A stretch of DNA of 64,000 nt from a bacterium (Candidatus Blackallbacteria) CG13_big_fil_rev_8_21_14_2_50_49_14. GTDB lineage: Bacteria > Cyanobacteriota > Sericytochromatia > UBA7694. How positions within the stretch are numbered: the stretch's first letter is position 1; the number at the start of each line of letters is the position of its first letter. The translations under genes and the position numbers were made by a program. A model generated the notes under the pieces. The model was not told the origin of the DNA. It did not search any database and saw only the letters and a list, made by a program, of their open reading frames with translations. Positions 1 to 64,000 of this stretch are shown piece by piece. The stretch covers positions 1 to 64,000 of the forward strand of contig PFGG01000041.1 in assembly GCA_002783405.1 (NCBI GenBank), read 5' to 3'.

Positions 1-20
1 CCTGTGTCAAAAAACTTAAA

Positions 21-52
21 TCGCACCCCGAATCTCGTGATTCAAGGTGCGA
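21..52. promoter_or_regulatory. Perfect two-part hairpin
   Basis: TCGCACC (21-27) pairs with GGTGCGA (46-52). After a 2x2 internal loop, GAATC (30-34) pairs with GATTC (39-43) around the tetraloop TCGT. No T-run follows, so it is not a classical intrinsic terminator. It could be an RNA processing or stabilising structure or a protein-binding palindrome. A similar GAATC-N4-GATTC core occurs at 53103-53116. Confidence 0.5.
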
Positions 53-154
53 AGAACTTTCATTCTGAACTACTGCACAGAATTCTGCTGTCGAATTTAA
101 AAAATGCTCTGAGAATTCCCATCCCCTTGAGGGGACATTGTGCCCGAATGGGTA

Positions 155-181
155 TTGGGAGTGTCACAAATCTCTTATACT
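155..181 (+). promoter_or_regulatory. Possible promoter of lolD
   Basis: TTGGGA (155-160) and TATACT (176-181) are separated by 15 bases, short of the 17-base optimum. They sit about 75 bases upstream of the lolD start. Confidence 0.35.
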
Positions 182-257
182 TAAGAAATGGATTGAAACA
201 ACCAATCAACGCTTATGCGACAGATGCATGAAATGCCATTTAGAGATGCGGGATTAG

Positions 258-986
258 ATGTCAGCAAACTTTGCCAAAACCCTTTTACGTGCTCAGTCAG
301 TCTCGAAAACGCTGGGACAACAGTTACAAACCTCTGTTTTGCATGAGATCAATCTGGAGGTCAAACAAGGTGAGTTTGTCTCCTTAACAGGGCCTTCGGG
401 AAGTGGGAAAACCACACTGCTTTATTTACTGGGAGCCTTGGATCGTCCTTCTCAAGGCGAAATCTGGATTCGGGATCAACTGACCCGAACCATGAAAGAT
501 CACGAGCTGACACAACTGCGGCAAAATGCGATTGGCTTTGTGTTTCAGTTTCATTTTTTACTTCCAGAGTTTACAGCGCTTGAAAATGTGGTGATTCCGC
601 AAATCTTGGCAGGTACTTCACAACTTGAAGCACAGTCCAGTGCCCGTCAATTGCTTGAAAGAGTCGGCTTGGGGCATCGTTTAACGCACAGACCGGCAGA
701 GATGAGTGGCGGTGAGCAGCAGCGTGTTGCGATTGCGCGGGCTTTGTGTAACCGCCCTGCGCTGATGTTGGCAGATGAGCCCACAGGCAATCTGGATACT
801 GAAAATACAGAGCAGGTTTTCAAGCTGCTGTTTGAATTGAACCGGGAAGAGAATCTGGCCATCGTCTTTGTCACCCACAATCTTGAACTGGCAAGTCGTA
901 CCGATCGCACGATCCAAATGCGGGACGGAAGAATTATGGGAGAAGTTGCCGGGATTCCTGACAGGCCTGTAGTAGAGCGCGAATAG
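258..986 (+). CDS. lolD: LolD-type ABC transporter ATP-binding protein
   Basis: This 242-residue ABC ATPase probably energises release of lipoproteins from the inner membrane (LolCDE) or a MacB-like relative. The Walker A motif is at residues 45-52 (GPSGSGKT), the Q-loop at Q97, the signature MSGGEQQR near 149-156, Walker B ending in E174 and the H-loop at H207. The stretch QFHFLLPEFTALENV after the Q-loop is typical of LolD. The family is normally encoded beside LolC/LolE permeases, but the downstream neighbour is an unrelated convergent gene, so the ATPase stands alone on this side. Its last 53 bases overlap the 3' end of that gene. The ATG at 258 has only a weak ribosome-binding site. Confidence 0.85.
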   Translation: MSANFAKTLLRAQSVSKTLGQQLQTSVLHEINLEVKQGEFVSLTGPSGSGKTTLLYLLGALDRPSQGEIWIRDQLTRTMKDHELTQLRQNAIGFVFQFHFLLPEFTALENVVIPQILAGTSQLEAQSSARQLLERVGLGHRLTHRPAEMSGGEQQRVAIARALCNRPALMLADEPTGNLDTENTEQVFKLLFELNREENLAIVFVTHNLELASRTDRTIQMRDGRIMGEVAGIPDRPVVERE

Positions 987-2280
987 CTCCCTTCTGGAAG
1001 AGCAGGATCTGTTGGGATTTATACAGGGCCCATTTTTCAAGGGTTGCCAAATCCTGTTCTTTAATGCTTTGAAGCTGTCGCTGGGTCAAAGGGGAGATAA
1101 AAACCTCACTTGGGGTGTCTTGGCCCGCAATGCGTTCCTGTTCGGCTTGTTCGAGAATTTGAACCAGGTCTTCAAGACTGAATTGGATTGATTTTTCCTG
1201 GGCTGCAGGGATTCCCAAGCGATACAGCGTTTGCTCAAAATTTTCAGCCTCGGGGTTGAGTGGGTTGGGAGCGGTTAAACTTAAAAGAGAACACAGAGAC
1301 GCTTCCATGCCAGACCATTCATGCAGTAATTCTGCTTTTTCTGAGAGAAAATGTGAAAGTGAAGATTGCGTTTTATCCAAATGCCGAATTTGGCGTTGCA
1401 CTTCAAAAAGTTGGGCACGCAAACGCAAATAGCGATTTTCGAGATGTTTGCGACCTAAGCGTTTTTCGAGATTCAGATAGGGGCGTCCAATTGCTTTTAA
1501 ATAATAGGGTTGGGCTTGAACACTCAGCAAATGCAATTCGTTGACAAAGGCTTCAAATAAGCGCATATTCTGTTCAAGATAATGCAGGGTCTGATGAATC
1601 AAGGCACGACAGGATTCCAGATCGATCAAATGGCGTTCAATAAAGCGTTGAAGTTCGGTATGTCTTTGGGGAATATCCAAATAATTCAAAGTGAGTTGTA
1701 CATGTAAATAGGCTTCTGGATTATCCAGAACTTCCTGTTGTAGGTAATACATACATCGGAACCAAACCAGATTCTGAAGTGTGCGGGTTTGAAAACCCCA
1801 CTCTTTCAGACGTTTGAGTACAGGCAGTGAAAATAAATCAAATTTTCCTGTCAGGGCTGGTAGCCGGGTTTTTACGAGATGATTAAAATCCGCAAGAAAT
1901 TGAGTGACCCATTCAAGTTTTTGGGCTGTAACTTCAGGTGAGATGCCTTCTGTTGCCAGTGTATCCTGTAATAACTCGAGTTCTCTGGCAATTTCGTCAC
2001 GGTGGCTGGATGTTCTGAATTTTCGGTCAAAAGCTTTTCTGGCCTGTGCTTGGCTGAGTCCGTGGGTGATCTTTTCTTCATCAAGTGAGATGAAATCATC
2101 AAAGAAGTTTTGCGATTCCTGTTCCCAACTTTCTTGCTCTCCATCTTGACCATTTTTTTTTCGTCTTTGTTGACGTTGGTACATGGCCTGTCGATAGGGA
2201 TCCTGCCCAGAGGATGAGGCATTGAAGATCTCAAAGAGACGGGTTTTAAAGGGCTGAATAAAGGAGTCACGTTCACTCAT
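934..2280 (-). CDS. Unknown helical protein
   Basis: This 448-residue protein is not recognised. It has no signal peptide or membrane segment. It is rich in Leu, Gln, Glu and Arg and looks almost entirely alpha-helical, with a charged N-terminal stretch (about residues 35-75) followed by long amphipathic helices. The ATG at 2280 follows an AAAAGG ribosome-binding site. It begins 18 bases after the stop of the TPR/oxygenase gene and is probably co-transcribed with it, so the two may work together. Its 3' end overlaps lolD on the opposite strand by 53 bases. Confidence 0.6.
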   Translation of the reverse strand: MSERDSFIQPFKTRLFEIFNASSSGQDPYRQAMYQRQQRRKKNGQDGEQESWEQESQNFFDDFISLDEEKITHGLSQAQARKAFDRKFRTSSHRDEIARELELLQDTLATEGISPEVTAQKLEWVTQFLADFNHLVKTRLPALTGKFDLFSLPVLKRLKEWGFQTRTLQNLVWFRCMYYLQQEVLDNPEAYLHVQLTLNYLDIPQRHTELQRFIERHLIDLESCRALIHQTLHYLEQNMRLFEAFVNELHLLSVQAQPYYLKAIGRPYLNLEKRLGRKHLENRYLRLRAQLFEVQRQIRHLDKTQSSLSHFLSEKAELLHEWSGMEASLCSLLSLTAPNPLNPEAENFEQTLYRLGIPAAQEKSIQFSLEDLVQILEQAEQERIAGQDTPSEVFISPLTQRQLQSIKEQDLATLEKWALYKSQQILLFQKGAIRALLQACQESRQLLP

Positions 2281-2298
2281 GGTACGGGCCTTTTTAGT

Positions 2299-3915
2299 TT
2301 AGCTTCCAAACAGCATGGTAACATTGATGCGCTGGTTTTCATAACCCGGTTTGAAATTCAGAGGATCGCTGCGATGGAAAAATTTGGATTGAAACAAAAC
2401 CGCCCGATTTTGACGGTGGGCTATTTTTTGTTCTTGTGCCTGACTTTCTTTGAGCCAATATTCGATCAGTCCTTGGCTGGATTGATCATTATAGGCCTGA
2501 AAGCCCCAGTTTTCTGGGGGCTTTTTATCATAAAACAGCAGTCCCCCCCCCGTTGGATCTAAGTTCGCTGAGTCGGGTGTAAGCCAAAAATTAAGGTTGA
2601 TTTGTGCCTGATCGGCATGCAAGCGAATGCCCTTGCTTTCAGAATGGTATTTAAATGCCCAGAGATAACGCAAAGGCAGATTCTTGAAAATCTTGGGCAT
2701 GGCCTCAGTGAGTTCCTGGGCTATTCCGAATAAGAGGCGATTGGCAAAGCCATCGTCCATAAAGGCTCCCAGATAGCCTTCCTCTGCATAATAGTCGCGC
2801 CAGAAAGTGGACTCGAGACAGCATTTTCGCAGCGCTTCAAGGGCCGCTTCTGTTAAAAAACTATCCCAGTTGATCCAACCTGAGCTTTTTAAAAATTCAA
2901 ACTCAAGGGCTTCATAATCGTGATTGGGATTGAGATAGGGAGATTTTAGCTGGGGAGTATTGATATAAATGGGAGCATCCCAACAGGGGTTCAAAACTTC
3001 TAAAAGCTTTCGGTTTTCGGCTCCCATTTTGGCAGTATTTTGAAAGGCCTCAAGAAGTGGGCGGGCCTGAGCCGGGAGTAAGCCTTGGGTCTGCAGATAC
3101 AAGAGTTGGGCGTGATCATGTGCCAGCTTGGTGGGGCTTATTTTGGGGGGCAGGGGGGCAGGTTTGGAGCTGGCCGAAGCTTGGTTCCAGGCCGGGCCAT
3201 GGCGAAGCCGAAAAGCTTTTTCAAAACAGTGGAGGGCTTTTTCCCAATCAAAGCGGCAGAGGGCGGTGTCTGCCAGACCATTCCAAGCTTCCCAAGTTTC
3301 AGGCAAGTGTTTTAAGGCCGTTTCGAAAGAGACTTGGGCTTCAGCAAACTGGCCAGAATGAATCTGACAGTACCCCTGAGAAATTAAACAACGGGGTCTG
3401 GCTTGCAATTCGGGATTCTGAGTCAACAATCTGCTGGCCTGTTCCCAGTTGGAGCTTAGAACAGCTAAATCTAAAGCGATTTCAAGCAAACTGGGGTCGT
3501 GATGTATTTGCAGGGCCTGCGCAACGATTTGGTTGGCCCGTTCATTTTGCCGGGTGATTCGCAGCCCGCGGATAAGATTGAGCCAATGACTGAGTATCTG
3601 GGGCTCTAATTCAACGGCCTTTTGATAATGCAAGAGGGCTTCCTGCCATTGGTCAAGTCGTCTGTAGCTGTGGCCTAGCTGGCGGTGGTAATCTGCCTGC
3701 TGAGGATTGAGGGTGAGGGCGCGTTTCAAGGCTTGCAGAGCTTCATGAGGGGCTGTGCTCTGCAGGGCCAAACCCAAAAGATAATAGGCGTCGGCTGCTT
3801 GTTTGTCTTGGCTCAGAATTTCCCGACAAAGCATTTCCAATTCACGCAATTGTCCATTTTCAAACAAAAAACAGGCTCTTTCAAACCAGTGATGAGGCTT
3901 AAAAACATCATGCAT
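2299..3915 (-). CDS. TPR protein with C-terminal 2OG-Fe(II) oxygenase-like domain
   Basis: The N-terminal half (residues about 10-240) consists of tetratricopeptide repeats, with typical A..LG.A...P helices. The C-terminal 200 residues look like a 2-oxoglutarate/Fe(II) dioxygenase: H433-x-D435 and H514 would bind iron, and R529 would bind 2-oxoglutarate. This arrangement resembles prolyl-hydroxylase-like or sugar/peptide-modifying oxygenases that use TPRs to hold a substrate, but the substrate cannot be read from sequence. The ATG at 3915 follows GGAGG. A run of nine G (mRNA sense; 2543-2551 on the plus strand) lies in the oxygenase part and is a possible slippage site. The downstream unknown gene is only 18 bases away. 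Confidence 0.75.
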   Translation of the reverse strand: MHDVFKPHHWFERACFLFENGQLRELEMLCREILSQDKQAADAYYLLGLALQSTAPHEALQALKRALTLNPQQADYHRQLGHSYRRLDQWQEALLHYQKAVELEPQILSHWLNLIRGLRITRQNERANQIVAQALQIHHDPSLLEIALDLAVLSSNWEQASRLLTQNPELQARPRCLISQGYCQIHSGQFAEAQVSFETALKHLPETWEAWNGLADTALCRFDWEKALHCFEKAFRLRHGPAWNQASASSKPAPLPPKISPTKLAHDHAQLLYLQTQGLLPAQARPLLEAFQNTAKMGAENRKLLEVLNPCWDAPIYINTPQLKSPYLNPNHDYEALEFEFLKSSGWINWDSFLTEAALEALRKCCLESTFWRDYYAEEGYLGAFMDDGFANRLLFGIAQELTEAMPKIFKNLPLRYLWAFKYHSESKGIRLHADQAQINLNFWLTPDSANLDPTGGGLLFYDKKPPENWGFQAYNDQSSQGLIEYWLKESQAQEQKIAHRQNRAVLFQSKFFHRSDPLNFKPGYENQRINVTMLFGS

Positions 3916-3948
3916 GGCGAAAGAGCCTCCAGAGTTAAAATAGGTCAG

Positions 3949-4680
3949 CTATTGGACAACTTGTACCTGAATATGGGGGTTACAACGATAGCCAACACCT
4001 CTTACCGTTTCTACATGGGGGGGTTTATCAGGGTGGACAGTGATTTTTTCACGCAATCTGCCAATGTGAACATCGACCGTTCGATCGCTGACATTGGCGT
4101 CATCATGCCAGATCACATCCAAAATATGTTCACGGGTGAAGACCTGGCCTGGCCGTGAAGCCAGTAACATCAGAATATCGAATTCTTTTTTGGTAAGCGT
4201 CACTTCAATCTGCTCAATAAAGACCTGACGCTTTAAGACATCAATGAAGACATTTGCATTGGGATCGGGTGACGAGCCTAAACCTCCTGCATTCTTTGCG
4301 GGGGGATTAAAGACGCGGCGTAAAATGACTTTGATTCGGGCTTTAAACTCACGTACATTGAAGGGCTTGGTAATATAATCTTCGGCACCCAACTCCAGTC
4401 CCAAAACCTTGTCAAACTCGTCACTCAAACCAGAAAGAAAGAGTACGGGTATTTCAGGATGGGTACTCTTGACCCGTTTGCAAAAATCCAGACCGCTCAT
4501 GCCAGGCAAATTGATGTCTGCAACAATCGCAGTAGGCAAAGTTCCTTCTATAATTTCTAAGCCAGCTTCTGCAGTCATGGCCTTTAATACATCATAATTT
4601 TCTTCTTGAAGTATTTTTTCCAGAAGATTCAGAATATCTGGTTCATCTTCAACGATTAAAATTTTTGGTCTTACAAACAC
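3949..4680 (-). CDS. OmpR/PhoB-family response regulator
   Basis: This 243-residue two-domain regulator has a receiver at residues 5-120 with acidic pocket E11/D12, phospho-acceptor D55, S83 and K105. A winged-helix DNA-binding domain follows (about 145-235), with the family's FTREHILDVIW and VDVHIGRLR elements. The two are joined by a Gly/Pro/Asn linker. The start is GTG at 4680. No histidine kinase is adjacent, so it is an orphan in this window. It should be a phosphorylation-controlled transcription factor; the signal is unknown. A 9-base-period direct repeat just upstream (4692-4708) may be its own binding site. The next gene downstream, the TPR/oxygenase, starts 33 bases after its stop and could be co-transcribed. 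Confidence 0.92.
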   Translation of the reverse strand: MFVRPKILIVEDEPDILNLLEKILQEENYDVLKAMTAEAGLEIIEGTLPTAIVADINLPGMSGLDFCKRVKSTHPEIPVLFLSGLSDEFDKVLGLELGAEDYITKPFNVREFKARIKVILRRVFNPPAKNAGGLGSSPDPNANVFIDVLKRQVFIEQIEVTLTKKEFDILMLLASRPGQVFTREHILDVIWHDDANVSDRTVDVHIGRLREKITVHPDKPPHVETVRGVGYRCNPHIQVQVVQ

Positions 4681-4691
4681 GCTGTACTCTA

Positions 4692-4708
4692 CCTTGTAAC
4701 CCTTGTAA
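4692..4708. repeat. Direct repeat in the response-regulator leader
   Basis: CCTTGTAA occurs at 4692-4699 and 4701-4708, that is TTACAAGG twice on the gene strand. OmpR-family regulators bind tandem direct repeats, so this may be an autoregulatory site. A second tandem, TCAGAAAA twice (4732-4747), lies further upstream. Confidence 0.35.
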
Positions 4709-4889
4709 TTCTGCCATACCAGTCAATTCTCTCAGAAAATCAGAAAATTGATATAAGAATAAAAATAACTATATTTTAAGATACCACAAAATTCGGGATA
4801 AGGCAGAGAAAAATCTTGTGTTTTGATTCAGAAAAAGCCCATGGTAAACGTGCAGAAACCCGACTAAAAAAGCCGCATTTGAATTGTTC

Positions 4890-4918
4890 TGGACTGGATC
4901 TTCAGCCCCTGGTATAGT
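4890..4918 (+). promoter_or_regulatory. Promoter of gatA
   Basis: TGGACT (4890-4895), a 17-base spacer and TATAGT (4913-4918), with an extended -10 TG at 4910-4911. It lies 35 bases before the gatA start codon. Confidence 0.6.
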
Positions 4919-4952
4919 ACCTGAAGACTGACAGCCACGAAGGAGAATGGGC

Positions 4953-6380
4953 ATGCATTATACCCCTGCACATGAATGGAGCAGGATGCTCAAAGCGCGT
5001 GAAATATCCGCTTCAGAAATTTTGAAAGTGTATGCTCGCCGTTCAGATGCGGTGAGTTTGAAAACAGGCGGTTATCTCAACCGTTTTGACACCCCTGTGC
5101 GCAAGCCGGCCGGGCAATCAGATTTCGCTGATATTCCGATAGTTCTGAAAGACAATATTTGCCTTGCAGATCATCCCACCACCTGCGGATCAAAAATTCT
5201 TGAGCATTTTGTGCCACCCTACCAAGCCACAGTAAGTGAAAAATTACTCCAAGCGGGTTTGCCAATTCTGGGAAAAGCCAATCTTGATGAATTTGGCATG
5301 GGCTCTTCAAATGAAAATTCTGCTTTTGGGCCTACACGTAATCCTTGGGATCTTGAGCGGGTGCCAGGTGGCAGCAGCGGCGGTTCTGCCGCTTTGGTCG
5401 CAGCTGGAGAAACGCCTTGGGCGCTGGGTTCTGATACAGGCGGGTCAATACGGATGCCCGCATCCTTTTGTGGTATTACCGGCATGAAGCCTACCTATGG
5501 AAGAGTCTCCCGCTATGGCTTGGTGGCTTATGCTTCTTCGCTTGACCAAATTGGCCCTTTGAGTTTGACGGTGCGTGACAATGCCAGTCTGCTCAATCTG
5601 ATTGCAGGACATGACCCAGCTGAGTCTACTTCTTTAAATGCGCCCCCAGAAGATTTTGGCCGTTTGCTCGGACAGGATATAAAAGGCATGAAAATTGGCG
5701 TTCCGCTTGAAATGCTGGCTGAGGGTGTGGCACCGGAGGTGCGCTCCGCTTTTGAGAATGCGTTGAAGCATTATGAACGTCTTGGGGCAAGCATTGATGA
5801 AGTCAGTTTACCGCGTCTGAAGTATGCGCTGGCTGCCTATTATTTGATTGCAACTTCAGAGGCCAGTTCAAATCTGGCGCGCTTTGACGGGGTGCGCTAT
5901 GGGCACCGTTCTTCCCAAGCAGCATCGCTGGAAGAAATGTATACCCAATCCCGCAATGAAGGGTTTGGGCCCGAGGTGAAATTGAGAATCATGTTGGGCA
6001 ACTATGCCTTGTCCTCGGGCTATTACGATGCCTATTATAAAAAAGCCCAACAGGTGCGTACGCTTTTGATTGAAGATTTTCAGAAGGTCTTTTCTCAATA
6101 TGATTTTCTGCTTTCTCCAACTGTGCCGATGACAGCCTTTAAATTGGGGGAAAAACTCAATGACCCCTTGAGCATGTATTTAACCGATATTTTAACGGTT
6201 CCAGTGAATTTGGTGGGTATTCCTGCCCTCTCTTTGCCCTGTGGTTTTGACGCACAGGGAATGCCCATCGGCTTACAAATTATGGCAAAACCCCTGGATG
6301 AAGCCCGGATTTACCAATTGGCAGAGGCCTATCAAGCCAGTACAGAATGGCATATGCGCCATCCGGAGCTTTCATCATGA
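4953..6380 (+). CDS. gatA: Asp-tRNA(Asn)/Glu-tRNA(Gln) amidotransferase subunit A
   Basis: GatA is the glutaminase/amidase subunit of GatCAB, which converts misacylated Glu-tRNA(Gln) or Asp-tRNA(Asn) to the correct amide. The amidase triad is visible: K66 (IVLKDN), S141 in the GGSSGGS loop and S165 in GSDTGGS. The spacing of 75 and 24 residues matches the family. AGGAG at 4941-4945 lies 7 bases before ATG 4953 and only 1 base before ATG 4947, so I choose 4953 (475 residues). GatB and GatC are not in the window. The next gene starts within the stop codon (ATGA overlap), implying translational coupling. Confidence 0.95.
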   Translation: MHYTPAHEWSRMLKAREISASEILKVYARRSDAVSLKTGGYLNRFDTPVRKPAGQSDFADIPIVLKDNICLADHPTTCGSKILEHFVPPYQATVSEKLLQAGLPILGKANLDEFGMGSSNENSAFGPTRNPWDLERVPGGSSGGSAALVAAGETPWALGSDTGGSIRMPASFCGITGMKPTYGRVSRYGLVAYASSLDQIGPLSLTVRDNASLLNLIAGHDPAESTSLNAPPEDFGRLLGQDIKGMKIGVPLEMLAEGVAPEVRSAFENALKHYERLGASIDEVSLPRLKYALAAYYLIATSEASSNLARFDGVRYGHRSSQAASLEEMYTQSRNEGFGPEVKLRIMLGNYALSSGYYDAYYKKAQQVRTLLIEDFQKVFSQYDFLLSPTVPMTAFKLGEKLNDPLSMYLTDILTVPVNLVGIPALSLPCGFDAQGMPIGLQIMAKPLDEARIYQLAEAYQASTEWHMRHPELSS

Positions 6381-6772
6381 TCGATTTCAAACCCAGTGAA
6401 CGTTTGTGTGATCGCCAGGCGATCATTTCAAGTGTGGGCATTCCCGAACAATGTGTCTTGTGTGAAAAACCTTTGCCATTAGCTGAAGAAGCGCGCTTCA
6501 TGATGATCAATGAAACCGGGGATGCGGTTGTCTGTGTTTTGCCCACACATTTCTGTGAGCATTGTTCAGCCATTTATTTGGAAGAAGCTGCGCTCAACCA
6601 TGTTGCGCAACTCTTTGAGTTTAACCCCTATGCTGTGGTCGGTTTTCTTGATTATTCGCAAATTCCTGAAGACAAGCAGCATTTGCCCTTGGGAGAAGAT
6701 CCCGACCTGCCCGTGCCTTTGGTTGAATTCAGTTCTGTTCAGCCGCTTCAGGCTGCACGTCTTGCTTTCTAA
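6377..6772 (+). CDS. Small Cys-rich (zinc-ribbon-like) protein coupled to gatA
   Basis: This 131-residue protein of unknown function has a CxxC pair at C26/C29, a lone C53 and a second CxxC pair at C60/C63 (HFCEHC), consistent with one treble-clef or ribbon-type zinc site. There is no signal peptide or membrane segment. The ATG at 6377 overlaps the gatA stop by ATGA, which I prefer to the in-frame upstream ATG at 6347. The tight coupling suggests it is made alongside GatA, but no role in amidation is established. Its last 44 bases overlap rlmD on the opposite strand. Confidence 0.7.
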   Translation: MIDFKPSERLCDRQAIISSVGIPEQCVLCEKPLPLAEEARFMMINETGDAVVCVLPTHFCEHCSAIYLEEAALNHVAQLFEFNPYAVVGFLDYSQIPEDKQHLPLGEDPDLPVPLVEFSSVQPLQAARLAF

Positions 6773-8138
6773 TCAGGTGAACGACGGTTTCCAGATGGTG
6801 CGTATGGGGGAACATATCCACAGGTTGAATTTCAGTAATCTGATAGTTGCTCGAAAGCATTTCCAGATCGCGGGCCAAGGTGGCTGGATTGCAGGATACA
6901 TAGATCAGGCGGGAAATTTCTGTTTCCATTAAGGCATGCAGAACTTCAGGCGCACAGCCTTTGCGGGGGGGATCGAGAATCACCAAATCAAGGGGTTGTT
7001 TTTTCAGGATTTGAGCGATCAGATTTTCAACTTTGCCCGAAATAAATTCCAAATTTGAGACTTCGTTGAGAGCGGCATTGCGTTTCCCGTCTGCGATCGC
7101 TTCGGGCAAAGATTCGATACAAATGACCTGTTTGCAATTTTGAGAAAGCCACAGGCCAATCGTGCCTGCTCCCGCGAAGGCATCCAGAAGAGTTTCTGAA
7201 CCCTTTAAATCGGCCATTTTTTTGACGGTATTATAGAGAACCTCTGTTTGCTCAGGATTGACCTGGAAAAAAGAGGGCAGCGAGATTTGAAATTTAAAAT
7301 CACCCAAGACTTCATTTAAAGTTTCATTTCCCCAAAGTATGCGTTGTTCTTTGCCTAAAATACGGTTGCCAGGATCCTGGTTCAGATTCTGCACAATGCC
7401 TACCAGATGGGGAAGTTTTTGAGTCAGGCTTTCAACCAGTGTATTGAGTCCGGGTGTTTCCCACTGTCCACAGACCAATCCCAGCAAGATTTCACCCGTT
7501 TTTTTGCTTTGACGGATGACCAAATGGCGGATAAATCCCTGCCCTGTGCTGGGCTCATAGGCTTGAATTTTCAGTTGATTCAAGAGTTCCTCAGTGAAGT
7601 TCAGGGTTTGATTAATGCCTTCAGGATGCAATAAGCAGGAGTCTACAGGCACCAATTCATGGCTGCGAGGAGCATAAAATCCCCCCCGCACTTTGCCCGC
7701 GAGATTTTGCAGTGGAAATTGTGCTTTGTTTCTATAATGCCAGGGCAAAGCCATGCCCATAACTGGTTTTATCCAGGTGCTGAGATCTGTTTCTGCAAAC
7801 TTCCCCAAGCGCATGAGTGTTTCTGAAAGCAAGGCTGCCTTGTATTCAAGTTGCGCAGAATAATCCAATTCCTGCCATTGGCAGCCGCCACATTCCTTGG
7901 CAATTGGGCAAGGCGCCTCTACACGTTGGGGACTTTCCTGCCACAGGGCTTTCTGCAGCCCACGGGCATAGTCTTTCTTGACGGAGATAATTTCAACAGG
8001 TCCCCGATCTCCAGGCAGGCCCCCCGGTACAAAAATGGGATAGCCGATTACTTTGCCAAGACCTTCTCCACCGGGAACCATTTTTTCAATTTCGATTTCA
8101 AGCAGGTCTCCGGGTTGCAGAGGACGGAGGCGGGACAT
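6729..8138 (-). CDS. rlmD: 23S rRNA (uracil-C5)-methyltransferase, RlmD/RumA family
   Basis: This 469-residue enzyme methylates a uracil of rRNA or tRNA at C5 using S-adenosylmethionine. A TRAM domain occupies about residues 5-60. Four cysteines (C77, C83, C86, C168) form the iron-sulfur site in the RlmD pattern CPxxxxCGGC. The SAM fold follows (DAFAGAGTIGLW), then VILDPPRKG and the catalytic C416 in YVSCNP. The ATG at 8138 follows an AGGAG ribosome-binding site. The specific target (U1939, U747 or tRNA U54) cannot be settled from sequence alone; the Fe-S cysteines favour RlmD. It starts 45 bases after the hydroxyacid-dehydrogenase stop. Confidence 0.88.
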   Translation of the reverse strand: MSRLRPLQPGDLLEIEIEKMVPGGEGLGKVIGYPIFVPGGLPGDRGPVEIISVKKDYARGLQKALWQESPQRVEAPCPIAKECGGCQWQELDYSAQLEYKAALLSETLMRLGKFAETDLSTWIKPVMGMALPWHYRNKAQFPLQNLAGKVRGGFYAPRSHELVPVDSCLLHPEGINQTLNFTEELLNQLKIQAYEPSTGQGFIRHLVIRQSKKTGEILLGLVCGQWETPGLNTLVESLTQKLPHLVGIVQNLNQDPGNRILGKEQRILWGNETLNEVLGDFKFQISLPSFFQVNPEQTEVLYNTVKKMADLKGSETLLDAFAGAGTIGLWLSQNCKQVICIESLPEAIADGKRNAALNEVSNLEFISGKVENLIAQILKKQPLDLVILDPPRKGCAPEVLHALMETEISRLIYVSCNPATLARDLEMLSSNYQITEIQPVDMFPHTHHLETVVHLIRKQDVQPEAAEQN

Positions 8139-8183
8139 AAGCGATCTCCTGAAAGGTTGGTGTTTCAGTATAACCTGTGCTGT

Positions 8184-9149
8184 TCAGGATTGGGGCCACT
8201 CGACCTGATTGGGTGCGGGTTGACCCGCAAAGACGGCTTTGAGGTTTTCTAAACAGCGAAGAGCCATGGCCCGACGCGTCTCAATCGTGGCTGAGCCCAA
8301 ATGGGGGGCGAGAATCAAGTTGGGGCACGCCAAGAGTTCTGAAGGAATGGCTGGTTCCTGTTCGTAAACATCCAAGGCGGCTCCGCCCAAATGACCGGAT
8401 TGAAGTGCCTCTGCCAGGGCACGCTCATCGATACTGGTGCCTCTGCCCGTATTGATCAAAAGGGTTCCAGGCTGCAGATGGGAAAGGGTGTCTGCATTGA
8501 GCAAATGCCGGGTGGCAGGGCCCCCAGGCAAATGAAGCGAGAGAATTTCACTCCAGGCCAGAAGATCAGAAAAGTCCAACCAATGGGCTTGGGTTTTCTG
8601 TTCAAATTCGGGTTTGCGAATACGGCTGGTATAGGCCAATTCTGCGCCCAAGGCATAGGCCATATGGCCAAAAGCCTGGCCAATTCGGCCTGCTCCCAAA
8701 ATTCCCAATTTTTTGCCTTTGAGAGAACTTCCCAATAATTGTGTCGGTTCCCATCCTGTCCATTGACCTGAACGGATCAGGCGCTCTCCCTCACTTATGC
8801 GTCGCAACAGGTTCAGCAGGAGACTGAGGGCAAACTCGGCTGTGGCATGGGTGAGTACCCCTGGGGTATTGGTAACTGCAATTCCCAACTCAGCAGCGGT
8901 TTTTAAATCAATATTTTCAATTCCGACCGCGTGATTGGCAATGATTTTAAGCGGGCCTCCCCTGGCGCTGAGCAGCAGATCCTGATCGATTCGATCGGTC
9001 AGCATGGTAACCAAACCATCGCAATGTCGCATGGCTGCCTGGAGTTGCTCCTGGGAGGGTTTATTGAGGTTTTCCAGTTCCCAATCTGTCGCTAAATAAG
9101 CATCCCAGGCCCCTGCTTCGAGAGGCCGGGTTATGCCTACGCGAAACAT
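8184..9149 (-). CDS. D-2-hydroxyacid dehydrogenase (glyoxylate/hydroxypyruvate reductase-like)
   Basis: This 321-residue NAD(P)-dependent dehydrogenase probably reduces glyoxylate or hydroxypyruvate, or acts on a related 2-hydroxyacid. The Rossmann motif GAGRIG is at residues 152-157. The catalytic set R236, E265 and H283 is intact, the last in APHLGSAT. The length is standard for the family. Its start codon overlaps the stop of the upstream lipoprotein gene by one base (TAATG), so the two are translationally coupled. That pairing looks incidental rather than functional. Substrate assignment within the family is not reliable. Confidence 0.85.
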   Translation of the reverse strand: MFRVGITRPLEAGAWDAYLATDWELENLNKPSQEQLQAAMRHCDGLVTMLTDRIDQDLLLSARGGPLKIIANHAVGIENIDLKTAAELGIAVTNTPGVLTHATAEFALSLLLNLLRRISEGERLIRSGQWTGWEPTQLLGSSLKGKKLGILGAGRIGQAFGHMAYALGAELAYTSRIRKPEFEQKTQAHWLDFSDLLAWSEILSLHLPGGPATRHLLNADTLSHLQPGTLLINTGRGTSIDERALAEALQSGHLGGAALDVYEQEPAIPSELLACPNLILAPHLGSATIETRRAMALRCLENLKAVFAGQPAPNQVEWPQS

Positions 9150-9937
9150 TAGCGGGTCAGTTCAATGGTTTTGGTGCTTTCTTTTACTTCAAACATCACG
9201 TCTTCCCAAACGACAGTGCTGCCTTGGCTGTAACTGTAGCGGCCATTGAAGTACCATTTGCCAGTTTGCAGTCTGACGGTGGCTTCGCCATTTTTATCGG
9301 TTGAGAAGTTCAGGCTGGAGCGGCCATTGCTTAAACGGGCAAGTTCATCTTCAAGACCTTTATAAGCCCGTGATTCCCATTCTGGCAAAATACTGTTTTG
9401 ATAAGTGCTCAAATCTTTTTGAAAGGCTGCACTGTCAATTCGGGTTTGTGTTGAACAGCCACTGTTGCTGCAAACTTTTTCTTCAATTTGATATTTTACG
9501 TCACTTTCGCTGGGCGCAATCGGTTTGGCTTCTGCATTGTTTTTAATCGCCAAACTGGCTTTGACTTCACTCAAGGGGTAGGGGTTGACGGTAAATGCAT
9601 TTTCAACCACAGGCAAAACTTCACGTGAAGCTGAAATCACGCGCGCTTTAAATTGAACCACGACCTCTGGGCCAGGGGATGCGACTGGATCTGAACTGAA
9701 CACGGGCGAGGGGGTGGGCAAAGGGGTCGCTGAAGGTTGAGGGGTTCCTGAAGGAAAAGGCGTGGTGGTGGGTTCGGGCGTGGGAACCGAACTTTCAATT
9801 GGGCTAGGTGTGGCGCTGGGGGTTGCTGAAGCACTGGGGCTTGCGCTGGGTTTGGGGCTGGTTTGCGGGGTGCTGGGACCACAGGAAAGGGTCATTGAGG
9901 TCAGGGTCAGCATCACGAGTGCGTGTAATTTTTTCAT
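9149..9937 (-). CDS. Putative lipoprotein with Pro/Ser/Thr linker
   Basis: This 262-residue protein begins with a short basic, hydrophobic signal ending in TLSC, with the lipidated Cys at about residue 19; the lipobox is slightly atypical (Thr at -3). A low-complexity Pro/Ser/Thr spacer follows to about residue 90, then a folded region of about 170 residues with two Cys close together (CSNSGC). I do not recognise that region. The spacer would hold the domain away from the membrane. The function is unknown. Its stop overlaps the start of the hydroxyacid dehydrogenase by one base. Confidence 0.7.
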   Translation of the reverse strand: MKKLHALVMLTLTSMTLSCGPSTPQTSPKPSASPSASATPSATPSPIESSVPTPEPTTTPFPSGTPQPSATPLPTPSPVFSSDPVASPGPEVVVQFKARVISASREVLPVVENAFTVNPYPLSEVKASLAIKNNAEAKPIAPSESDVKYQIEEKVCSNSGCSTQTRIDSAAFQKDLSTYQNSILPEWESRAYKGLEDELARLSNGRSSLNFSTDKNGEATVRLQTGKWYFNGRYSYSQGSTVVWEDVMFEVKESTKTIELTR

Positions 9938-10053
9938 CGATATAATCTCCTGGTATTCTCGCTAAATTGAACTCAGAATTTGGGTGCTGGGTTTGAACCC
10001 AGAATTTGCCATTTTGATTTTAACAGTTGGACACAAAAAATCAGTGATAAAGA

Positions 10054-11571
10054 TCAGCTTTGGGGTGGGAGGGGAGGTGAGGTTGACTCATTCAAAAAAG
10101 CTTGAAACCATTCTAACACGTGCCACATGGCTACCAAATCAGCATGATTATAGGCCAAAAGCTCATTTTGTAGGCGTTCTTGTTTACTGCGATTGCGGGT
10201 TGAGGTCGATTTGAGATAGTTTACGACTGACCAATACCCTCCTGTATCTTTGTCTGGGCGATCAAAACCCACGTATTCTTCAATCACTTTCAGGCTGTAA
10301 CTGGGCAGTGGGATTAAAACTGAAGCTTTGAGCAAAGCCCAGAAATCAATCAGATTCTTTTCAATGCGACGGCCAACCCCTTCCCAATCTCCGAAGCGAC
10401 GGAGATAAAGACGCAAAGATTGAGGTTCATAATTGCCCCAATGGATAAACGGAATATCCCCATGCGCCTTAAAAATCTCTCCCGCTTTGTTCAGAAACTG
10501 CATCCAGGCATCTCTGTCTGATTTGCGTGAAAGATTAGGAGAAAGGGTTTGTAGATTGACTTCGTGGTCGCTCATTAAGGATAAACCCCAAAGATAGACC
10601 CGCTCCGGGTGACCCTGTTGGGCAGGAATGCCTTCCAGATCAAACATGGCCCAATGGCTGGCTTGGGGTAAGTGAGGCTCTTGCAGTAAACGTGGGCGTC
10701 CAGAAAGAACGACCTCAGCCATTTGAAGCATATTGCTTGCTTTTTCCTGACCAATTTTACGCGGGCTTTGTCCTTCTTTCCAGGTAAAAGCTGCGAGTTT
10801 TTCTTCTGGAAAACGTTTGAGGAAGTCTTCAATTGTGAGCGCGCCGGCCGCCCTTAAGGCCAGAATTAATTTTGCCTCAATATTGGGAACCAAGGCCAAA
10901 TCCTGGTTTTTTTCGGCTTGGTTCCAACAATAAGCACGAAATGGGCAACTTTGGCATTTTGTCCAACTGATCGGGCTATAGGGTTCAGTTTTGCTGTGCT
11001 TATAATGTAAAAATTGCAAAACCTGTTCTTCGATGGCTGTTGCCTCACCCGGTTGAACTTCCAGCACTTTACCGCTGGCGGTATAGATTTCGAGATAACT
11101 GGGGGCTTCACCAAAAATTTTTTCGTAGACCCATGCCTGGTACTGCGCGGTAAAAATAGCGTCAGCATGATTTTCTCGACTCAATTTTCGGGCGTTGCGA
11201 CAAAGTCGGAGGTGGTAACCGTGTTCGCCCCAAATCAGGAATTCAGGTTCCATCAGCAATTCATAGCTGTGTTTCGCGACTTTTAAAGGATAACTGAAAA
11301 CAGGTTTATAGAGCACCGCCTCTTTTTCCAACCAGGCTTTCATGCTGGCTTTCAAACGTGTCACGAGCGGGCCTTTACTCAGGTCTTTCCAATTTTGCAA
11401 GCCTTTTAGAAAATGCCGTTCCAATTGTTGGTCAGCTTCTCTGAGGTGGCTTAGGGCGGCGGTTTCTACCTGTTCAGGGGGAGAGGCCATCAGAAAAAGT
11501 CGTCGCTCGCAGCGGGTGGGCTTATAATAATGAAAAATATCGCTGCTATTGAGTTGTTGAGTTGACATCAC
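10054..11571 (-). CDS. TM0106-family RecB-like nuclease with RNase H-like domain
   Basis: This 505-residue protein has a Cas4/RecB-type PD-(D/E)xK nuclease in its N-terminal half. C21 together with C206, C209 and C215 gives the four-cysteine iron-sulfur pattern of Cas4-like enzymes. A helix-hairpin-helix-like stretch (about 225-290) follows. The C-terminal part starts with AMFDLEG (D311, E313) and continues to NHADL, the acidic signature of a YprB/RNase H-like exonuclease. It is probably a DNA repair or recombination nuclease. No Cas genes are near, so a CRISPR role is unlikely. The ATG at 11571 was chosen; a second ATG is the next codon. Confidence 0.8.
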   Translation of the reverse strand: MMSTQQLNSSDIFHYYKPTRCERRLFLMASPPEQVETAALSHLREADQQLERHFLKGLQNWKDLSKGPLVTRLKASMKAWLEKEAVLYKPVFSYPLKVAKHSYELLMEPEFLIWGEHGYHLRLCRNARKLSRENHADAIFTAQYQAWVYEKIFGEAPSYLEIYTASGKVLEVQPGEATAIEEQVLQFLHYKHSKTEPYSPISWTKCQSCPFRAYCWNQAEKNQDLALVPNIEAKLILALRAAGALTIEDFLKRFPEEKLAAFTWKEGQSPRKIGQEKASNMLQMAEVVLSGRPRLLQEPHLPQASHWAMFDLEGIPAQQGHPERVYLWGLSLMSDHEVNLQTLSPNLSRKSDRDAWMQFLNKAGEIFKAHGDIPFIHWGNYEPQSLRLYLRRFGDWEGVGRRIEKNLIDFWALLKASVLIPLPSYSLKVIEEYVGFDRPDKDTGGYWSVVNYLKSTSTRNRSKQERLQNELLAYNHADLVAMWHVLEWFQAFLNESTSPPLPPQS

Positions 11572-11898
11572 ATTGAATATTACGGGTTTTCGTAAAGCGC
11601 TGCAAGCGGATAGGCTTTGCCTGAATAGTCTGTTTCCTCTGCTGAAAAACCTTTAGCAACAGGTTTAGAGGACTATTGACATTGATTTTCCATTTTGGAT
11701 TCTGCTCTGATATTTTTGTCTTCATTGTCAAGGAAAGTCCTGAATCAGTTTGTAAATATCCTTATTGTTTCCACGCTGAGTCGAAGTTGAGATAATTTAA
11801 ATTTAGTTAAAATATCGCTGATTATTAGTTCTCGGTTAATCTTATTGGCCAGAGTTTCTGGCATAATAATGATATTACTTCTTTAAAGGAATTTTCAC
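11572..11898. other. AT-rich divergent intergenic region
   Basis: 327 bases separate the leftward nuclease gene from the rightward gene at 11899. The region is AT-rich with no convincing frame. A promoter-like pair for the rightward gene lies at 11787-11813. No tRNA or other RNA fold is evident. Confidence 0.5.
11787..11813 (+). promoter_or_regulatory. Possible promoter of the glycine-rich protein gene
   Basis: TTGAGA (11787-11792) and TAAAAT (11808-11813) each match the sigma-70 consensus at five of six positions. The spacer is only 15 bases. Confidence 0.35.
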
Positions 11899-12468
11899 AT
11901 GGGTAATCTGTCTGTTCAAAATAATCAGCCGATTCTTCCGATCCAGCAGAGTCCCAAAGCTGCTCCTGCTCAGCCTGCTGCACCCGCTGCCGAAAAAGCA
12001 GCCATAAGCAAAGACAGCCTGGAATGGAAAAATATTCCCAGTTCTGAACGTGTCAAAACAGCGATTACGACTACCTTCAAACAAACGATTATTCCCTATA
12101 CCGTAGGGGGAGCCTTGGCTGCTCCTGCTGCTGGTGCTGTTTTGGGTGGCTTTATCGGCCTGTTTTCTGGCAATGCAGGTAAATTTGCAGTGGAAGGTGC
12201 CAAAGTGGGAGCCCGTTTTATGCCCCATGGTGCAGCCGCTGGTGCTGTTATTTCCGGTGTGGATGCAGCTGTGGTCGGCACTGTGGTCGGCACTTCCCCA
12301 GATAAACAGTCAGCAATGCTACGTTTGGGAACCCTGAGCGCTGTAGTGGGTATTTTATCAGCAGATGATAAATGGGACATGCTTGGCGCGGGTGTGGGGG
12401 CTGCTGCTGAATCCGTTCGCGCCGGTCGTATTTTCGAAAAAACAAATGAAGCGCTTCAAGCCCACTAA
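11899..12468 (+). CDS. Glycine/alanine-rich hydrophobic protein
   Basis: This 189-residue protein is not recognised. The first 40 residues are polar and rich in Pro, Ala and Gln. The rest holds several hydrophobic helices full of small residues (GGALAAPAAGAVLGG, AAAGAVISGVDAAVVG) resembling glycine-zipper segments found in pore-forming peptides, bacteriocins and membrane-associated proteins. There is no N-terminal signal peptide. The ATG follows AAAGGA by 8 bases. It is a single-gene unit with its own terminator at 12489-12522. It could be a membrane-inserting protein, but no toxin/immunity partner is adjacent. Confidence 0.65.
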   Translation: MGNLSVQNNQPILPIQQSPKAAPAQPAAPAAEKAAISKDSLEWKNIPSSERVKTAITTTFKQTIIPYTVGGALAAPAAGAVLGGFIGLFSGNAGKFAVEGAKVGARFMPHGAAAGAVISGVDAAVVGTVVGTSPDKQSAMLRLGTLSAVVGILSADDKWDMLGAGVGAAAESVRAGRIFEKTNEALQAH

Positions 12469-12488
12469 AAATTTGCTCTCGTAACATT

Positions 12489-12522
12489 AAAAGCTCTGCA
12501 TGATGCAGGGCTTTTGTATTTT
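12489..12522 (+). terminator. Intrinsic terminator
   Basis: AAAAGC-T-CTGCA (12489-12500), loop TGA, TGCAG-G-GCTTTT (12504-12515), followed by a T-rich tail. It ends the gene at 11899-12468. Confidence 0.8.
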
Positions 12523-12592
12523 CATATGCTAGAATTATTCTGTTTTATCTCGAAAACAATCCCTAATTTAGCGAGAGATTTGGTAGTACTCA

Positions 12593-13657
12593 GTGTCTTC
12601 TAATCTTCGGCAACAGACCACAACCTTGATTCGTGAGCGTAGAAAGCTTTTTCTCGAATTGCTTCATCAGGGCATTCTGAGCCTGTGTAAAGCCAAAGCC
12701 AATCCAAATCTGGAATCTGCCTTTTTAAAAGAATCCTGTGATTATTTAATGGAGGCGATGCGCTATGACAGAAGTGCGCCTGAGGGTTTTCTCGCCATGG
12801 CCTACCTCCTCTGGTTGACAGGAGATTCTGCCGAAGCTTTGCTTTATCTTGAGGAGGCGCTTCTACTCGACCCAAATCATCTAGATGCGATCAAATTAAG
12901 AGATCTGATTTTACCGGATCAAGGGCCGCAGATTGGGCATTTGCTTGAACAGGTTTTGAATGAGCCCTCGCAAGAACTCGAGGACCGGGCTGACTCCCCC
13001 CGGCCTGGAATTGAAAGTTCGCGTCGTCCCAAGGGGGGAGACCTGGCCCGATCGCGTCCTCCCCGTTTTGCGTTGAAGCCTCCCCCTTTCCGTGCCCCTT
13101 TACAGATAGACTATGAGCAATTGTATATTCAGCTCGAAAACAGAATTCAAAAAGAAGTCAAGCAAATTTCGCTTCTGAAGCCAGACTGGTATCAAAGTAC
13201 CCGAGACCGGGCCAAGGTTCAGAAGATTGAACAACAATATGCGGGTTTGAGAGAAAAATACCGTGAGATTTTAGAACAGATTCGCAGCCTGGAAGAAGAG
13301 ATAGATGGCCGGCCTTTGCGAAAAATGCTAAAGCCTCTTGAAATGATCCTTGCGCGCTGTGAGTACCATTTACATCTTTCCTGGCAGATGATTCAGTTGC
13401 AGGAAATGTTGGATGGGCATATCCGTTGGATCAATAAAGAATTAACTTATCTGAATGAGAACCATCATCTTTCTGAGGCGATCTCTGAAAAACGTTTTGA
13501 ATATTTATTGGATGATTGTGATGCCTTGGCAGATCAATTGGATGAACTTGAACAAATGGGGTTGGAAAGCTCTCGACTTATCAAAACCTATGAACTCTTG
13601 GCTGCTAAAGTGAGTCAATTTCAAGACCTGCGTCAGGAAATGGGAGAAGCAAAATGA
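12593..13657 (+). CDS. TPR and coiled-coil protein
   Basis: This 354-residue protein has one or two TPR-like units at about residues 45-105 (ESCDYLMEAMRYD and GDSAEALLYLEEALLLDP). A Pro/Arg-rich linker (about 120-160) and long charged helices predicted as coiled coil (about 165-350) follow. There is no signal peptide, so it is probably a cytoplasmic scaffold. The start is GTG at 12593 with a weak ribosome-binding site. The next gene begins in its stop codon (ATGA), implying coupled expression. The function is unknown. Confidence 0.65.
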   Translation: MSSNLRQQTTTLIRERRKLFLELLHQGILSLCKAKANPNLESAFLKESCDYLMEAMRYDRSAPEGFLAMAYLLWLTGDSAEALLYLEEALLLDPNHLDAIKLRDLILPDQGPQIGHLLEQVLNEPSQELEDRADSPRPGIESSRRPKGGDLARSRPPRFALKPPPFRAPLQIDYEQLYIQLENRIQKEVKQISLLKPDWYQSTRDRAKVQKIEQQYAGLREKYREILEQIRSLEEEIDGRPLRKMLKPLEMILARCEYHLHLSWQMIQLQEMLDGHIRWINKELTYLNENHHLSEAISEKRFEYLLDDCDALADQLDELEQMGLESSRLIKTYELLAAKVSQFQDLRQEMGEAK

Positions 13658-13917
13658 GTTTTTCTGAATTTCAGCCCCCTCAAAACCCGAATTCCCAGCC
13701 AAATAATCAATTGCGTGAAAATCAAAAACTTCCTCCCTTACAACGAGGGCTGGGAATTGAACGCATGCAACGCCAGCAGAAGCTGACTTCTCAGATGAAA
13801 CAACATTCACTCAATTTAAAACTTGAACATGCCAAGATTGTTCAACGCGGTCAAGATCCGGATTTAGAGCTTTTGAAAGCGTTTTCCTGTGAAGAATTGA
13901 ACCATCCAGAAGCTTGA
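13654..13917 (+). CDS. Small polar protein coupled to the TPR/coiled-coil gene
   Basis: This 87-residue protein is rich in Gln, Asn, Pro and Leu, with a disordered N-terminal third and a basic helical remainder. It is not recognised. The ATG overlaps the preceding stop (ATGA), so it is very likely translated together with the scaffold protein and may bind it. It ends 6 bases before the convergent alkD gene. Confidence 0.55.
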   Translation: MSFSEFQPPQNPNSQPNNQLRENQKLPPLQRGLGIERMQRQQKLTSQMKQHSLNLKLEHAKIVQRGQDPDLELLKAFSCEELNHPEA

Positions 13918-13923
13918 ATTCGT

Positions 13924-14649
13924 TTATTTTCGGCTCAGATACATCTGCCTTTGTGATTCCGGTAGTTTTTCAATTGCATAGCGCAACATGGTTCTTGGCA
14001 TCTGTGTTGCCCACAGATCTAAAAATTGCTCTAAGCAGGCACGATTTTTTTTCCCAATTTCCCGCAACATCCATCCACTTGCTTTTTGCATTAAATCGTG
14101 AATAGGCGCCTTTAAATTGAGTTGTATTTCGCAAAGTGAAAGTGTTTGTGTGAATTCTCCCTGTTTAATCAGGGGGGCCGTTGCAAGCATGGCAATCCGC
14201 CTCTCCCATAGGTTTTTTGAAAAAATCCATTTGAACAGTAACTGCTGTTGATCCGTTTTTTTTATAAGCCAATCCCCCAATGTACCCGGAATAATCACAT
14301 CGACAAGATCCCAATGATTCAGTTGTTTGCGGTGGGTGATTAAAAAATCGATCAGCGGCACCTGGCTCTCCTCTGTCTTGGATTTTTGATACTTGAAGAG
14401 AAGAATTAAAAAACCAATCATGCGTTCCTCATGCCACAGGCTGTTGACCAAGGTCGAGAGTTCGCTTAGCGGAGAGCGGACATATTTTTTGGCGAGCGTT
14501 CTTTGTTGTGGCATTGTCAATCCGATAAAAAGATCCCCTTCGCCATATTCCCCTGGGCCGGTTTTGAAATAGCGCTGGGATTGTTCTGCACGTGATGCGT
14601 TAGCCATATTTCGTAACTCCACTTGAAGTGGCAGGAGTGGTGTTTCCAT
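13924..14649 (-). CDS. DNA alkylation repair protein, AlkD family
   Basis: This HEAT-like repeat glycosylase would excise N-alkylated purines such as 3- and 7-methyl adducts. Family blocks are visible: FKTGPGEYGEGD near the N-terminus, LNHWDLVD in the middle, and KASGWMLREIGK and MPRTMLRYA near the C-terminus. The open frame extends to a GTG at 14706, but the family normally has about 14 residues before the conserved Asn-Ala block. ATG 14649 (with AGGA 10 bases upstream) or ATG 14607 (GGAG 9 bases upstream) are better starts; I use 14649, giving 241 residues. It is divergent from rpsF. Confidence 0.85.
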   Translation of the reverse strand: METPLLPLQVELRNMANASRAEQSQRYFKTGPGEYGEGDLFIGLTMPQQRTLAKKYVRSPLSELSTLVNSLWHEERMIGFLILLFKYQKSKTEESQVPLIDFLITHRKQLNHWDLVDVIIPGTLGDWLIKKTDQQQLLFKWIFSKNLWERRIAMLATAPLIKQGEFTQTLSLCEIQLNLKAPIHDLMQKASGWMLREIGKKNRACLEQFLDLWATQMPRTMLRYAIEKLPESQRQMYLSRK

Positions 14650-14739
14650 GCTTTTGTGATCCTGTTTGATTTTTTTCATGTGTATCGGTTGCGAAGAACT
14701 TCTCACAATGTTTAAATTTATGCTAAAATTCCCCTATTG

Positions 14740-14745
14740 TAAAAT
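14740..14745 (+). promoter_or_regulatory. Possible rpsF promoter (-10)
   Basis: TAAAAT (14740-14745) lies 17 bases after a poor -35 (TTTATG, 14717-14722). An alternative extended -10, TGC-TAAAAT, lies at 14721-14729. Either would serve the rpsF-ssb-rpsR operon. Confidence 0.3.
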
Positions 14746-14761
14746 TGTCTCAGCCTTTTCT

Positions 14762-14784
14762 GTTTCTTTTTCTGCAAAAGAAAC
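14762..14784 (+). promoter_or_regulatory. Perfect AT-rich hairpin in the rpsF leader
   Basis: GTTTCTTTT (14762-14770), loop TCTGC, AAAAGAAAC (14776-14784), ending 26 bases before the rpsF ATG. Some bacteria control this operon by S6:S18 binding to the leader. I do not see the CCG-bearing element of that motif, so this may be an unrelated structure. Confidence 0.45.
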
Positions 14785-14810
14785 CTTAGGCCATAGGAAA
14801 GGAAATTTAA

Positions 14811-15104
14811 ATGCAAAGACCCTATGAAGTAATGTATATTCTGGATTCTCGTCTTGATGATGAAAACCAGAAGAAGATCAATACACGCGTCAACGAAACC
14901 ATCGCCAAAATCGGTGGCAAAGTTGAAAAATCCGAGTCTCTTGGTCGCAAAAAGCTGGCATATCCCATTCAGAAGCAGAATGATGGACTCTATATGCTGA
15001 CTCATTTTGAGGCCGATACCCAATCGCTGGATGAACTGCAGCGGGTTATGGGGATTACGGATGGATTACTCCGGCATCTGATCATCCGTCGCGATGAGCC
15101 TTAA
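14811..15104 (+). CDS. rpsF: 30S ribosomal protein bS6
   Basis: This 97-residue S6 binds S18 and 16S rRNA in the small-subunit platform. It opens with the family's YEVMYILDSRLDDE and ends with the conserved RHLIIRRDE. The length is typical, with no acidic C-terminal extension. The AAAGGAAA ribosome-binding site is close to ATG 14811. The ssb-like gene starts inside its last codons (11-base overlap) and rpsR follows, the classic rpsF-ssb-rpsR order. Confidence 0.96.
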   Translation: MQRPYEVMYILDSRLDDENQKKINTRVNETIAKIGGKVEKSESLGRKKLAYPIQKQNDGLYMLTHFEADTQSLDELQRVMGITDGLLRHLIIRRDEP

Positions 15105-15396
15105 TTACGTCATACTTTCTGGTCAATTGGCCCAGGACAGCGAAATGCGTTATACCGTTTCAGGTAAACCTGTATTAGAGTTTCACTTGGCCATGACGGA
15201 TCCTCACCGGCCCGAGCAAAATCACTCGATTCGAGTGGTGAACCGCCGCGAAAGCTCTGTAGAAGTACAGCGCCAACTGCGCAAAGGGGTTTCGGTGATC
15301 GTTGAAGGTCAGTTGTATCAGAAAAAGTATGAAGTCTCCGGCAGCAAACGGAAACAGCCGGAAATCCAGCTCGAATCCCTTAGTATTCTGGGCTGA
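15094..15396 (+). CDS. Short single-stranded DNA-binding (OB-fold) protein
   Basis: This 100-residue SSB-like protein has an OB-fold that starts MSLNYVILSGQLAQDSEMRYT and reaches LRKGVSVIVEGQLYQKKY. Ordinary SSB is about 140-180 residues. This one stops right after the OB-fold and lacks both the Gly-rich linker and the acidic DDIPF-type tail that recruits repair proteins. It may be a PriB-like or accessory SSB, or the main SSB may be elsewhere. It overlaps rpsF by 11 bases. It is in the same frame as rpsR: only its TGA (15394-15396) and ten sense codons separate the two. Confidence 0.85.
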   Translation: MSLNYVILSGQLAQDSEMRYTVSGKPVLEFHLAMTDPHRPEQNHSIRVVNRRESSVEVQRQLRKGVSVIVEGQLYQKKYEVSGSKRKQPEIQLESLSILG

Positions 15397-15426
15397 TCCT
15401 ACACTTTTACGAAAGGTAATAAATTT

Positions 15427-16029
15427 ATGAGCAGACCCTATGATGAAAGACCCGTAAACAGCTCCTCTGAAGGCGCTGAAGCACCCGCAGAACGTCCTGC
15501 GCGCGCTCCCCGTTCTTATGGCGATCGCCCTTCTTACCAAGGCGGTGGAGATCGTCCTCCTTACCAAGGTGGCGGAGATCGTCCTCCTTACCAAGGTGGT
15601 GGAGATCGTCCTCCTTACCAAGGCGGCGGAGATCGCCCTCCTTACCAAGGTGGTGGAGATCGTCCTCCTTACCAAGGTGGCGGAGATCGTCCTCCTTACC
15701 AAGGTGGTGGAGATCGTCCCTCCTATGGTGGCGGTGGTCGTCGCTTTGGCGGACCTGGTCAAGGTGGCAACAGCCGCTTTGGTGGCCGCGGAGGTGGTCC
15801 CCGTCGTCGTCGTCAGAAAATTTCTAAGTTCGACGAATGGGGCATTGATAATATCGATTATAAAGATGTAGAGCGTTTGAAAGAATTTTTGAGCGAACAC
15901 GCCAAGATTCTTTCCCGCCGTGTGACTGGCAGCCGTGCCAAGCACCAACGTCGTTTGACCCGTGCGATCAAACGTGCTCGTTTTATGGCGCTTCTGCCCT
16001 ATGTCGGCAAAATTGAAAAACACAGATAA
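15427..16029 (+). CDS. rpsR: 30S ribosomal protein bS18 with long repetitive N-terminal extension
   Basis: The last 70 residues (131-200) are a complete S18, from [18 protein letters not shown] to [12 protein letters not shown]. The first 130 residues are foreign to typical S18 (about 75-90 residues in total). After a Ser/Glu/Ala/Pro/Arg lead come eight copies of a nonapeptide of the type GGGDRPPYQ, then a Gly/Arg stretch with RGG motifs. The extension should be disordered, basic and RNA-binding, and possibly prone to phase separation. It resembles the Gly-rich linkers of SSB proteins, and the SSB next door lacks one. GAAAGG lies 10 bases before ATG 15427. Confidence 0.95.
15520..15729 (+). 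repeat. 27-bp tandem repeat inside rpsR
   Basis: Seven units of 27 bases run from 15541 to 15729, preceded by a partial unit from 15520. Units differ mainly at silent third positions (GGT/GGC, CGT/CGC), so the array is not freshly duplicated, and the amino-acid repeat appears to be selected. All three plus frames and an antisense frame stay open through it, which produces spurious reading frames. Confidence 0.9.
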
Positions 16030-16032
16030 ATC

Positions 16033-16062
16033 AGGATTCAATCAGATCTCTGTTTGAATCCT
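16033..16062 (+). other. Hairpin directly after rpsR
   Basis: AGGATTCAA (16033-16041) pairs perfectly with TTGAATCCT (16054-16062) across a 12-base loop. It sits immediately before the rpsR terminator and may protect the transcript 3' end or assist termination. Confidence 0.55.
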
Positions 16063-16067
16063 TTCTG

Positions 16068-16100
16068 AAACGCTCTGGCATTTTGCCAGGGCGTTTTTTT
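16068..16100 (+). terminator. Intrinsic terminator of the rpsF operon
   Basis: AAACGC-T-CTGGCA (16068-16080), loop TTT, TGCCAG-G-GCGTTT (16084-16096), with a run of T to 16100. It is strong and correctly placed. Confidence 0.9.
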
Positions 16101-16120
16101 CTTGGAAAAGCTAGTTGAGC

Positions 16121-16354
16121 TTAGTTTTCTTGTGCAATACGTTTCATGGATAGGAACAGATCCTCGACTTTTTTTCTGGCCCATGGGGTTTTTCTCAGAA
16201 ACTTGAGGCTGGATTTGATCGAAGGATCATAATTAAAACATCTGATTTCAATCTGTTGACCCAGTTCCTCCCAACCATAGTGGGCGACCAATTGGTTGAG
16301 AATCATTTCCAAGGTGATTCCATGCAAGGGGTTGTTAATTTGTGTCTCAGACAT
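16121..16354 (-). CDS. VF530-family small protein (DUF2132)
   Basis: This 77-residue protein closely follows the VF530 family: [16 protein letters not shown] near the N-terminus, then [26 protein letters not shown] and a helical end. The family is described as small putative DNA-binding proteins of unknown role. The length is normal. It lies 50 bases before the DUF2339 stop (16405) on the same strand and could share that transcript. Confidence 0.85.
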
Positions 16355-16404
16355 GTTTACTCTTTCTCAATGCCAAACTTAATTTTAAATAGACCCATTG
16401 CATT

Positions 16405-19335
16405 CTAAAATATTTCTTTTAGTTTTTCCTGATAGCGGGAGTAAATAAAGGCGACTCCCAAGAGAATGATGCCCAGAACAATAAAAGAAAGCGTTTTAAA
16501 CAGCGGATCCATGCCTGCAATATCTAAAATAAAGACTTTTGCGATACTTAAAAAGAACATAAGAATGCCTTGATAACGGTAGGTTTTGCGGTTTTTAGCA
16601 AAGCCAAAGCCCATCAGTACGACTCCCAGGAGGGCCCAACTGAGGGTGATTTTAAAGCTGTCTAATTGAATGATGAAAAATACAGTGAAGGTTAAGGTGC
16701 CCATTCCGCTGTAAATGGGAAAAAGGTGATTCTCAAAGGGTTGCATGGGAGCCTTTAACTTTTCTTTAAGCGACTCGAATTTCAGCGCGATGCCATGAAA
16801 GAACAGGGCCATCAGAATCAGTGCGATGGGTCTGAATATTTGGGGGGTATCAGCGGTTACGCCCATTCCGCTAAAATCGATCAGCAGTGCTTTGATTAGC
16901 AAAATATAGGAAGCACTGTAAAACCCTACTCTGAGGCTCTTAAACTGTAGATTTTTTTGCATGATGGTAAAAAGAAATACGATTAAACCTAACCAAAGTA
17001 GATTGACCAAATAGACAGAGAATTGAGAGGCCATCCAGGCCAGGGCAAGGTAAATTCCACTGAGTAGATAAAAACTGGCGGACTGTCGATCTAAGAATGC
17101 GATATCGAAATCTCTCTGCTTTTTTAAAGGCTTTTCCTCCAGTATTTCTGCTGATTGAGTATCTGGAGCGCTGACGGCGAAGGCATTCACTTTGTAAAAA
17201 CTCAATCCAATCGCAAACAAAAGGCTTAAGACAACACCGTCTAGATACAGGTTTCCATGTGATAAGCTTTCCTCCATCTGCAGGGGGGTGAAAAAATGAA
17301 AGTGTATAAATTGGATGATGGTTAAAACACCACTTAAATAGGCTACCTGTCTCACCGTTTTAAAGTCGGTCTGTTGATAGGCCCAAAAACTAAGTGCTGC
17401 GGTGAGACATGCACCTGCAAACCCCAAAGTACTTCCTGTCAAACTTTTGTCTAAAAAGATCAACAAGCCGAGAGCAGCTGTCCAGATATAGACACTCGGC
17501 AGGTTTTTTTCCTGTTCTTCCAATAATTCTTGGTGTTTGAATAGAAAATAACCCAGCACAAAAAATGAGCTGATTGTACACAGGGATACAAAATATTGAA
17601 AAGGCGTGATCGGCGCTTCCTGTGAGAAATTGTAGACCAAATCAACCAGGAGTAGTTTACTTGCGATCAGGCCATCAATCGCATAATTTGAATATCGCAG
17701 TGCTTTCATTTTGAAACGATAGGAAGCGATCGTGAGAATGACCGATTCGATTACCCATACCAAGGTGATTACTTCTGCGTTCAAATGCAGAGAAACAGTC
17801 AACGTCAATGCTGCAACGGTCAGGTAAAGATAGGTCGACCGGCACAGCTCTGATTTGCCTTGTTTTGAGGCAAAGTAGAAAAGCGCAGCATAGCACAGGG
17901 TCATGAACAAATAGGGCAAGCCTCTGAAGTTGGGGGTGTTTTGGGCCACAAAATAATAAAGCATAATGGCGGTAAAGACCCCATGCAGCATGGCCAAGAG
18001 AGAGAGATGTTTTTCATCTTTTGAGTTTTCAGACTTCCAAGAGACGAAGCTTTGCCATTGAAAGGCAGTAAAGAAGAGTGTCACCAAGCCCAAAAGTATC
18101 AAGCTGTTTTGAATGTTCTGCTCGGGCAGATTAAAACTCAGAATAACGGAATAGGAAAAGAACCAAAAGACGTTCATCACTTTGAAAACAAGCGTTTTCT
18201 GTTCGGGCAAATTTTGCTTTTGCAGGGAGTAGACGAGGCCCGTATAGAGCAAATTCAAGAAGAGCAGCGAGAGAGCCGCCAAAACAAAAAGTTCTGTATT
18301 TTGCTGATACCAAAAGCCAAAGTATAAATAGGCGACGTTTAATCCTGCCTGGCCGATATCGGTCCAGCGTTTCAGGCTGCTTAGCAGAGCCAATCCAATG
18401 GCCAGCAAGAGGCCATAGACAAGGGTCAGGGTTTCATAGCCATTGCTTAAGAAGGTCGTGGTATACCCCAGAAAAAATGCGCCACTGACAATCACCTTGG
18501 AATTGTGCAGCAGGGCCATGCCGATGGCTCCCAAGACCACCAGACTGAGCAAAATGATATCCCCTAACTCGGATATTCCAATCGCTTGCCGATACGCTTC
18601 AAAATGGTAGGCCGCATAGATCATAAAATACAGAAGGGCAAATCCCCCTCCAATCAGCGTGCGTCCCCAATGAATATATTTCTCCCAGCGTGTGACATAA
18701 TGCCCACCGGCTACAAGCGCGAAGGCAAAAGAGACACCCATGGCGAGTCGCGGCACATAACCAATCCAGTTATTTTTAAAAGCCAATCGCAGCAAAAGGC
18801 CAATTCCCAAGACCAGGGCCACAATACCAATACGTGAAAACCATTTCAAGCCAATATTTTCTTCAAGGCTGGTGGCTGAACGGATCTTTTCTGGACTTTT
18901 CATGGCATGGGTTTCGATGCCCTGTGGTAGCATGGCTTTGAGGGCTTCAGGCGTAAAGCCATCAACCTGATCTGTTACTGCCTCAAGCTGGAGACTGTCG
19001 AGAGCCGTTTCTTCCACACTTTCAAAGGCTGTTTCAAGAATTTCTTGCTGAAATTCTTCAGTTTTGGCTGGGGGTTGATGGGGGGGGCGTTTTGTATGGG
19101 GAGGAAAAGCTTCTGTTTCATTAGGTGAAGCCTCTGTGCTTTGAATCGCAGGGGATTGGCTTACGAGTGGGCGCTTCCATGCCGATTCAGATAATTTGGG
19201 GCTTGTGCGGGTGTGCTTTTCAGTTTGGGCCAAGGCCGTTTCAAGATCACTGACTCTGCGCTCTAATTGAGCATTGCGTTCGAGCAACCACTCTACGTCT
19301 TTTTTTAAGTTTTCAAACAGATAATGTTTAAACAT
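16405..19335 (-). CDS. DUF2339 multi-spanning membrane protein
   Basis: This 976-residue protein has an N-terminal coiled coil (about 5-40), a long polar Pro/Glu/Thr-rich linker (40-155) and then roughly 25 hydrophobic segments to the C-terminus. The start of the membrane part (EENIGLKWFSRIGIVALVLGIG) is the hallmark of DUF2339 proteins. The family has no established function; its tandem helix pairs suggest an envelope or transport role. A run of eight C in mRNA sense (plus strand 19080-19087) encodes Pro-Pro in the linker. The start ATG 19335 has only a weak ribosome-binding site. Confidence 0.85.
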   Translation of the reverse strand: MFKHYLFENLKKDVEWLLERNAQLERRVSDLETALAQTEKHTRTSPKLSESAWKRPLVSQSPAIQSTEASPNETEAFPPHTKRPPHQPPAKTEEFQQEILETAFESVEETALDSLQLEAVTDQVDGFTPEALKAMLPQGIETHAMKSPEKIRSATSLEENIGLKWFSRIGIVALVLGIGLLLRLAFKNNWIGYVPRLAMGVSFAFALVAGGHYVTRWEKYIHWGRTLIGGGFALLYFMIYAAYHFEAYRQAIGISELGDIILLSLVVLGAIGMALLHNSKVIVSGAFFLGYTTTFLSNGYETLTLVYGLLLAIGLALLSSLKRWTDIGQAGLNVAYLYFGFWYQQNTELFVLAALSLLFLNLLYTGLVYSLQKQNLPEQKTLVFKVMNVFWFFSYSVILSFNLPEQNIQNSLILLGLVTLFFTAFQWQSFVSWKSENSKDEKHLSLLAMLHGVFTAIMLYYFVAQNTPNFRGLPYLFMTLCYAALFYFASKQGKSELCRSTYLYLTVAALTLTVSLHLNAEVITLVWVIESVILTIASYRFKMKALRYSNYAIDGLIASKLLLVDLVYNFSQEAPITPFQYFVSLCTISSFFVLGYFLFKHQELLEEQEKNLPSVYIWTAALGLLIFLDKSLTGSTLGFAGACLTAALSFWAYQQTDFKTVRQVAYLSGVLTIIQFIHFHFFTPLQMEESLSHGNLYLDGVVLSLLFAIGLSFYKVNAFAVSAPDTQSAEILEEKPLKKQRDFDIAFLDRQSASFYLLSGIYLALAWMASQFSVYLVNLLWLGLIVFLFTIMQKNLQFKSLRVGFYSASYILLIKALLIDFSGMGVTADTPQIFRPIALILMALFFHGIALKFESLKEKLKAPMQPFENHLFPIYSGMGTLTFTVFFIIQLDSFKITLSWALLGVVLMGFGFAKNRKTYRYQGILMFFLSIAKVFILDIAGMDPLFKTLSFIVLGIILLGVAFIYSRYQEKLKEIF

Positions 19336-19464
19336 GGTTTTTGTTTTGCATTGCCCAATTTCAATTCATTCATCTGCGAACTCGATAAAACTCTAGTTAT
19401 TTCAAGAAAAGAAAGCAAACGGGAAGGTTATTATTTACTGGTCGGTTTGAATAATTTAATTATC

Positions 19465-19998
19465 TTAGCATGTAGAGGTAGAATTTCTGAAATAATCTTC
19501 AGCTAAAATGCTCATCACCACCGCATTGAGATAGTGGCCCTGTTTAAAATAGGCCTGACGCAAACAGCCTTCAACCTGAAAGCCTGTTTTAAGATAAAGC
19601 GTATGGGCTGCCAGATTGTCTTCACGATGTTGAAGGTAAACTCTGTTTAAATGAAGGTCCTCAAAGGCATGTTTTAAACCGAGTCGGGTTGCCAGGGTGC
19701 CATAATTTTTACCTCTGGCCTCAGCTTCACCGATCAAAATACTGAATTCAGCACTGCGGTGAACGGCGTGGATTTGGGTGAGATTGAGGTTGCCAATATG
19801 GGTTTGGGTTTCAGATTCACAAATGGCGAGTCTGACGTTTTGGGCGCGGTTTTGCAGATAAGCTTCAAACCAGGCAGCTTCAGTTTCAGGATTGATATAG
19901 CGAAAAGGTTCCCCCAAGTTTTCAACCAATAGAGGGTCCTGGCGCCAGCGCAAGGTATTTTGAAGGTCGGAGCGGGTCAGTTCGCGAAGAAAAATCAT
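19465..19998 (-). CDS. GNAT-family N-acetyltransferase (RimJ/RimL type)
   Basis: This 177-residue acyl-CoA-dependent N-acyltransferase starts FLRELTRSDLQNTLRWR and contains an acetyl-CoA-binding loop (ARGKNYGTLATRLGLKHAF) and the closing block LYLKTGFQVEGCLRQAYF. It is similar in outline to RimJ/RimL and to PseH-like sugar-amine acetyltransferases. It is the last gene of a five-gene minus-strand operon, overlapping the methyltransferase by 4 bases. In that setting it could acetylate an amine made by the upstream transaminase-like protein, but this is inference. Confidence 0.85.
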   Translation of the reverse strand: MIFLRELTRSDLQNTLRWRQDPLLVENLGEPFRYINPETEAAWFEAYLQNRAQNVRLAICESETQTHIGNLNLTQIHAVHRSAEFSILIGEAEARGKNYGTLATRLGLKHAFEDLHLNRVYLQHREDNLAAHTLYLKTGFQVEGCLRQAYFKQGHYLNAVVMSILAEDYFRNSTSTC

Positions 19999-20732
19999 GG
20001 GGCTTCACAGACCAGAAAAATACTCGCACATTGGGTGGGATGCTCCATCCCCAAGGCAAAACAGGCTTCCATAAAAGCATCTGAAATTAAGTCAGTGCCA
20101 ATCAATCGGTCGAACTGAAAATTGGCGAGGGGTTTATAAAAAATGCCCCCCCTTGCGAGAATCTTCAGCCCTGCTTCGCGTGCATCGTTTTCAAAGGTAT
20201 CGCTGAGATAAACTCTGCGATGCCCATGTTTGAGATCGGCTTCTGATAAATCACACAAATGGCGTAAAATTCCCATTTTTACTGCAATCTGTCGCGAGGG
20301 AGCATTCCCATTGGGTACGATCAGAAAGAGTCTGCCTGTCGGGCTGAGCAAGCTTTTTGCCTTTTCAAGCACAGCAACAGGGTGATCCAGGTGCTCTAAA
20401 ACATGAAGCAGAAAGATCGCATCATACCGCTCTTCGCTTTCAAAGGTTTCAAACAAGGATTGTTTGAAAACCACCGCTTTGCCCACCCGTTGACGTGTGG
20501 CTTCGATAAATTGAGCGGCTGCTTCAACCACTGTCAAATCTGGGTACAGTGCCGCCAATAAACTGGTAAACTCACCATGCATGCACCCCATTTCAAGGGC
20601 TTTTCCTGGCTTCAACCAAGGCTTGAGCGTGCGCAACATATACTGTCGCATTCGCGTATCAAAGGGCGATAAATCATAGTCATCTGCAATTTGATTGAGG
20701 CGTTCAAATTCAAGCTGGTTAAATTCAGGCAT
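19995..20732 (-). CDS. Class I SAM-dependent methyltransferase
   Basis: This 245-residue methyltransferase has motif I at about residues 45-53 (ALEMGCMHG), a post-I acidic residue near 70 and the HVLEHLDHP motif typical of Methyltransf_11/23 proteins such as those in glycan and natural-product clusters. The C-terminal third carries GIFYKPLANFQ, seen in sugar-nucleotide or lipid methyltransferases. It overlaps the GNAT gene by 4 bases and follows the PhyH-like gene by 15 bases. The substrate is unknown. Confidence 0.82.
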   Translation of the reverse strand: MPEFNQLEFERLNQIADDYDLSPFDTRMRQYMLRTLKPWLKPGKALEMGCMHGEFTSLLAALYPDLTVVEAAAQFIEATRQRVGKAVVFKQSLFETFESEERYDAIFLLHVLEHLDHPVAVLEKAKSLLSPTGRLFLIVPNGNAPSRQIAVKMGILRHLCDLSEADLKHGHRRVYLSDTFENDAREAGLKILARGGIFYKPLANFQFDRLIGTDLISDAFMEACFALGMEHPTQCASIFLVCEAP

Positions 20733-20747
20733 GCTTTACTGCTTTCT

Positions 20748-21533
20748 TTAGCCTTGTCCTGGCCGGTAAAATCGAGCTTCGGGGGGCTGGTACCAATCCG
20801 CTAAATTTTGGGGGATTCTTGAATAATAACCCAAAACCTGTTTTAAACGATCTGAAAGTTTGTGCTGCTGTTCTGCGTTATAGGCCGCTAAATAATCAAA
20901 CTGTGGTTTGATAAAGGGAGGGGTGAAGGTCAAGGTCAAGCCCCTTCGATACGAGGGGCTTTGATTTTGACCGGCAGCATGCCAAAGGCGCGAATCAAAA
21001 AGCAAAAGGCTTCCTGCGGGGGCACAGATTTGCTGAGCCTTTGCAAAAAACTCAGCTTCTTGGGGTTTATCAGCGGTTAGGTGAGAGCCTTCCAATAACC
21101 AAGTGGCCCCATTCTCAGGCTTAAAATCGTCTAAAATCACCAAGAGATTGATCATGATATGGAACTGGGGAGTCCATGAGCGTTGATCGCGGTGGATATG
21201 ATGCACATAAGCGGTTTCTGAAGGAGGATTGAGCACCCCCCCATACGAATTGAGAATAAAGGGCCCTGCTAAGAATGCTTGAATTTCAGTTTCAAGATCG
21301 CCGCGCTCCAAAAACATTTTGAAAAGTGGGTCTTGAGCTAAAAGATGGTGAGCTGTTCCTGGCAGGGCAGAGCCTAAATACTTGCTTTGAAGTTCAGAAC
21401 AATGCTCAACCGCTCGTTCGAGTGCTGCACCCAGACCTTGGCACAGATCGGCTGGCAATTTATTTGGACTGAGCCACCAGCCTTTTTGAGCCAGGGCATG
21501 ATGAAAATCAGGGGAGACTTCGCTGGGATTCAA
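20748..21533 (-). CDS. Phytanoyl-CoA dioxygenase-like (PhyH) oxygenase
   Basis: This 261-residue 2-oxoglutarate/Fe(II) oxygenase has its iron ligands H114-x-D116 and H185 in place, and R196 or R197 is suited to bind 2-oxoglutarate. The length fits PhyH. Such enzymes hydroxylate small molecules, lipids or amino acids in biosynthetic clusters. Its start overlaps the FemAB-like gene stop by 4 bases. In this operon it is likely a tailoring hydroxylase; the target is unknown. Confidence 0.82.
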   Translation of the reverse strand: MNPSEVSPDFHHALAQKGWWLSPNKLPADLCQGLGAALERAVEHCSELQSKYLGSALPGTAHHLLAQDPLFKMFLERGDLETEIQAFLAGPFILNSYGGVLNPPSETAYVHHIHRDQRSWTPQFHIMINLLVILDDFKPENGATWLLEGSHLTADKPQEAEFFAKAQQICAPAGSLLLFDSRLWHAAGQNQSPSYRRGLTLTFTPPFIKPQFDYLAAYNAEQQHKLSDRLKQVLGYYSRIPQNLADWYQPPEARFYRPGQG

Positions 21534-22432
21534 AATATTTCTCCTTCTCGGTAAGCAGGAAAATAATTTCCTTGTTTATTCTCAGTCAGAAAGCGGTATT
21601 TTTCTCGATCAAAGATTTTACCACAAAGCCAAACAGGCCATCGGACATTGCTCCAGCCTTGTTTGAAGAACGCCAGTCCATTTTCGCTCTGATTGTACAG
21701 GCCACCGCCTAAATCGAGATGGTGATATCCTTGTTCAGCGAACCAGGCAATGCCTTTTTGATAAAGCAAATAGGCGCAGTAATTTTCGTATCCCAGCTTC
21801 GAACTGGCAGCCAAATGACTATACGCTTTTTTTTGAGCGGGGTCGAGCATCCACAGATGAATTCCCAAGATATCTTGATCTATTCTTGCAAGAAAGGCGA
21901 TCAGGCCTGGGGTTTGTAATAGATTTTGAAAAGCAGTTTTTGAAAACGCTCTCACTCCCTTGATCTGGTGCTTCAGAATCAGGTTTTGGTACAAATCAAA
22001 CCATTCGTTGAGGATTTGCAGAGGCTCCACAAGGACTTCAAAGCTCTGCGTGCGTTCTGCACGGCGGGCATAGTAGCGGTGGTGAGCACTGAATTCAAGT
22101 TTTTGGGTGAGGTCTATTCCATAATGGTGTTTGAAAAGACGAAAGCAATCAGGAAACAAGGGGCCCAACTGCTTTTCTGAATTTGGGTCAAGCGGATCAC
22201 TTACCAAAACCAAAGCTATAAAAGATTCAAGCGTTTGCAATGCTTGCAGATCAGCTTTCAGGTTTTCAGGTTTTAAGGCCTTAAAAAAAGGATAGGATCC
22301 TGTTAAATCAAAACCAAACTGCCGAAAAGTTCGCTTGAATAGCCACCCTTGGGCGTGTTTGAGAAAATGGGCTTCTCCGATTGAATCAAGTGATTTCACA
22401 TAGGCCTCAGCCAGGTAGCCAGACTCAGACAC
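21530..22432 (-). CDS. FemAB-like / GNAT-type acyltransferase
   Basis: This 300-residue protein resembles FemAB-related aminoacyl- or acyl-transferases with a double GNAT fold: YYARRAERTQSFEVLV in the middle, HLAASSKLGYENYCAYLLYQ, then the strand LDLGGG and the end block LAFFKQGW. Relatives use aminoacyl-tRNA or acyl donors to modify peptidoglycan precursors or exported polysaccharide. It overlaps the transaminase-like gene by 8 bases and the PhyH-like gene by 4 bases. No signal peptide is seen, so it is cytoplasmic. Confidence 0.75.
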   Translation of the reverse strand: MSESGYLAEAYVKSLDSIGEAHFLKHAQGWLFKRTFRQFGFDLTGSYPFFKALKPENLKADLQALQTLESFIALVLVSDPLDPNSEKQLGPLFPDCFRLFKHHYGIDLTQKLEFSAHHRYYARRAERTQSFEVLVEPLQILNEWFDLYQNLILKHQIKGVRAFSKTAFQNLLQTPGLIAFLARIDQDILGIHLWMLDPAQKKAYSHLAASSKLGYENYCAYLLYQKGIAWFAEQGYHHLDLGGGLYNQSENGLAFFKQGWSNVRWPVWLCGKIFDREKYRFLTENKQGNYFPAYREGEIF

Positions 22433-23453
22433 TTTTTAAGCTTTTCAATAAGTGTTTGAGCAGGTAGTGCATTTCCTGCTCTTGGTAGCGTTGATCAATC
22501 GGCAGGGTCAGAATCTGTTCAGAGAGCAGGTGTGAATTTTGGAATTCAGACGGGATCCTGTTTTCAAGTCTCCAGTGAACGGGGCAATAGATCTGTGCCT
22601 TTGCCAGAGAGTGCTGGAGTTTATCGCGCTGGGGGGTTTGAATTGGAAAACCCAGCGGAACCGCCTGTTCGGGAAGCTCTTTAAAAACAGCCAAATCAGG
22701 GATTTGGTCGAGCAGATATTTAAAATTTTCGCGTCTGATCCTGGCGATTTCAGAATAATTGACAGCATGGTTTAAAATAGCCCGGCTGTGACTGCTCATG
22801 GCATAGGCTCCGGTTTTTTGTTCGGTTTCAGCCCTTTGGTAGAGGTGAAACCATTCAGCTTGCAATTGGATGTCATGTTTACCTTTGAAATCAAAATCCC
22901 GACGCAGCAGCAAAGCTTTTTGCATTTTAAGCCAAGGCACGGCTGGAGGGGGGGGGAGTTCATTGAATTTTAAGGAGATTCGTGGCCCGGTTAGAACGCC
23001 GCCGTCAGGAATGCCGAGCCATTTTCGTGGGCTGTAGAGGGTATACCCATCAGGAAACAGAGATTTTACAAACAAGCCTTGGGCTGCATCGACAACCATG
23101 CTTGCAGGCGAATCCTGCAAGGCCTGTATAAAAGCTGTTGAGGGGAGCATGCCAAAATAGATGGGGCAGAGCACCAAATCATCTGAGCGCAGCTTTTGTG
23201 TCCAACGCAGATGGACAGGTTTGAGTGTCTGATCGATTTCATAGAAACTTATTTTTACTTGTTCTGAAACTGCGTCAATAAGTTGTGGGCAGATAAAACT
23301 GGGAAGCCAGATGCGCTCAGGTTTTAATGACTGAATCAGGAGATAGAGGGCCGAGCGCGCATTCCAAGTGAACAGAGCAGATTCTGGAAAGGGCCAGTGA
23401 GGTTCGGCTTGAAGGTTGATTTCATGATAGGCAAAGAGTCCACCGAGAAACAT
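22425..23453 (-). CDS. DegT/DnrJ-type PLP-dependent transaminase-like protein
   Basis: This 342-residue fold-type I PLP protein is probably related to DegT/DnrJ/EryC1 sugar aminotransferases. D122 and Q125 in VVDAAQG and the likely Schiff-base K144 in SPRKWLG, followed by a GG, match the family order. It is shorter and more divergent than typical members (about 370 residues), so a non-sugar substrate is possible. It is the first gene of the five-gene operon and is divergent from a lipoprotein gene. A run of nine C in mRNA sense (22948-22956) encodes a Pro run. Confidence 0.72.
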   Translation of the reverse strand: MFLGGLFAYHEINLQAEPHWPFPESALFTWNARSALYLLIQSLKPERIWLPSFICPQLIDAVSEQVKISFYEIDQTLKPVHLRWTQKLRSDDLVLCPIYFGMLPSTAFIQALQDSPASMVVDAAQGLFVKSLFPDGYTLYSPRKWLGIPDGGVLTGPRISLKFNELPPPPAVPWLKMQKALLLRRDFDFKGKHDIQLQAEWFHLYQRAETEQKTGAYAMSSHSRAILNHAVNYSEIARIRRENFKYLLDQIPDLAVFKELPEQAVPLGFPIQTPQRDKLQHSLAKAQIYCPVHWRLENRIPSEFQNSHLLSEQILTLPIDQRYQEQEMHYLLKHLLKSLKSV

Positions 23454-23569
23454 GAATGCGATTGTGCCTCAGTCTTCGAGAATGGCTCTATTATGCCACA
23501 ATCAGCCCAAATTCCCCAGACAATAAATGACTGGGTCTGTGTTATATTGCTCTCAGAGGGGTGTTCACT

Positions 23570-24232
23570 ATGCAATCTGTTTTATCCACTTCAAAATCTT
23601 TTCGTCTGGTCTTATTGCTGGCCATAACAGCCTGCGGGACAGTTCCCAGAATGGATCTTAAAACTTATCAATCTCAGGCAATATTGAAACCTCAAGCCCT
23701 AAAATTGAGTGCAAAAGCCTGGTTGCCAAGGGTACAGGCCGAGGCTTTGAATTGGCAGAAAGATGCCTATTTGACGGGGGTTTATGCTTTTCAATTGTCG
23801 GGAAAGTCATTTCTCAGTTATGAGTTTCAATCGGGGCACTTACCTGAAAAAACTTTGTATATGAAAATGACTGAAGCGGGAGTTTTGAGCCAAACCCTGA
23901 GCCAGACCCAGCAAGTTTCTGAAAGAATTGTTATGGAAAACTGGAAAACTTCTGAACAGGAAGCTTTGGCGCTGGCTCGTACCAAGGGTTTCAACGCATT
24001 GGATGATTTCGGCGTGGGCTTGGGTTCCTGGAAAGGGATGGGCATTGCAAATCCTGGTCTGAAATGGTCAGTTTTATCATTTGCAGATCCCAACACGCAG
24101 TATTATTACGTGATTGATGATCAGACACTTCAAGTTTGGCGTTGTGAGCCGACTTCCCAACCCAATCAAGGCTGTTTGCCAACAGTGAAAAATATCTTTC
24201 TGAGTCTCAGGAATCTCGAAATAAATGGTTGA
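23570..24232 (+). CDS. Putative lipoprotein of unknown function
   Basis: This 220-residue protein has a signal peptide ending in LLAITAC, a good lipobox. The remainder (about 190 residues) looks like a mixed alpha/beta periplasmic domain with no recognised motif. GAGGGG (23555-23560) lies 9 bases before ATG 23570 but directly abuts the GTG at 23561, so I choose 23570. An extended -10 candidate (TGT-TATATT, 23540-23548) is very close to the start. The next gene, a zinc-ribbon membrane protein, overlaps it by 8 bases. Confidence 0.7.
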   Translation: MQSVLSTSKSFRLVLLLAITACGTVPRMDLKTYQSQAILKPQALKLSAKAWLPRVQAEALNWQKDAYLTGVYAFQLSGKSFLSYEFQSGHLPEKTLYMKMTEAGVLSQTLSQTQQVSERIVMENWKTSEQEALALARTKGFNALDDFGVGLGSWKGMGIANPGLKWSVLSFADPNTQYYYVIDDQTLQVWRCEPTSQPNQGCLPTVKNIFLSLRNLEING

Positions 24233-25193
24233 GCATATTCATTGCCCTGCTTGTGGCAGAGAAGAAATGGTGGGTGCAAAATTTTGCAGTTATTGTTTTG
24301 TGGCGATTGAAAGCTCGATGGATTCTGAAGCTCAAAAGCCAGCCTGGCCTGGCGTTCCCAAAGGCTATATCCTTAAGCAGACTCCTGCTGAAATATATTT
24401 GCCGGCCTGGTTACAGATCCCTTTTGGATATGAAGCGCTTTCACCTGTTTTCTGGATTATTCTGCATCTTGTTTTGCTCTTTTTTCTGCTTTTTTCCTTG
24501 TTTGGCCTGATCTCAGCCTCCTTTCCCTATCTTGGGATGCTCTTTTGTCTTGGCGTGGGAGCTGCACTTACCCATCTGTTTTATCAAAAAGCCTATCCAA
24601 AGGTAGCACAGTTTGGTGAGGGGGGCTTTCCCGGGCCTGTGCAAAGAGTCATGGTCTATATCGGGATACTGTATCTTTTGGCTTTTAGTTTACTGTTTAT
24701 TAGCAATGAAAACTATGTTTTGGGTTTGTTTTGTTTTATCGTATTTATTGGGGTTTCAGGTTATTTATTTGGTTTTAAAAAACAGAAGCAGGGTTTTATT
24801 GATGCCTTTAGCGACCTGATTTCAAGTGGTCGCATTCAAAAAAAAGGGATTGAGTCGATTGAATATCTTGCTCTTTGTTTGATTCTGTCTGGAATGCTTT
24901 TTATTCCTTTGCTCTTTTTTGATGCCTTGTTTCCCCTTGCCCAGCCTCAATATCTTGTAAATGTAAGGAATTTAGAGGCCAGAAGCAGTGGCCGTAGCGG
25001 TACTTCATATTACGCGACACTTGTGGGGTGGCACGGGCAATCCCGTTTCATCAAGTTACGGCTTCCTGTGGCGCAATGGAACCAACTGTCAATCGGAGCT
25101 TCCTATCATTTAAAAACCAAGCGTGGCCTCTTGGGGGCAGAACATTTTACGCGTCTGAAGCCTGCCAGACAAGACCGAAAACAGCCACTGTGA
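24225..25193 (+). CDS. Zinc-ribbon membrane protein
   Basis: This 322-residue protein starts with a short zinc ribbon (CPACG at residues 7-11 and CSYC at 22-25). A cytoplasmic linker, about five or six hydrophobic segments between residues 75 and 245 and a soluble beta-rich C-terminal domain (about 250-322) follow. I do not recognise the family. It overlaps the upstream lipoprotein by 8 bases and lies 16 bases from the MscS-like channel gene, so the three form one unit probably concerned with the envelope. Confidence 0.65.
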   Translation: MVEHIHCPACGREEMVGAKFCSYCFVAIESSMDSEAQKPAWPGVPKGYILKQTPAEIYLPAWLQIPFGYEALSPVFWIILHLVLLFFLLFSLFGLISASFPYLGMLFCLGVGAALTHLFYQKAYPKVAQFGEGGFPGPVQRVMVYIGILYLLAFSLLFISNENYVLGLFCFIVFIGVSGYLFGFKKQKQGFIDAFSDLISSGRIQKKGIESIEYLALCLILSGMLFIPLLFFDALFPLAQPQYLVNVRNLEARSSGRSGTSYYATLVGWHGQSRFIKLRLPVAQWNQLSIGASYHLKTKRGLLGAEHFTRLKPARQDRKQPL

Positions 25194-25209
25194 TCAAAGG
25201 ATAAAAAGT

Positions 25210-26394
25210 ATGACTGAACTATTCACGCAGGGAATTTGGGGCCGAACACCCGAACAGATTGGGCAGGCGCTGGCTGTGATTGTGGGCATGGTCTTGCTTC
25301 AATTCCTTTTGCACTCTGTGATTTTCAGGCGCTTGAAAAAATTGGCAGAAAGTACCACCACTTTTGTAGATAATATTCTGGTTGAATCTGCGCGTTACCC
25401 GCTGCGTTTGAGTCTGTTCTGCCTCACTCTTTTGCTTGTTTCAGATATTTTAGGTTTTTCTCCCGTTTTCGCGCGTTGGATTTCCCGTTTGGCTGAATCG
25501 GGTTTTATAATTGCGGGCACCTGGTTTTTGTCTGGCGCATCTCAGCTCTTAACGCTTTCTTTTGCTGCCTGGATGGAAAAACGCAATACCCCACTGGATC
25601 TTCAGGTTCAGCCTTTGTTTACCCGTGTTTTACGGGTGGCGGTGTGGATTATGGGCGGCCTGATGTTGATCCAGCATTTGGGTTATTCGATTACCGGCAT
25701 TATTGCTTCACTTGGGATTGGGGGCGCAGCCCTGGCTTTTGCTTCACAGGATACGATTGCAAATGTTTTTGGATCTGCCAAAATTCTCTTGGACCGTCCC
25801 TTTTTAATCGGGGATTGGATTAAATCCACCGATGGATCGATTGAAGGTGTTGTTGAAGATATTGGCTTTCTTTCAACCCGAATTCGTACCTTCGCAGATA
25901 CCCTGATTACGGTGCCGAATAATAAGATTGCCAATTTGGCGCTTGAAAACTTCAGCCGCATGACCAAGCGCAGAATTTTTACGCATATTGGGCTCAGTTA
26001 TGGAACCCAGATAGAACAGATTCAGACGGTGGTGCCTCAAATGCGTCAATATATCAGCGAACACCCCGAAATTGAACCCAGTACACTTTTTGTGCATTTT
26101 ACAAGTTTTTCTGAGTCTTCTCTGGATATTATGGTGTATTTTTTTACCCGCACAACCGTTTGGGCCGATTGGCTGAGAATTCGAGAGGAAATTTATTTAA
26201 AGTTTATGTTGATTCTGCAAGAGGCTGGAATTCAAATTGCAGTGCCTGCCAGGCAACTGCGTTTAGAACACTTGCCCCAAGGTGCATTTCATGATCTGAT
26301 GACCTTTCCTGGGCTGATTTCAGCCCCTGAAGATCTCGAACCCCTCGTAAACGGCCCAGATTTGGATAGCTCTGCTTTTTCTCCGGGAGCCTAG
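25210..26394 (+). CDS. MscS-family mechanosensitive channel
   Basis: This 394-residue small-conductance channel opens on membrane tension to release solutes on hypo-osmotic shock. There are three or four N-terminal hydrophobic segments. The pore helix is clear: GIGGAALAFASQDTIANVFG at about residues 170-190, followed by the beta-domain FLIGDWIKS. The cytoplasmic alpha/beta domain runs to about residue 360. It is translated 16 bases after the zinc-ribbon protein. A weak hairpin (26410-26426) follows the gene. Confidence 0.92.
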   Translation: MTELFTQGIWGRTPEQIGQALAVIVGMVLLQFLLHSVIFRRLKKLAESTTTFVDNILVESARYPLRLSLFCLTLLLVSDILGFSPVFARWISRLAESGFIIAGTWFLSGASQLLTLSFAAWMEKRNTPLDLQVQPLFTRVLRVAVWIMGGLMLIQHLGYSITGIIASLGIGGAALAFASQDTIANVFGSAKILLDRPFLIGDWIKSTDGSIEGVVEDIGFLSTRIRTFADTLITVPNNKIANLALENFSRMTKRRIFTHIGLSYGTQIEQIQTVVPQMRQYISEHPEIEPSTLFVHFTSFSESSLDIMVYFFTRTTVWADWLRIREEIYLKFMLILQEAGIQIAVPARQLRLEHLPQGAFHDLMTFPGLISAPEDLEPLVNGPDLDSSAFSPGA

Positions 26395-26455
26395 TTCGCT
26401 CTTCTCTTAAACCTGAGTCACAGGTTAAATTTGCTTATCTACAGAGGAGAGCCCC

Positions 26456-27880
<1,425 letters not shown>

Positions 27881-27939
27881 TGCCACTCTTGATTGGAACG
27901 TGTCTCCTTATTGAAAGTTCTGACCCAGGCGTGTATTCC

Positions 27940-27967
27940 GTTACATGGGGAAGGTTCGTGGTAGAAT
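27940..27967 (+). promoter_or_regulatory. Promoter of the fadA-fadJ operon
   Basis: GTTACA (27940-27945), a 16-base spacer and TAGAAT (27962-27967) with an extended -10 TG at 27959-27960. It would produce a leader of about 90 bases before the thiolase ATG. Confidence 0.55.
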
Positions 27968-27998
27968 GATTCACCTGAAAGTTCTCTACTTCTCATCG

Positions 27999-28050
27999 AA
28001 TTGACCCTGCCTGTCAGGGTCCGGGGGAAGACCCCCGACAACCCGCAATT
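27999..28050 (+). ncRNA. Structured leader: tandem hairpins in a possible three-way junction
   Basis: GACCCTG/CAGGGTC (28003-28009 / 28015-28021, loop CCTGT) is followed without a gap by CGGGGG/CCCCCG (28022-28027 / 28032-28037, loop AAGA). AATTG (27999-28003) can pair with CAATT (28046-28050) to close both into a three-way junction, sharing G28003. The element ends 4 bases before the ribosome-binding site (28055-28059). A frame from TTG 28001 runs through it, but the thiolase starts at 28067. I cannot match it to a riboswitch class: it lacks the ACGR loops of mini-ykkC and the SAM-I core. Confidence 0.5.
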
Positions 28051-28066
28051 GAAAAGAGGCTCATAC

Positions 28067-29341
28067 ATGAAAGAGGTTGTTATCGTCGCCGGGCTGCGTA
28101 CTCCTTTTGTTAAAGCAGGAGGCGCTTTTAAAAATCTTCCGGCCTATGATCTGACTGCCCGCTTAATTCGCGAATTGATGCTGCGTTTAGATTTTCCCTC
28201 AGATAAAATTGAAGAAGTGATTATTGGCAATGTGATTCAAAGCGTTGAATCTGCCAATATGGCGCGTATTTCAGCCGTGTTGGGAGGCTTGCCCAATCAT
28301 ATCCCCGCCTATACCGTGAATCGCAACTGCGCATCCGGGATGGAGGCTATTAGTCAGGGGTTTGATAAAATTCGCCATGGCCAGGCCAAGATTATCCTGG
28401 CTGGAGGTGCTGAGTCTATGAGCAGTATCCCCATCTTTAGCTACAGCCCAGAGCTGACAGATATCTTGATGGGGGCTTCCAAAGCAAAAACAGCGGCGCA
28501 ACGCCTGCAAATTTTATCTCAACTGCGTCCCCAGCATCTGAAACCCGGTGTAATCAATCAAAATGATCCGATTGCAGACATGACCATGGGGCAGACCGCT
28601 GAAAATCTGGTTCGGGATTTCGGCTTGACCCGTCAGGAACAGGATGAATTCTCTTTGCGGAGTCATCAATTGGCTGTGGCTGCACGCCCCAAACTGGCAG
28701 AAGAAATTCTGCCGATTTTAATTCCCGACGGTGGCAAAGGCGAGGCCGTTCTGGATGATATTGGGCCCCGTGAAGATTCCAAGCTCGAAAGTCTGCTCAA
28801 ACTGCGCCCAGTTTTTGACAAGGATTTCGGCTCAGTGACTGCTGGCAATGCCTCTCCGATTACAGATGGTGCAGCGATTGTTCTGATGATGGATGTCGAG
28901 ACCGCCCAAGAAATGGGACTTGAACCCTTGGGGTATATCCGCAGCTACGCCTATGCGGGGCTCGAAGCGCAAAGGATGGGATTGGGACCTTCCTATGCTA
29001 CACCCAAAGCCTTGGCTCAAGGAAAAATTAAATTTTCTGAAATTGAACTGATTGAAATCAATGAGGCCTTTGCTGCCCAGGTGATTGCCAATGAGCGGGC
29101 CTTTGCTTCTTCTGATTTTGCTGAAAAAATTGGTTTAAAGGCTCCCCTTGGTGAGATTAACCGGGATATCTTGAATGTCAATGGCGGTGCAATTGCCTTG
29201 GGACACCCTCTGGGTGCATCAGGGGCCCGCTTGATTCTGACGCTGCTCAAAGAAATGGGCCGCCGCGGCAATTCTTTGGGGCTGGCTTCTCTCTGTATTG
29301 GGGGGGGCCAAGGTGCTTCCTTTATTTTGGAACGGAAATAG
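28067..29341 (+). CDS. fadA: Acetyl-CoA acyltransferase (thiolase)
   Basis: This 424-residue thiolase would cleave 3-ketoacyl-CoA in the last step of beta-oxidation. The catalytic set is C88 (NRNCASG), H380 (ALGHPLG) and C410 (LCIGGG). The protein begins MKEVVIVAGLRTPF, the usual family N-terminus. AGAGG lies 7 bases before ATG 28067, so I reject the upstream TTG. It is followed after 12 bases by the FadJ-like gene, giving a complete hydratase/dehydrogenase/thiolase pair. It could also act biosynthetically. A run of eight G (29300-29307) lies beside the second catalytic Cys. Confidence 0.92.
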   Translation: MKEVVIVAGLRTPFVKAGGAFKNLPAYDLTARLIRELMLRLDFPSDKIEEVIIGNVIQSVESANMARISAVLGGLPNHIPAYTVNRNCASGMEAISQGFDKIRHGQAKIILAGGAESMSSIPIFSYSPELTDILMGASKAKTAAQRLQILSQLRPQHLKPGVINQNDPIADMTMGQTAENLVRDFGLTRQEQDEFSLRSHQLAVAARPKLAEEILPILIPDGGKGEAVLDDIGPREDSKLESLLKLRPVFDKDFGSVTAGNASPITDGAAIVLMMDVETAQEMGLEPLGYIRSYAYAGLEAQRMGLGPSYATPKALAQGKIKFSEIELIEINEAFAAQVIANERAFASSDFAEKIGLKAPLGEINRDILNVNGGAIALGHPLGASGARLILTLLKEMGRRGNSLGLASLCIGGGQGASFILERK

Positions 29342-29353
29342 AGGAGGCTGATC

Positions 29354-31816
29354 ATGTCGGATCAAAAAGCAACCCCAGAAGCCGATGAAGCCCCAGCGCA
29401 AAATCTGACTTCTGAAGAGACAGTGAAAGAAATCCCCGTCAAGAAGGCCAAATCACCTTCGAAGCGCAGTTCAAAAAAAGCGGCAGATGATGCTGTTGAG
29501 AGTGCTGAAGGAGTTCAGGCCCATGAAGAATTGGCAGCTGAATCTCCTCAAACTGAAGGCACGACTGTCGCCTCAGCCCCCGAAAAACCCCTCGAAAAGG
29601 AAGAATTATCCATGAGTTCTGAAGTACAGGAAAAACCACAAGCAGCCCAAACAGATTATCTGAGTTTGGATATTGCAGCAGATGGAATTGCGATGGCCTG
29701 GTTTGATACGCCAGGTAAGAAAGTCAATCTGCTTTCTCCCGTGATGCTGGATCAGATTGAAACTGTTTTAAACGAAATCTCTTCCAACCCTGCGGTTAAA
29801 GCCGTGATCTTTGCCAGTCGCAAAGAAGATAATTTTATTGCCGGTGCTGACTTGGCGAGTATGGTTTCTGAAAGTTTTGATCTTGAAAAGGCAGTTGCCT
29901 TTGGCGACCGGGGTCGCCAGGTCATGCAGCGTATTGCTGAGCTTGAAGTGCCGACGATTGCCTGTATTCACGGCTCTTGTCTGGGCGGTGGTTTGGAATT
30001 GGCCTTGGCCTGTGATTACCGCGTGGCCTCTACCCATCCCAAAACAAAATTGGGATTGCCTGAAGTTCAGTTGGGAATTTTACCCGCTTGGGGCGGTGTC
30101 TCCCGTTTGCCAAGACTTCTGCCGCTGCCCACAGCCTTGGATCTGATGCTGACAGGCAAGCAATTGCCAGCTAAAAAAGCCCGTTCGATCGGACTGATTC
30201 ATTTGGCTCCTCCGCACGATATTTTGATTGAAACCGCTCAAAAATTGGCAAAAGAACTCTTGGCGGGTCAGCAAAGTTCAGTTTCAATTAAACCTCCCAA
30301 AACCAGTCTTTTGGACAAGGCCTTGAGCAATCTGGCAGTGGGCCAGAACTTGGTGTTTAAACAGGCCCGCAAAGGGGTGCTTGAGAAAAGCAAAGGATTT
30401 TATCCTTCTCCGCTCAAAATCCTTGAAACGGTTCAAAACAGTATGAACCTTCCCCTCTATGAAGCCTTCAAACTTGAGGGACAAGCCTTTCGCTATCTTC
30501 TCGAGCGCAGTGAAACAGCCAATCTGATGAATCTTTTCTTCGTCAACCAGGATTTGAATAAAATTCCTGAGTTGGAAGGCAAGAATGTTAAAAGCCGCAA
30601 GGTTAAAATGATGGGCGTTTTGGGGGCCGGTTATATGGGTGCAGGTATTGCCCAGATTTCCAATGCCAAGGATATCGATATCCGCCTCAAAGATGTGAAT
30701 TATCCTGCGCTCTTGAATGGCATGAAATCGATTCGCAAGACCTATCAAGGTTTGCTGAAACGCCGCCGTTTGAATGAAAAACAGGTTCAGGACAAAATGC
30801 GTCGCATTACGCCAACCACTGAACACACAGGCTTTCAACACTGTGATTTGGTGATTGAGGCCGTGGTTGAAAAAATGGAAATTAAAAAAGCTGTTTTTCA
30901 AGAAATGGAAAAGCACGTCAATGAAAATACCATTTTAGCCACCAATACCTCAGCCCTTTCGATCAATGAAATGGCAGAAGCCACTTCGCGTCCTGATCGT
31001 TTCATTGGTCTTCACTTTTTTGGCCCTGTGCATAAAATGCCCTTGGTTGAGGTAATTCTGGGTGAAAAAACCAGCCCTGAGACGCTTTCTACGGCTTTGG
31101 GGTATGTGCGCAGCATTGGTAAAACCCCCGTGGTGATTCGAAAAGATACCCCCGGCTTTGTGGTCAATCGGATTCTTGCGCTTTATGGCAATGAAGCCTG
31201 CCTTTTACTTGAAGAAGGCGCGGATATGACCACGATTGACCGCCTGATGACCGATTTTGGCATGCCCATGGGCATCTTTGAAGTGATTGATTTGGCAGGT
31301 GTGGATGTGGCTTGGCATACCGCTCAGAGTGTGCGCGCTCTGTTTGAAGCCCGTCCTGGTTTTCAAATCAGCACGGTCATGGAACGCTTGTTTAAAGATC
31401 AGCGTTTGGGCCAGAAAAATGGCAAAGGATTTTATATCCATGCTGGAAAAGAGCCCATCCCCGATCATCGCTACCTTCAACAAGTTGTTCAGGAAATCCG
31501 CCCTGAGAGTGAACGTCGCCAAATGACGGCTGAAGAAATTCGTGATCGTCTGGTTTTGAGCATTCTCAATGAATCGGCGCTTTGTCTTCAAGAGGGCCTG
31601 GTCTCCCGTCCTGGGGAAATAGATATGGCCATGTTGATGGGAACGGGTTTCCCGCCTTTTAGAGGTGGGCCTTTGCGTTTGATTGATCAACAGGGCATTC
31701 AGTTTATTGTGAATCAACTTGAATACTATGCGGAAACACGAGGAGAACGGTTTGCACCCTGCCAGCTTCTGAAAGATATGGCAGCATCGGGCAAAAAGTT
31801 CTACCCGCTGTTCTAG
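29354..31816 (+). CDS. fadJ: FadJ-like enoyl-CoA hydratase / 3-hydroxyacyl-CoA dehydrogenase
   Basis: This 820-residue bifunctional beta-oxidation enzyme has the hydratase at about residues 100-290 (FIAGADL oxyanion block, GGGLELALACDYR, LGLPEVQLGILP) and the NAD-binding dehydrogenase from about 417 (GVLGAGYMGAG, NTSALSI, HFFGPVHKMPLVEV). A C-terminal dehydrogenase repeat follows. The first 95 residues are unusual: a disordered Glu/Ala/Lys/Ser tail not found in FadB or FadJ. ATG 29354 follows AGAGGAGG. A second ATG at 29612 (residue 87) also has AAGGA upstream and would give a protein of normal family length. Confidence 0.92.
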   Translation: MSDQKATPEADEAPAQNLTSEETVKEIPVKKAKSPSKRSSKKAADDAVESAEGVQAHEELAAESPQTEGTTVASAPEKPLEKEELSMSSEVQEKPQAAQTDYLSLDIAADGIAMAWFDTPGKKVNLLSPVMLDQIETVLNEISSNPAVKAVIFASRKEDNFIAGADLASMVSESFDLEKAVAFGDRGRQVMQRIAELEVPTIACIHGSCLGGGLELALACDYRVASTHPKTKLGLPEVQLGILPAWGGVSRLPRLLPLPTALDLMLTGKQLPAKKARSIGLIHLAPPHDILIETAQKLAKELLAGQQSSVSIKPPKTSLLDKALSNLAVGQNLVFKQARKGVLEKSKGFYPSPLKILETVQNSMNLPLYEAFKLEGQAFRYLLERSETANLMNLFFVNQDLNKIPELEGKNVKSRKVKMMGVLGAGYMGAGIAQISNAKDIDIRLKDVNYPALLNGMKSIRKTYQGLLKRRRLNEKQVQDKMRRITPTTEHTGFQHCDLVIEAVVEKMEIKKAVFQEMEKHVNENTILATNTSALSINEMAEATSRPDRFIGLHFFGPVHKMPLVEVILGEKTSPETLSTALGYVRSIGKTPVVIRKDTPGFVVNRILALYGNEACLLLEEGADMTTIDRLMTDFGMPMGIFEVIDLAGVDVAWHTAQSVRALFEARPGFQISTVMERLFKDQRLGQKNGKGFYIHAGKEPIPDHRYLQQVVQEIRPESERRQMTAEEIRDRLVLSILNESALCLQEGLVSRPGEIDMAMLMGTGFPPFRGGPLRLIDQQGIQFIVNQLEYYAETRGERFAPCQLLKDMAASGKKFYPLF

Positions 31817-31823
31817 TCGCGCT

Positions 31824-33815
31824 GTGCAACCTGGAACGATTGTCGAGTTTCTGCAAAAAAATGAAGTGATGGTGGGGGTTTGCCAGTTTAGCAACCCCCA
31901 ACATATTCGTATTCTTGCTGAAAACAATAAAGAACTCAATTTACATGAACGCAAAATTCTTCACGCTTTAAAGCGCTCGCTTCCTCAAAGCATGAGCAGA
32001 ATGGAGCGCGTGGCTGCTTTGAAAGATTGGTCTGAAAAGCTTCGCCAGGAAGCTTTGCCTGTTGATTTGAATACCCTTTGGGAAGTTGTCAGCGGCGAAG
32101 AGGACTCTCTTGACCTGAATTCTCTAGCAGAAATGTGTTTTTCACAGCCAGGCGATTTGGAGGTTTCAAGCCTGCTCAGGTCTTTGAGCGCTGATCGGCT
32201 CTATTTTGAACGTAAAGGCGATGAGGGCTTTGTTCCCCGCTCAGAAGAAGTGGTGGCTCAAATACAGGCCCAACAAAAACGGGAAGAAGATAAAAAGAAG
32301 AGCCGCCGTGCGCTCTGTGACTGGATTGCGAACTGCGAAACTTCCCCCCATTTGCCTCCCGATGGCGCTCAATCAGCTTTGCATTTATTGCAGGATGTCG
32401 CAGTGATTGGCCGCCGATCGACTCATTTTTCGGTGGTCAGCCAACTCTATGATGAAGCGGGTGTAACAGGTGGCCCCCTTGAAGAACGGTGTCTGAAAAC
32501 CCTAACCCGCTCAGGGGTGTGGGATGAAGATATCAACCTCAGTTTGATTGAACACCAGGTGCCTTTGCTATTTTCGAGGGAATTGCTGGATTATGTGGAA
32601 CAATTGCCTGAAGTCTCTTCAGTCTGCCCAGCTGATCGCAAAGATCTGCGCTATTTAGAAACACTTACGATTGATGATGCTGAAACCACAGATATTGATG
32701 ATGCCCTCAGCTGGGAAGAAACACCCTCAGGTTTTCGCCTTTGGGTACATATTGCCGATGCTTCTGCTTTTGTCACGCCCCATACACCTTTGGATCAGGA
32801 GGCCTCTCGCCGTTTTACCTCGATTTATCTTTGTGAAAGAAAAATTGAAATGCTGCCGATCCGCCTGTCTCAGGATCTTTGCAGTTTGGTAGAAGGTCAG
32901 CCCAGGCTTGCCTTATCGGTAGCCCTCGATCTCAACGCTGAACTTGAAGTTCAGGGAGCCAGTATTCATGAAACCTTGATCGAAGTGAAAAACCGCATGA
33001 GCTATGATCAGGTCGATCAGATCTTCGAAGAACATCAGCTTTTGCAAAAATTGTTTCAATTGGCCCAACATCACCGTGAGCAGCGCTTGGCGCGCGGAGC
33101 CGTTGAATTTAACCGCCCTGAACTGCGAATCAAAGTGAGTTCAGAAAAAGAAATTCTTCTGAAGCGGGTCGAAAGAGATTCTCCCGCACAACTCTTGGTT
33201 TCTGAATTGATGATTCTGGCAAACCATTGGGTGGCCCGTTTGCTGAGTGAAGCCCGGATTCCTTTGATCTATAAAACGCAGGAAGCGCCCAATGAAGAAA
33301 AATCACCTGGCAAACCCTTGCTGAAGCGCGCTGAAATGACGGTCAGACCTGGCCTGCATTATGGATTGGGATTGGATGTCTATACGCAATTCACTTCGCC
33401 GATCCGCCGCTACAATGATTTGATTCTGCATCGACAAATCAAGCATTGGCTGCATTCCCAAAACAGCCTCTATACAGAAGAGGATATCCAAAAACTGATA
33501 GCGCTTTCTGATCAGGCAGTCTTTAGTGCCAATTATATTCAGAGAGAAAATTATCGCTATTGGTTATACAAATTTTTTCAAAGCTTGCCCACGCCGCGAA
33601 TCTATCCGGCGCGTGTACAAACCAAAACAGCTGAAAAAATGTTTATCCATCTCCCTGACTATTGTCTGGACACCCCTTTTCCCTTGGGAGATGCTGCAGA
33701 TTTACAGGAGGGTAGCGAGTTTTGGGTTGAAATTACCCAGGCCTATCCTCGCAAGGGCATTTTGCAATTGCGTCGTGTCAATCCGCCTCAGGAAGCGTTA
33801 GAAGCTACGCCGTAA
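31824..33815 (+). CDS. RNase II/R-family exoribonuclease
   Basis: This 663-residue 3'-5' exoribonuclease has an RNB domain at about residues 260-570 with the metal-binding run TIDDAETTDIDDAL (near 282-294) and the later FTSPIRRYNDL block. The N-terminal part is atypical and lacks clear double cold-shock domains. A short S1-like end follows (FWVEITQAY). Its size and layout resemble the cyanobacterial/plastid RNase II group rather than E. coli RNase R (about 810 residues). The start is GTG 31824, eight bases after fadJ, so it is probably co-transcribed. It overlaps the convergent gene by 28 bases. Confidence 0.88.
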   Translation: MQPGTIVEFLQKNEVMVGVCQFSNPQHIRILAENNKELNLHERKILHALKRSLPQSMSRMERVAALKDWSEKLRQEALPVDLNTLWEVVSGEEDSLDLNSLAEMCFSQPGDLEVSSLLRSLSADRLYFERKGDEGFVPRSEEVVAQIQAQQKREEDKKKSRRALCDWIANCETSPHLPPDGAQSALHLLQDVAVIGRRSTHFSVVSQLYDEAGVTGGPLEERCLKTLTRSGVWDEDINLSLIEHQVPLLFSRELLDYVEQLPEVSSVCPADRKDLRYLETLTIDDAETTDIDDALSWEETPSGFRLWVHIADASAFVTPHTPLDQEASRRFTSIYLCERKIEMLPIRLSQDLCSLVEGQPRLALSVALDLNAELEVQGASIHETLIEVKNRMSYDQVDQIFEEHQLLQKLFQLAQHHREQRLARGAVEFNRPELRIKVSSEKEILLKRVERDSPAQLLVSELMILANHWVARLLSEARIPLIYKTQEAPNEEKSPGKPLLKRAEMTVRPGLHYGLGLDVYTQFTSPIRRYNDLILHRQIKHWLHSQNSLYTEEDIQKLIALSDQAVFSANYIQRENYRYWLYKFFQSLPTPRIYPARVQTKTAEKMFIHLPDYCLDTPFPLGDAADLQEGSEFWVEITQAYPRKGILQLRRVNPPQEALEATP

Positions 33816-34942
33816 GAATCACGTACCTTTGTGATAAAGGCTTGAATTGAAGGATTGTGCGAAATTTTCCAGGCGATATCCAGGAAATAGAGCGCATGGT
33901 TAATATCTCTCACCAAACTGTAAAGGTATCCCAATCCAAAATAGGCTTCATGTCGCTCTTTGTTCAAACTGATCGCTTCGAGAAAATGGCTGACAGCTTC
34001 TTGTAAGGGAGTTGTTTGGGTAAAGTTTGATTCAACAACCAGGTCAATACAACTAAAGCCCAAATCGAGATATTCTTGATAGGATTTTTTGTGCTGATTG
34101 AGCACAATTCCCATTTTATTGCGAATCAAAGAACGGCCTGCGCCCATATCAAAGCGCACTTCCAATTCTGCCCCGTCTTTTCGGGCTGAACTGATTTGGG
34201 CTTCTGCTTCATTCTCCTGGGGCACAGATTCTGTCGTTTCGGGAAGCTCAAAGGAAAGAATTTCGAAGCTTTCTTCAGGGGCGGCTTCAGGTTCAGCGGT
34301 TTCAGGAACAGGCTTTGCTGGGATCTCTAGATTGGTGGTTAAGACGCTGACCAAGCGCGACCAAATTTCAGTTTCAAGGGCTTGGATAAAGGGAAACTTA
34401 TTTTGAAGCACCTCAGGCAAAGTACAGCTTTGTGGGGGTGGGGGTTGCTTTTCTATCAAGGTGTGAAGAATCTGAATCATCAGATGATTCCAGGCATTGA
34501 AAGCACTCTGTTGATCTGTTTCTGGAAAAATCAGGCTATCTGGAGGATAGAGTGTTTGCCAGATGCTTAAAATTTCTTGCCATACAGGGGGCTCGGGGGA
34601 TTGGAGCAGGGGTTCAAGAGCTCTTAACTTGGGAATACGTTCAAGACTCTGTGCTTTGAGCAATGCCAAGGTTTGGGTCTGAATTTGGGCATTCAGCGCT
34701 TTTAACTGGTTTTCCAAGCTTTGTCTGAAAACTGGGGAAAGGGTTTGTTTGCGCTTGCTTTCTAAACCTTGGCAACGCGCTTTTAATTGTTCAAGCTGTA
34801 AACGCAACTGGCGGCTGGGGGAGGGGGGCGAGGCGGGTCTGTGCAAGGGGCGAGTCGCCGCGGAAGTTCCAGAAGCTTGAGCCGTGGCAGAAAGAGGACG
34901 GGTAGAGCGAATACTCATCCTGTTCTGCATAGGTGGCTGCAT
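33788..34942 (-). CDS. Helical protein with C-terminal TPR-like repeat
   Basis: This 384-residue protein is not recognised. It has a disordered basic N-terminus (1-45), a coiled-coil stretch (about 45-105), a helical middle, an acidic Glu/Pro/Ala linker (about 210-260) and a C-terminal TPR-like unit (AVSHFLEAISLNKERHEAYFGLGYLYSLV). There is no signal peptide. ATG 34942 follows AAGGAGA by 8 bases. It resembles the other coiled-coil/TPR proteins of the window (12593-13657) in composition and may belong to the same loose group of scaffolds. Confidence 0.65.
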   Translation of the reverse strand: MQPPMQNRMSIRSTRPLSATAQASGTSAATRPLHRPASPPSPSRQLRLQLEQLKARCQGLESKRKQTLSPVFRQSLENQLKALNAQIQTQTLALLKAQSLERIPKLRALEPLLQSPEPPVWQEILSIWQTLYPPDSLIFPETDQQSAFNAWNHLMIQILHTLIEKQPPPPQSCTLPEVLQNKFPFIQALETEIWSRLVSVLTTNLEIPAKPVPETAEPEAAPEESFEILSFELPETTESVPQENEAEAQISSARKDGAELEVRFDMGAGRSLIRNKMGIVLNQHKKSYQEYLDLGFSCIDLVVESNFTQTTPLQEAVSHFLEAISLNKERHEAYFGLGYLYSLVRDINHALYFLDIAWKISHNPSIQAFITKVRDSYGVASNAS

Positions 34943-35105
34943 GGATTGCTTCTCCTTCGAAGACCTGAGGGCTTTAAGCTCTCTGAAAGGACTACAGAGC
35001 TAATTGAATTATTGATTCATTTTACCACAGTTTTGCACTTGCCCCTGATGCAGGAAAGCCTGGAATAATCACAATTTTCTTTCTAGATTCAATTATTTGA
35101 CGAAA

Positions 35106-35124
35106 ATCACATTTTCAGTGTGAT
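35106..35124. promoter_or_regulatory. Inverted repeat overlapping a promoter-like site
   Basis: ATCACA (35106-35111) and TGTGAT (35119-35124) form a perfect 6-bp inverted repeat with a 7-base centre. TTGACG (35097-35102) lies just upstream, and GATAAG (35122-35127) could be a -10 at 19 bases. This could be an operator for the lipoprotein gene. The half-site order is the reverse of a CRP site. Confidence 0.35.
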
Positions 35125-35209
35125 AAGTTAATAGCACTGATTAGAATCTTTGGTGCTAATGTTAAAGATGTAAATAAAAAACATGACAAAATGGCAAGGA
35201 GAACGAGCG

Positions 35210-36430
35210 ATGAAAATTCAGAAAATCTATCAAAAGGGTCTGATGGCGAGTTTGAGTGTTTTGATGGCGACAGGCATGAGTGCCTGTGGCGATTTAAGTT
35301 CCTTGGTAAACAATCCCCAGGTGCAGGCAGCTCTTAAAGATTATTTAAGTTTGACCCTGAACAAAGAAGTAGATGGAACCACTACGGCTGTGCAGGCAAA
35401 CGATATTCAATCGATTATTGCCAATGGCAAAGCCGTGAATTATTCGGTGGATGCACAAGGTCAAATCAGCTTCCAGAATCTGCCTGCAGATGCAACAGAA
35501 TTGGAGGTACAGTACAAAGATGCCCCAGCACCTGTTGTGATGCCCATTGATCCCAAACAAAAACAAAATGGGAAATTGGTGATGCGCGGCGTTTCCCGTT
35601 TTTCAAAAGGTGAAAATGGCCAACTGGCCTTTCAAGAAAATCTTTCAGGATTTGATTTTAACCGAGATGGTCAGTTTGATGAGCAGAAACCGCAGTTCGT
35701 GCAACAGGAAGGCGTCTTTATGCGCCATGATCTTGCCAATCAAGTGGTTCAACGTTTCGAACTCAAACCTGGCCAAGCACTTAACCTTCAGGCTCCTCCG
35801 AGAGAGGAATTGCGTGGCGACAGATTTTTCATGCCCCTTCCCCCCCAGAGGCCTGGACAAGATATGATGCCCAAGGTCTGTGGCATGTTTAAGGCCAAGG
35901 AAGATGGTTCGATTGATATCCCACGCCCCAATGGGGAAGCGCGTAATCTCAAAGCAGGTGAATTTGAAATCAATGCTCAAGGTGCTTTGAAAATCATCAA
36001 AACGGGAGAGCCAGATACTGGCCGAACCTTGGTGGCTCCACCTTGTGCGCGTCCCATGATGCCTCCCAATGGCTGTCAACCTGGCCCGAATGGTCAAATG
36101 CCCAGACAAATGCAGCCTGGCATGCAAGAAGAGCAGCCCATGCCCGCTGGACCTATGAATCCCATGAATATGCCCAGCATGCAGCCAGGCCAGATGCAAC
36201 CAGGTCAAATGCAGCCCGGTCAGGCAGGGCCAGCAGGGCCTTGCCCCATGCCCAGAATGCAGCCAGGCCAGATGCCGCCCGCTCCAGGGCAACCTGGAGA
36301 ACAGGCTTCTCCACCCCCTCAACCTGAACCCCAGGCTACTGCTACACCAGCACCCGAGGCCACAGCAACGCCTGAACCCGAGGCCACAGCAACGCCTGAA
36401 CCTCAGGCAACAGCAACGCCTGCTACCTAA
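35210..36430 (+). CDS. Lipoprotein with EF-hand-like loop and Met/Gln/Pro-rich tail
   Basis: This 406-residue protein has a signal peptide ending in TGMSAC, a plausible lipobox. The middle holds a loop FDFNRDGQFDEQ with acidic residues spaced as in an EF-hand or dockerin calcium site. From about residue 275 it becomes a low-complexity tail of Met, Gln, Pro and Gly repeats (such as MQPGQ) and ends in a Thr/Pro/Glu/Ala repeat. AAGGAG lies 7 bases before ATG 35210, so the ATG at 35183 is rejected. Met-rich tails can bind Cu(I) or scavenge oxidants; here that is only a suggestion. A terminator follows. Confidence 0.72.
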   Translation: MKIQKIYQKGLMASLSVLMATGMSACGDLSSLVNNPQVQAALKDYLSLTLNKEVDGTTTAVQANDIQSIIANGKAVNYSVDAQGQISFQNLPADATELEVQYKDAPAPVVMPIDPKQKQNGKLVMRGVSRFSKGENGQLAFQENLSGFDFNRDGQFDEQKPQFVQQEGVFMRHDLANQVVQRFELKPGQALNLQAPPREELRGDRFFMPLPPQRPGQDMMPKVCGMFKAKEDGSIDIPRPNGEARNLKAGEFEINAQGALKIIKTGEPDTGRTLVAPPCARPMMPPNGCQPGPNGQMPRQMQPGMQEEQPMPAGPMNPMNMPSMQPGQMQPGQMQPGQAGPAGPCPMPRMQPGQMPPAPGQPGEQASPPPQPEPQATATPAPEATATPEPEATATPEPQATATPAT

Positions 36431-36444
36431 GCCCCCATAATAAC

Positions 36445-36476
36445 AAGGCCCCTCCAATTTGGAGGGGCTTTGTTTT
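36445..36476. terminator. Intrinsic terminator between convergent genes
   Basis: AAGGCCCCTCCA (36445-36456), loop ATT, TGGAGGGGCTTT (36460-36471), then GTTTT. It serves the rightward lipoprotein gene and may also act for the leftward pckG with a weaker tail. Confidence 0.85.
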
Positions 36477-36490
36477 AATTCGGTTTCAGT

Positions 36491-38368
36491 TTAGTGGCCA
36501 ATATCCACATAACGTTCGGGCACCATTTTCCAGCGTTCAGGAGAACGCCAGAGACTGGAAAGTAAGAGTTCACGCATCAGCAGAAATTCTTTGGGCAAAC
36601 GATCATAGAGTTTGTCAAAAAGGCTTTGATGTGAAAGCACTTCTTCTTTCCAGACTTCGCGGTTCACCGACATAACTTCGTTGAAATGATCGAGGTTGAA
36701 ATTTTCAAGCCCTTCCCAATCCAAGTCTTCGTATTTTGGCATCCAGCCCAGGGGGCTTTCAATTCCATAGGCCTGCCCATTGACACGCTGAACGATCCAC
36801 TTCAGGACACGCATATTTTCGCCGAAACCTGGCCAGAGGAATTCTCCTTCAGGCCCTTTGCGGAACCAATTCACACAGAAAATGCGGGGAGGATTGGGGG
36901 TATTGCGCCCCATTTCAAGCCAATGGTTGAAATAGTCTCCCATATGGTAGCCACAGAAAGGCAGCATGGCCATGGGGTCACGCCGCACCAATCCAATCGA
37001 GGCGCCTTGAGCTGCTGCAGTGGTCTCTGAACCAATCGTGGCAGCCAGGTATACCCCAAAATTCCAATTGAAAGCTTGGTAAATCAAGGGAACGGCTGTT
37101 GCACGACGGCCACCGAAGATAAACGCGCTGATCGGAACACCTTGGGGGTTTTCCCAATCGGGATCGATCGAGGGGCATTGTGAGGCTGGGGCTGTAAAGC
37201 GGGCATTGGGGTGAGCTGCTTTTCTGCCACAATCCGGAGTCCAGGGGTTGCCTTGCCAATCGGTGAGCTCAGCTGGAATTTCATCAGACATATCTTCCCA
37301 CCAGACATCCCCATCGGGAGTCAACGCCACATTGGTAAAAATTGTATTGGATCTGATGGAGTCCATGGCATTGGGATTGGATTTATAAGAGGTTCCTGGC
37401 GCAACCCCAAAATAACCCGCTTCAGGGTTGATGGCATAAAGCCGACCGTCTTCCCCACGTTTTAACCAGGCGATATCATCGCCAATGGTAGTTACTTTCC
37501 AGCCTTTGTCGAGAAAACTTTGGGGGGGGATCAGCATGGCGAAATTGGTTTTACCGCAGGCACTGGGGAAAGCGGCTCCCACATAGGTCTTTTTACCGCT
37601 GGGGTCTTCAATGCCCATGATCAGCATATGCTCAGCGAGCCAACCTTCGTCGCGGCCCATGGCTGAGGCAATACGCAAGGCAAAGCATTTTTTGCCCAGC
37701 AAGGCATTGCCGCCATAACCACTGCCATAGCTCCAAATAGAGCGTTCTTCAGGAAAATGAACAATATATTTCTGTTCATTGTTACAAGGCCAGGTGACAT
37801 CTGCTTGGCCTTCTGCCAGGGGCATGCCCACTGAATGAAGGCAGGGCACAAATTCGCCTGATTCCCCCATCAGTTCGAAAACTTTACTGCCCATGCGGGT
37901 CATAATACGCATATTGGTGGCTACATAGGGAGAATCTGAAAGTTCAATGCCCAGTTGCGCAATATTGGAACCCAAAGGGCCCATGCTGAAGGGAATCACA
38001 TAAAGCGTGCGCCCTTTCATCGAACCTTTGAAGATTTGATGCAGAATCCCTTTCATTTCTTTGGGATCCATCCAGTTATTGGTTGGGCCTGCATCTTGTT
38101 TGCGGCGACTGCAGATAAATGTGCGATCTTCAACGCGGGCGACATCCCCTGGGTCAGAGAAGGCAAGATAACTGTTGGGGCGTTTTTCAGGGCTTAGCCG
38201 TTTGAAAGTTCCCTTATCCACCATGAGTTGACATAGGTTGTCGTATTCTTCCTGTGAGCCATCGCACCAGTGAATGGCGTTGGGTTCACAGAGCTTGACC
38301 ACTTCTTGAATCCAGGCCAGGGCCTCTGTATTGCGGACATAATCCGGAGCGTTTAATTCTATCGACAT
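36491..38368 (-). CDS. pckG: Phosphoenolpyruvate carboxykinase (GTP)
   Basis: This 625-residue enzyme interconverts oxaloacetate and PEP with GTP/GDP at the entry to gluconeogenesis. The kinase loop [12 protein letters not shown] (about residues 265-276, with the reactive Cys) and the GTP-family blocks [14 protein letters not shown] and FIFGGRR are present. Length is typical of the GTP class and unlike the ATP enzyme (about 540). GAGAGGAAGG lies 8 bases before ATG 38368. Together with beta-oxidation genes nearby it fits growth on fatty or organic acids. A run of eight C in mRNA sense (37522-37529) lies next to the kinase loop. Confidence 0.96.
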
Positions 38369-38443
38369 TTATAAGACCTTCCTCTCAAATGTTGGGGGTT
38401 GGTTTTCGATCGCTTGATCTTCCAACCCTTGCATAGCTAAAAC

Positions 38444-39118
38444 TTATTCAAACCAGGACACATAGTCTGCCAAAGGCAGACGCGGGGGAATATAGCGATT
38501 GACTAAAGCCTCAGGATCAGGATACCCCACTGCCATGCCACAGACGAGTAGGCGATCCTCAAGTTTTAAAAATTTTCGAATGGTTTGACTATAGGACGTC
38601 AGGCTGAACTGTGGGCAAGAAGCCAAATCGTAGGCTACAAGGCCCAGCATGATATTTTGCATAAAAAAGCCGAGATCCAGAAAATTACCCCGTTCAGCCC
38701 CTGTTGGTAAATGAAAAATCATTTGAACGGGGGCGTTAAAAAAAGTTAGGTTTTCACGGTTATGGGCTTTGCGTTTGGTGCGATCCTGACGATCAATCCC
38801 TTTCAGTTCAAACAAGCCATAGCCGCATTCCCGGGCGCGCTGCATAAAAGCTTCGCGCAGAGGTTCTTCATGGTACTGATAATCAGAGGGTTCAGATTCA
38901 TTGGCATCAAATTTTTGACAGAGCAATTCAGACAATTGATCACGTGCTTTGCCCATTACCACCGAAACACCCCAGGGTTGGGTATTTTTAGAGGAGGGAG
39001 CCTCAGCCGCTGCGCTTAAAATCTTTTCGAGAAGTTCACGGGGCACAGGCTTTGGCAGATAGGCCCGCTTGCTGTGACGGGATTGAATCAAGTGCAAAAA
39101 AGTTTCGGGATCTTGCAT
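38444..39118 (-). CDS. Nitroreductase-family FMN oxidoreductase
   Basis: This 224-residue nitroreductase-like flavoprotein opens with the FMN-binding SRHSKRAYLPKPV block, followed by AAAEAPSSKNTQPW. A C-terminal VCGMAVGYPDPEALVN block completes the fold. NAD(P)H-dependent reduction of quinones or nitro compounds is the usual in vitro activity; the physiological substrate is unknown. AAAGGA precedes ATG 39118. It stands 75 bases upstream of pckG on the same strand and may be co-transcribed with it. Confidence 0.9.
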   Translation of the reverse strand: MQDPETFLHLIQSRHSKRAYLPKPVPRELLEKILSAAAEAPSSKNTQPWGVSVVMGKARDQLSELLCQKFDANESEPSDYQYHEEPLREAFMQRARECGYGLFELKGIDRQDRTKRKAHNRENLTFFNAPVQMIFHLPTGAERGNFLDLGFFMQNIMLGLVAYDLASCPQFSLTSYSQTIRKFLKLEDRLLVCGMAVGYPDPEALVNRYIPPRLPLADYVSWFE

Positions 39119-39244
39119 GCGTATCCTTTCAAGAACATGAATATCATCTTACCGTAAAGAGCAGCTTACCACCTTGACGAGGATCAGGCTGGATACTTGA
39201 CCTGGATCAGTTTGGCTTTGATTTCTTTGCTGGCAAGGGAGACG

Positions 39245-39250
39245 TATAAT
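39245..39250 (+). promoter_or_regulatory. Promoter (-10) of the zinc-ribbon/hydantoinase operon
   Basis: A perfect TATAAT at 39245-39250 lies 17 bases after a poor -35 (TTTCTT, 39222-39227) and 29 bases before ATG 39280. Confidence 0.5.
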
Positions 39251-39279
39251 AAGATATCAGCTGAAAAGGAAAATCCACC

Positions 39280-39999
39280 ATGTTGTGTCCTGCCTGTCAA
39301 GAAACCCTCTGCGAAATTTCAGTGCCACCTGTCAAAGTAGATGTCTGTTTGATGGGCTGCAAAGGCATCTGGTTTGACCGTGGGGAACTTGAAAAAGTTC
39401 TCAAAAATACCCCTGAGGCCGATCAATTAATGAATGCCACAGGTTGGGAAGTAAAAAATCCAGAAGCAGGTCAAGCCAGATCCTGTCCACATTGTGTAGA
39501 TATTTCCTTAAAAACATTTAAATGGGGCAGTCAATACCCGGTTGAATTGGATGTTTGTCCTGGCTGTGGGGGGTACTGGCTGGATGCCGGCGAGCTGCTG
39601 CTGGTGGCTGAAAATTTAAAGCAGGGTGAAAAACTTCCCCAGGTCAAACCTGTTTTAAAACCGGGTGTCTCCTTGGAGCAGGGAGAGCCCAGTGTTTCAG
39701 ATATTCTTGCCTGGGAGGTGGCTGCTGAGGCCGTAGAAACAGCGATTTGGTTTGCTCCAGAAATCATGGATGCAGGTGTGGCGGTAGCAGAAGCTTTACC
39801 GGGGGCCGGCGAAGCCCTTTTAAGTGCCCCCGGTGCCTTGATCGAAGGGGCTGGGGTGGCTGCTGAAACTGTTGGCGCACTTGCTGAAGGTATGGCTGAA
39901 GGGGTCGGTGCGATGGCAGAAGGTGTGGGCGCAGTGGCCGAGGGCATGGGAGACCTTGTCGGGGCTGTGTTTGAATTTTTAGGTGGCTTATTCAATTAA
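39280..39999 (+). CDS. Double zinc-ribbon (zf-TFIIB-like) protein with glycine-zipper tail
   Basis: This 239-residue protein has two TFIIB-like zinc ribbons. The first has CPAC at residues 3-6 and C23/C27, followed by GIWFDRGEL. The second has CPHC and CPGCGGYWLDAGEL at about residues 70-110. The C-terminal half (about 140-239) is hydrophobic, with alternating Gly/Ala/Val repeats (VGALAEGMAEGVGAMAEGVG) that could form amphipathic or membrane-associated helices. The stop codon is directly followed by the ATG of hyuA, so the two are tightly linked. The role is unknown. Confidence 0.75.
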   Translation: MLCPACQETLCEISVPPVKVDVCLMGCKGIWFDRGELEKVLKNTPEADQLMNATGWEVKNPEAGQARSCPHCVDISLKTFKWGSQYPVELDVCPGCGGYWLDAGELLLVAENLKQGEKLPQVKPVLKPGVSLEQGEPSVSDILAWEVAAEAVETAIWFAPEIMDAGVAVAEALPGAGEALLSAPGALIEGAGVAAETVGALAEGMAEGVGAMAEGVGAVAEGMGDLVGAVFEFLGGLFN

Positions 40000-41952
40000 A
40001 TGTTTGCAGGGATTGATACCGGGGGAACCTTTACGGATTGTGTCTATTTGCAAGCTGGAAAACTGCTCGTTGAGAAACTGCTTTCAACCCCTGAAAATCC
40101 CGCCCAGGCCGTTTTAGCAGGGCTTTCACGCTTTCCTTCTCAACCACAGGCTTTGATTCATGGCACGACAGTGGCGACCAATGCGCTCTTGGAGCGGAAA
40201 TTAGCCCGAACGGCATTGCTGGTGAGTGCAGGATTTAAAGATATTTTGCAGATCGGGCGGCAAAACCGGCCTGAACTCTATGCGCTGCATACAGAGCCTG
40301 TGGGGGCCTTGATACCTCGCGAGGATTGTTTTGAGGTCAGTGAACGGATAGGTTCTCAAGGAGAAATTCTAGAGCCTTTAACTGAGGAGAGTGTGGCGCG
40401 TTTATTGCAGGGCTTGCCCTCTGAAATTGAATCCGTCGCCATTTGTCTTTTGTTCAGTTATCGCAACCCAGAACATGAAGAGATGCTTTTGCGTGCTCTG
40501 CAAAACAGATCGTGGAGTATTTCGCTTTCCAGTCAAATTCTACCGGAATACCGTGAAGTTGAGCGCTTTTCAACCACCGTCGCCAATGCTGCATTGCAAC
40601 CCGTGATGCAGCGGTATATGTTGGCCTTAAAACAAGGACTTTTGGAACTCCCCTGTCGTTTGGTGCAATCCAATGGCGGCAGTATTGCCCTTGAAGAAGT
40701 GGCTGAACAACCTGTTCGCTGTGTTTTATCGGGGCCTGCAGGGGGTGTTTTGGGGGCTTGGGAAGTGGGGCAACAGTTGGGTAAGCTACGCCTGCTGAGT
40801 TTGGATATGGGGGGAACTTCTACCGATGTCTCCCTGATCAATGAAAGCTTGCCTCTGCAAACCGAAACGCAGATCAGTGGAATTCCCCTGAAAGTTCCCA
40901 TGTTGGCGATTCATACGGTGGGAGCAGGGGGCGGATCGATACTCCGCTATGATGCGGGGGGCGCCTTGCGTGTGGGCCCTGAAAGTGCCGGGGCGGATCC
41001 CGGGCCGCTCTGTTATGGCAAAGGCCAGGATCTGACAGTCACAGATGCCCAGGTTTTTTTAGGACGCATCCCAGAGGGGATTCAACTGGGCGGGAACTTG
41101 AGCTTGAAACCCCAAGGGCTTGAGCGGGCCTTTACTGAGCTGGGAAAGGCGATTGGTTTGACTGCGGAAAAGGTTGCCTTGGGCGCTTTGGCGGTTGCCA
41201 ATGCGCGAATGGAACGTGCCCTGCGGGTGGTCTCCGTTGAAAAAGGTGAAAACCCTGCCGATTATCTGCTTTTTTGTTTTGGCGGAGCTGGGGGCTTGCA
41301 CGCCTGTGAATTGGCGCGTAGTTTAGGTATTAAGCAAATCTTGATTCCAGCTTATGCTGGGGTTTTCTCAGCTTGGGGCATGCTCTTTGCGCCTGAAATC
41401 CGTGATTTTTCGCTGACGGTTTTGGGAGAGTGTAAAGGGGGCGATTATCAGGCTGTTCGAGCCGCTTTTCAACGCCTTGAACTCAGGGCTCAAAAGGCTT
41501 TTAAGACTTCTTTGGAGTGTTTGGATTGTGTTTATCAAGTGGATTTGCGTTATCCCGGACAATCCTATGAGCTAACCGTTGCCTGGGGGCCCCATGCCGA
41601 AACCGATTTTCATGAGAAGCATGCGCAGCTTCATCATTTTTCACGACCAGAATCTTCGCCTGAATGGGTGACCCTGCGTTTACGGGTGACCCGTCCCGGT
41701 CAAAAACCTTTGATTTCTGCTCCGATTTTACCTCAAACCAGTCTTTCAGAGGCTTTGCTGTTTTCTCGAACCGTTGGCTTTGATTCAGGACGTTTAGAAA
41801 CAGCTTTTTATCAGCGTGCCGCTTTGCCCGCAGAAACCTTGATTCAGGGCCCCGCTGTGATCCTTGAAGAAACTTCAACTTCGCTTGTTTTGCCTGGGTT
41901 TGAGGCCTGGTTGGATGGCTGGGGGCATTTGTGGATTCAGGAGCAAGCATGA
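40000..41952 (+). CDS. hyuA: Hydantoinase/oxoprolinase subunit A (HyuA family)
   Basis: This 650-residue protein belongs to the ATP-dependent N-methylhydantoinase A / 5-oxoprolinase A family, which opens five-membered cyclic amides. The actin-like nucleotide-binding N-terminus (GIDTGGTFTDCV), the LLSLDMGGTSTDVSL block and HTVGAGGGSI are intact. Length fits the stand-alone A subunit. Its start abuts the upstream stop codon, and hyuB starts inside its own stop (ATGA). The true substrate (hydantoin, 5-oxoproline or another lactam) is not decided by sequence. No transporter or amidase is adjacent. Confidence 0.88.
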   Translation: MFAGIDTGGTFTDCVYLQAGKLLVEKLLSTPENPAQAVLAGLSRFPSQPQALIHGTTVATNALLERKLARTALLVSAGFKDILQIGRQNRPELYALHTEPVGALIPREDCFEVSERIGSQGEILEPLTEESVARLLQGLPSEIESVAICLLFSYRNPEHEEMLLRALQNRSWSISLSSQILPEYREVERFSTTVANAALQPVMQRYMLALKQGLLELPCRLVQSNGGSIALEEVAEQPVRCVLSGPAGGVLGAWEVGQQLGKLRLLSLDMGGTSTDVSLINESLPLQTETQISGIPLKVPMLAIHTVGAGGGSILRYDAGGALRVGPESAGADPGPLCYGKGQDLTVTDAQVFLGRIPEGIQLGGNLSLKPQGLERAFTELGKAIGLTAEKVALGALAVANARMERALRVVSVEKGENPADYLLFCFGGAGGLHACELARSLGIKQILIPAYAGVFSAWGMLFAPEIRDFSLTVLGECKGGDYQAVRAAFQRLELRAQKAFKTSLECLDCVYQVDLRYPGQSYELTVAWGPHAETDFHEKHAQLHHFSRPESSPEWVTLRLRVTRPGQKPLISAPILPQTSLSEALLFSRTVGFDSGRLETAFYQRAALPAETLIQGPAVILEETSTSLVLPGFEAWLDGWGHLWIQEQA

Positions 41953-43514
41953 AAACAGATCCGATTCAACTTGAAATTTATAAGCACCGTTTTCGTGCCA
42001 TTGCTGAAGAAATGGGAGCTGCACTGTGTCGCAGTGCCTACAGCTCCAATATCAAGGAGCGAAGAGATTTTTCCTGTGCGATTTTTGATGCACAAGGCCA
42101 ATTGCTGGCTCAGGCTGAGCATTTGCCCGTACATTTGGGTTCCATGCCGCTTTCTGTTCAGGCCGCGATTCAAGCGCTTCAATTTGAACCGGGAGACAGT
42201 GTCTTGCTCAATGACCCTTTTGCTGGCGGAACGCATCTTCCCGATATCACGATGGTGGAGGGGGTCTTTCTACCTGGTGAGCCAAAGCCACGCTTTTATG
42301 TGGCCAATCGTGCCCACCATGCCGATGTGGGTGGCATGACCCCTGGTTCTATGCCGCTTTCACGCGAAATCTTTCAGGAGGGCTTGAGAATTCCGCCTTT
42401 GAAATGGCGCAAGAAAGCTCAGATCGACTCAGATTTATTGGCTTTGATTCTCAACAATGTTCGCACTCCGCTTGAAAGAGAAGGCGATTTGCTGGCCCAA
42501 AATGCGGCCAATCAAATTGCGATTGAACGCCTAAAAACGCTCTGTCTTTCGCAGAGTACGGAGCAGGTGGCTTCAATGGGAAAAGCCCTTCAAGCTTATG
42601 CCTCGCGTATGATGCGCGCCGTGATTGCAAAGATTCCCGATGGGGTCTATGCCTTTCAAGATGCCTTAGAAGACGATGGTTATCAGCAGGAGCCTTTGTG
42701 GATCAAACTTCAACTTGAAATTCGGGGGGAGCAGGCCCTTGTGGATTTCAGCGGTACCTCTGCGCAGACACGGGGCTGCATCAACACCATTTTGGCAGTG
42801 ACCCTCTCCAGTGTATTTTATGTTTTTCGGTGTTTATTGGACAACGAAGTGCCTTCTAACAGTGGGTGTCTTGAGCCGATTCAGGTGATTGCGCCAGAAG
42901 GCAGTTTGGTCAATGCCTGCTTTCCTTCGGCTGTGGTGGGCGGCAATGTCGAAACCTCGCAAAGGTTGGTAGATGTTCTATTGGGGGCCTTGGCCCAGGC
43001 GCTTCCAGATAAAATTCCTGCGGCCAGTCAGGGCACCATGAACAACTTAAGTTTGGGTGGAATTTATCAGGGCCAACCCTTTGCCTATTATGAAACCATC
43101 GGGGGGGGCATGGGCGCCAGTCCTTTTGGAGCTGGTGCATCCGCTATTCACAGCCATATGACCAATACCCTGAACACCCCCATTGAAGCCCTGGAGCTGA
43201 GCTATCCTTTGCGGGTCAGGCGGTATGCCTTGCGTGAGGGTTCGGGGGGTATTGGGCTATTTCCTGGGGGAGAGGGGCTGATTCGTGAAATGGAAATCTT
43301 ATCTGATTGTGAGCTGACTTTACTGACAGAACGCCGCAAACTTCAACCCTATGGGCTGCAGGGCGGGAGTTCTGGTGCCAAAGGGAAAAATAGTCTGCAA
43401 CGCGGGCCGCAAGAAATTGAATTGCCAGGTAAGGTTCAAATTTCGCTGCAAAGCGGTGACCGCCTCCGAATTGAAACACCCGGAGGCGGTGGTTGGGGTT
43501 TAAAACCTGAATAG
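41949..43514 (+). CDS. hyuB: Hydantoinase/oxoprolinase subunit B (HyuB family)
   Basis: This 521-residue partner of HyuA carries the family block SSNIKERRDFSCAIFD near the N-terminus, LNDPFAGGTHLPDI in the first third and the Gly-rich C-terminal end (PGGGGWG). The frame opens at 41931, but AGGAG and the ATGA overlap point to ATG 41949. HyuA and HyuB together should form one ATP-dependent enzyme. A run of eight G (43101-43108) is inside the gene. It ends 4 bases before the convergent cytochrome gene, with no terminator between. Confidence 0.88.
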   Translation: MKTDPIQLEIYKHRFRAIAEEMGAALCRSAYSSNIKERRDFSCAIFDAQGQLLAQAEHLPVHLGSMPLSVQAAIQALQFEPGDSVLLNDPFAGGTHLPDITMVEGVFLPGEPKPRFYVANRAHHADVGGMTPGSMPLSREIFQEGLRIPPLKWRKKAQIDSDLLALILNNVRTPLEREGDLLAQNAANQIAIERLKTLCLSQSTEQVASMGKALQAYASRMMRAVIAKIPDGVYAFQDALEDDGYQQEPLWIKLQLEIRGEQALVDFSGTSAQTRGCINTILAVTLSSVFYVFRCLLDNEVPSNSGCLEPIQVIAPEGSLVNACFPSAVVGGNVETSQRLVDVLLGALAQALPDKIPAASQGTMNNLSLGGIYQGQPFAYYETIGGGMGASPFGAGASAIHSHMTNTLNTPIEALELSYPLRVRRYALREGSGGIGLFPGGEGLIREMEILSDCELTLLTERRKLQPYGLQGGSSGAKGKNSLQRGPQEIELPGKVQISLQSGDRLRIETPGGGGWGLKPE

Positions 43515-43518
43515 GGGC

Positions 43519-44055
43519 TTAGGGCTGTTCCTGCCCGCTGCCAATGCTCCAGGCCCCTGTTTTGGGATCCAATTTATGACAGTGGGTACAGGTGCCCCCA
43601 TAGTTGCTGATAAAATGATTGTCTTTTCCTCCCACCAAATGGATGGCGTGAATCATTTTTCTGAATTCAGGCACCCTTTGGGGGGTACTGGTTTGGGTAC
43701 TGTGACACATCAGACAGTCATTGGGAATTGTTTTAATCAAATGTGAAACATCGGGGTGTTTGCCCTCAAGCTTGATACCTGCAGGCATGGTTCCCTGTGC
43801 TTTTGCCAGAATTTTTTCATCAGCTGCTTTTTGCCAGCCCTTTAAAACCACAGTTAAACGTGCATCAAATTTCATTTCAGGGTAATTTTTATGGCAATCT
43901 ACACAGGCCGAAGGTTTTTGATCGGGGGCTGTGATCCCAGGAATTTGAGGCAAGGGTTTTTCTTCATGGCCTGCGGCCAGGGTTTTGGGCATTCCCAGGG
44001 AAACAAGCCCTGAAATTCCAAACGCCAGAACAGTAAAAAGTAAGGTTTTACGCAT
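43519..44055 (-). CDS. Periplasmic tri-haem cytochrome c-like protein
   Basis: This 178-residue protein has a signal peptide (about residues 1-28) and three CxxCH haem-binding motifs: CVDCH at 51-55, CLMCH at 114-118 and CTHCH at 156-160. Extra histidines (H100, H105, H136, H139) could supply distal ligands. It is likely a periplasmic electron carrier related to NapB/NrfH-like or class III multihaem proteins, but I cannot assign a pathway. GGAGG lies 6 bases before ATG 44055. It follows the TPR gene by 31 bases on the same strand. Confidence 0.82.
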   Translation of the reverse strand: MRKTLLFTVLAFGISGLVSLGMPKTLAAGHEEKPLPQIPGITAPDQKPSACVDCHKNYPEMKFDARLTVVLKGWQKAADEKILAKAQGTMPAGIKLEGKHPDVSHLIKTIPNDCLMCHSTQTSTPQRVPEFRKMIHAIHLVGGKDNHFISNYGGTCTHCHKLDPKTGAWSIGSGQEQP

Positions 44056-44086
44056 TCAATTCCTCCGATAGTTTTGATGATTTTGC

Positions 44087-45244
44087 TTAAAGTTTATCTA
44101 AATCTGGCAGATCGTCCAAGTCGGGTAAGTCATCGGCTGGGGGCGGAGCCTTGGGTTTAGGCGTCGCTTTGGGCTTGGGAGGTGCCTTGGGCTTTGGGGG
44201 GGTGGGTTTTGCTGTTGGCACAGGCTTGGGTTTTTCTTGAGGGGGGACGGGTTTTGTTGTCGAAGGGGGTGCCTTTCTTTCTGCCGGTGGAAGCGCTTCG
44301 TTGGTTGTTGAGCCTGTACCTGCTGCGCCTTGGGCCGAGACAGGGGGTTTTACGGGAGGTTTGGGCTTGCATTTTTGGGGTTTACAGGCTTTTCCAAAGC
44401 CCAGACGGCAGGCTTTTCTCAAATCCTGACGGTAGAGCGTGCATTCTTGTTGCGTGCGATAGTGTTCGCCTCTAAAATACAGGGCTTCAGCCAATTTTCC
44501 ATTTTGCTTCAGGGCAGCGTCAAAATCTGCAAAAGCAAGATCCTGTTGCTGTGTAAGCAAATAGGCTTTTGCCCGTGACATCAGAATATCCGTTCGCGTG
44601 GGGTTCATTTCCAGGATTTTACTCAAGGAATCAATATAGAGTTCCAAGTCATTCATCTGCAGGGCACAGGCGGCAATCTTATCATAGGCCATAGAAAGGG
44701 TGGGTTGAACCTGGGTAGCTTTGAGATATTCTTTTAAAGCGGTGTCTAATTGATTGCGTTGAAAGTAGATATTTCCACGCTTAAAATAGGCTGTCCCATT
44801 TTTGTAATTGCGTTTGGCCGCACTTGCATAATCATCGAGCGCTTGATCCCATTGATTTTTACGGGCAAATACATCGCCGCGCAGCATAAAGCCCTGATCA
44901 TTTTTGGGATGCATTTCTATAAAGGAGGTATAGCTGTCAATCGCTTTGTCCCATTTACGCATTTGTTCAAAAAGCATGCCACGCCGTTTATAGGCGTCCA
45001 AAAAGTTCGGATTGCGCTCAAGAATATAGTTATAATCTCGCAGGGCAGCGGCCATATTGCCAGATTGTGCGTAGGTATTGCCTCTAAACAGAAGGGCCGA
45101 CCAGTTTTCAGGGTTTTGAGCAAAAGCCTGGGTATATTTTTGGATCGTCTGTTTTTGTTCTGGTGATGTGGCCTGAGCTTGGTAGGGCAGGAGCGTAAAA
45201 ACCAAAAATCCAAGGCTCCAGCGGGTCAGATGCTTCTGAATCAT
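44087..45244 (-). CDS. Exported TPR-repeat protein with Pro/Lys tail
   Basis: This 385-residue protein has a signal peptide (residues 1-25, cleavage after AQA) and six or seven tetratricopeptide repeats (about 35-265), each with the usual W/L-G-Y-A-F-A-P pattern. A Cys-rich turn follows (CTLYRQDLRKACRLGFGKAC), then a Pro/Lys/Ala-rich disordered stretch and an acidic end DLPDLDDLPDLDKL. It is a periplasmic or outer-surface scaffold. It is next to the cytochrome and probably co-transcribed with it; a role in assembling or holding a redox complex is conceivable but unproven. Confidence 0.75.
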   Translation of the reverse strand: MIQKHLTRWSLGFLVFTLLPYQAQATSPEQKQTIQKYTQAFAQNPENWSALLFRGNTYAQSGNMAAALRDYNYILERNPNFLDAYKRRGMLFEQMRKWDKAIDSYTSFIEMHPKNDQGFMLRGDVFARKNQWDQALDDYASAAKRNYKNGTAYFKRGNIYFQRNQLDTALKEYLKATQVQPTLSMAYDKIAACALQMNDLELYIDSLSKILEMNPTRTDILMSRAKAYLLTQQQDLAFADFDAALKQNGKLAEALYFRGEHYRTQQECTLYRQDLRKACRLGFGKACKPQKCKPKPPVKPPVSAQGAAGTGSTTNEALPPAERKAPPSTTKPVPPQEKPKPVPTAKPTPPKPKAPPKPKATPKPKAPPPADDLPDLDDLPDLDKL

Positions 45245-45375
45245 GAACTATTTCCCCTTGAGAGTACTGCAATGTTTTTTATTATAACCGAAGCCTGCTC
45301 AGGTTCCGATCCCTCCTTTTTGTTTGTATGTATTATTGGTTATATATATACCTAAAAAAATATTTTATACATATA

Positions 45376-45405
45376 TTGACACAAATATGAAAATTGCTCT
45401 ATAAT
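45376..45405 (+). promoter_or_regulatory. Consensus sigma-70 promoter
   Basis: A perfect TTGACA (45376-45381) and a perfect TATAAT (45400-45405) are separated by 18 bases, in a very AT-rich stretch. It drives the small lipoprotein at 45459 and is the strongest promoter I see in the window. Confidence 0.88.
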
Positions 45406-45458
45406 GATTTCATTAAGGTTAAGAAAACACTAAATCAGACATAAGGAATATTAAAATT

Positions 45459-45854
45459 ATGAAATCCGTGAAAAACATTCTCCCCATTCTCAGCACTGCA
45501 CTTTTGATGACCGCTTGTGGTCAAACCGCTGTACTTCCCAATTCTGCCAGCTCACCTGCCTTGGTTCAGACTTATCAGGCTCCAGCAAATATTGGTCAAA
45601 TTGCTGTGCGTTTTCGTCAAGATGCCAGTCGCACCGCTCTGGGACAGTTCAATAGCCGTTATGGTCTGCGGACAGTCAACTATCATCCTCAACTCAATAT
45701 CTATCTGATGGAACCTGTGAATCCTCGCGTCAATATCAGCAGCTTGATTCGTACCATGGGTCAAGACCCCGCTGTGGTCTTTGCTGAAATAAACCAAGAA
45801 ATCAAAGTAACCCCTGTTGTGGACATGCAGGTCAAACCCATTTTCAATTATTAG
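45459..45854 (+). CDS. Stand-alone subtilase-propeptide-like lipoprotein
   Basis: This 131-residue protein has a signal peptide ending in the lipobox LMTAC (C20). The remaining domain (about 45-117) has the layout of an inhibitor I9/fervidolysin-type propeptide of subtilisin-like proteases: a first strand IAVRFRQ, a helix, a strand ending YLMEPV, a second helix SLIRTMGQDP and the closing AVVFAEINQE. No protease domain follows and no subtilase is nearby. It could be a surface protease inhibitor or an in-trans folding chaperone. It is a single-gene unit between a consensus promoter and a strong terminator. Confidence 0.7.
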   Translation: MKSVKNILPILSTALLMTACGQTAVLPNSASSPALVQTYQAPANIGQIAVRFRQDASRTALGQFNSRYGLRTVNYHPQLNIYLMEPVNPRVNISSLIRTMGQDPAVVFAEINQEIKVTPVVDMQVKPIFNY

Positions 45855-45880
45855 AAACAATTTATTTACCCTTGAACTTG

Positions 45881-45907
45881 GCCCTGGCACTTGCCAGGGC
45901 TTTTTTT
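45881..45907 (+). terminator. Intrinsic terminator
   Basis: GCCCTGGC (45881-45888), loop ACTT, GCCAGGGC (45893-45900), then seven T (45901-45907). It ends the propeptide-like lipoprotein gene. Confidence 0.95.
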
Positions 45908-45968
45908 CGTTTCGGTTCTGCTTCACCACACACTCAGCGGTATAATGCATAAAAAAAGGGATTTCAGT

Positions 45969-46739
45969 ATGGACACGCTAAAGGCTGAGCAAATTCAGGA
46001 TCGCATGCAAATTACGCTTCAACGCGGCAAAGCGAATCCAATCAATTCCACCCTGGTCAATGAATTGAGACAGGCCATTGCTGAGCTGAAGCAGAATGAT
46101 TCCATCAAAGGTGCGATTTTGACGGGCCAACCCCGTTATTTTTCAGCGGGGTTAGACGTTGTTGAACTCTATGGCTATGATGCAGACACCATGCGTCAGT
46201 TTTGGCAGGATTTTACGGCTTTAATTCTTGAAATGATCTCTTGTCCCAAACCGATTGTGGCAGCCATTTCTGGGCATAGCCCAGCGGGTGGTTGTGTGCT
46301 TGCCCTGTGTTGTGACCAGCGTCTGATGGCTGAAGGCCCCTATCGAATTGGTCTCAATGAAGTGCCTGTGGGCATTGTCGTTCCGCCCACGATTTATTAT
46401 CTCTATGCCGCAGCCATGGGGGAAGGCAAAGCTTATCACCATTTGCTCAATGGTTCTCTGATGTTGCCTGAAGAGGCTTTGGCAGAAGGTTTGGTGCATC
46501 AAGTTTTGCCGCTTGAAGCTTTGCAGGAGCAGGCAGAAGAACGCCTCAATCACTATTTGAGTATGAATGCAACCGCATGGGGGACGAGTAAATTATTGTT
46601 GCGTCAGTCTTTGCTCTCACAGCTCAGGGGTGACTTTGATCAATTGTTTGGGCCGGTACTCAAGCATTGGTGGTCGGCTGAGTTCCGCGCACAACTTGAA
46701 GGCATGGTTGAACGATTGAAAGCGCCTCGCTTAGCTTGA
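45969..46739 (+). CDS. Enoyl-CoA hydratase/isomerase, probably Delta3,Delta2-enoyl-CoA isomerase
   Basis: This 256-residue crotonase-fold protein has the oxyanion block YFSAGLDVVEL and GHSPAGGCVLALCCDQRLMAEG, followed by IGLNEVPVGIVVP. The PAGGC and GLNE segments resemble mitochondrial ECI1-type isomerases that shift double bonds of unsaturated fatty acids for beta-oxidation. The frame is open from 45891 inside the preceding terminator; AAGGG upstream of ATG 45969 supports the later start. It complements the fadA-fadJ genes at 28-31.8 kb. Confidence 0.82.
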   Translation: MDTLKAEQIQDRMQITLQRGKANPINSTLVNELRQAIAELKQNDSIKGAILTGQPRYFSAGLDVVELYGYDADTMRQFWQDFTALILEMISCPKPIVAAISGHSPAGGCVLALCCDQRLMAEGPYRIGLNEVPVGIVVPPTIYYLYAAAMGEGKAYHHLLNGSLMLPEEALAEGLVHQVLPLEALQEQAEERLNHYLSMNATAWGTSKLLLRQSLLSQLRGDFDQLFGPVLKHWWSAEFRAQLEGMVERLKAPRLA

Positions 46740-46758
46740 TTTTGTAAAGTTGCCACTG

Positions 46759-46776
46759 CAAGCTTTCGCTTGTTTT
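46759..46776 (+). terminator. Weak terminator-like hairpin
   Basis: CAAGC (46759-46763), loop TTTC, GCTTG (46768-46772), then TTTT. It is short, but placed right after the isomerase gene. Confidence 0.35.
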
Positions 46777-46851
46777 GGATAGACTGAGGCTCCCAGCCCT
46801 GAGTTGGGTCTGCTATTCTGAGTACAAAAAGATGCACACTAAGGAGTTCCC

Positions 46852-48717
46852 ATGGTTCTGATTCCCGGAAATATGCATGTAGAAAATGTACCCGATCTCT
46901 ATTTTGAAACTGCAGATCGGGTACGACAGTATCTTCAGGTGCGCTCAGCCTGGTTTTGTGACTGGCATCCTGATGGAGAGAGTATGTTGATGGCAACGCG
47001 TTTTGCCGATACTTTTCAATTGCATACCCTGGAACAGCCAGGAGGAGCGAGAAAGCAAATCACGTTTTTCAGAGAACCGATTTCGAGTGGCCGTTTTTGT
47101 GGCGCGCCCGGTGAAAAAGGCTTTCTCTACAGTATGGATCAAGGTGGGGGCGAAAATTTTCAGATTTTTTATTTTGATCTTGAAAATGGTCAAAGCAAAA
47201 GACTGACAGATGGACTTTCAAAAAATGGCTCTCCGCTTTGGGCACGCGGAACCACCCTCTTTGCCTTTAGCAGCACCCTGAGAAATGGCCGCGACCATGA
47301 TATTCATCTCTGTGATATCAAGAGCCCGGATAATACACGTCTGGTTTGCCAAGTTCAAGGCTTGTGGGTTCCCCTGAGTTGGTCACCTGATTCCAGCCAA
47401 TTGCTGCTTTTGGATTATATCTCTGCGAATGAGACCTATTTGCATATTTTGGATGTGGCCAGTGGCGAGATGCGCCCGCTCTTTCCCAAAACAAACACCC
47501 CTGTGGCCTATGGCGATGCCTATTGGTCACGCGATGGCAAAGGAATCTATTTTATCGCAGATTTTGATACTGAATTTCAGCATCTCTATTATGTAGATCT
47601 TGAATCGCGTGCCATGACCTCATTGACCGCGCATATTCCCTGGAACGTGACCGAAATTGACCTCTCTCCAGATGGCAAAAAATTGGCGGTGACGACCAAT
47701 GAAGATGGCATGAGCAAACTGTATCTGATGGATACAGAGACTCAAAAGCTTGAAAATCTTGAAATGGGGATGGGCTTGATTGCCAATGCCAGGTTCAGCC
47801 CGAATAATCAGAAATTGGCATTTACCTTTAACCGACCCAACGCACCCGCCGATATTTATACCTATGAATTTGAAAAGGGAACCATTACCCGTTGGACAGA
47901 AAGTGAGGTGGGCGGGCTCAATACCCAGAAATTTGCCTCTCCAGAATTGATTCGCTATCCCTCTTTTGACGATATGCAGATTCCTGCCTTTTATTACCGT
48001 CCTCAACTCAACACGGATCGTCCCTTGCCTGTTTTAATTCATATTCATGGGGGGCCAGAGAGCCAGTTTCAACCGGGTTTCTCTTCGATGTTCCAATACT
48101 GGATCAATGAATTGGATCTGGCAGTGATTGCTCCCAATGTACGGGGATCAACCGGCTATGGCAAAACCTATATCAAACTGGACAATGGCTATCTTCGTGA
48201 GGATTCTGTAAAAGATATTGGAGCCTTGCTGGATTGGATTGCGCAACAACCTGAATTGGATGAAAAACGGGTCTGTGTCATGGGTGGATCCTATGGCGGT
48301 TATATGGTTTTGGCTTCCTTGGTGCATTATTCCCATCGTCTGCGTGCTGGCATTGATATGGTCGGAATTAGCAATTTCGTGACCTTTCTCAAAAATACCA
48401 AAGCCTACCGGCGTGATTTACGGCGTGTAGAATATGGCGATGAGCGCGATCCCGATATGCGCAGTTTCCTGGAATCGATTTCTCCGACCACGAATGCCCA
48501 CCGTATCAAGGTTCCCTTATTGGTCGCTCAAGGTTTAAATGACCCGCGGGTACCGGCCTCAGAAGCCGAGCAAATCGTAAAAACCGTGCGTGAAAATGGC
48601 CAGACGGTTTGGTATATTCTGGCAAAGGATGAAGGCCATGGTTTTCAGAAGCAAATGAATCTTGAATATTATTACACAGCTGTTTCAGCGTTTTTAGAAT
48701 CTCATTTGCTCGACTAG
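46852..48717 (+). CDS. S9-family prolyl oligopeptidase / acylaminoacyl peptidase
   Basis: This 621-residue serine peptidase has a seven-bladed beta-propeller (about residues 40-370, with TolB/WD-like strands such as DLSPDGKKLAVTT) that gates a C-terminal alpha/beta-hydrolase. The catalytic triad is S480 (GGSYGGYM), D564 (NDPRVP) and H596 (DEGHGF). AAGGAG lies 6 bases before ATG 46852. There is no signal peptide, so it is cytoplasmic, probably cleaving short peptides or removing N-terminal acyl-amino acids. A strong hairpin without a T-run follows the gene. Confidence 0.9.
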   Translation: MVLIPGNMHVENVPDLYFETADRVRQYLQVRSAWFCDWHPDGESMLMATRFADTFQLHTLEQPGGARKQITFFREPISSGRFCGAPGEKGFLYSMDQGGGENFQIFYFDLENGQSKRLTDGLSKNGSPLWARGTTLFAFSSTLRNGRDHDIHLCDIKSPDNTRLVCQVQGLWVPLSWSPDSSQLLLLDYISANETYLHILDVASGEMRPLFPKTNTPVAYGDAYWSRDGKGIYFIADFDTEFQHLYYVDLESRAMTSLTAHIPWNVTEIDLSPDGKKLAVTTNEDGMSKLYLMDTETQKLENLEMGMGLIANARFSPNNQKLAFTFNRPNAPADIYTYEFEKGTITRWTESEVGGLNTQKFASPELIRYPSFDDMQIPAFYYRPQLNTDRPLPVLIHIHGGPESQFQPGFSSMFQYWINELDLAVIAPNVRGSTGYGKTYIKLDNGYLREDSVKDIGALLDWIAQQPELDEKRVCVMGGSYGGYMVLASLVHYSHRLRAGIDMVGISNFVTFLKNTKAYRRDLRRVEYGDERDPDMRSFLESISPTTNAHRIKVPLLVAQGLNDPRVPASEAEQIVKTVRENGQTVWYILAKDEGHGFQKQMNLEYYYTAVSAFLESHLLD

Positions 48718-48728
48718 GGGTTTATCTG

Positions 48729-48753
48729 GGTCAGGAAGAGTTACTTCCTGACC
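48729..48753 (+). other. Perfect 10-bp hairpin without a T-run
   Basis: GGTCAGGAAG (48729-48738), loop AGTTA, CTTCCTGACC (48744-48753). It lies between the S9 peptidase and the cNMP/ATPase gene. It may be a Rho-linked 3' end, an RNA stabiliser or an operator. Confidence 0.6.
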
Positions 48754-48804
48754 ATGGGGTAGATTAGAATGGAAAAGGATTGAATGTGAGGGGTATCAGA
48801 AAAG

Positions 48805-50028
48805 ATGGCTGATGTAGAGATTGAAAAGCACTTACTCGCAGTGCCTTTTTTAAATCATTTGAACCATGCGCAACTTCAGGATTTGACGAAGGCAGGCACT
48901 TTACTCAGCGTAGAAGGTGGCTCAGTCATTTTTCAAGAAGATGACCCTGCTGATCGGCTTTTTATTATTCTGGGGGGGTCTGTCAGAGTGGAGGGCCGTG
49001 CTTATAATGGAGCCGATATTGAATTGTCGACGCTTGAAGCCGGGGATTTCTTTGGTGAACAGGCTTTAACTGAAGGAGGGGTGCGAACAGCAACGGTCAC
49101 CGCGCTTAAACCGTCTGAGTTTTTTATTCTCAGTCGCAAAGATTTTGTTCAAATCTTAACAGAATCACCTGCTTTGCTTTCAGATGTGATTGCGGGTATC
49201 AGCCGAAAACTGGAGTCTGCAAACGCCAATACCCTGAGGAAGGTCTTAGAAACCCATCAAATGGAGCTAAACCTTGAACGTCAGCATCACCGGGCAGTGG
49301 CCCGTATGGTGACCGGCATGAGTCAGGAAATTCTACGCCCTTTGGAAATGATTCAATCCATGTCGATGGTTCTCTCTCAGGATTTGCTGAAAGAATACTT
49401 GGACAGCCCTGTGGCTGAGGGTCAAACCTTTCGTCAGATGATGGACGCCACCCACCTGATTCAGAGCCAGATGGAGCGCTTGCAAGATTTATTCAAGATT
49501 TTTCAGTATCTTGATATGGAGCCGATGCAAGAGCCTCCTCAAACTTCGATTTTTGTGAATACGGTTAAAGATATCGTCGATTTGTATCGGCTTGAAAACC
49601 ACTCAGATCTTGACATTCAGTTTGAAGTCAATCCGGCTGCTGAGCATAAGCCTTGGGATGGATATCCCCAGTTGCTCTCAGAAGTCTTGAACAGAGTTTT
49701 AGAAAATATTGAGCAACATGCCTATCCCGAGGGCATACCGAAAGCTGTATTGGCGATTAAACCCACGCTTTTAAACAACCGTGCGGCCTATGAAATTGTA
49801 TTGAAGGATCAGGGCGTGGGCATCTCTGAAGAGAATCTTAAGCGGATTCGGGAACCCTTTTTCACAACCGCACGTGAGCGCGGAAATATCGGGCTGGGAT
49901 TGGCAATTGTTGACACATTGGTGACTTTCACATTGCAAGGCAGTTTAGAGATCAATGCTTCAGAAGAAACTGGCACTGAAGTGCGGATTGTATTGCCCCG
50001 ACTCACACGCGCAGGAAAACCCGTTTGA
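48805..50028 (+). CDS. Cyclic-nucleotide-binding protein with histidine-kinase-like ATPase, phospho-His missing
   Basis: This 407-residue protein has an N-terminal cNMP/CRP-type beta-barrel (about 10-125) with the phosphate-binding cassette FFGEQALTEGGVRTATV and Arg94. A dimerisation helix pair (150-235) and a HATPase_c domain (285-402) with N-box ENIEQHA, DQGVG, PFFT and GNIGLGLA follow. In the helix where kinases have HE.RNPL it reads SQEILRPL, with Q174 in place of the histidine. It may be a pseudokinase, a phosphatase or a kinase acting on another site. rsmA starts at its stop codon (TGATG). Confidence 0.8.
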   Translation: MADVEIEKHLLAVPFLNHLNHAQLQDLTKAGTLLSVEGGSVIFQEDDPADRLFIILGGSVRVEGRAYNGADIELSTLEAGDFFGEQALTEGGVRTATVTALKPSEFFILSRKDFVQILTESPALLSDVIAGISRKLESANANTLRKVLETHQMELNLERQHHRAVARMVTGMSQEILRPLEMIQSMSMVLSQDLLKEYLDSPVAEGQTFRQMMDATHLIQSQMERLQDLFKIFQYLDMEPMQEPPQTSIFVNTVKDIVDLYRLENHSDLDIQFEVNPAAEHKPWDGYPQLLSEVLNRVLENIEQHAYPEGIPKAVLAIKPTLLNNRAAYEIVLKDQGVGISEENLKRIREPFFTTARERGNIGLGLAIVDTLVTFTLQGSLEINASEETGTEVRIVLPRLTRAGKPV

Positions 50029-50870
50029 TGTCTGGATATACACCGCGCGCCAAGCGAAAGTACAGTCAGAATTTTTTTACAGACCCAGAGACTTTGGCGC
50101 TCTGTGTCGACATGATGAAACTTCAAGCGGAAAACCATGTACTTGAAATTGGGCCGGGTACAGGCGTTTTGACACAATTATTGATTGAACGCGTTCGGCA
50201 CCTTACGGCGATTGAAATTGATCGCGATCTCTTGGAACTTTTACGACTTGAGTATGGTTACGCTCAGGGCTTGGAATTTGTTGAGGCTGATTTTATGCGC
50301 TGGCCGCTTGAACCTTGGGCCCAAGGCCTGCCTTTGGCACAACGCAAATTGGTGGCCAATATTCCCTATCACTTAACCTCAGAGATTATCAACAAAGTAT
50401 TGAACCTGGAAAACCTAAAAAAAAATGGGGTCAGTGCTGAATTGCCCTGGTTTTCGGATATCTTTTTAATGGTTCAGAATGAAGTTGCCCAAAAAATAGT
50501 CTCCCCCGAGGGCAGCAAAGATTATGGCGTGCTGAATATTGCGGTGAATCTGGCAGCTGAAACAGAAGTGATGGCAATTCTTCCCAAAGAGTTATTTCAA
50601 CCACGCCCCAAAGTAGACTCTGCGCTCTTGCATTTGAAACCCCGTACCCAACCCCTTGTGGAAATCAGTGATTCTGCAGGTTTTTGGCGTTTGGTCACCC
50701 GTATTTTTCAATTGCGCCGCAAAACACTGCGCAATGTCATGCGCAGTTTAGATTTGGCCGCAGAGAAAGTGGCTGTGCTCGAAAAAAAATGGAATTTAGG
50801 TTTGCGCGGTGAAACTTACAGTATCTTGGATTTGGCCGAACTGGCCCAGGATATTGGGGCTGCTGATTGA
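50028..50870 (+). CDS. rsmA: 16S rRNA dimethyladenosine transferase
   Basis: RsmA/KsgA dimethylates two adjacent adenines in helix 45 of 16S rRNA during 30S maturation. The 280-residue protein has AKRKYSQNFFTDP at its start, the SAM motif LEIGPGTGVLT and the catalytic NIPYHLTS. The C-terminal LRNVMRSL region is typical. ATG 50028 shares a base with the preceding stop (TGATG), so translation is coupled to the cNMP/ATPase gene; I reject the TTG at 50025. It ends one base before the convergent purB. Confidence 0.95.
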   Translation: MSGYTPRAKRKYSQNFFTDPETLALCVDMMKLQAENHVLEIGPGTGVLTQLLIERVRHLTAIEIDRDLLELLRLEYGYAQGLEFVEADFMRWPLEPWAQGLPLAQRKLVANIPYHLTSEIINKVLNLENLKKNGVSAELPWFSDIFLMVQNEVAQKIVSPEGSKDYGVLNIAVNLAAETEVMAILPKELFQPRPKVDSALLHLKPRTQPLVEISDSAGFWRLVTRIFQLRRKTLRNVMRSLDLAAEKVAVLEKKWNLGLRGETYSILDLAELAQDIGAAD

Positions 50871-50871
50871 G

Positions 50872-52230
50872 CTAAAATTTGAAATAGGCCTGAATTTCAG
50901 CCACGTTTTGCTTTGCCAGTTTTTCAGCTTGACCGGTATAGGCGCCAGGGCTTTTAACAGGCAGGTCAATGTTTAAATTTTTGACAAGCGCTTCAAACTT
51001 TTCCTGATTTAATTGTTCGCCCTGAGTCGCCTGGCGAATCTGTTCATAGGGAATTTCACGCCCGGCCAATCTCAAGGCGTGTTGCAGCGGCTCTGCCAGA
51101 ATTTCCCAATGGGTGGCTAGTTCTGCTGAAAGAACATTTTCGCGGGGCGCCAACTGTTTTAACCCTTTTTGAAAGCTTTGCAGTCCGAGCAGAAAATGTC
51201 CCAAGGCCACCCCCAGATTTCTCTGTACCGTGCTGTCTGAGAGATCGCGTTGCAGGCGTGACTTGGTCAGTTTATTGCTGAGAAAATCAAAGAGGGCACA
51301 GCTGAGTTCAAGATTTCCTTCTGCATTTTCAAACATGACAGGGTTTACCTTGTGGGGCATGGTTGAAGAACCCACTTCTCCCTGCCCACGTCGTTTCAGC
51401 TCAAAATAACCCAGTGAAACATAGGTCCAGGTATCCCGACAGGCATCGATCAAAATATTGCTCATGCGGCGCAGACTGTCAAAGAGCCGTGCATGACTCT
51501 CTTTGACCACAATTTGGGTGGTCAGGGGTTCCCAGGCCAAGCCCAGAGACTGTACAAACTCTTGAGAAAAGCTTTGCCAATCGTGTTCTGGATAAAAACT
51601 TTCAAAGACATGCCAATTGCCTGTGGCGCCATTGAGCTTGCCGCCAATCGGCAAAAGACTCGCCTGGTGCTTGACTTCCTGTAAAAGCCGCTGTGCGAAG
51701 ACTGCATATTCTTTGCCCAGGGTGGTCGGAGAAGCCGCTTGACCATGGGTACGTGCCAGCATGGCCAAACCAGCATGATTTGAAATAAAGGCACTGAGTT
51801 CAGTAAAGATTTGTACCCATTGGGGTTGAATCACCTGCGCCATGGCTGCCTGTAACATCAGACCCCAGGCCAGATTGTTGATATCTTCAGAGGTCAGCCC
51901 CCAATGAATCCAAGCGATCAGATCCTTGCAACCCGCTTCAGCCAAGGCATCTCCTAAAACATACTCTACAGCTTTGACATCATGCCGGGTTTCTTGCTCA
52001 CGCTCTTTCACCTTTTCGATTAAATCGGGTCTTTGCCGAATTTGGCTCAAAATCTCTGAAAAATGAGCTGGGCGTTGAATTTCTAAGAATTCAAGCAGTT
52101 GTTCAAGGTAGATGGTTTCGACGTGGATCCGAAAATAGATCAAGGCTGCTTCAGAAAAAACGGCCCGCAGTGGCTCCATATCCTTGAAATAGCGTCCATC
52201 TAGGGGAGAAAGCGCATTCAATGCCGACAT
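50872..52230 (-). CDS. purB: Adenylosuccinate lyase
   Basis: This 452-residue PurB removes fumarate from SAICAR and adenylosuccinate in purine synthesis. It starts LNALSPLDGRY and carries the family signature GSSTMPHKVNP, with H-bearing blocks ARTHGQAASPTT and RHDVKAVEY. The size and motifs match the E. coli type rather than the shorter B. subtilis type. It begins 4 bases after the queE stop, so the two are co-transcribed. Confidence 0.95.
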   Translation of the reverse strand: MSALNALSPLDGRYFKDMEPLRAVFSEAALIYFRIHVETIYLEQLLEFLEIQRPAHFSEILSQIRQRPDLIEKVKEREQETRHDVKAVEYVLGDALAEAGCKDLIAWIHWGLTSEDINNLAWGLMLQAAMAQVIQPQWVQIFTELSAFISNHAGLAMLARTHGQAASPTTLGKEYAVFAQRLLQEVKHQASLLPIGGKLNGATGNWHVFESFYPEHDWQSFSQEFVQSLGLAWEPLTTQIVVKESHARLFDSLRRMSNILIDACRDTWTYVSLGYFELKRRGQGEVGSSTMPHKVNPVMFENAEGNLELSCALFDFLSNKLTKSRLQRDLSDSTVQRNLGVALGHFLLGLQSFQKGLKQLAPRENVLSAELATHWEILAEPLQHALRLAGREIPYEQIRQATQGEQLNQEKFEALVKNLNIDLPVKSPGAYTGQAEKLAKQNVAEIQAYFKF

Positions 52231-52234
52231 GAAT

Positions 52235-53032
52235 CTAAATCTGCCCGATCATTTTATGGGTCTGGGGAATCACACGAACCTGTTTCAAGGCTTGTTTTGC
52301 ACGCTCCTGCCAGATCAAGACCTGTTCTGGTGTTGGAGGATGCCGTACGATTCCATAGGGCGTGACAGGCTGTAAAATTAAGGGGATCTGGCGATCTGTG
52401 CCTGAAATAATTTCCAAAGCCTGATCCAATTCTTCAAGGGTACTGTTGCGACTGAAGACCAGTTTGACAAAGACATTCTGACGCGCGGCAATGGTCAAAA
52501 ACCTGGCGTGATCTTCCCAAAAGGCTTGCAGCCCGGTCGCACTGGGAAGTTTCATGTCCATGCCAATCATTTCTAGATCCTGGATACAGGCTTCGAGGGC
52601 TTGCCAAAGAATCCCATCGGTTTCGAGGTAGAGTGGAAAACGGGGTTTTAAAACAGGAATCAAGGCTTTCAGGGAACGCAAATGCTGCAAGGGTTCGCCA
52701 CCCGTCAGCGAGATGCTGTCGTGTAATCCCGGAAAGCGCTCAAGCGACTCTACAATCTGAAGTAGATCCGAAATGGGGACAGGATTGGCGATGCTTTCAA
52801 AATCACGCAATCCAGGCGTGCGTTCCACACGGCATTGACGTTGTTTGGTGTGGGTTGCCGGGGTATCACAATAGGCACATTGGATATGACAGCCCAGAAA
52901 CCGAATGAAAATTTGACGCGTTCCCACGATCGGCCCTTCACCTTGAATGGCTGAAAAAACTTCAACCAGATAGGCTTCTTGTTTGGGGTGTTCTTTGCGG
53001 GCTATATTTTCCGCTGGTGTCAGGGTTTGCAT
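52235..53032 (-). CDS. queE: 7-carboxy-7-deazaguanine synthase (QueE-like radical SAM)
   Basis: This 265-residue radical SAM enzyme would make the 7-deazaguanine ring of queuosine. The cluster cysteines C48, C52 and C55 follow the spacing CxxxCxxC, preceded by QGEGPIVGTRQIFIRF, the usual QueE opening. A later SLTGGEPL block binds SAM. No other queuosine genes are in the window and no preQ1 aptamer is visible upstream. A distinct radical SAM role is possible but less likely. The downstream partner is purB. Confidence 0.88.
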   Translation of the reverse strand: MQTLTPAENIARKEHPKQEAYLVEVFSAIQGEGPIVGTRQIFIRFLGCHIQCAYCDTPATHTKQRQCRVERTPGLRDFESIANPVPISDLLQIVESLERFPGLHDSISLTGGEPLQHLRSLKALIPVLKPRFPLYLETDGILWQALEACIQDLEMIGMDMKLPSATGLQAFWEDHARFLTIAARQNVFVKLVFSRNSTLEELDQALEIISGTDRQIPLILQPVTPYGIVRHPPTPEQVLIWQERAKQALKQVRVIPQTHKMIGQI

Positions 53033-53101
53033 GAGGTTTCCTTTGTGGGCAGTGGCTCTATTTTACCTGATCCTCAGCCAGCGCGTTAAGCCAATCGGGG
53101 C

Positions 53102-53117
53102 AGAATCTAGCGATTCT
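53102..53117. promoter_or_regulatory. Palindrome in the queE/GST divergent region
   Basis: AGAATC-TAGC-GATTCT is a perfect 6-bp inverted repeat, followed by CTTTC-A-GAAAG (53118-53128). The core GAATC-N4-GATTC also occurs in the hairpin at 30-43. It may be a regulator site shared by queE and the GST gene. Confidence 0.4.
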
Positions 53118-53255
53118 CTTTCAGAAAGGTCTGTGTGTGCCCTCTCTTTGGAAAAAGAAAAAAACTTAAAACAAAAAATTGATGTGGATTTATTTTGACT
53201 TGATTGGGTGTATACTGAAGTAAACATTAAAAATACATCTAAGAGGTATGATTGA

Positions 53256-53849
53256 ATGTCGCTTCAACTTTATTTTAACCCCCAAAGCCGTGCCACCGTT
53301 ACCAAATGGGTACTTGATGAATTGCAGATCGAATATGAACTGGTGCCGATTGATTTTAAACAGGGAGAACACAAGCGGCCTGAGTTTTTAAAGGTCAATC
53401 CGACCGGAAAATTACCCGCTCTAAAAGACGGTGAGGTCTGTGTGTATGAATCGGTTGCGATTGCGCTGTATTTGGCTGATAAATTTCCTGAAGCGCGCCT
53501 GGCACCGCTGCCAAATACGCCCGAGCGTGGCCGTTATCTGTCCTTAATGGTTTTAGCCACTTCTCAGCTTGAACCCTCGATGGGAGATTATCTGCTGAAG
53601 CAGGAGACACCGCCCTCACGCGGTTGGATTGCCTATGACGCGATGCGGGATGTGATTGAAAAAGAAATCGGCGATGGGCCTTACCTTTTTGGTGATTGGT
53701 TTACGGTGGCCGATATCTTAATTGGCTCGATGTTTATTTGGGAACAGGTCTTTCAGAGAGAACCGCTTCGACCTGCCCTTGCCGCTTATGTTGAGCGCTT
53801 GCAGTCTCGTCCCCACGGCTTAAAGTTTGAGCCCTCCTCCGCTCAATGA
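53256..53849 (+). CDS. Glutathione S-transferase-like protein
   Basis: This 197-residue GST-fold protein has a thioredoxin-like N-terminal domain (LQLYFNPQSRATVTKWVL, NPTGKLPALKDG, the cis-Pro at GKLPAL, ESVAIALYLAD) and a helical C-terminal domain with the N-capping GDWFTVADI. It probably conjugates glutathione or another thiol, or has a regulatory role. Its last 7 bases overlap the convergent hydrolase gene. Confidence 0.88.
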   Translation: MSLQLYFNPQSRATVTKWVLDELQIEYELVPIDFKQGEHKRPEFLKVNPTGKLPALKDGEVCVYESVAIALYLADKFPEARLAPLPNTPERGRYLSLMVLATSQLEPSMGDYLLKQETPPSRGWIAYDAMRDVIEKEIGDGPYLFGDWFTVADILIGSMFIWEQVFQREPLRPALAAYVERLQSRPHGLKFEPSSAQ

Positions 53850-54697
53850 GCCAGGATAAATTCTAGCATCAGTTCGTTGACGCTTTCGTTTTGATCCAGA
53901 TGCGCCCAGTGACCCGCATGGGGAATGGTTATATGCTGGATATTTTTACAGCGTGCCAAACTGTCTTTGACCATTTCTTCGCTGAGGGTTTCATCCTTGA
54001 GGCCCTGAAGAAACAAAACGGGCACCTCTATTTTGAGTGTGGTTTTTGCGCCGGATTTGATTTTAAAGCCGGCGCGAAACCAATTCAGCATTGATTTAAA
54101 GGCTTCAGGTTGGCTCCACGCGGCTCTGTATTTCTTTAAATCATTCTCCGTAATGGTTCCCTTGCGGGCACTTTGTTTAAACTGTTCACTGAAGTGAACC
54201 CATTCGCCACTGCTGAGCATTTTTTCTGCCAAACCTGGAATTTGGTAAAAGAGCAGATTGCTGTGTTTTAACCAGGAGTTTCGATTGTTTCTGAGTTGTT
54301 CCCAGAAGACTTCTGGATGGGGCGCATTGACCAAGATCAGTCCATGTAAAAGTTCTGGCCAGGTTTGTGCCACTTGCCAGGCGACCGTCCCCCCCCAATC
54401 ATGTCCCACCAACCAGACTCTACGCCCCAAAGATTGAAGCAGCCCCCGTATATCACGCGCCAGGACTTCAAGTTCATACGCTTTGATTCCTTTGGGTTTA
54501 TCGCTCAGGTTATATCCGCGCTGATCTGGCATCAGCGCATAAAACTTCTTTTCTTCAAAAAATGCGGCCTGAAAGCGCCAACCATGTGAGAAATCAGGAA
54601 AGCCATGCAGGAAGACCAAACACGGGTCATCAGGTTTTCCTGCTTCAGCCAGATGGAGTTTGATTCCATTTGTATTTACAAATTTTCCTGATTTCAT
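53843..54697 (-). CDS. Alpha/beta-hydrolase, epoxide-hydrolase-like
   Basis: This 284-residue hydrolase has HGFP at residues 31-34, the nucleophile Asp100 in GHDWGG (Asp rather than Ser, as in soluble epoxide hydrolases and haloalkane dehalogenases) and the catalytic histidine in HAGHWAHLDQ near the C-terminus. The cap has Tyr residues that could activate the epoxide. AAGGAG lies 6 bases before ATG 54697, so the upstream in-frame ATG at 54730 is not used. The physiological substrate is unknown. Confidence 0.86.
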   Translation of the reverse strand: MKSGKFVNTNGIKLHLAEAGKPDDPCLVFLHGFPDFSHGWRFQAAFFEEKKFYALMPDQRGYNLSDKPKGIKAYELEVLARDIRGLLQSLGRRVWLVGHDWGGTVAWQVAQTWPELLHGLILVNAPHPEVFWEQLRNNRNSWLKHSNLLFYQIPGLAEKMLSSGEWVHFSEQFKQSARKGTITENDLKKYRAAWSQPEAFKSMLNWFRAGFKIKSGAKTTLKIEVPVLFLQGLKDETLSEEMVKDSLARCKNIQHITIPHAGHWAHLDQNESVNELMLEFILAH

Positions 54698-54816
54698 GGG
54701 GGGCTCCTTGTTCAGTTTCAGGATCATCACTCATTCTAGGGAGTTTCTCAAAAGAATGCTAGACTGAATCCAATTTATTCCTGATTTTGCTTCGTTCTAG
54801 TCATAGGAGGTCTTTC

Positions 54817-56544
54817 GTGGATATTATTTCTCTCATGGGAACCATAGATGAATTTCTGTGGGGCCCTTGGGCATTTTTTGTATTAATGGGAACGGGCATT
54901 CTGTTTACCATTTGGACGAAATTTATTCAGTTTCGTGCCGTGACACATGGTGTCACCGTGATTCGGGGGGTCTATGACAGCCCCGATGACCCAGGCGCGA
55001 TTAACCATTTTCAGGCTCTATCAGCCGCGCTATCAGCGACGGTCGGTCTGGGAAATATCGGCGGGGTTGCCATGGCGATCGCTTTGGGGGGGCCTGGTGC
55101 TCTTTTCTGGATGTGGGTGGTTGGTTTTCTGGGCATGGCGATTAAAACCGTAGAAGTCACCCTGGCCTTGATGTACCGCAATACCGATGATCCCCAAAAC
55201 CCCCATGGGGGAGCGATGTGGGTGATCGATAAAACCCTGGGAAAACATGATGACTGGCGTAAAGGTTTGGCCAAAGCCTTGGCCTATTTTTTCTGCATTA
55301 CCCTGCTGATTTCGACCATGACAGGCGGCAATATGTTTCAGGCTTGGAATGTGGGCGAAATTTTGAATGTCTATTATGGGGTTCCTCAAATTGCAACCGG
55401 CATTATGCTGGCAGTGGTGGTGGGAGCTGTGATTGTAGGCGGTATCAAACGCATTGGGGAAGTTGCAGAAAAAATTGTTCCCTTTATGTGTGGTATGTAT
55501 ATCCTCGCTGGCCTGGCTGTGCTGGCCCTGCATATTGATAAAATTCCAGGAATGCTGCTCTTGATTGTTCAATCAGCTTTCACTCCGGTGGCTGCAGGCG
55601 GCGCCTTTGTGGGGGTTGGGGTCTATACAGCCTTTGAAATTGGTCTGCAAAGAGCTTTGTTCTCAAATGAAGCGGGTCAGGGCTCTGCTCCGATTGCTCA
55701 CTCTGCTGCTAAAACCGATGAAGCCTCCCGTGAAGGGGTTGTGGCTGGGCTTGAACCTTTTATCGACACCCTGATGATCTGTACCCTGACGGCCTTGGTC
55801 ATTCTCTGTACTGGCACCTGGAATCGTCCCTCGATTGGCGAAATCAAAGGACCTGTCGCAATTGTTCAGGATGCTGGAAAAGCAAAACTGGAGGCACCGA
55901 CTTCTGTTCAGGCCTTGCCCGAGTTGGCAAGTTGGGAAAAATGGCAACCGGGTTCACAGGTCTTTATTTTGGTGGATGTCCCCGGTAAAAACCCAGGAGA
56001 ACATGCCCGTGCAAAAGTCTATGGCGCAATCAAAGCCGGTGCGACAGCGGGTCAGGACCATATTGAATGGGGTGAGGTGCCTGCGGGTGCAACCCTGATC
56101 AAAAAAGCAGATGGCCAGCCTGACAAAAGCATTTTCCGAAATTTTGTCGGAGCCAGTTTAACCGGGCATGCCTTTGACCGTGCCTTTCCGGGTCTGGGTA
56201 AATGGTTGGTCACAGGCGCAGCCTTGCTTTTCGCGATCTCAACGCAAATTTCCTGGAGCTATTATGGTGAACAGGGAGTGGTGTTTATGTTCAATGGCAA
56301 GGGTGTGATGATTTACAAAGCAATCTTTCTGCTGGGTACGATTGTTGCTCCTGTTTTGATCAGCACAGACAGAGAATTAGGTATTCTTTCGGATTTTGGT
56401 ACCGGCTGGATGCTTTGGGCCAATATTCCCATTCTTCTCAGCATGGGCTATCTGGCCGTACGCGATCTGAAGCAGTACTTCAGAAAATTGGATGCAGGGG
56501 AATTTAAGGCTCACAAGCCGATTAATCCGTTTGCAAAGGAATAA
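54817..56544 (+). CDS. AGCS-family sodium/alanine symporter
   Basis: This 575-residue amino-acid carrier has about ten or eleven membrane helices. Family blocks are present: LSATVGLGNIGGVAMAIALGGPGALFWMW near the start and LFSNEAGQGSAPIAHSAA in the middle. It is longer than usual (about 450) because of an extra polar segment of about 100 residues after the helix ending in GTWNRP. AGGAGG lies 6 bases before GTG 54817; the earlier TTG is unlikely. A strong terminator follows. It probably imports alanine or glycine with sodium. Confidence 0.93.
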   Translation: MDIISLMGTIDEFLWGPWAFFVLMGTGILFTIWTKFIQFRAVTHGVTVIRGVYDSPDDPGAINHFQALSAALSATVGLGNIGGVAMAIALGGPGALFWMWVVGFLGMAIKTVEVTLALMYRNTDDPQNPHGGAMWVIDKTLGKHDDWRKGLAKALAYFFCITLLISTMTGGNMFQAWNVGEILNVYYGVPQIATGIMLAVVVGAVIVGGIKRIGEVAEKIVPFMCGMYILAGLAVLALHIDKIPGMLLLIVQSAFTPVAAGGAFVGVGVYTAFEIGLQRALFSNEAGQGSAPIAHSAAKTDEASREGVVAGLEPFIDTLMICTLTALVILCTGTWNRPSIGEIKGPVAIVQDAGKAKLEAPTSVQALPELASWEKWQPGSQVFILVDVPGKNPGEHARAKVYGAIKAGATAGQDHIEWGEVPAGATLIKKADGQPDKSIFRNFVGASLTGHAFDRAFPGLGKWLVTGAALLFAISTQISWSYYGEQGVVFMFNGKGVMIYKAIFLLGTIVAPVLISTDRELGILSDFGTGWMLWANIPILLSMGYLAVRDLKQYFRKLDAGEFKAHKPINPFAKE

Positions 56545-56557
56545 GCAAATGAAAATG

Positions 56558-56586
56558 GAGGGGAGGTTTGCCTCCCCTCTTTTTTT
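56558..56586 (+). terminator. Intrinsic terminator of the symporter gene
   Basis: GAGGGGAGG (56558-56566), loop TTTG, CCTCCCCTC (56571-56579), then seven T. Confidence 0.95.
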
Positions 56587-57005
56587 AGGGAACTTTAATT
56601 ATCTTTTTTCAGTCTTGATGCTCACGATCAGTGATGACAGAAGGAGGAGCGCTCGACTATACTTAAATCAAGCAATGATCAGCGCTTGAATCATTTCACA
56701 ACCGCTTCACATACTTTCTAAATTTTCACCCATTTAATTTCAACTTAATAAAACACAGCTACTATTTAACTTATTGTTAATTTTCTTAAAACTTTTCGGA
56801 GGGTTCGCGTCTCCTTTATTAAATGTATGTTATACTCCAGAGGGTTAAAAAATAGTGAAATACCTGAACAAAACACGCACTTCCTCTGTGCAGACAAGCA
56901 TTTCCCTCTCTGGACTTGTCTTTTGGCATGTGGTTGAAGTCACTGAGGCTTCCCCCCCTGTTAGCGCATGATGGATTTATCAACAACGAAGAATGGAATG
57001 CAGAG
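56587..57005. other. Non-coding region upstream of murA
   Basis: About 420 bases without a convincing gene. A frame open from 56916 runs into murA, but its first 30 residues do not belong to the family. An AT-rich half (56690-56830) is followed by an extended -10 (56828-56836), which would give a leader of about 160 bases. I see no tRNA, terminator or known RNA motif in the leader. Confidence 0.5.
56828..56836 (+). promoter_or_regulatory. Extended -10 promoter candidate for murA
   Basis: TGT-TATACT (56828-56836), with no convincing -35 at the usual distance. Confidence 0.4.
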
Positions 57006-58310
57006 ATGAATCTGGACAGACTTAAAATTAACGGCGGCGCAGTATTGAAAGGAAATGTCACCATCAATGGTGCCAAAAATTCCGCTTTGGTTCTGATGGC
57101 GGCCTCTATCCTTGGCAGCGAAGAAATTATTCTGGATAATATTCCCCGCTTAGCTGACGTGGAAATTATGGTGGATGTTCTGCGTAGTTTGGGTGCACGT
57201 GTTCATTTTGTTACAGATCATCAATTACTGATTGACCCCCGTCATATTGCCAATTCTGTTGCGCCTTATGAATTGGTGACTAAAATGCGCGCTTCCTTCT
57301 TTGTGTTGGGACCTTTGGTCGGCAAATTAGGACATGCCAAGGTTTCTCTACCCGGTGGCTGTGCGATTGGGTCTCGTCCTGTTGATCTTCACCTCAAAGG
57401 CCTTGAAGCCATGGGCGCAGAAATTACGCTTGAACATGGCGATGTGATTGCTGAAGCTGCTCATCTGCGCGGAGCCGATGTCTATCTGAATTTCCCCAGT
57501 GTCGGTGCGACTGAAAATATCATGATGGCAGCGACACTTGCAGATGGGGTGACCACCATTCGCAATGCTGCTCAAGAACCTGAAATTATTGACCTTGCTA
57601 ACTTTTTAATCAGCATTGGTGCCCGTATCAAGGGAGCAGGCAACGATACGATTGTGATTGAAGGGGTTCAAAAATTGGATACCCCCAGCCGTTACAGCGT
57701 CATGCCCGATAGAATTGAAGCCGGTACCTTTATGATTGCTGCGGCCATGACCCGCGGTGATATTACGCTTGAAAAATGTCCGATTGAATCCCTGCGTGCT
57801 TTGATTTCTAAAATGACAGAAGCGGGTGTTCACTTTGACGCTTTGGATCAAGAAACCCTGCGTGTTCGCGGTGGCTCTCGGATTTTGGCCCGTGATGCAC
57901 GGACCATGCCACACCCCGGATTCCCCACTGATATTCAAGCGCAATACGCTGCCATGATGTCGATGGCTGAAGGCACCAGTCTTTTGACTGAAACCGTATT
58001 CGAAAATCGCTTTATGTATGTAGATGAACTGCAACGCATGGGTGCTCAAATTCGCATTGAAGGCAATACAGCGATTATCAAAGGTCAACCGATGCTCTCT
58101 GGAGCTCCTGTGATTGCCACTGATTTACGTGCTGCTGCCGCTCTGGTTCTGGCCGGTCTGGTTGCCGATGGTGAAACCCTGGTGGCCAATCTCTGCTACC
58201 TCGACCGCGGTTACGAAGCCTTCGAACACAAACTGGCTGCTTTGGGCGCAAGAATTTGCAGGATTGCGGTTAAAGCTGAAAAAAAGGAAGAAGTCCTGCT
58301 GACGATGTAA
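57006..58310 (+). CDS. murA: UDP-N-acetylglucosamine 1-carboxyvinyltransferase
   Basis: MurA transfers enolpyruvate from PEP to UDP-GlcNAc, the first committed step of peptidoglycan synthesis. The 434-residue protein has K24/N25 in the NGAKNSAL motif and the reactive Cys119 in LPGGCAIG, the fosfomycin target, so it should be sensitive in that respect. The reading frame extends to 56916, but MurA proteins begin at this Met. The ATG is followed by the conserved NLDRLKINGG. Confidence 0.95.
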   Translation: MNLDRLKINGGAVLKGNVTINGAKNSALVLMAASILGSEEIILDNIPRLADVEIMVDVLRSLGARVHFVTDHQLLIDPRHIANSVAPYELVTKMRASFFVLGPLVGKLGHAKVSLPGGCAIGSRPVDLHLKGLEAMGAEITLEHGDVIAEAAHLRGADVYLNFPSVGATENIMMAATLADGVTTIRNAAQEPEIIDLANFLISIGARIKGAGNDTIVIEGVQKLDTPSRYSVMPDRIEAGTFMIAAAMTRGDITLEKCPIESLRALISKMTEAGVHFDALDQETLRVRGGSRILARDARTMPHPGFPTDIQAQYAAMMSMAEGTSLLTETVFENRFMYVDELQRMGAQIRIEGNTAIIKGQPMLSGAPVIATDLRAAAALVLAGLVADGETLVANLCYLDRGYEAFEHKLAALGARICRIAVKAEKKEEVLLTM

Positions 58311-58330
58311 ACTCAGCAGGAAATATTTAA

Positions 58331-58366
58331 AAAACAGCCTCTGATTTTCAGAGGCTGTTTTTTATT
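58331..58366 (+). terminator. Intrinsic terminator of murA
   Basis: AAAACAGCCTCTGA (58331-58344), loop TTT, TCAGAGGCTGTTTT (58348-58361), with a short T tail. Confidence 0.92.
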
Positions 58367-58372
58367 GGGAAT

Positions 58373-59440
58373 TTGAGTGTCTTTGACCTCCTGCTTAAAA
58401 AAATGATCAGTGGAATATGTGAAGAAATGAAAGCAGAAATGAAAGCCGCTTACCAACCAGAGGTTTTGAGAGAAGCAAAAGCCATTTTTGGTCTTGATTC
58501 TGTTTCGGAATCAGAATTCATCAAGGGATTTGAATCGTTGGTCTTTTGGGGGCAGAAGTCTGGGCAAGCGTGGATTCTCAAGCTATATCATGAAAGTCAT
58601 CGCAGCTTGGAAGAAATTGCCTCTGAACTGGAGTGGATTCGTTTTTTAGGCCGTCGGGGACTTCGCGTGCCGGGACTCTTGCCTTCTCAAAACCAGCAGT
58701 TGTTTGAGATTTTATCTCAAGGCTTCGTAGGGGTCTGTTTTGAAAAACTAAAGGGTGAGCTTTTTCAAGTGAACCATATAACCCCAGCTTTCTTGCGCAT
58801 TTTGGGGGAAATTTATGCGCTGATGCATCTTGCCGCTCAGGAAGTTCATGAGCATCTGGCTTCCCCGTTGATAAGGCCTCAATGGTATGAAAATCCCAAG
58901 TTGAATTTTGAGTCTGCACTGCCTCCAACAGATTTTGAAATTTTAGGCATTGCCCAAGAAACAAAAGCTGAGCTTTTGCAATTGCCAAAAGCTAAACAAC
59001 TCTACGGTTTGATCCATGGCGATCTGCACAGCGGAAATTTTTTCGTGGATACAAACGCCCTAATCCCCTTGCATCAAATTCAGATTTTTGACTTTGACGA
59101 CAGCGAATTCCATTGGTTTGCCAATGATCTTGCCATCGGGCTTTATTATTTTTTGCTTAAAACGCCACCTCAAGAACATATTGGGTTGGCGCAACGTTTT
59201 CTCACATCAGTAAAACAAGGATACCAACTGCATGCTGAATGGCCCTCCCCATTTGATACGGTTTTGCCTTTGTTTATGCGTTGGCGAGATTTACTTGTCT
59301 ACAATCTGATGCAACAAATAGCAGCTGAGCACTGCAACGATCCGGCCTTTCAAGGGGCGATGCAGGCGCGTCGTCAGCGAATCCTGTCAAGAGATGCAGG
59401 CTGTTTTCAAGGGCTCTCGAAAATCTTTCGCTGGTTTTAG
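58373..59440 (+). CDS. APH-fold phosphotransferase family protein
   Basis: This protein of about 330-355 residues has the aminoglycoside-phosphotransferase/RdoA fold: LIHGDLHSGNFF (catalytic Asp near residue 216), FDFDDSEFHWFANDLAIGLYYF (metal-binding Asp) and an N-terminal lobe with WILKLYHE. Relatives phosphorylate small molecules (homoserine type II, choline) or proteins. The start is uncertain: TTG 58373 gives 355 residues, while ATG 58427 or 58439 would remove 18 or 22. The frame opens only a few bases after the murA terminator, so expression needs read-through or an internal promoter. Confidence 0.78.
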   Translation: MSVFDLLLKKMISGICEEMKAEMKAAYQPEVLREAKAIFGLDSVSESEFIKGFESLVFWGQKSGQAWILKLYHESHRSLEEIASELEWIRFLGRRGLRVPGLLPSQNQQLFEILSQGFVGVCFEKLKGELFQVNHITPAFLRILGEIYALMHLAAQEVHEHLASPLIRPQWYENPKLNFESALPPTDFEILGIAQETKAELLQLPKAKQLYGLIHGDLHSGNFFVDTNALIPLHQIQIFDFDDSEFHWFANDLAIGLYYFLLKTPPQEHIGLAQRFLTSVKQGYQLHAEWPSPFDTVLPLFMRWRDLLVYNLMQQIAAEHCNDPAFQGAMQARRQRILSRDAGCFQGLSKIFRWF

Positions 59441-59447
59441 CCTGCTT

Positions 59448-60419
59448 TTAAGTAAAAAATGTAGGCATCCAGGCTTGCCAGGCCAATTGGGCACATTGAC
59501 TGAGCTGAAACATATCCCAAAGCACGCGCCAGTTCAGATCTGGGTAGCCATAGAGCAAGACAGGCCGCCAGAAGGGTCTGAATTTGGCTTTAAAACGGTA
59601 GAGACCTTCTGCTGAAAAAACAGGTTCGAGAGAGCGCCCTGCCTGATGCAGAAGCTGTTCTTTCAAGCCTTGGGGTTTGGCCAGGGGATAAAAGGGGACT
59701 TCTCCCAAACTCCACCACAAATAACCTTCATGGCGCAATTTTATAAATATTTCAGAGATTAAGCTTTCCATCAGGCCGATCGGTGCTTGGGGGTGTCTGA
59801 GCATCAATTCTGCATGCCAGCTTTGTCTGCCACTCCGTGAAAGACTGACCAGACCCAAAATCTGACCCTTATTTGATTCAAAAACGAAGACTCTTTGTGC
59901 CTGTTCGAGTTCACGCAGGTATAAAAAGCGCAAGGTGGTCGGATAGTTCTGGCTGATGGATTGAATGAAATCTTTGAGACGCTTGTCCTGATACTGTGCG
60001 GGAGTTAAAACTTCATAGGGGATTCCATGCCTTCTCCCTCTGCGAATTAAGTCCTTCAAGGAACGTTTCTGAAAATGTGCCCCTTGAAGATCAAGCAGTG
60101 CTTCGCGGCCAGATATCAGACTTTGGCCTCCCCTTTGCAGCAATTGGTGTTCCAGCCCAGGGGGGCAGCCCCGGATGACGAACCCATTCTGACCATAGGT
60201 ATGCAGCGAATGCGTGAGAGCGTGCATGGTTTCCCAGGGCGGCAGGTCGGCGAAGGGAATCCAGGTTCTTCTTGAAAAAAAAAGCTGAACGGTCTTAAAT
60301 TGAGCTTCGTTCCGTTGGCCCCAGCTCCAGCTCAAAGGGAGCAAGGGTTCTGCTTCAAGTGCATCGGGTGGCCAGGCATACTCTGGAGCAAGCCTGTTTA
60401 AGACTTGCCCGGCCTGCAT
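59448..60419 (-). CDS. DUF2156 / MprF C-terminal-like protein
   Basis: This 323-residue soluble protein resembles the cytoplasmic domain of MprF/LysX (DUF2156), a tandem GNAT fold that in MprF transfers amino acids from tRNA to phosphatidylglycerol. Visible elements are KDLIRRGRRHGIPYEVL, the SLGEVPFYPLA strand-turn and the final block LYRFKAKFRPFWRPV. There are no membrane helices. The last of a four-gene operon, it follows glmM by 2 bases. It may aminoacylate or acylate a lipid or another target; the specificity is open. Confidence 0.78.
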   Translation of the reverse strand: MQAGQVLNRLAPEYAWPPDALEAEPLLPLSWSWGQRNEAQFKTVQLFFSRRTWIPFADLPPWETMHALTHSLHTYGQNGFVIRGCPPGLEHQLLQRGGQSLISGREALLDLQGAHFQKRSLKDLIRRGRRHGIPYEVLTPAQYQDKRLKDFIQSISQNYPTTLRFLYLRELEQAQRVFVFESNKGQILGLVSLSRSGRQSWHAELMLRHPQAPIGLMESLISEIFIKLRHEGYLWWSLGEVPFYPLAKPQGLKEQLLHQAGRSLEPVFSAEGLYRFKAKFRPFWRPVLLYGYPDLNWRVLWDMFQLSQCAQLAWQAWMPTFFT

Positions 60420-60421
60420 AT

Positions 60422-61771
60422 TTAGACCAGTTCCTTTTCAACAACGGCAACCAATTCGTCGACAACAGCATGCACCGTATGAAGTTCGCGTCCTTCAGCC
60501 ATGACCCTGATTTTGGGCTCTGTTCCAGAGGCGCGTACCAAGATTCTCCCCTCACCTTCCATCTGGCGTGTGCAGGTTTCAATCGCAGCTTGTAAAACCG
60601 GGTTTTCTTGCCAGGTACGATGGGCACTTGCAGATACCACGACATTTTTCAAGAGTTGGGGGTAAGAAGGAACTTCAGCGAGCAATTCAGCCCAGGATTT
60701 CTGACTGAGTTTCCAGGCACTGAGTAATTGCAAGGCAGTCAGTAAGCCGTCTCCTGTTATTTGGTGTTTGAGAAAAATCACATGGCCGGATTGTTCTCCG
60801 CCCAAGGCCAGATTTTTTTCGCGCATGGCTTCCAAAACATAGCGATCACCGACCTGGGTGCGCAGCAGATGTTTTCCTGCTTTTTCGAGCGCTTTCTCAA
60901 AGCCCAGATTGCTCATGACGGTGGCGACAATTTCTGTCTGGGTTTGCAGTTCGGGCAGATAGCGGGCACAAAAATAGAGGATTTTATCGCCATCGATTTC
61001 TTGACCTTCAGGGGTGACGGCCAGACAGCGATCCCCATCGCCGTCAAAGGCGATTCCCAGATCATAATCTCCCGTTTTGAGGGCTGTTTTTAAGACCTCT
61101 AAATGGGTAGAACCACAATCCTGATTGATATTCAAACCATCGGGGGTGTGATTGAGAACGTCAACCTGCATGCCCAGGTTCTCTTTGAAAAGAGTGGGGG
61201 CAATAAAACTGGTGGCACCATTGGCCGTATCCAATAAAACACGTGTGCCTTTCAAAGAGACAGGCAAGGTCGCCATTAAAGCTTCAAGATAGGGCTTGAG
61301 CGTCAGAGGAGAGGCTTGTGATACCGTTCCCACGCCTGCACCGGTGGGGCGGCCCGCTGCTAAACTGAGTGGGTTTTTCAAGAGCGTTTCAATCGCCAAC
61401 TCACGCTCGTCACTTAGTTTTTCACCTTTGCTGTTGAAAAACTTCAAGCCGTTGTCAGGGGCGGGATTGTGTGAGGCTGAGATCATGACGCCTCCCGCCG
61501 CGTCGCTGTGTCTTACGACCCAGGCTACGGCTGGGGTGGGCACCACTCCCAGGGTTTCGACTTGGCACCCCAAGGAGGTAAATCCTGCGATCAGGGCTGC
61601 TTCAAGCATATCCCCAGACAGACGGGAGTCTTTGCCGATATAGACCCGAGGAGCGGTCTCTTGAGCTGGCAGGGTTTGAATAAAGGCTTGGGCCAATTGA
61701 AGTGCCATTTCAGGCGTGAGATCCCGATTGGCCAGACCTCTGACCCCATCGGTACCAAATAATTTTCTCAT
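60422..61771 (-). CDS. glmM: Phosphoglucosamine mutase
   Basis: GlmM converts glucosamine-6-phosphate to glucosamine-1-phosphate for UDP-GlcNAc and so feeds MurA. The 449-residue protein opens MRKLFGTDGVRG and carries the phosphoserine loop SASHNP with Ser100, the metal-binding DGDGDR and the C-terminal RASGTEPKIRVM phosphate-binding block. Its start overlaps the preceding coiled-coil gene stop by 4 bases. Confidence 0.96.
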   Translation of the reverse strand: MRKLFGTDGVRGLANRDLTPEMALQLAQAFIQTLPAQETAPRVYIGKDSRLSGDMLEAALIAGFTSLGCQVETLGVVPTPAVAWVVRHSDAAGGVMISASHNPAPDNGLKFFNSKGEKLSDERELAIETLLKNPLSLAAGRPTGAGVGTVSQASPLTLKPYLEALMATLPVSLKGTRVLLDTANGATSFIAPTLFKENLGMQVDVLNHTPDGLNINQDCGSTHLEVLKTALKTGDYDLGIAFDGDGDRCLAVTPEGQEIDGDKILYFCARYLPELQTQTEIVATVMSNLGFEKALEKAGKHLLRTQVGDRYVLEAMREKNLALGGEQSGHVIFLKHQITGDGLLTALQLLSAWKLSQKSWAELLAEVPSYPQLLKNVVVSASAHRTWQENPVLQAAIETCTRQMEGEGRILVRASGTEPKIRVMAEGRELHTVHAVVDELVAVVEKELV

Positions 61772-62358
61772 GCCCCAGGTTTCTCTTTCATACGTTCAAT
61801 TTCTTTGTCAATTTCGATCGCTTCAATTGAAGACTTCAATTTTGCTTCTTTTGCACTGTCTTCTAAAGCTTCACGTTCTTGTTTCAATTGGGCTTCGACC
61901 CGTTTGCGCTGTTCTTCGATTTTGCGCAGACGCTCTTCTGCTTTGTGAAATTGATCTTCGGCTTTGTGTAGTTGGGATTGCAGATTATCGTATTCAGCTT
62001 TCAGAGGATCTGGTTTCGCTGCTTCTGGTTTGGCTTCAGCTTGCTCTTCATTTGATTCCACTTTGGGAGCGACACCGTCGTTTTCTGCGGCCTCAGCCTG
62101 TAAACGGGTGGCACTGACGGCTGGAATTTTGAGTGTTGCGCCGATCAGGGGCACGTTTTCTTTTTGGATACGCAAAAAACTGATATCTGTCAGATCAATC
62201 AGAATTTCATCGTAAGTGGTGGAAAGATGAAAGAGCCCCAGACTGTTATCGTGGCGAGAGTCCATGGCGTGTTTCATAAAGCGCAGTGCGGTTTCACGGT
62301 CTTCCATGGGGATAATAATCCCTTGACCACTGGCGAATAAAATTTCAAGTTCAATCAT
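61768..62358 (-). CDS. Unknown protein with N-terminal domain and C-terminal coiled coil
   Basis: This 196-residue protein has an N-terminal compact domain (about 1-85, beginning MIELEILFASGQGIIIP) followed by an acidic Glu/Ala/Pro linker and a strongly predicted coiled coil (about 120-190) rich in Lys, Glu, Arg and Gln. I do not recognise it. It lies between metG (26 bases) and glmM (4-base overlap), so its amount is tied to theirs. A regulatory or scaffolding role is possible. Confidence 0.65.
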   Translation of the reverse strand: MIELEILFASGQGIIIPMEDRETALRFMKHAMDSRHDNSLGLFHLSTTYDEILIDLTDISFLRIQKENVPLIGATLKIPAVSATRLQAEAAENDGVAPKVESNEEQAEAKPEAAKPDPLKAEYDNLQSQLHKAEDQFHKAEERLRKIEEQRKRVEAQLKQEREALEDSAKEAKLKSSIEAIEIDKEIERMKEKPGA

Positions 62359-62384
62359 TGGTTGTTTCCTTTCCCGACAAAGAA

Positions 62385-64000
62385 TTAACTGACGCGCGCA
62401 CCCGGTGCGACGTCATCTAATACAGTGAGAATACTGAATTGCGTTTCGTTTTTTGCAGCCAGAAGCATGCCGCGCGATTCCAGACCGCGCAGTTTTGCGG
62501 GTTTTAAATTGGCGACGACAATTACTTTTTTGCCCAATAACTGCTCTGGGCTGTAGTGGGCTGCAATGCCCGCAACGATCTGGCGTTGTTCAGTGCCCAA
62601 ATCTACGATCAGGCGCATCAGTTTGTCTGTTTTGGGAACCCGTTCAGCTTCAGCAATCTGGGCCACACGCAATTCAACCTTGCCAAAATCTTCGATACCA
62701 ATCAGATTGGTTCCTATTTGGTCTTCGTTGGCTGGTGCAGGGGCGGCTGGGGCAGATGCTTGCGCTGGAGGGGCTTGGGTGACGGGAGCTTCTGTGACAG
62801 TGTTTTCCATTTTCTTTTCCTCTTGAATAAATTCTTGACGGGGGAACAATACGCGCGGTTCATGGGTCTGTGTACCCGCGGGTAAAACACCCCAACTTAG
62901 TTTCAGGTCTGTTTCCTGCAGGCCCAATTGCTCGAGTAGGTCGTTGATTTTTCCGGGAATCACAGGGGCCAGCAAGGCGGCTGCGAGACGGAAAATTTCC
63001 AATACATGCCAGAGAATGGTGCCTGTACGGGGCAGGTCTGTTTTTGCGGTTTTCCAGGGAGCCGTCTGCTCCATATATTTATTGGCGCGACGTACCAATT
63101 GCAGGGTTTCTTCAAGCGCCGCGTGCAGTTTATAATCGAGCACCCATTCGCGCACCTGTTTGATGGTTGTGTGTGCCAGGGTTTCAAGCTCAAGCTCCAA
63201 CTCTCCTTTTTCAGCAGGGGCTGGAATCACCCCTTCAAAATTGCGTTTGAGCAGGTTGATGGTGCGGTTGAGTAGATTGCCAAAATCATTGGCGAGATCG
63301 CTGTTGATGCGATCGACCAGGGCTTTTTCACTGAAATTGCTATCAGCTCCCAGGCTCATATCCCGCATCAGAAAATAGCGGAAGGCATCAATCCCGTATT
63401 TATCCATCAACTCCAGGGGTTTCACCACATTGCCTTTGGATTTGCTCATCTTGGCGGCATCGATAAGCCACCAGCCATGGGCCAGAATGGTCTTGGGGGG
63501 TTCATAGCCCGCGGCCTTGAGCATGGTGGGCCAATAGACACAGTGGGTGGTCAGAATATCCTTGCCGATCAAATGTACAGAATGGGGCCACCATTTTTGC
63601 AATTCTTCGGTGCCGCCCCTGGCCAGGGGGACAGAGATATAGTTGATCAAAGCATCAAACCAGACATAGGTCACGTAATCCCGGTCAAAGGGCAGTTCAA
63701 TTCCCCAGCTCAAACGGGATTTGGGACGTGAGATACACAGATCTCCCAGGGGTTGGCGCAAAAATCCCAAAATTTCATTGCGGCGACTTTCTGGCCGGAT
63801 AAAATCTGGATGGCTTTGGATATGTTCAATCAGCCAGTCCTGAAACTGCGACATTTTAAAGAAATAGTTTTTTTCTTTGATAAAAGTAATTTCAGGGCTC
63901 TCAGGGGTATAGCCCTTTTCTTCGATTTCTTTATCTGTCAGGAAGCGCTCTTCAGAAACTTCATACCAGCCCTCATAGGTGGCATCATAGATCAGCCCTT
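62385..64000 (-). CDS. metG: Methionyl-tRNA synthetase (N-terminus off the window)
   Basis: The visible 537 residues continue in frame to the window edge, so the start and the HIGH motif lie outside. The KMSKSKGN motif, the anticodon-binding helices and a C-terminal EMAP-like tRNA-binding domain (about 100 residues, IGIEDFGKVELRVAQI to VAPGARVS) are present. An Ala/Pro/Gln/Thr-rich linker joins the last two. Within it ATG 62810 has GAGGA 7 bases upstream and could start a separate 141-residue tRNA-binding protein. The gene is upstream of the coiled-coil protein and glmM. Confidence 0.95.
   Translation of the reverse strand, partial: GLIYDATYEGWYEVSEERFLTDKEIEEKGYTPESPEITFIKEKNYFFKMSQFQDWLIEHIQSHPDFIRPESRRNEILGFLRQPLGDLCISRPKSRLSWGIELPFDRDYVTYVWFDALINYISVPLARGGTEELQKWWPHSVHLIGKDILTTHCVYWPTMLKAAGYEPPKTILAHGWWLIDAAKMSKSKGNVVKPLELMDKYGIDAFRYFLMRDMSLGADSNFSEKALVDRINSDLANDFGNLLNRTINLLKRNFEGVIPAPAEKGELELELETLAHTTIKQVREWVLDYKLHAALEETLQLVRRANKYMEQTAPWKTAKTDLPRTGTILWHVLEIFRLAAALLAPVIPGKINDLLEQLGLQETDLKLSWGVLPAGTQTHEPRVLFPRQEFIQEEKKMENTVTEAPVTQAPPAQASAPAAPAPANEDQIGTNLIGIEDFGKVELRVAQIAEAERVPKTDKLMRLIVDLGTEQRQIVAGIAAHYSPEQLLGKKVIVVANLKPAKLRGLESRGMLLAAKNETQFSILTVLDDVAPGARVS

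Follow-up and report, generated by a model that had tools for sequence, protein, structure and literature searches.

Organization of the locus

The analysed window, a stretch of 64,000 nucleotides of contig PFGG01000041.1, carries five adjacent genes on its minus strand, which are named here in the order of transcription. Gene 1 (22425-23453, 342 aa, ATG start) is predicted to encode a divergent DegT-like PLP protein, gene 2 (21530-22432, 300 aa, GTG start) a FemAB/GNAT-type acyltransferase, gene 3 (20748-21533, 261 aa, TTG start) a PhyH-type Fe(II)/2-oxoglutarate oxygenase, gene 4 (19995-20732, 245 aa, ATG start) a class I SAM methyltransferase (MT) and gene 5 (19465-19998, 177 aa, ATG start) a GNAT N-acetyltransferase of the SpeG/PseH type. 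Genes 1 and 2 overlap by 8 bases and genes 2 and 3 by 4 bases, both values resting on the assumed GTG and TTG start codons of genes 2 and 3, while genes 3 and 4 are separated by 15 bases and genes 4 and 5 again overlap by 4 bases. The first-pass annotation of this DNA had described a compact block with this position and these junctions, and it was recovered in all points. The five-gene operon is real.

Upstream of gene 1 lies a divergent intergenic region of 107 bases (23454-23560), in which the promoter of the operon presumably lies; around the operon, matches to promoter or terminator consensus sequences do not exceed chance, and the base composition is even in this region. One flank of the operon holds the S18 and DUF2339 genes, the opposite flank a small lipoprotein-like gene together with an MscS-like one. 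Neither a glycosyltransferase nor a DegT or sugar-nucleotide gene is present within or near the operon, and a synthetase, a transporter or a resistance gene was likewise not found near it, in agreement with the earlier observation that the cluster contains no glycosyltransferase and no synthetase. Among the operon genes no relevant match to defence-system or phage families was obtained; the MT matches mad2, but this match spans the SAM domain only.

Conservation in the genus and distribution in the class

All five genes are found in identical order in a congener, the one further genome of the genus among those examined (G001, a Candidatus Sericytochromatia MAG; contig JADMKE010000029.1, L014:7606-11658), where the junctions are an overlap of 4 bases, gaps of 11 and 18 bases and an overlap of 4 bases. 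Because the genes, their order and the short junctions are kept, the operon is more than a chance arrangement, and the initial proposal that the five genes behave as one unit holds; scattering of the genes in close relatives, which had been named as evidence against it, is not seen in the congener that carries them. Host and congener both have the operon facing the S6-SSB-S18 genes in convergent orientation. The DUF2339 gene lies between the operon and the S18 side in the window and the opposite flank differs from that of the congener, and these differing flanks around the same five genes indicate that the unit was held together while its surroundings changed.

Between host and congener, the PLP protein is 42% identical, the FemAB-like protein 46%, PhyH 63%, the MT 79% and the GNAT protein 64%, compared with 72% for S18, 75% for RmlB, 72% for a DesI-like DegT and 53% for an AlkD-like protein in the same species pair. 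Judged by these yardsticks the PLP and FemAB-like proteins diverge fast and the MT, the most conserved member of the operon, slowly. Such uneven divergence suggests different pressures on the single genes and would suit a set of modification enzymes that are only loosely assembled and share no single product. We regard this as very improbable, as it is opposed by the tight junctions, by the identical order in two species despite changed flanks and by the recurrence of PLP, PhyH, MT and GNAT genes together elsewhere.

Among the 18 genomes of the class that were examined, the full five-gene set is absent from the other 16 and no close MT relative occurs beyond host and congener; some of these 16 are incomplete, so that a missing set in any one of them carries little weight. 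A pattern scan across genomes that included the FemAB-like gene found the congener alone, and all five genes together were not found outside the genus. The expectation that the same gene order would recur in distant relatives was thus not borne out: the five-gene order was found in the congener only, and elsewhere subsets recur, in clusters for amino-sugar glycans that belong to other Cyanobacteriota, to Pseudomonadota and to Bacillota.

A divergent DegT-like subfamily

Gene 1 was not assigned to any Pfam or NCBIfam family above a cut-off; its score for Pfam PF01041 (DegT) is 12.5 bits (E 0.085), below the gathering threshold of 19.8. Seven of its eleven relatives match PF01041 at E <=0.1, the best of them at 1.6e-5, and a profile built from all eleven finds QdtB at 1.5e-8, along with further sugar aminotransferases. 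DegT enzymes possess a lysine that forms the Schiff base, an aspartate at the pyridine ring of PLP and a phosphate-binding G-T motif. In the eleven relatives Lys144, Asp122, Ser141, Arg143 and Gly151 are invariant, and K144 and D122 align with the Schiff-base lysine and the PLP-pyridine aspartate of canonical DegT. Lack of a usable PLP pocket had been named as evidence against the first reading; of this pocket, the catalytic lysine and aspartate are retained. The AlphaFold2 model of gene 1, which was built on a two-sequence alignment, has a mean pLDDT of 41.

By these comparisons gene 1 is a remote homologue of the DegT/DnrJ/EryC1/StrS enzymes, such as DesI and QdtB, that keeps the catalytic lysine and aspartate, and it is placed by its sequence in an unannotated, shortened DegT subfamily. 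It differs from the canonical enzymes in its shorter N-terminus, in an SxRK sequence that replaces the usual motif before the lysine and in A-R33, which replaces the phosphate-binding G-T. Furthermore, a separate canonical DegT is often present alongside members of the gene 1 family. As lysine and aspartate are kept, PLP chemistry seems possible, on a substrate different from that of DegT. Since many relatives adjoin a separate canonical DegT, gene 1 is unlikely to encode the transaminase that installs the main amine on the sugar, and a function as simple 4-amine supplier was set aside. Of the original designation as PLP transaminase-like, the remote DegT homology stands by profile, while the assignment as amine-supplying sugar transaminase probably does not.

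Genomic context of the relatives

Of 386 sampled Cyanobacteriota genomes, 79 contain relatives of the PLP protein, and most of these belong to one family with small genomes; relatives also occur in Pseudomonadota and Bacillota. At 26 inspected PLP loci outside the genus, which were picked best-first so that the counts do not represent a random sample, a canonical DegT lies nearby in 12 and WbqC in 10, and in about half the PLP relative stands alone. Outside the genus, a canonical DegT is found near eight of nine inspected relatives of the MT; the remaining one lies on a 5-kb contig that carries WbqC and a GH43-like gene. With about nine DegT genes in a genome of 5.65 Mb, the chance that any given gene has one within 6 kb is roughly 2%, and the linkage to DegT is thus far above chance, although the MT loci, like the PLP loci, were picked best-first.

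The best single match to the operon is found in the cyanobacterium G102 with the order DegT-WbqC-PLP-GNAT-PhyH, and a further cyanobacterium, G304, shows PLP-PhyH-FemAB-DegT next to glycosyltransferase-like genes. Cupriavidus metallidurans CH34 carries GT41-DegT-WbqC-PLP-PhyH-MT, Proteus mirabilis DegT-GT-WbqC-PLP in a cluster that reads as O-antigen, and the genomes G080, G177 and G170 carry RmlB-RmlA-DegT followed after one gene by WbqC-PLP. In Acetoanaerobium the order is, by reading of the open reading frames, PLP-acyltransferase-GT2-FemAB-type-GT39-DegT. Subsets of the operon genes in other phyla thus adjoin glycosyltransferases, O-antigen or dTDP-sugar genes, which favours the initial reading that the operon serves an unusual amino sugar or a modified glycan residue. 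As WbqC was sought and not found in host and congener, the possibility that the operon is a split WbqC cluster was ruled out.

The FemAB-like acyltransferase

As a single sequence gene 2 matches only Acetyltransf_6, at 0.0012 and below cut-off. A profile of four family members finds the PDB entry 9wqy at 1.5e-4 ahead of FemX at 1.3e-3, and a Foldseek search with an AlphaFold2 model of low confidence, for which two sequences were aligned, gives FemX as top match (8.8e-4). 9wqy is an aminoacyl-tRNA-dependent peptide synthase. By profile and by low-confidence fold, the GNAT-like domain is homologous to that of FemX, which backs the original FemAB-like call; FemX and the aminoacyl-tRNA-dependent peptide synthases are the best matches, although identity to them is at most about 20%. 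The closer relatives of gene 2 all adjoin a DegT; they come from Tropicibacter, an alphaproteobacterium, and from the Sericytochromatia genomes G003 and G007. The more remote FemAB-type gene of G304 is also near a DegT.

The rank of 9wqy above FemX could be taken to mean that the FemAB-like enzyme acts in the manner of streptothricin-type biosynthesis, as a peptide synthase dependent on aminoacyl-tRNA, and that the operon makes or modifies a small diffusible metabolite and not part of a glycan. Such a metabolite would be a modified amino acid, a small peptide or an aminoglycoside-like compound. The lack of a glycosyltransferase in the operon and its surroundings would fit this as well. However, genes for a synthetase, a transporter or resistance are likewise missing from these surroundings, and the relatives of the operon genes sit in surface-glycan clusters; a diffusible metabolite is considered unlikely.

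Oxygenase, methyltransferase and acetyltransferase

The family assignments of genes 3 to 5 as PhyH, SAM methyltransferase and GNAT, made earlier from the sequence alone, are clear in the Pfam and NCBIfam scans. Gene 3 matches PhyH at 9.7e-21; its metal triad H114-x-D116...H185 is kept and its 2-oxoglutarate-binding arginine at 196/197 is conserved in relatives, and a C-terminus of the YRPGQG type is common to most relatives from glycan clusters. Gene 4 matches Methyltransf_23 at 7.5e-20, with the hypothetical protein 2p7h as best solved match (8.1e-73) and NodS, which methylates the amino sugar of Nod factors, among the next (1e-7). Gene 5 matches Acetyltransf_3 (GNAT) at 1.7e-21; SpeG ranks first and PseH second in NCBIfam, and the PDB matches are of the SpeG type. 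The folds of MT and GNAT proteins serve many pathways.

Candidate partners elsewhere in the host genome

The host genome contains nine DegT matches and one RmlB above cut-off. The DegT encoded at 56.3-57.3 kb of contig C74 is by far closest to DesI: it matches 2po3 (listed as a 4-dehydrase) at 5.5e-107 and scores 460 bits against TIGR04427 (DesI), below the cut-off of 650. It is 59% identical to the DegT of the FemAB cluster in G003. In the tree it falls into one group (99/98) together with the DegTs that adjoin FemAB relatives in G003, G007 and Tropicibacter and those that adjoin PLP relatives in G102 and G118. This DesI-like DegT and RmlB are encoded on contigs other than that of the operon, which is in line with the earlier suggestion that the operon modifies a precursor made elsewhere.

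GT41-like TPR proteins are numerous in the host and one is encoded about 4 kb from the DesI-like DegT, so that the decorated sugar might be protein-linked in a GT41-based glycosylation of flagellin or surface proteins, with the GT41-like TPR transferase elsewhere in the genome. This is a special case of our main explanation in which the acceptor is a protein. It receives support from Cupriavidus CH34 and Methylobacterium bullatum, where a GT41 gene precedes the cluster, and from flagellin glycosylation islands that combine GT41, DegT and AdoMet methyltransferases (PMC4875605). On the other hand, the GT41-like gene does not adjoin the DesI-like DegT in the congener, and the host matches are numerous and partial, so that a single neighbour may be coincidence. 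We judge a protein acceptor of this kind to be quite unlikely.

Proposed function

We propose that the operon is probably a tailoring module whose enzymes decorate an amino-deoxy sugar in its nucleotide-linked form, yielding a residue for a glycan or glycoprotein of the cell surface. The best guess for the substrate, because of the similarity of the host DegT to DesI and its grouping in the tree, would by analogy be dTDP-4-amino-4,6-dideoxyglucose (viosamine, dTDP-Qui4N), which RmlB and the DesI-like DegT would form outside the operon. All subsequent steps are derived from the protein families and the gene neighbours. The FemAB-like protein would acylate the sugar amine, perhaps with an aminoacyl-tRNA as donor, and the GNAT protein may acetylate an amine, either on the sugar itself or on the group that was added. 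Hydroxylation of the acyl group or the sugar would fall to the PhyH oxygenase, and the methyltransferase would methylate an O or N of the sugar. The DegT-like PLP protein may perform further amino-group chemistry other than the main 4-amination. Several points speak against this explanation: genes for a glycosyltransferase, a DegT or sugar-nucleotide synthesis are missing from the operon region and the candidate partners sit on other contigs, the DesI-like DegT stays below the DesI cut-off, about half of the PLP relatives inspected stand alone, MT and GNAT folds are used in many pathways, and the structure models of genes 1 and 2 are of low confidence.

A bolder and rather doubtful extension is that gene 1 represents a PLP subfamily with a new amino-sugar step and that its FemAB partner loads an amino acid from tRNA onto the nucleotide sugar, which would be a tRNA-dependent way to decorate the sugars of bacterial surface glycans. 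If the FemAB-like protein takes amino acids from tRNA, translation chemistry would be joined to surface-glycan diversity, and tRNA-dependent acylation would be a candidate source of amino-acid-bearing sugars, which are known from O-antigens. The assignment gives an unannotated PLP subfamily a likely pathway and names a compact and testable gene set.

Comparison with known systems

In enterobacterial flagellin glycosylation islands, DegT, AdoMet methyltransferases and acetyltransferases are mixed around GT41 (PMC4875605), and the Cupriavidus and Methylobacterium relatives of the operon genes look alike. In contrast, PhyH is present in the operon and absent from the text of that paper, and these islands are flagellin loci with a glycosyltransferase, whereas no link of the operon to flagellin genes was found, its flanks being S18/DUF2339 and lipoprotein-like/MscS-like genes. 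As it departs from the islands in location and gene content, the operon would resemble them in its mode of action but not belong to them.

Among characterised pathways, the closest is that of the modified viosamine of Pseudomonas syringae flagellin. Its island comprises vioA, vioM, vioT, vioS, vioB, vioR and acp. Mutants and mass spectrometry served to assign an aminotransferase, acyl-group enzymes and a methyltransferase, and the finished sugar bears a methyl group as well as a hydroxyacyl substituent on its amine (PMC3927599). The likeness lies in the tailoring of 4-amino-4,6-dideoxyglucose by an aminotransferase, an N-acyltransferase and a methyltransferase. The two systems differ in that the aminotransferase is part of the island, whereas the DesI-like DegT of the host is on another contig (G000:C74), in that the island has the dedicated transferase VioT and the operon has no transferase, and in that the hydroxyacyl group is provided via an ACP route (VioS, VioR and ACP), which FemAB, GNAT and PhyH would replace in the operon. 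No open reading frames for VioS, VioR, ACP or VioT were found in or beside the operon.

In the literature searched on FemAB with DegT, PhyH with O-antigen and WbqC, no paper describes the five-gene set, and the earlier statement that no named system has exactly this set agrees with this search. The gene combination and the PLP subfamily are thus undescribed in the literature searched, while the kind of pathway is known.

Ribosomal protein S18 and the gene between it and the operon

The ribosomal protein S18 gene (window 15427-16029) contains a tandem repeat (15519-15724; 7.6 copies of a 27-base unit) that encodes an N-terminal extension with a peptide unit of the GGGDRPPYQ type. S18 comprises 200 aa in the window versus 239 aa in the congener, a Candidatus Sericytochromatia MAG with the same five-gene order, in which the extension is longer; the S18 domain proper is normal. 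In the window, S18 is separated from the operon by a gene for a 976 aa DUF2339 membrane protein (16405-19335), which is absent from that position in the congener.

Neighborhoods of the relatives

PLP-subfamily genes (divergent, shortened DegT-like proteins) standing alone, with neither DegT nor WbqC found nearby, occur at loci L138, L141, L142, L144, L146, L148 and L015-L019, in a small-genome family and one Sericytochromatia family. In the amino-sugar clusters a GH43-like "glycosylase" (L032:4811-5749; L056:535-1680; L165:8507-10428; L166:5188-7118) repeatedly neighbors WbqC, DegT and methyltransferase genes, in some clusters as two tandem copies. The copies tested gave no Pfam match, and the protein weakly resembles beta-1,2-mannobiose phosphorylase. 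The large Sericytochromatia cluster L056 (genome G016, contig C41) combines this gene with PhyH, an MBOAT-type acyltransferase, WbqC, DegT, a methyltransferase and a hexapeptide acyltransferase.

Amino-acid ligation is hinted at because in several clusters (L135:8652-9902; L136; L139; L140; L060:15501-16790) an ATP-grasp ligase immediately follows the PLP gene or is encoded nearby; one of these ligases resembles PylC and D-Ala ligase.
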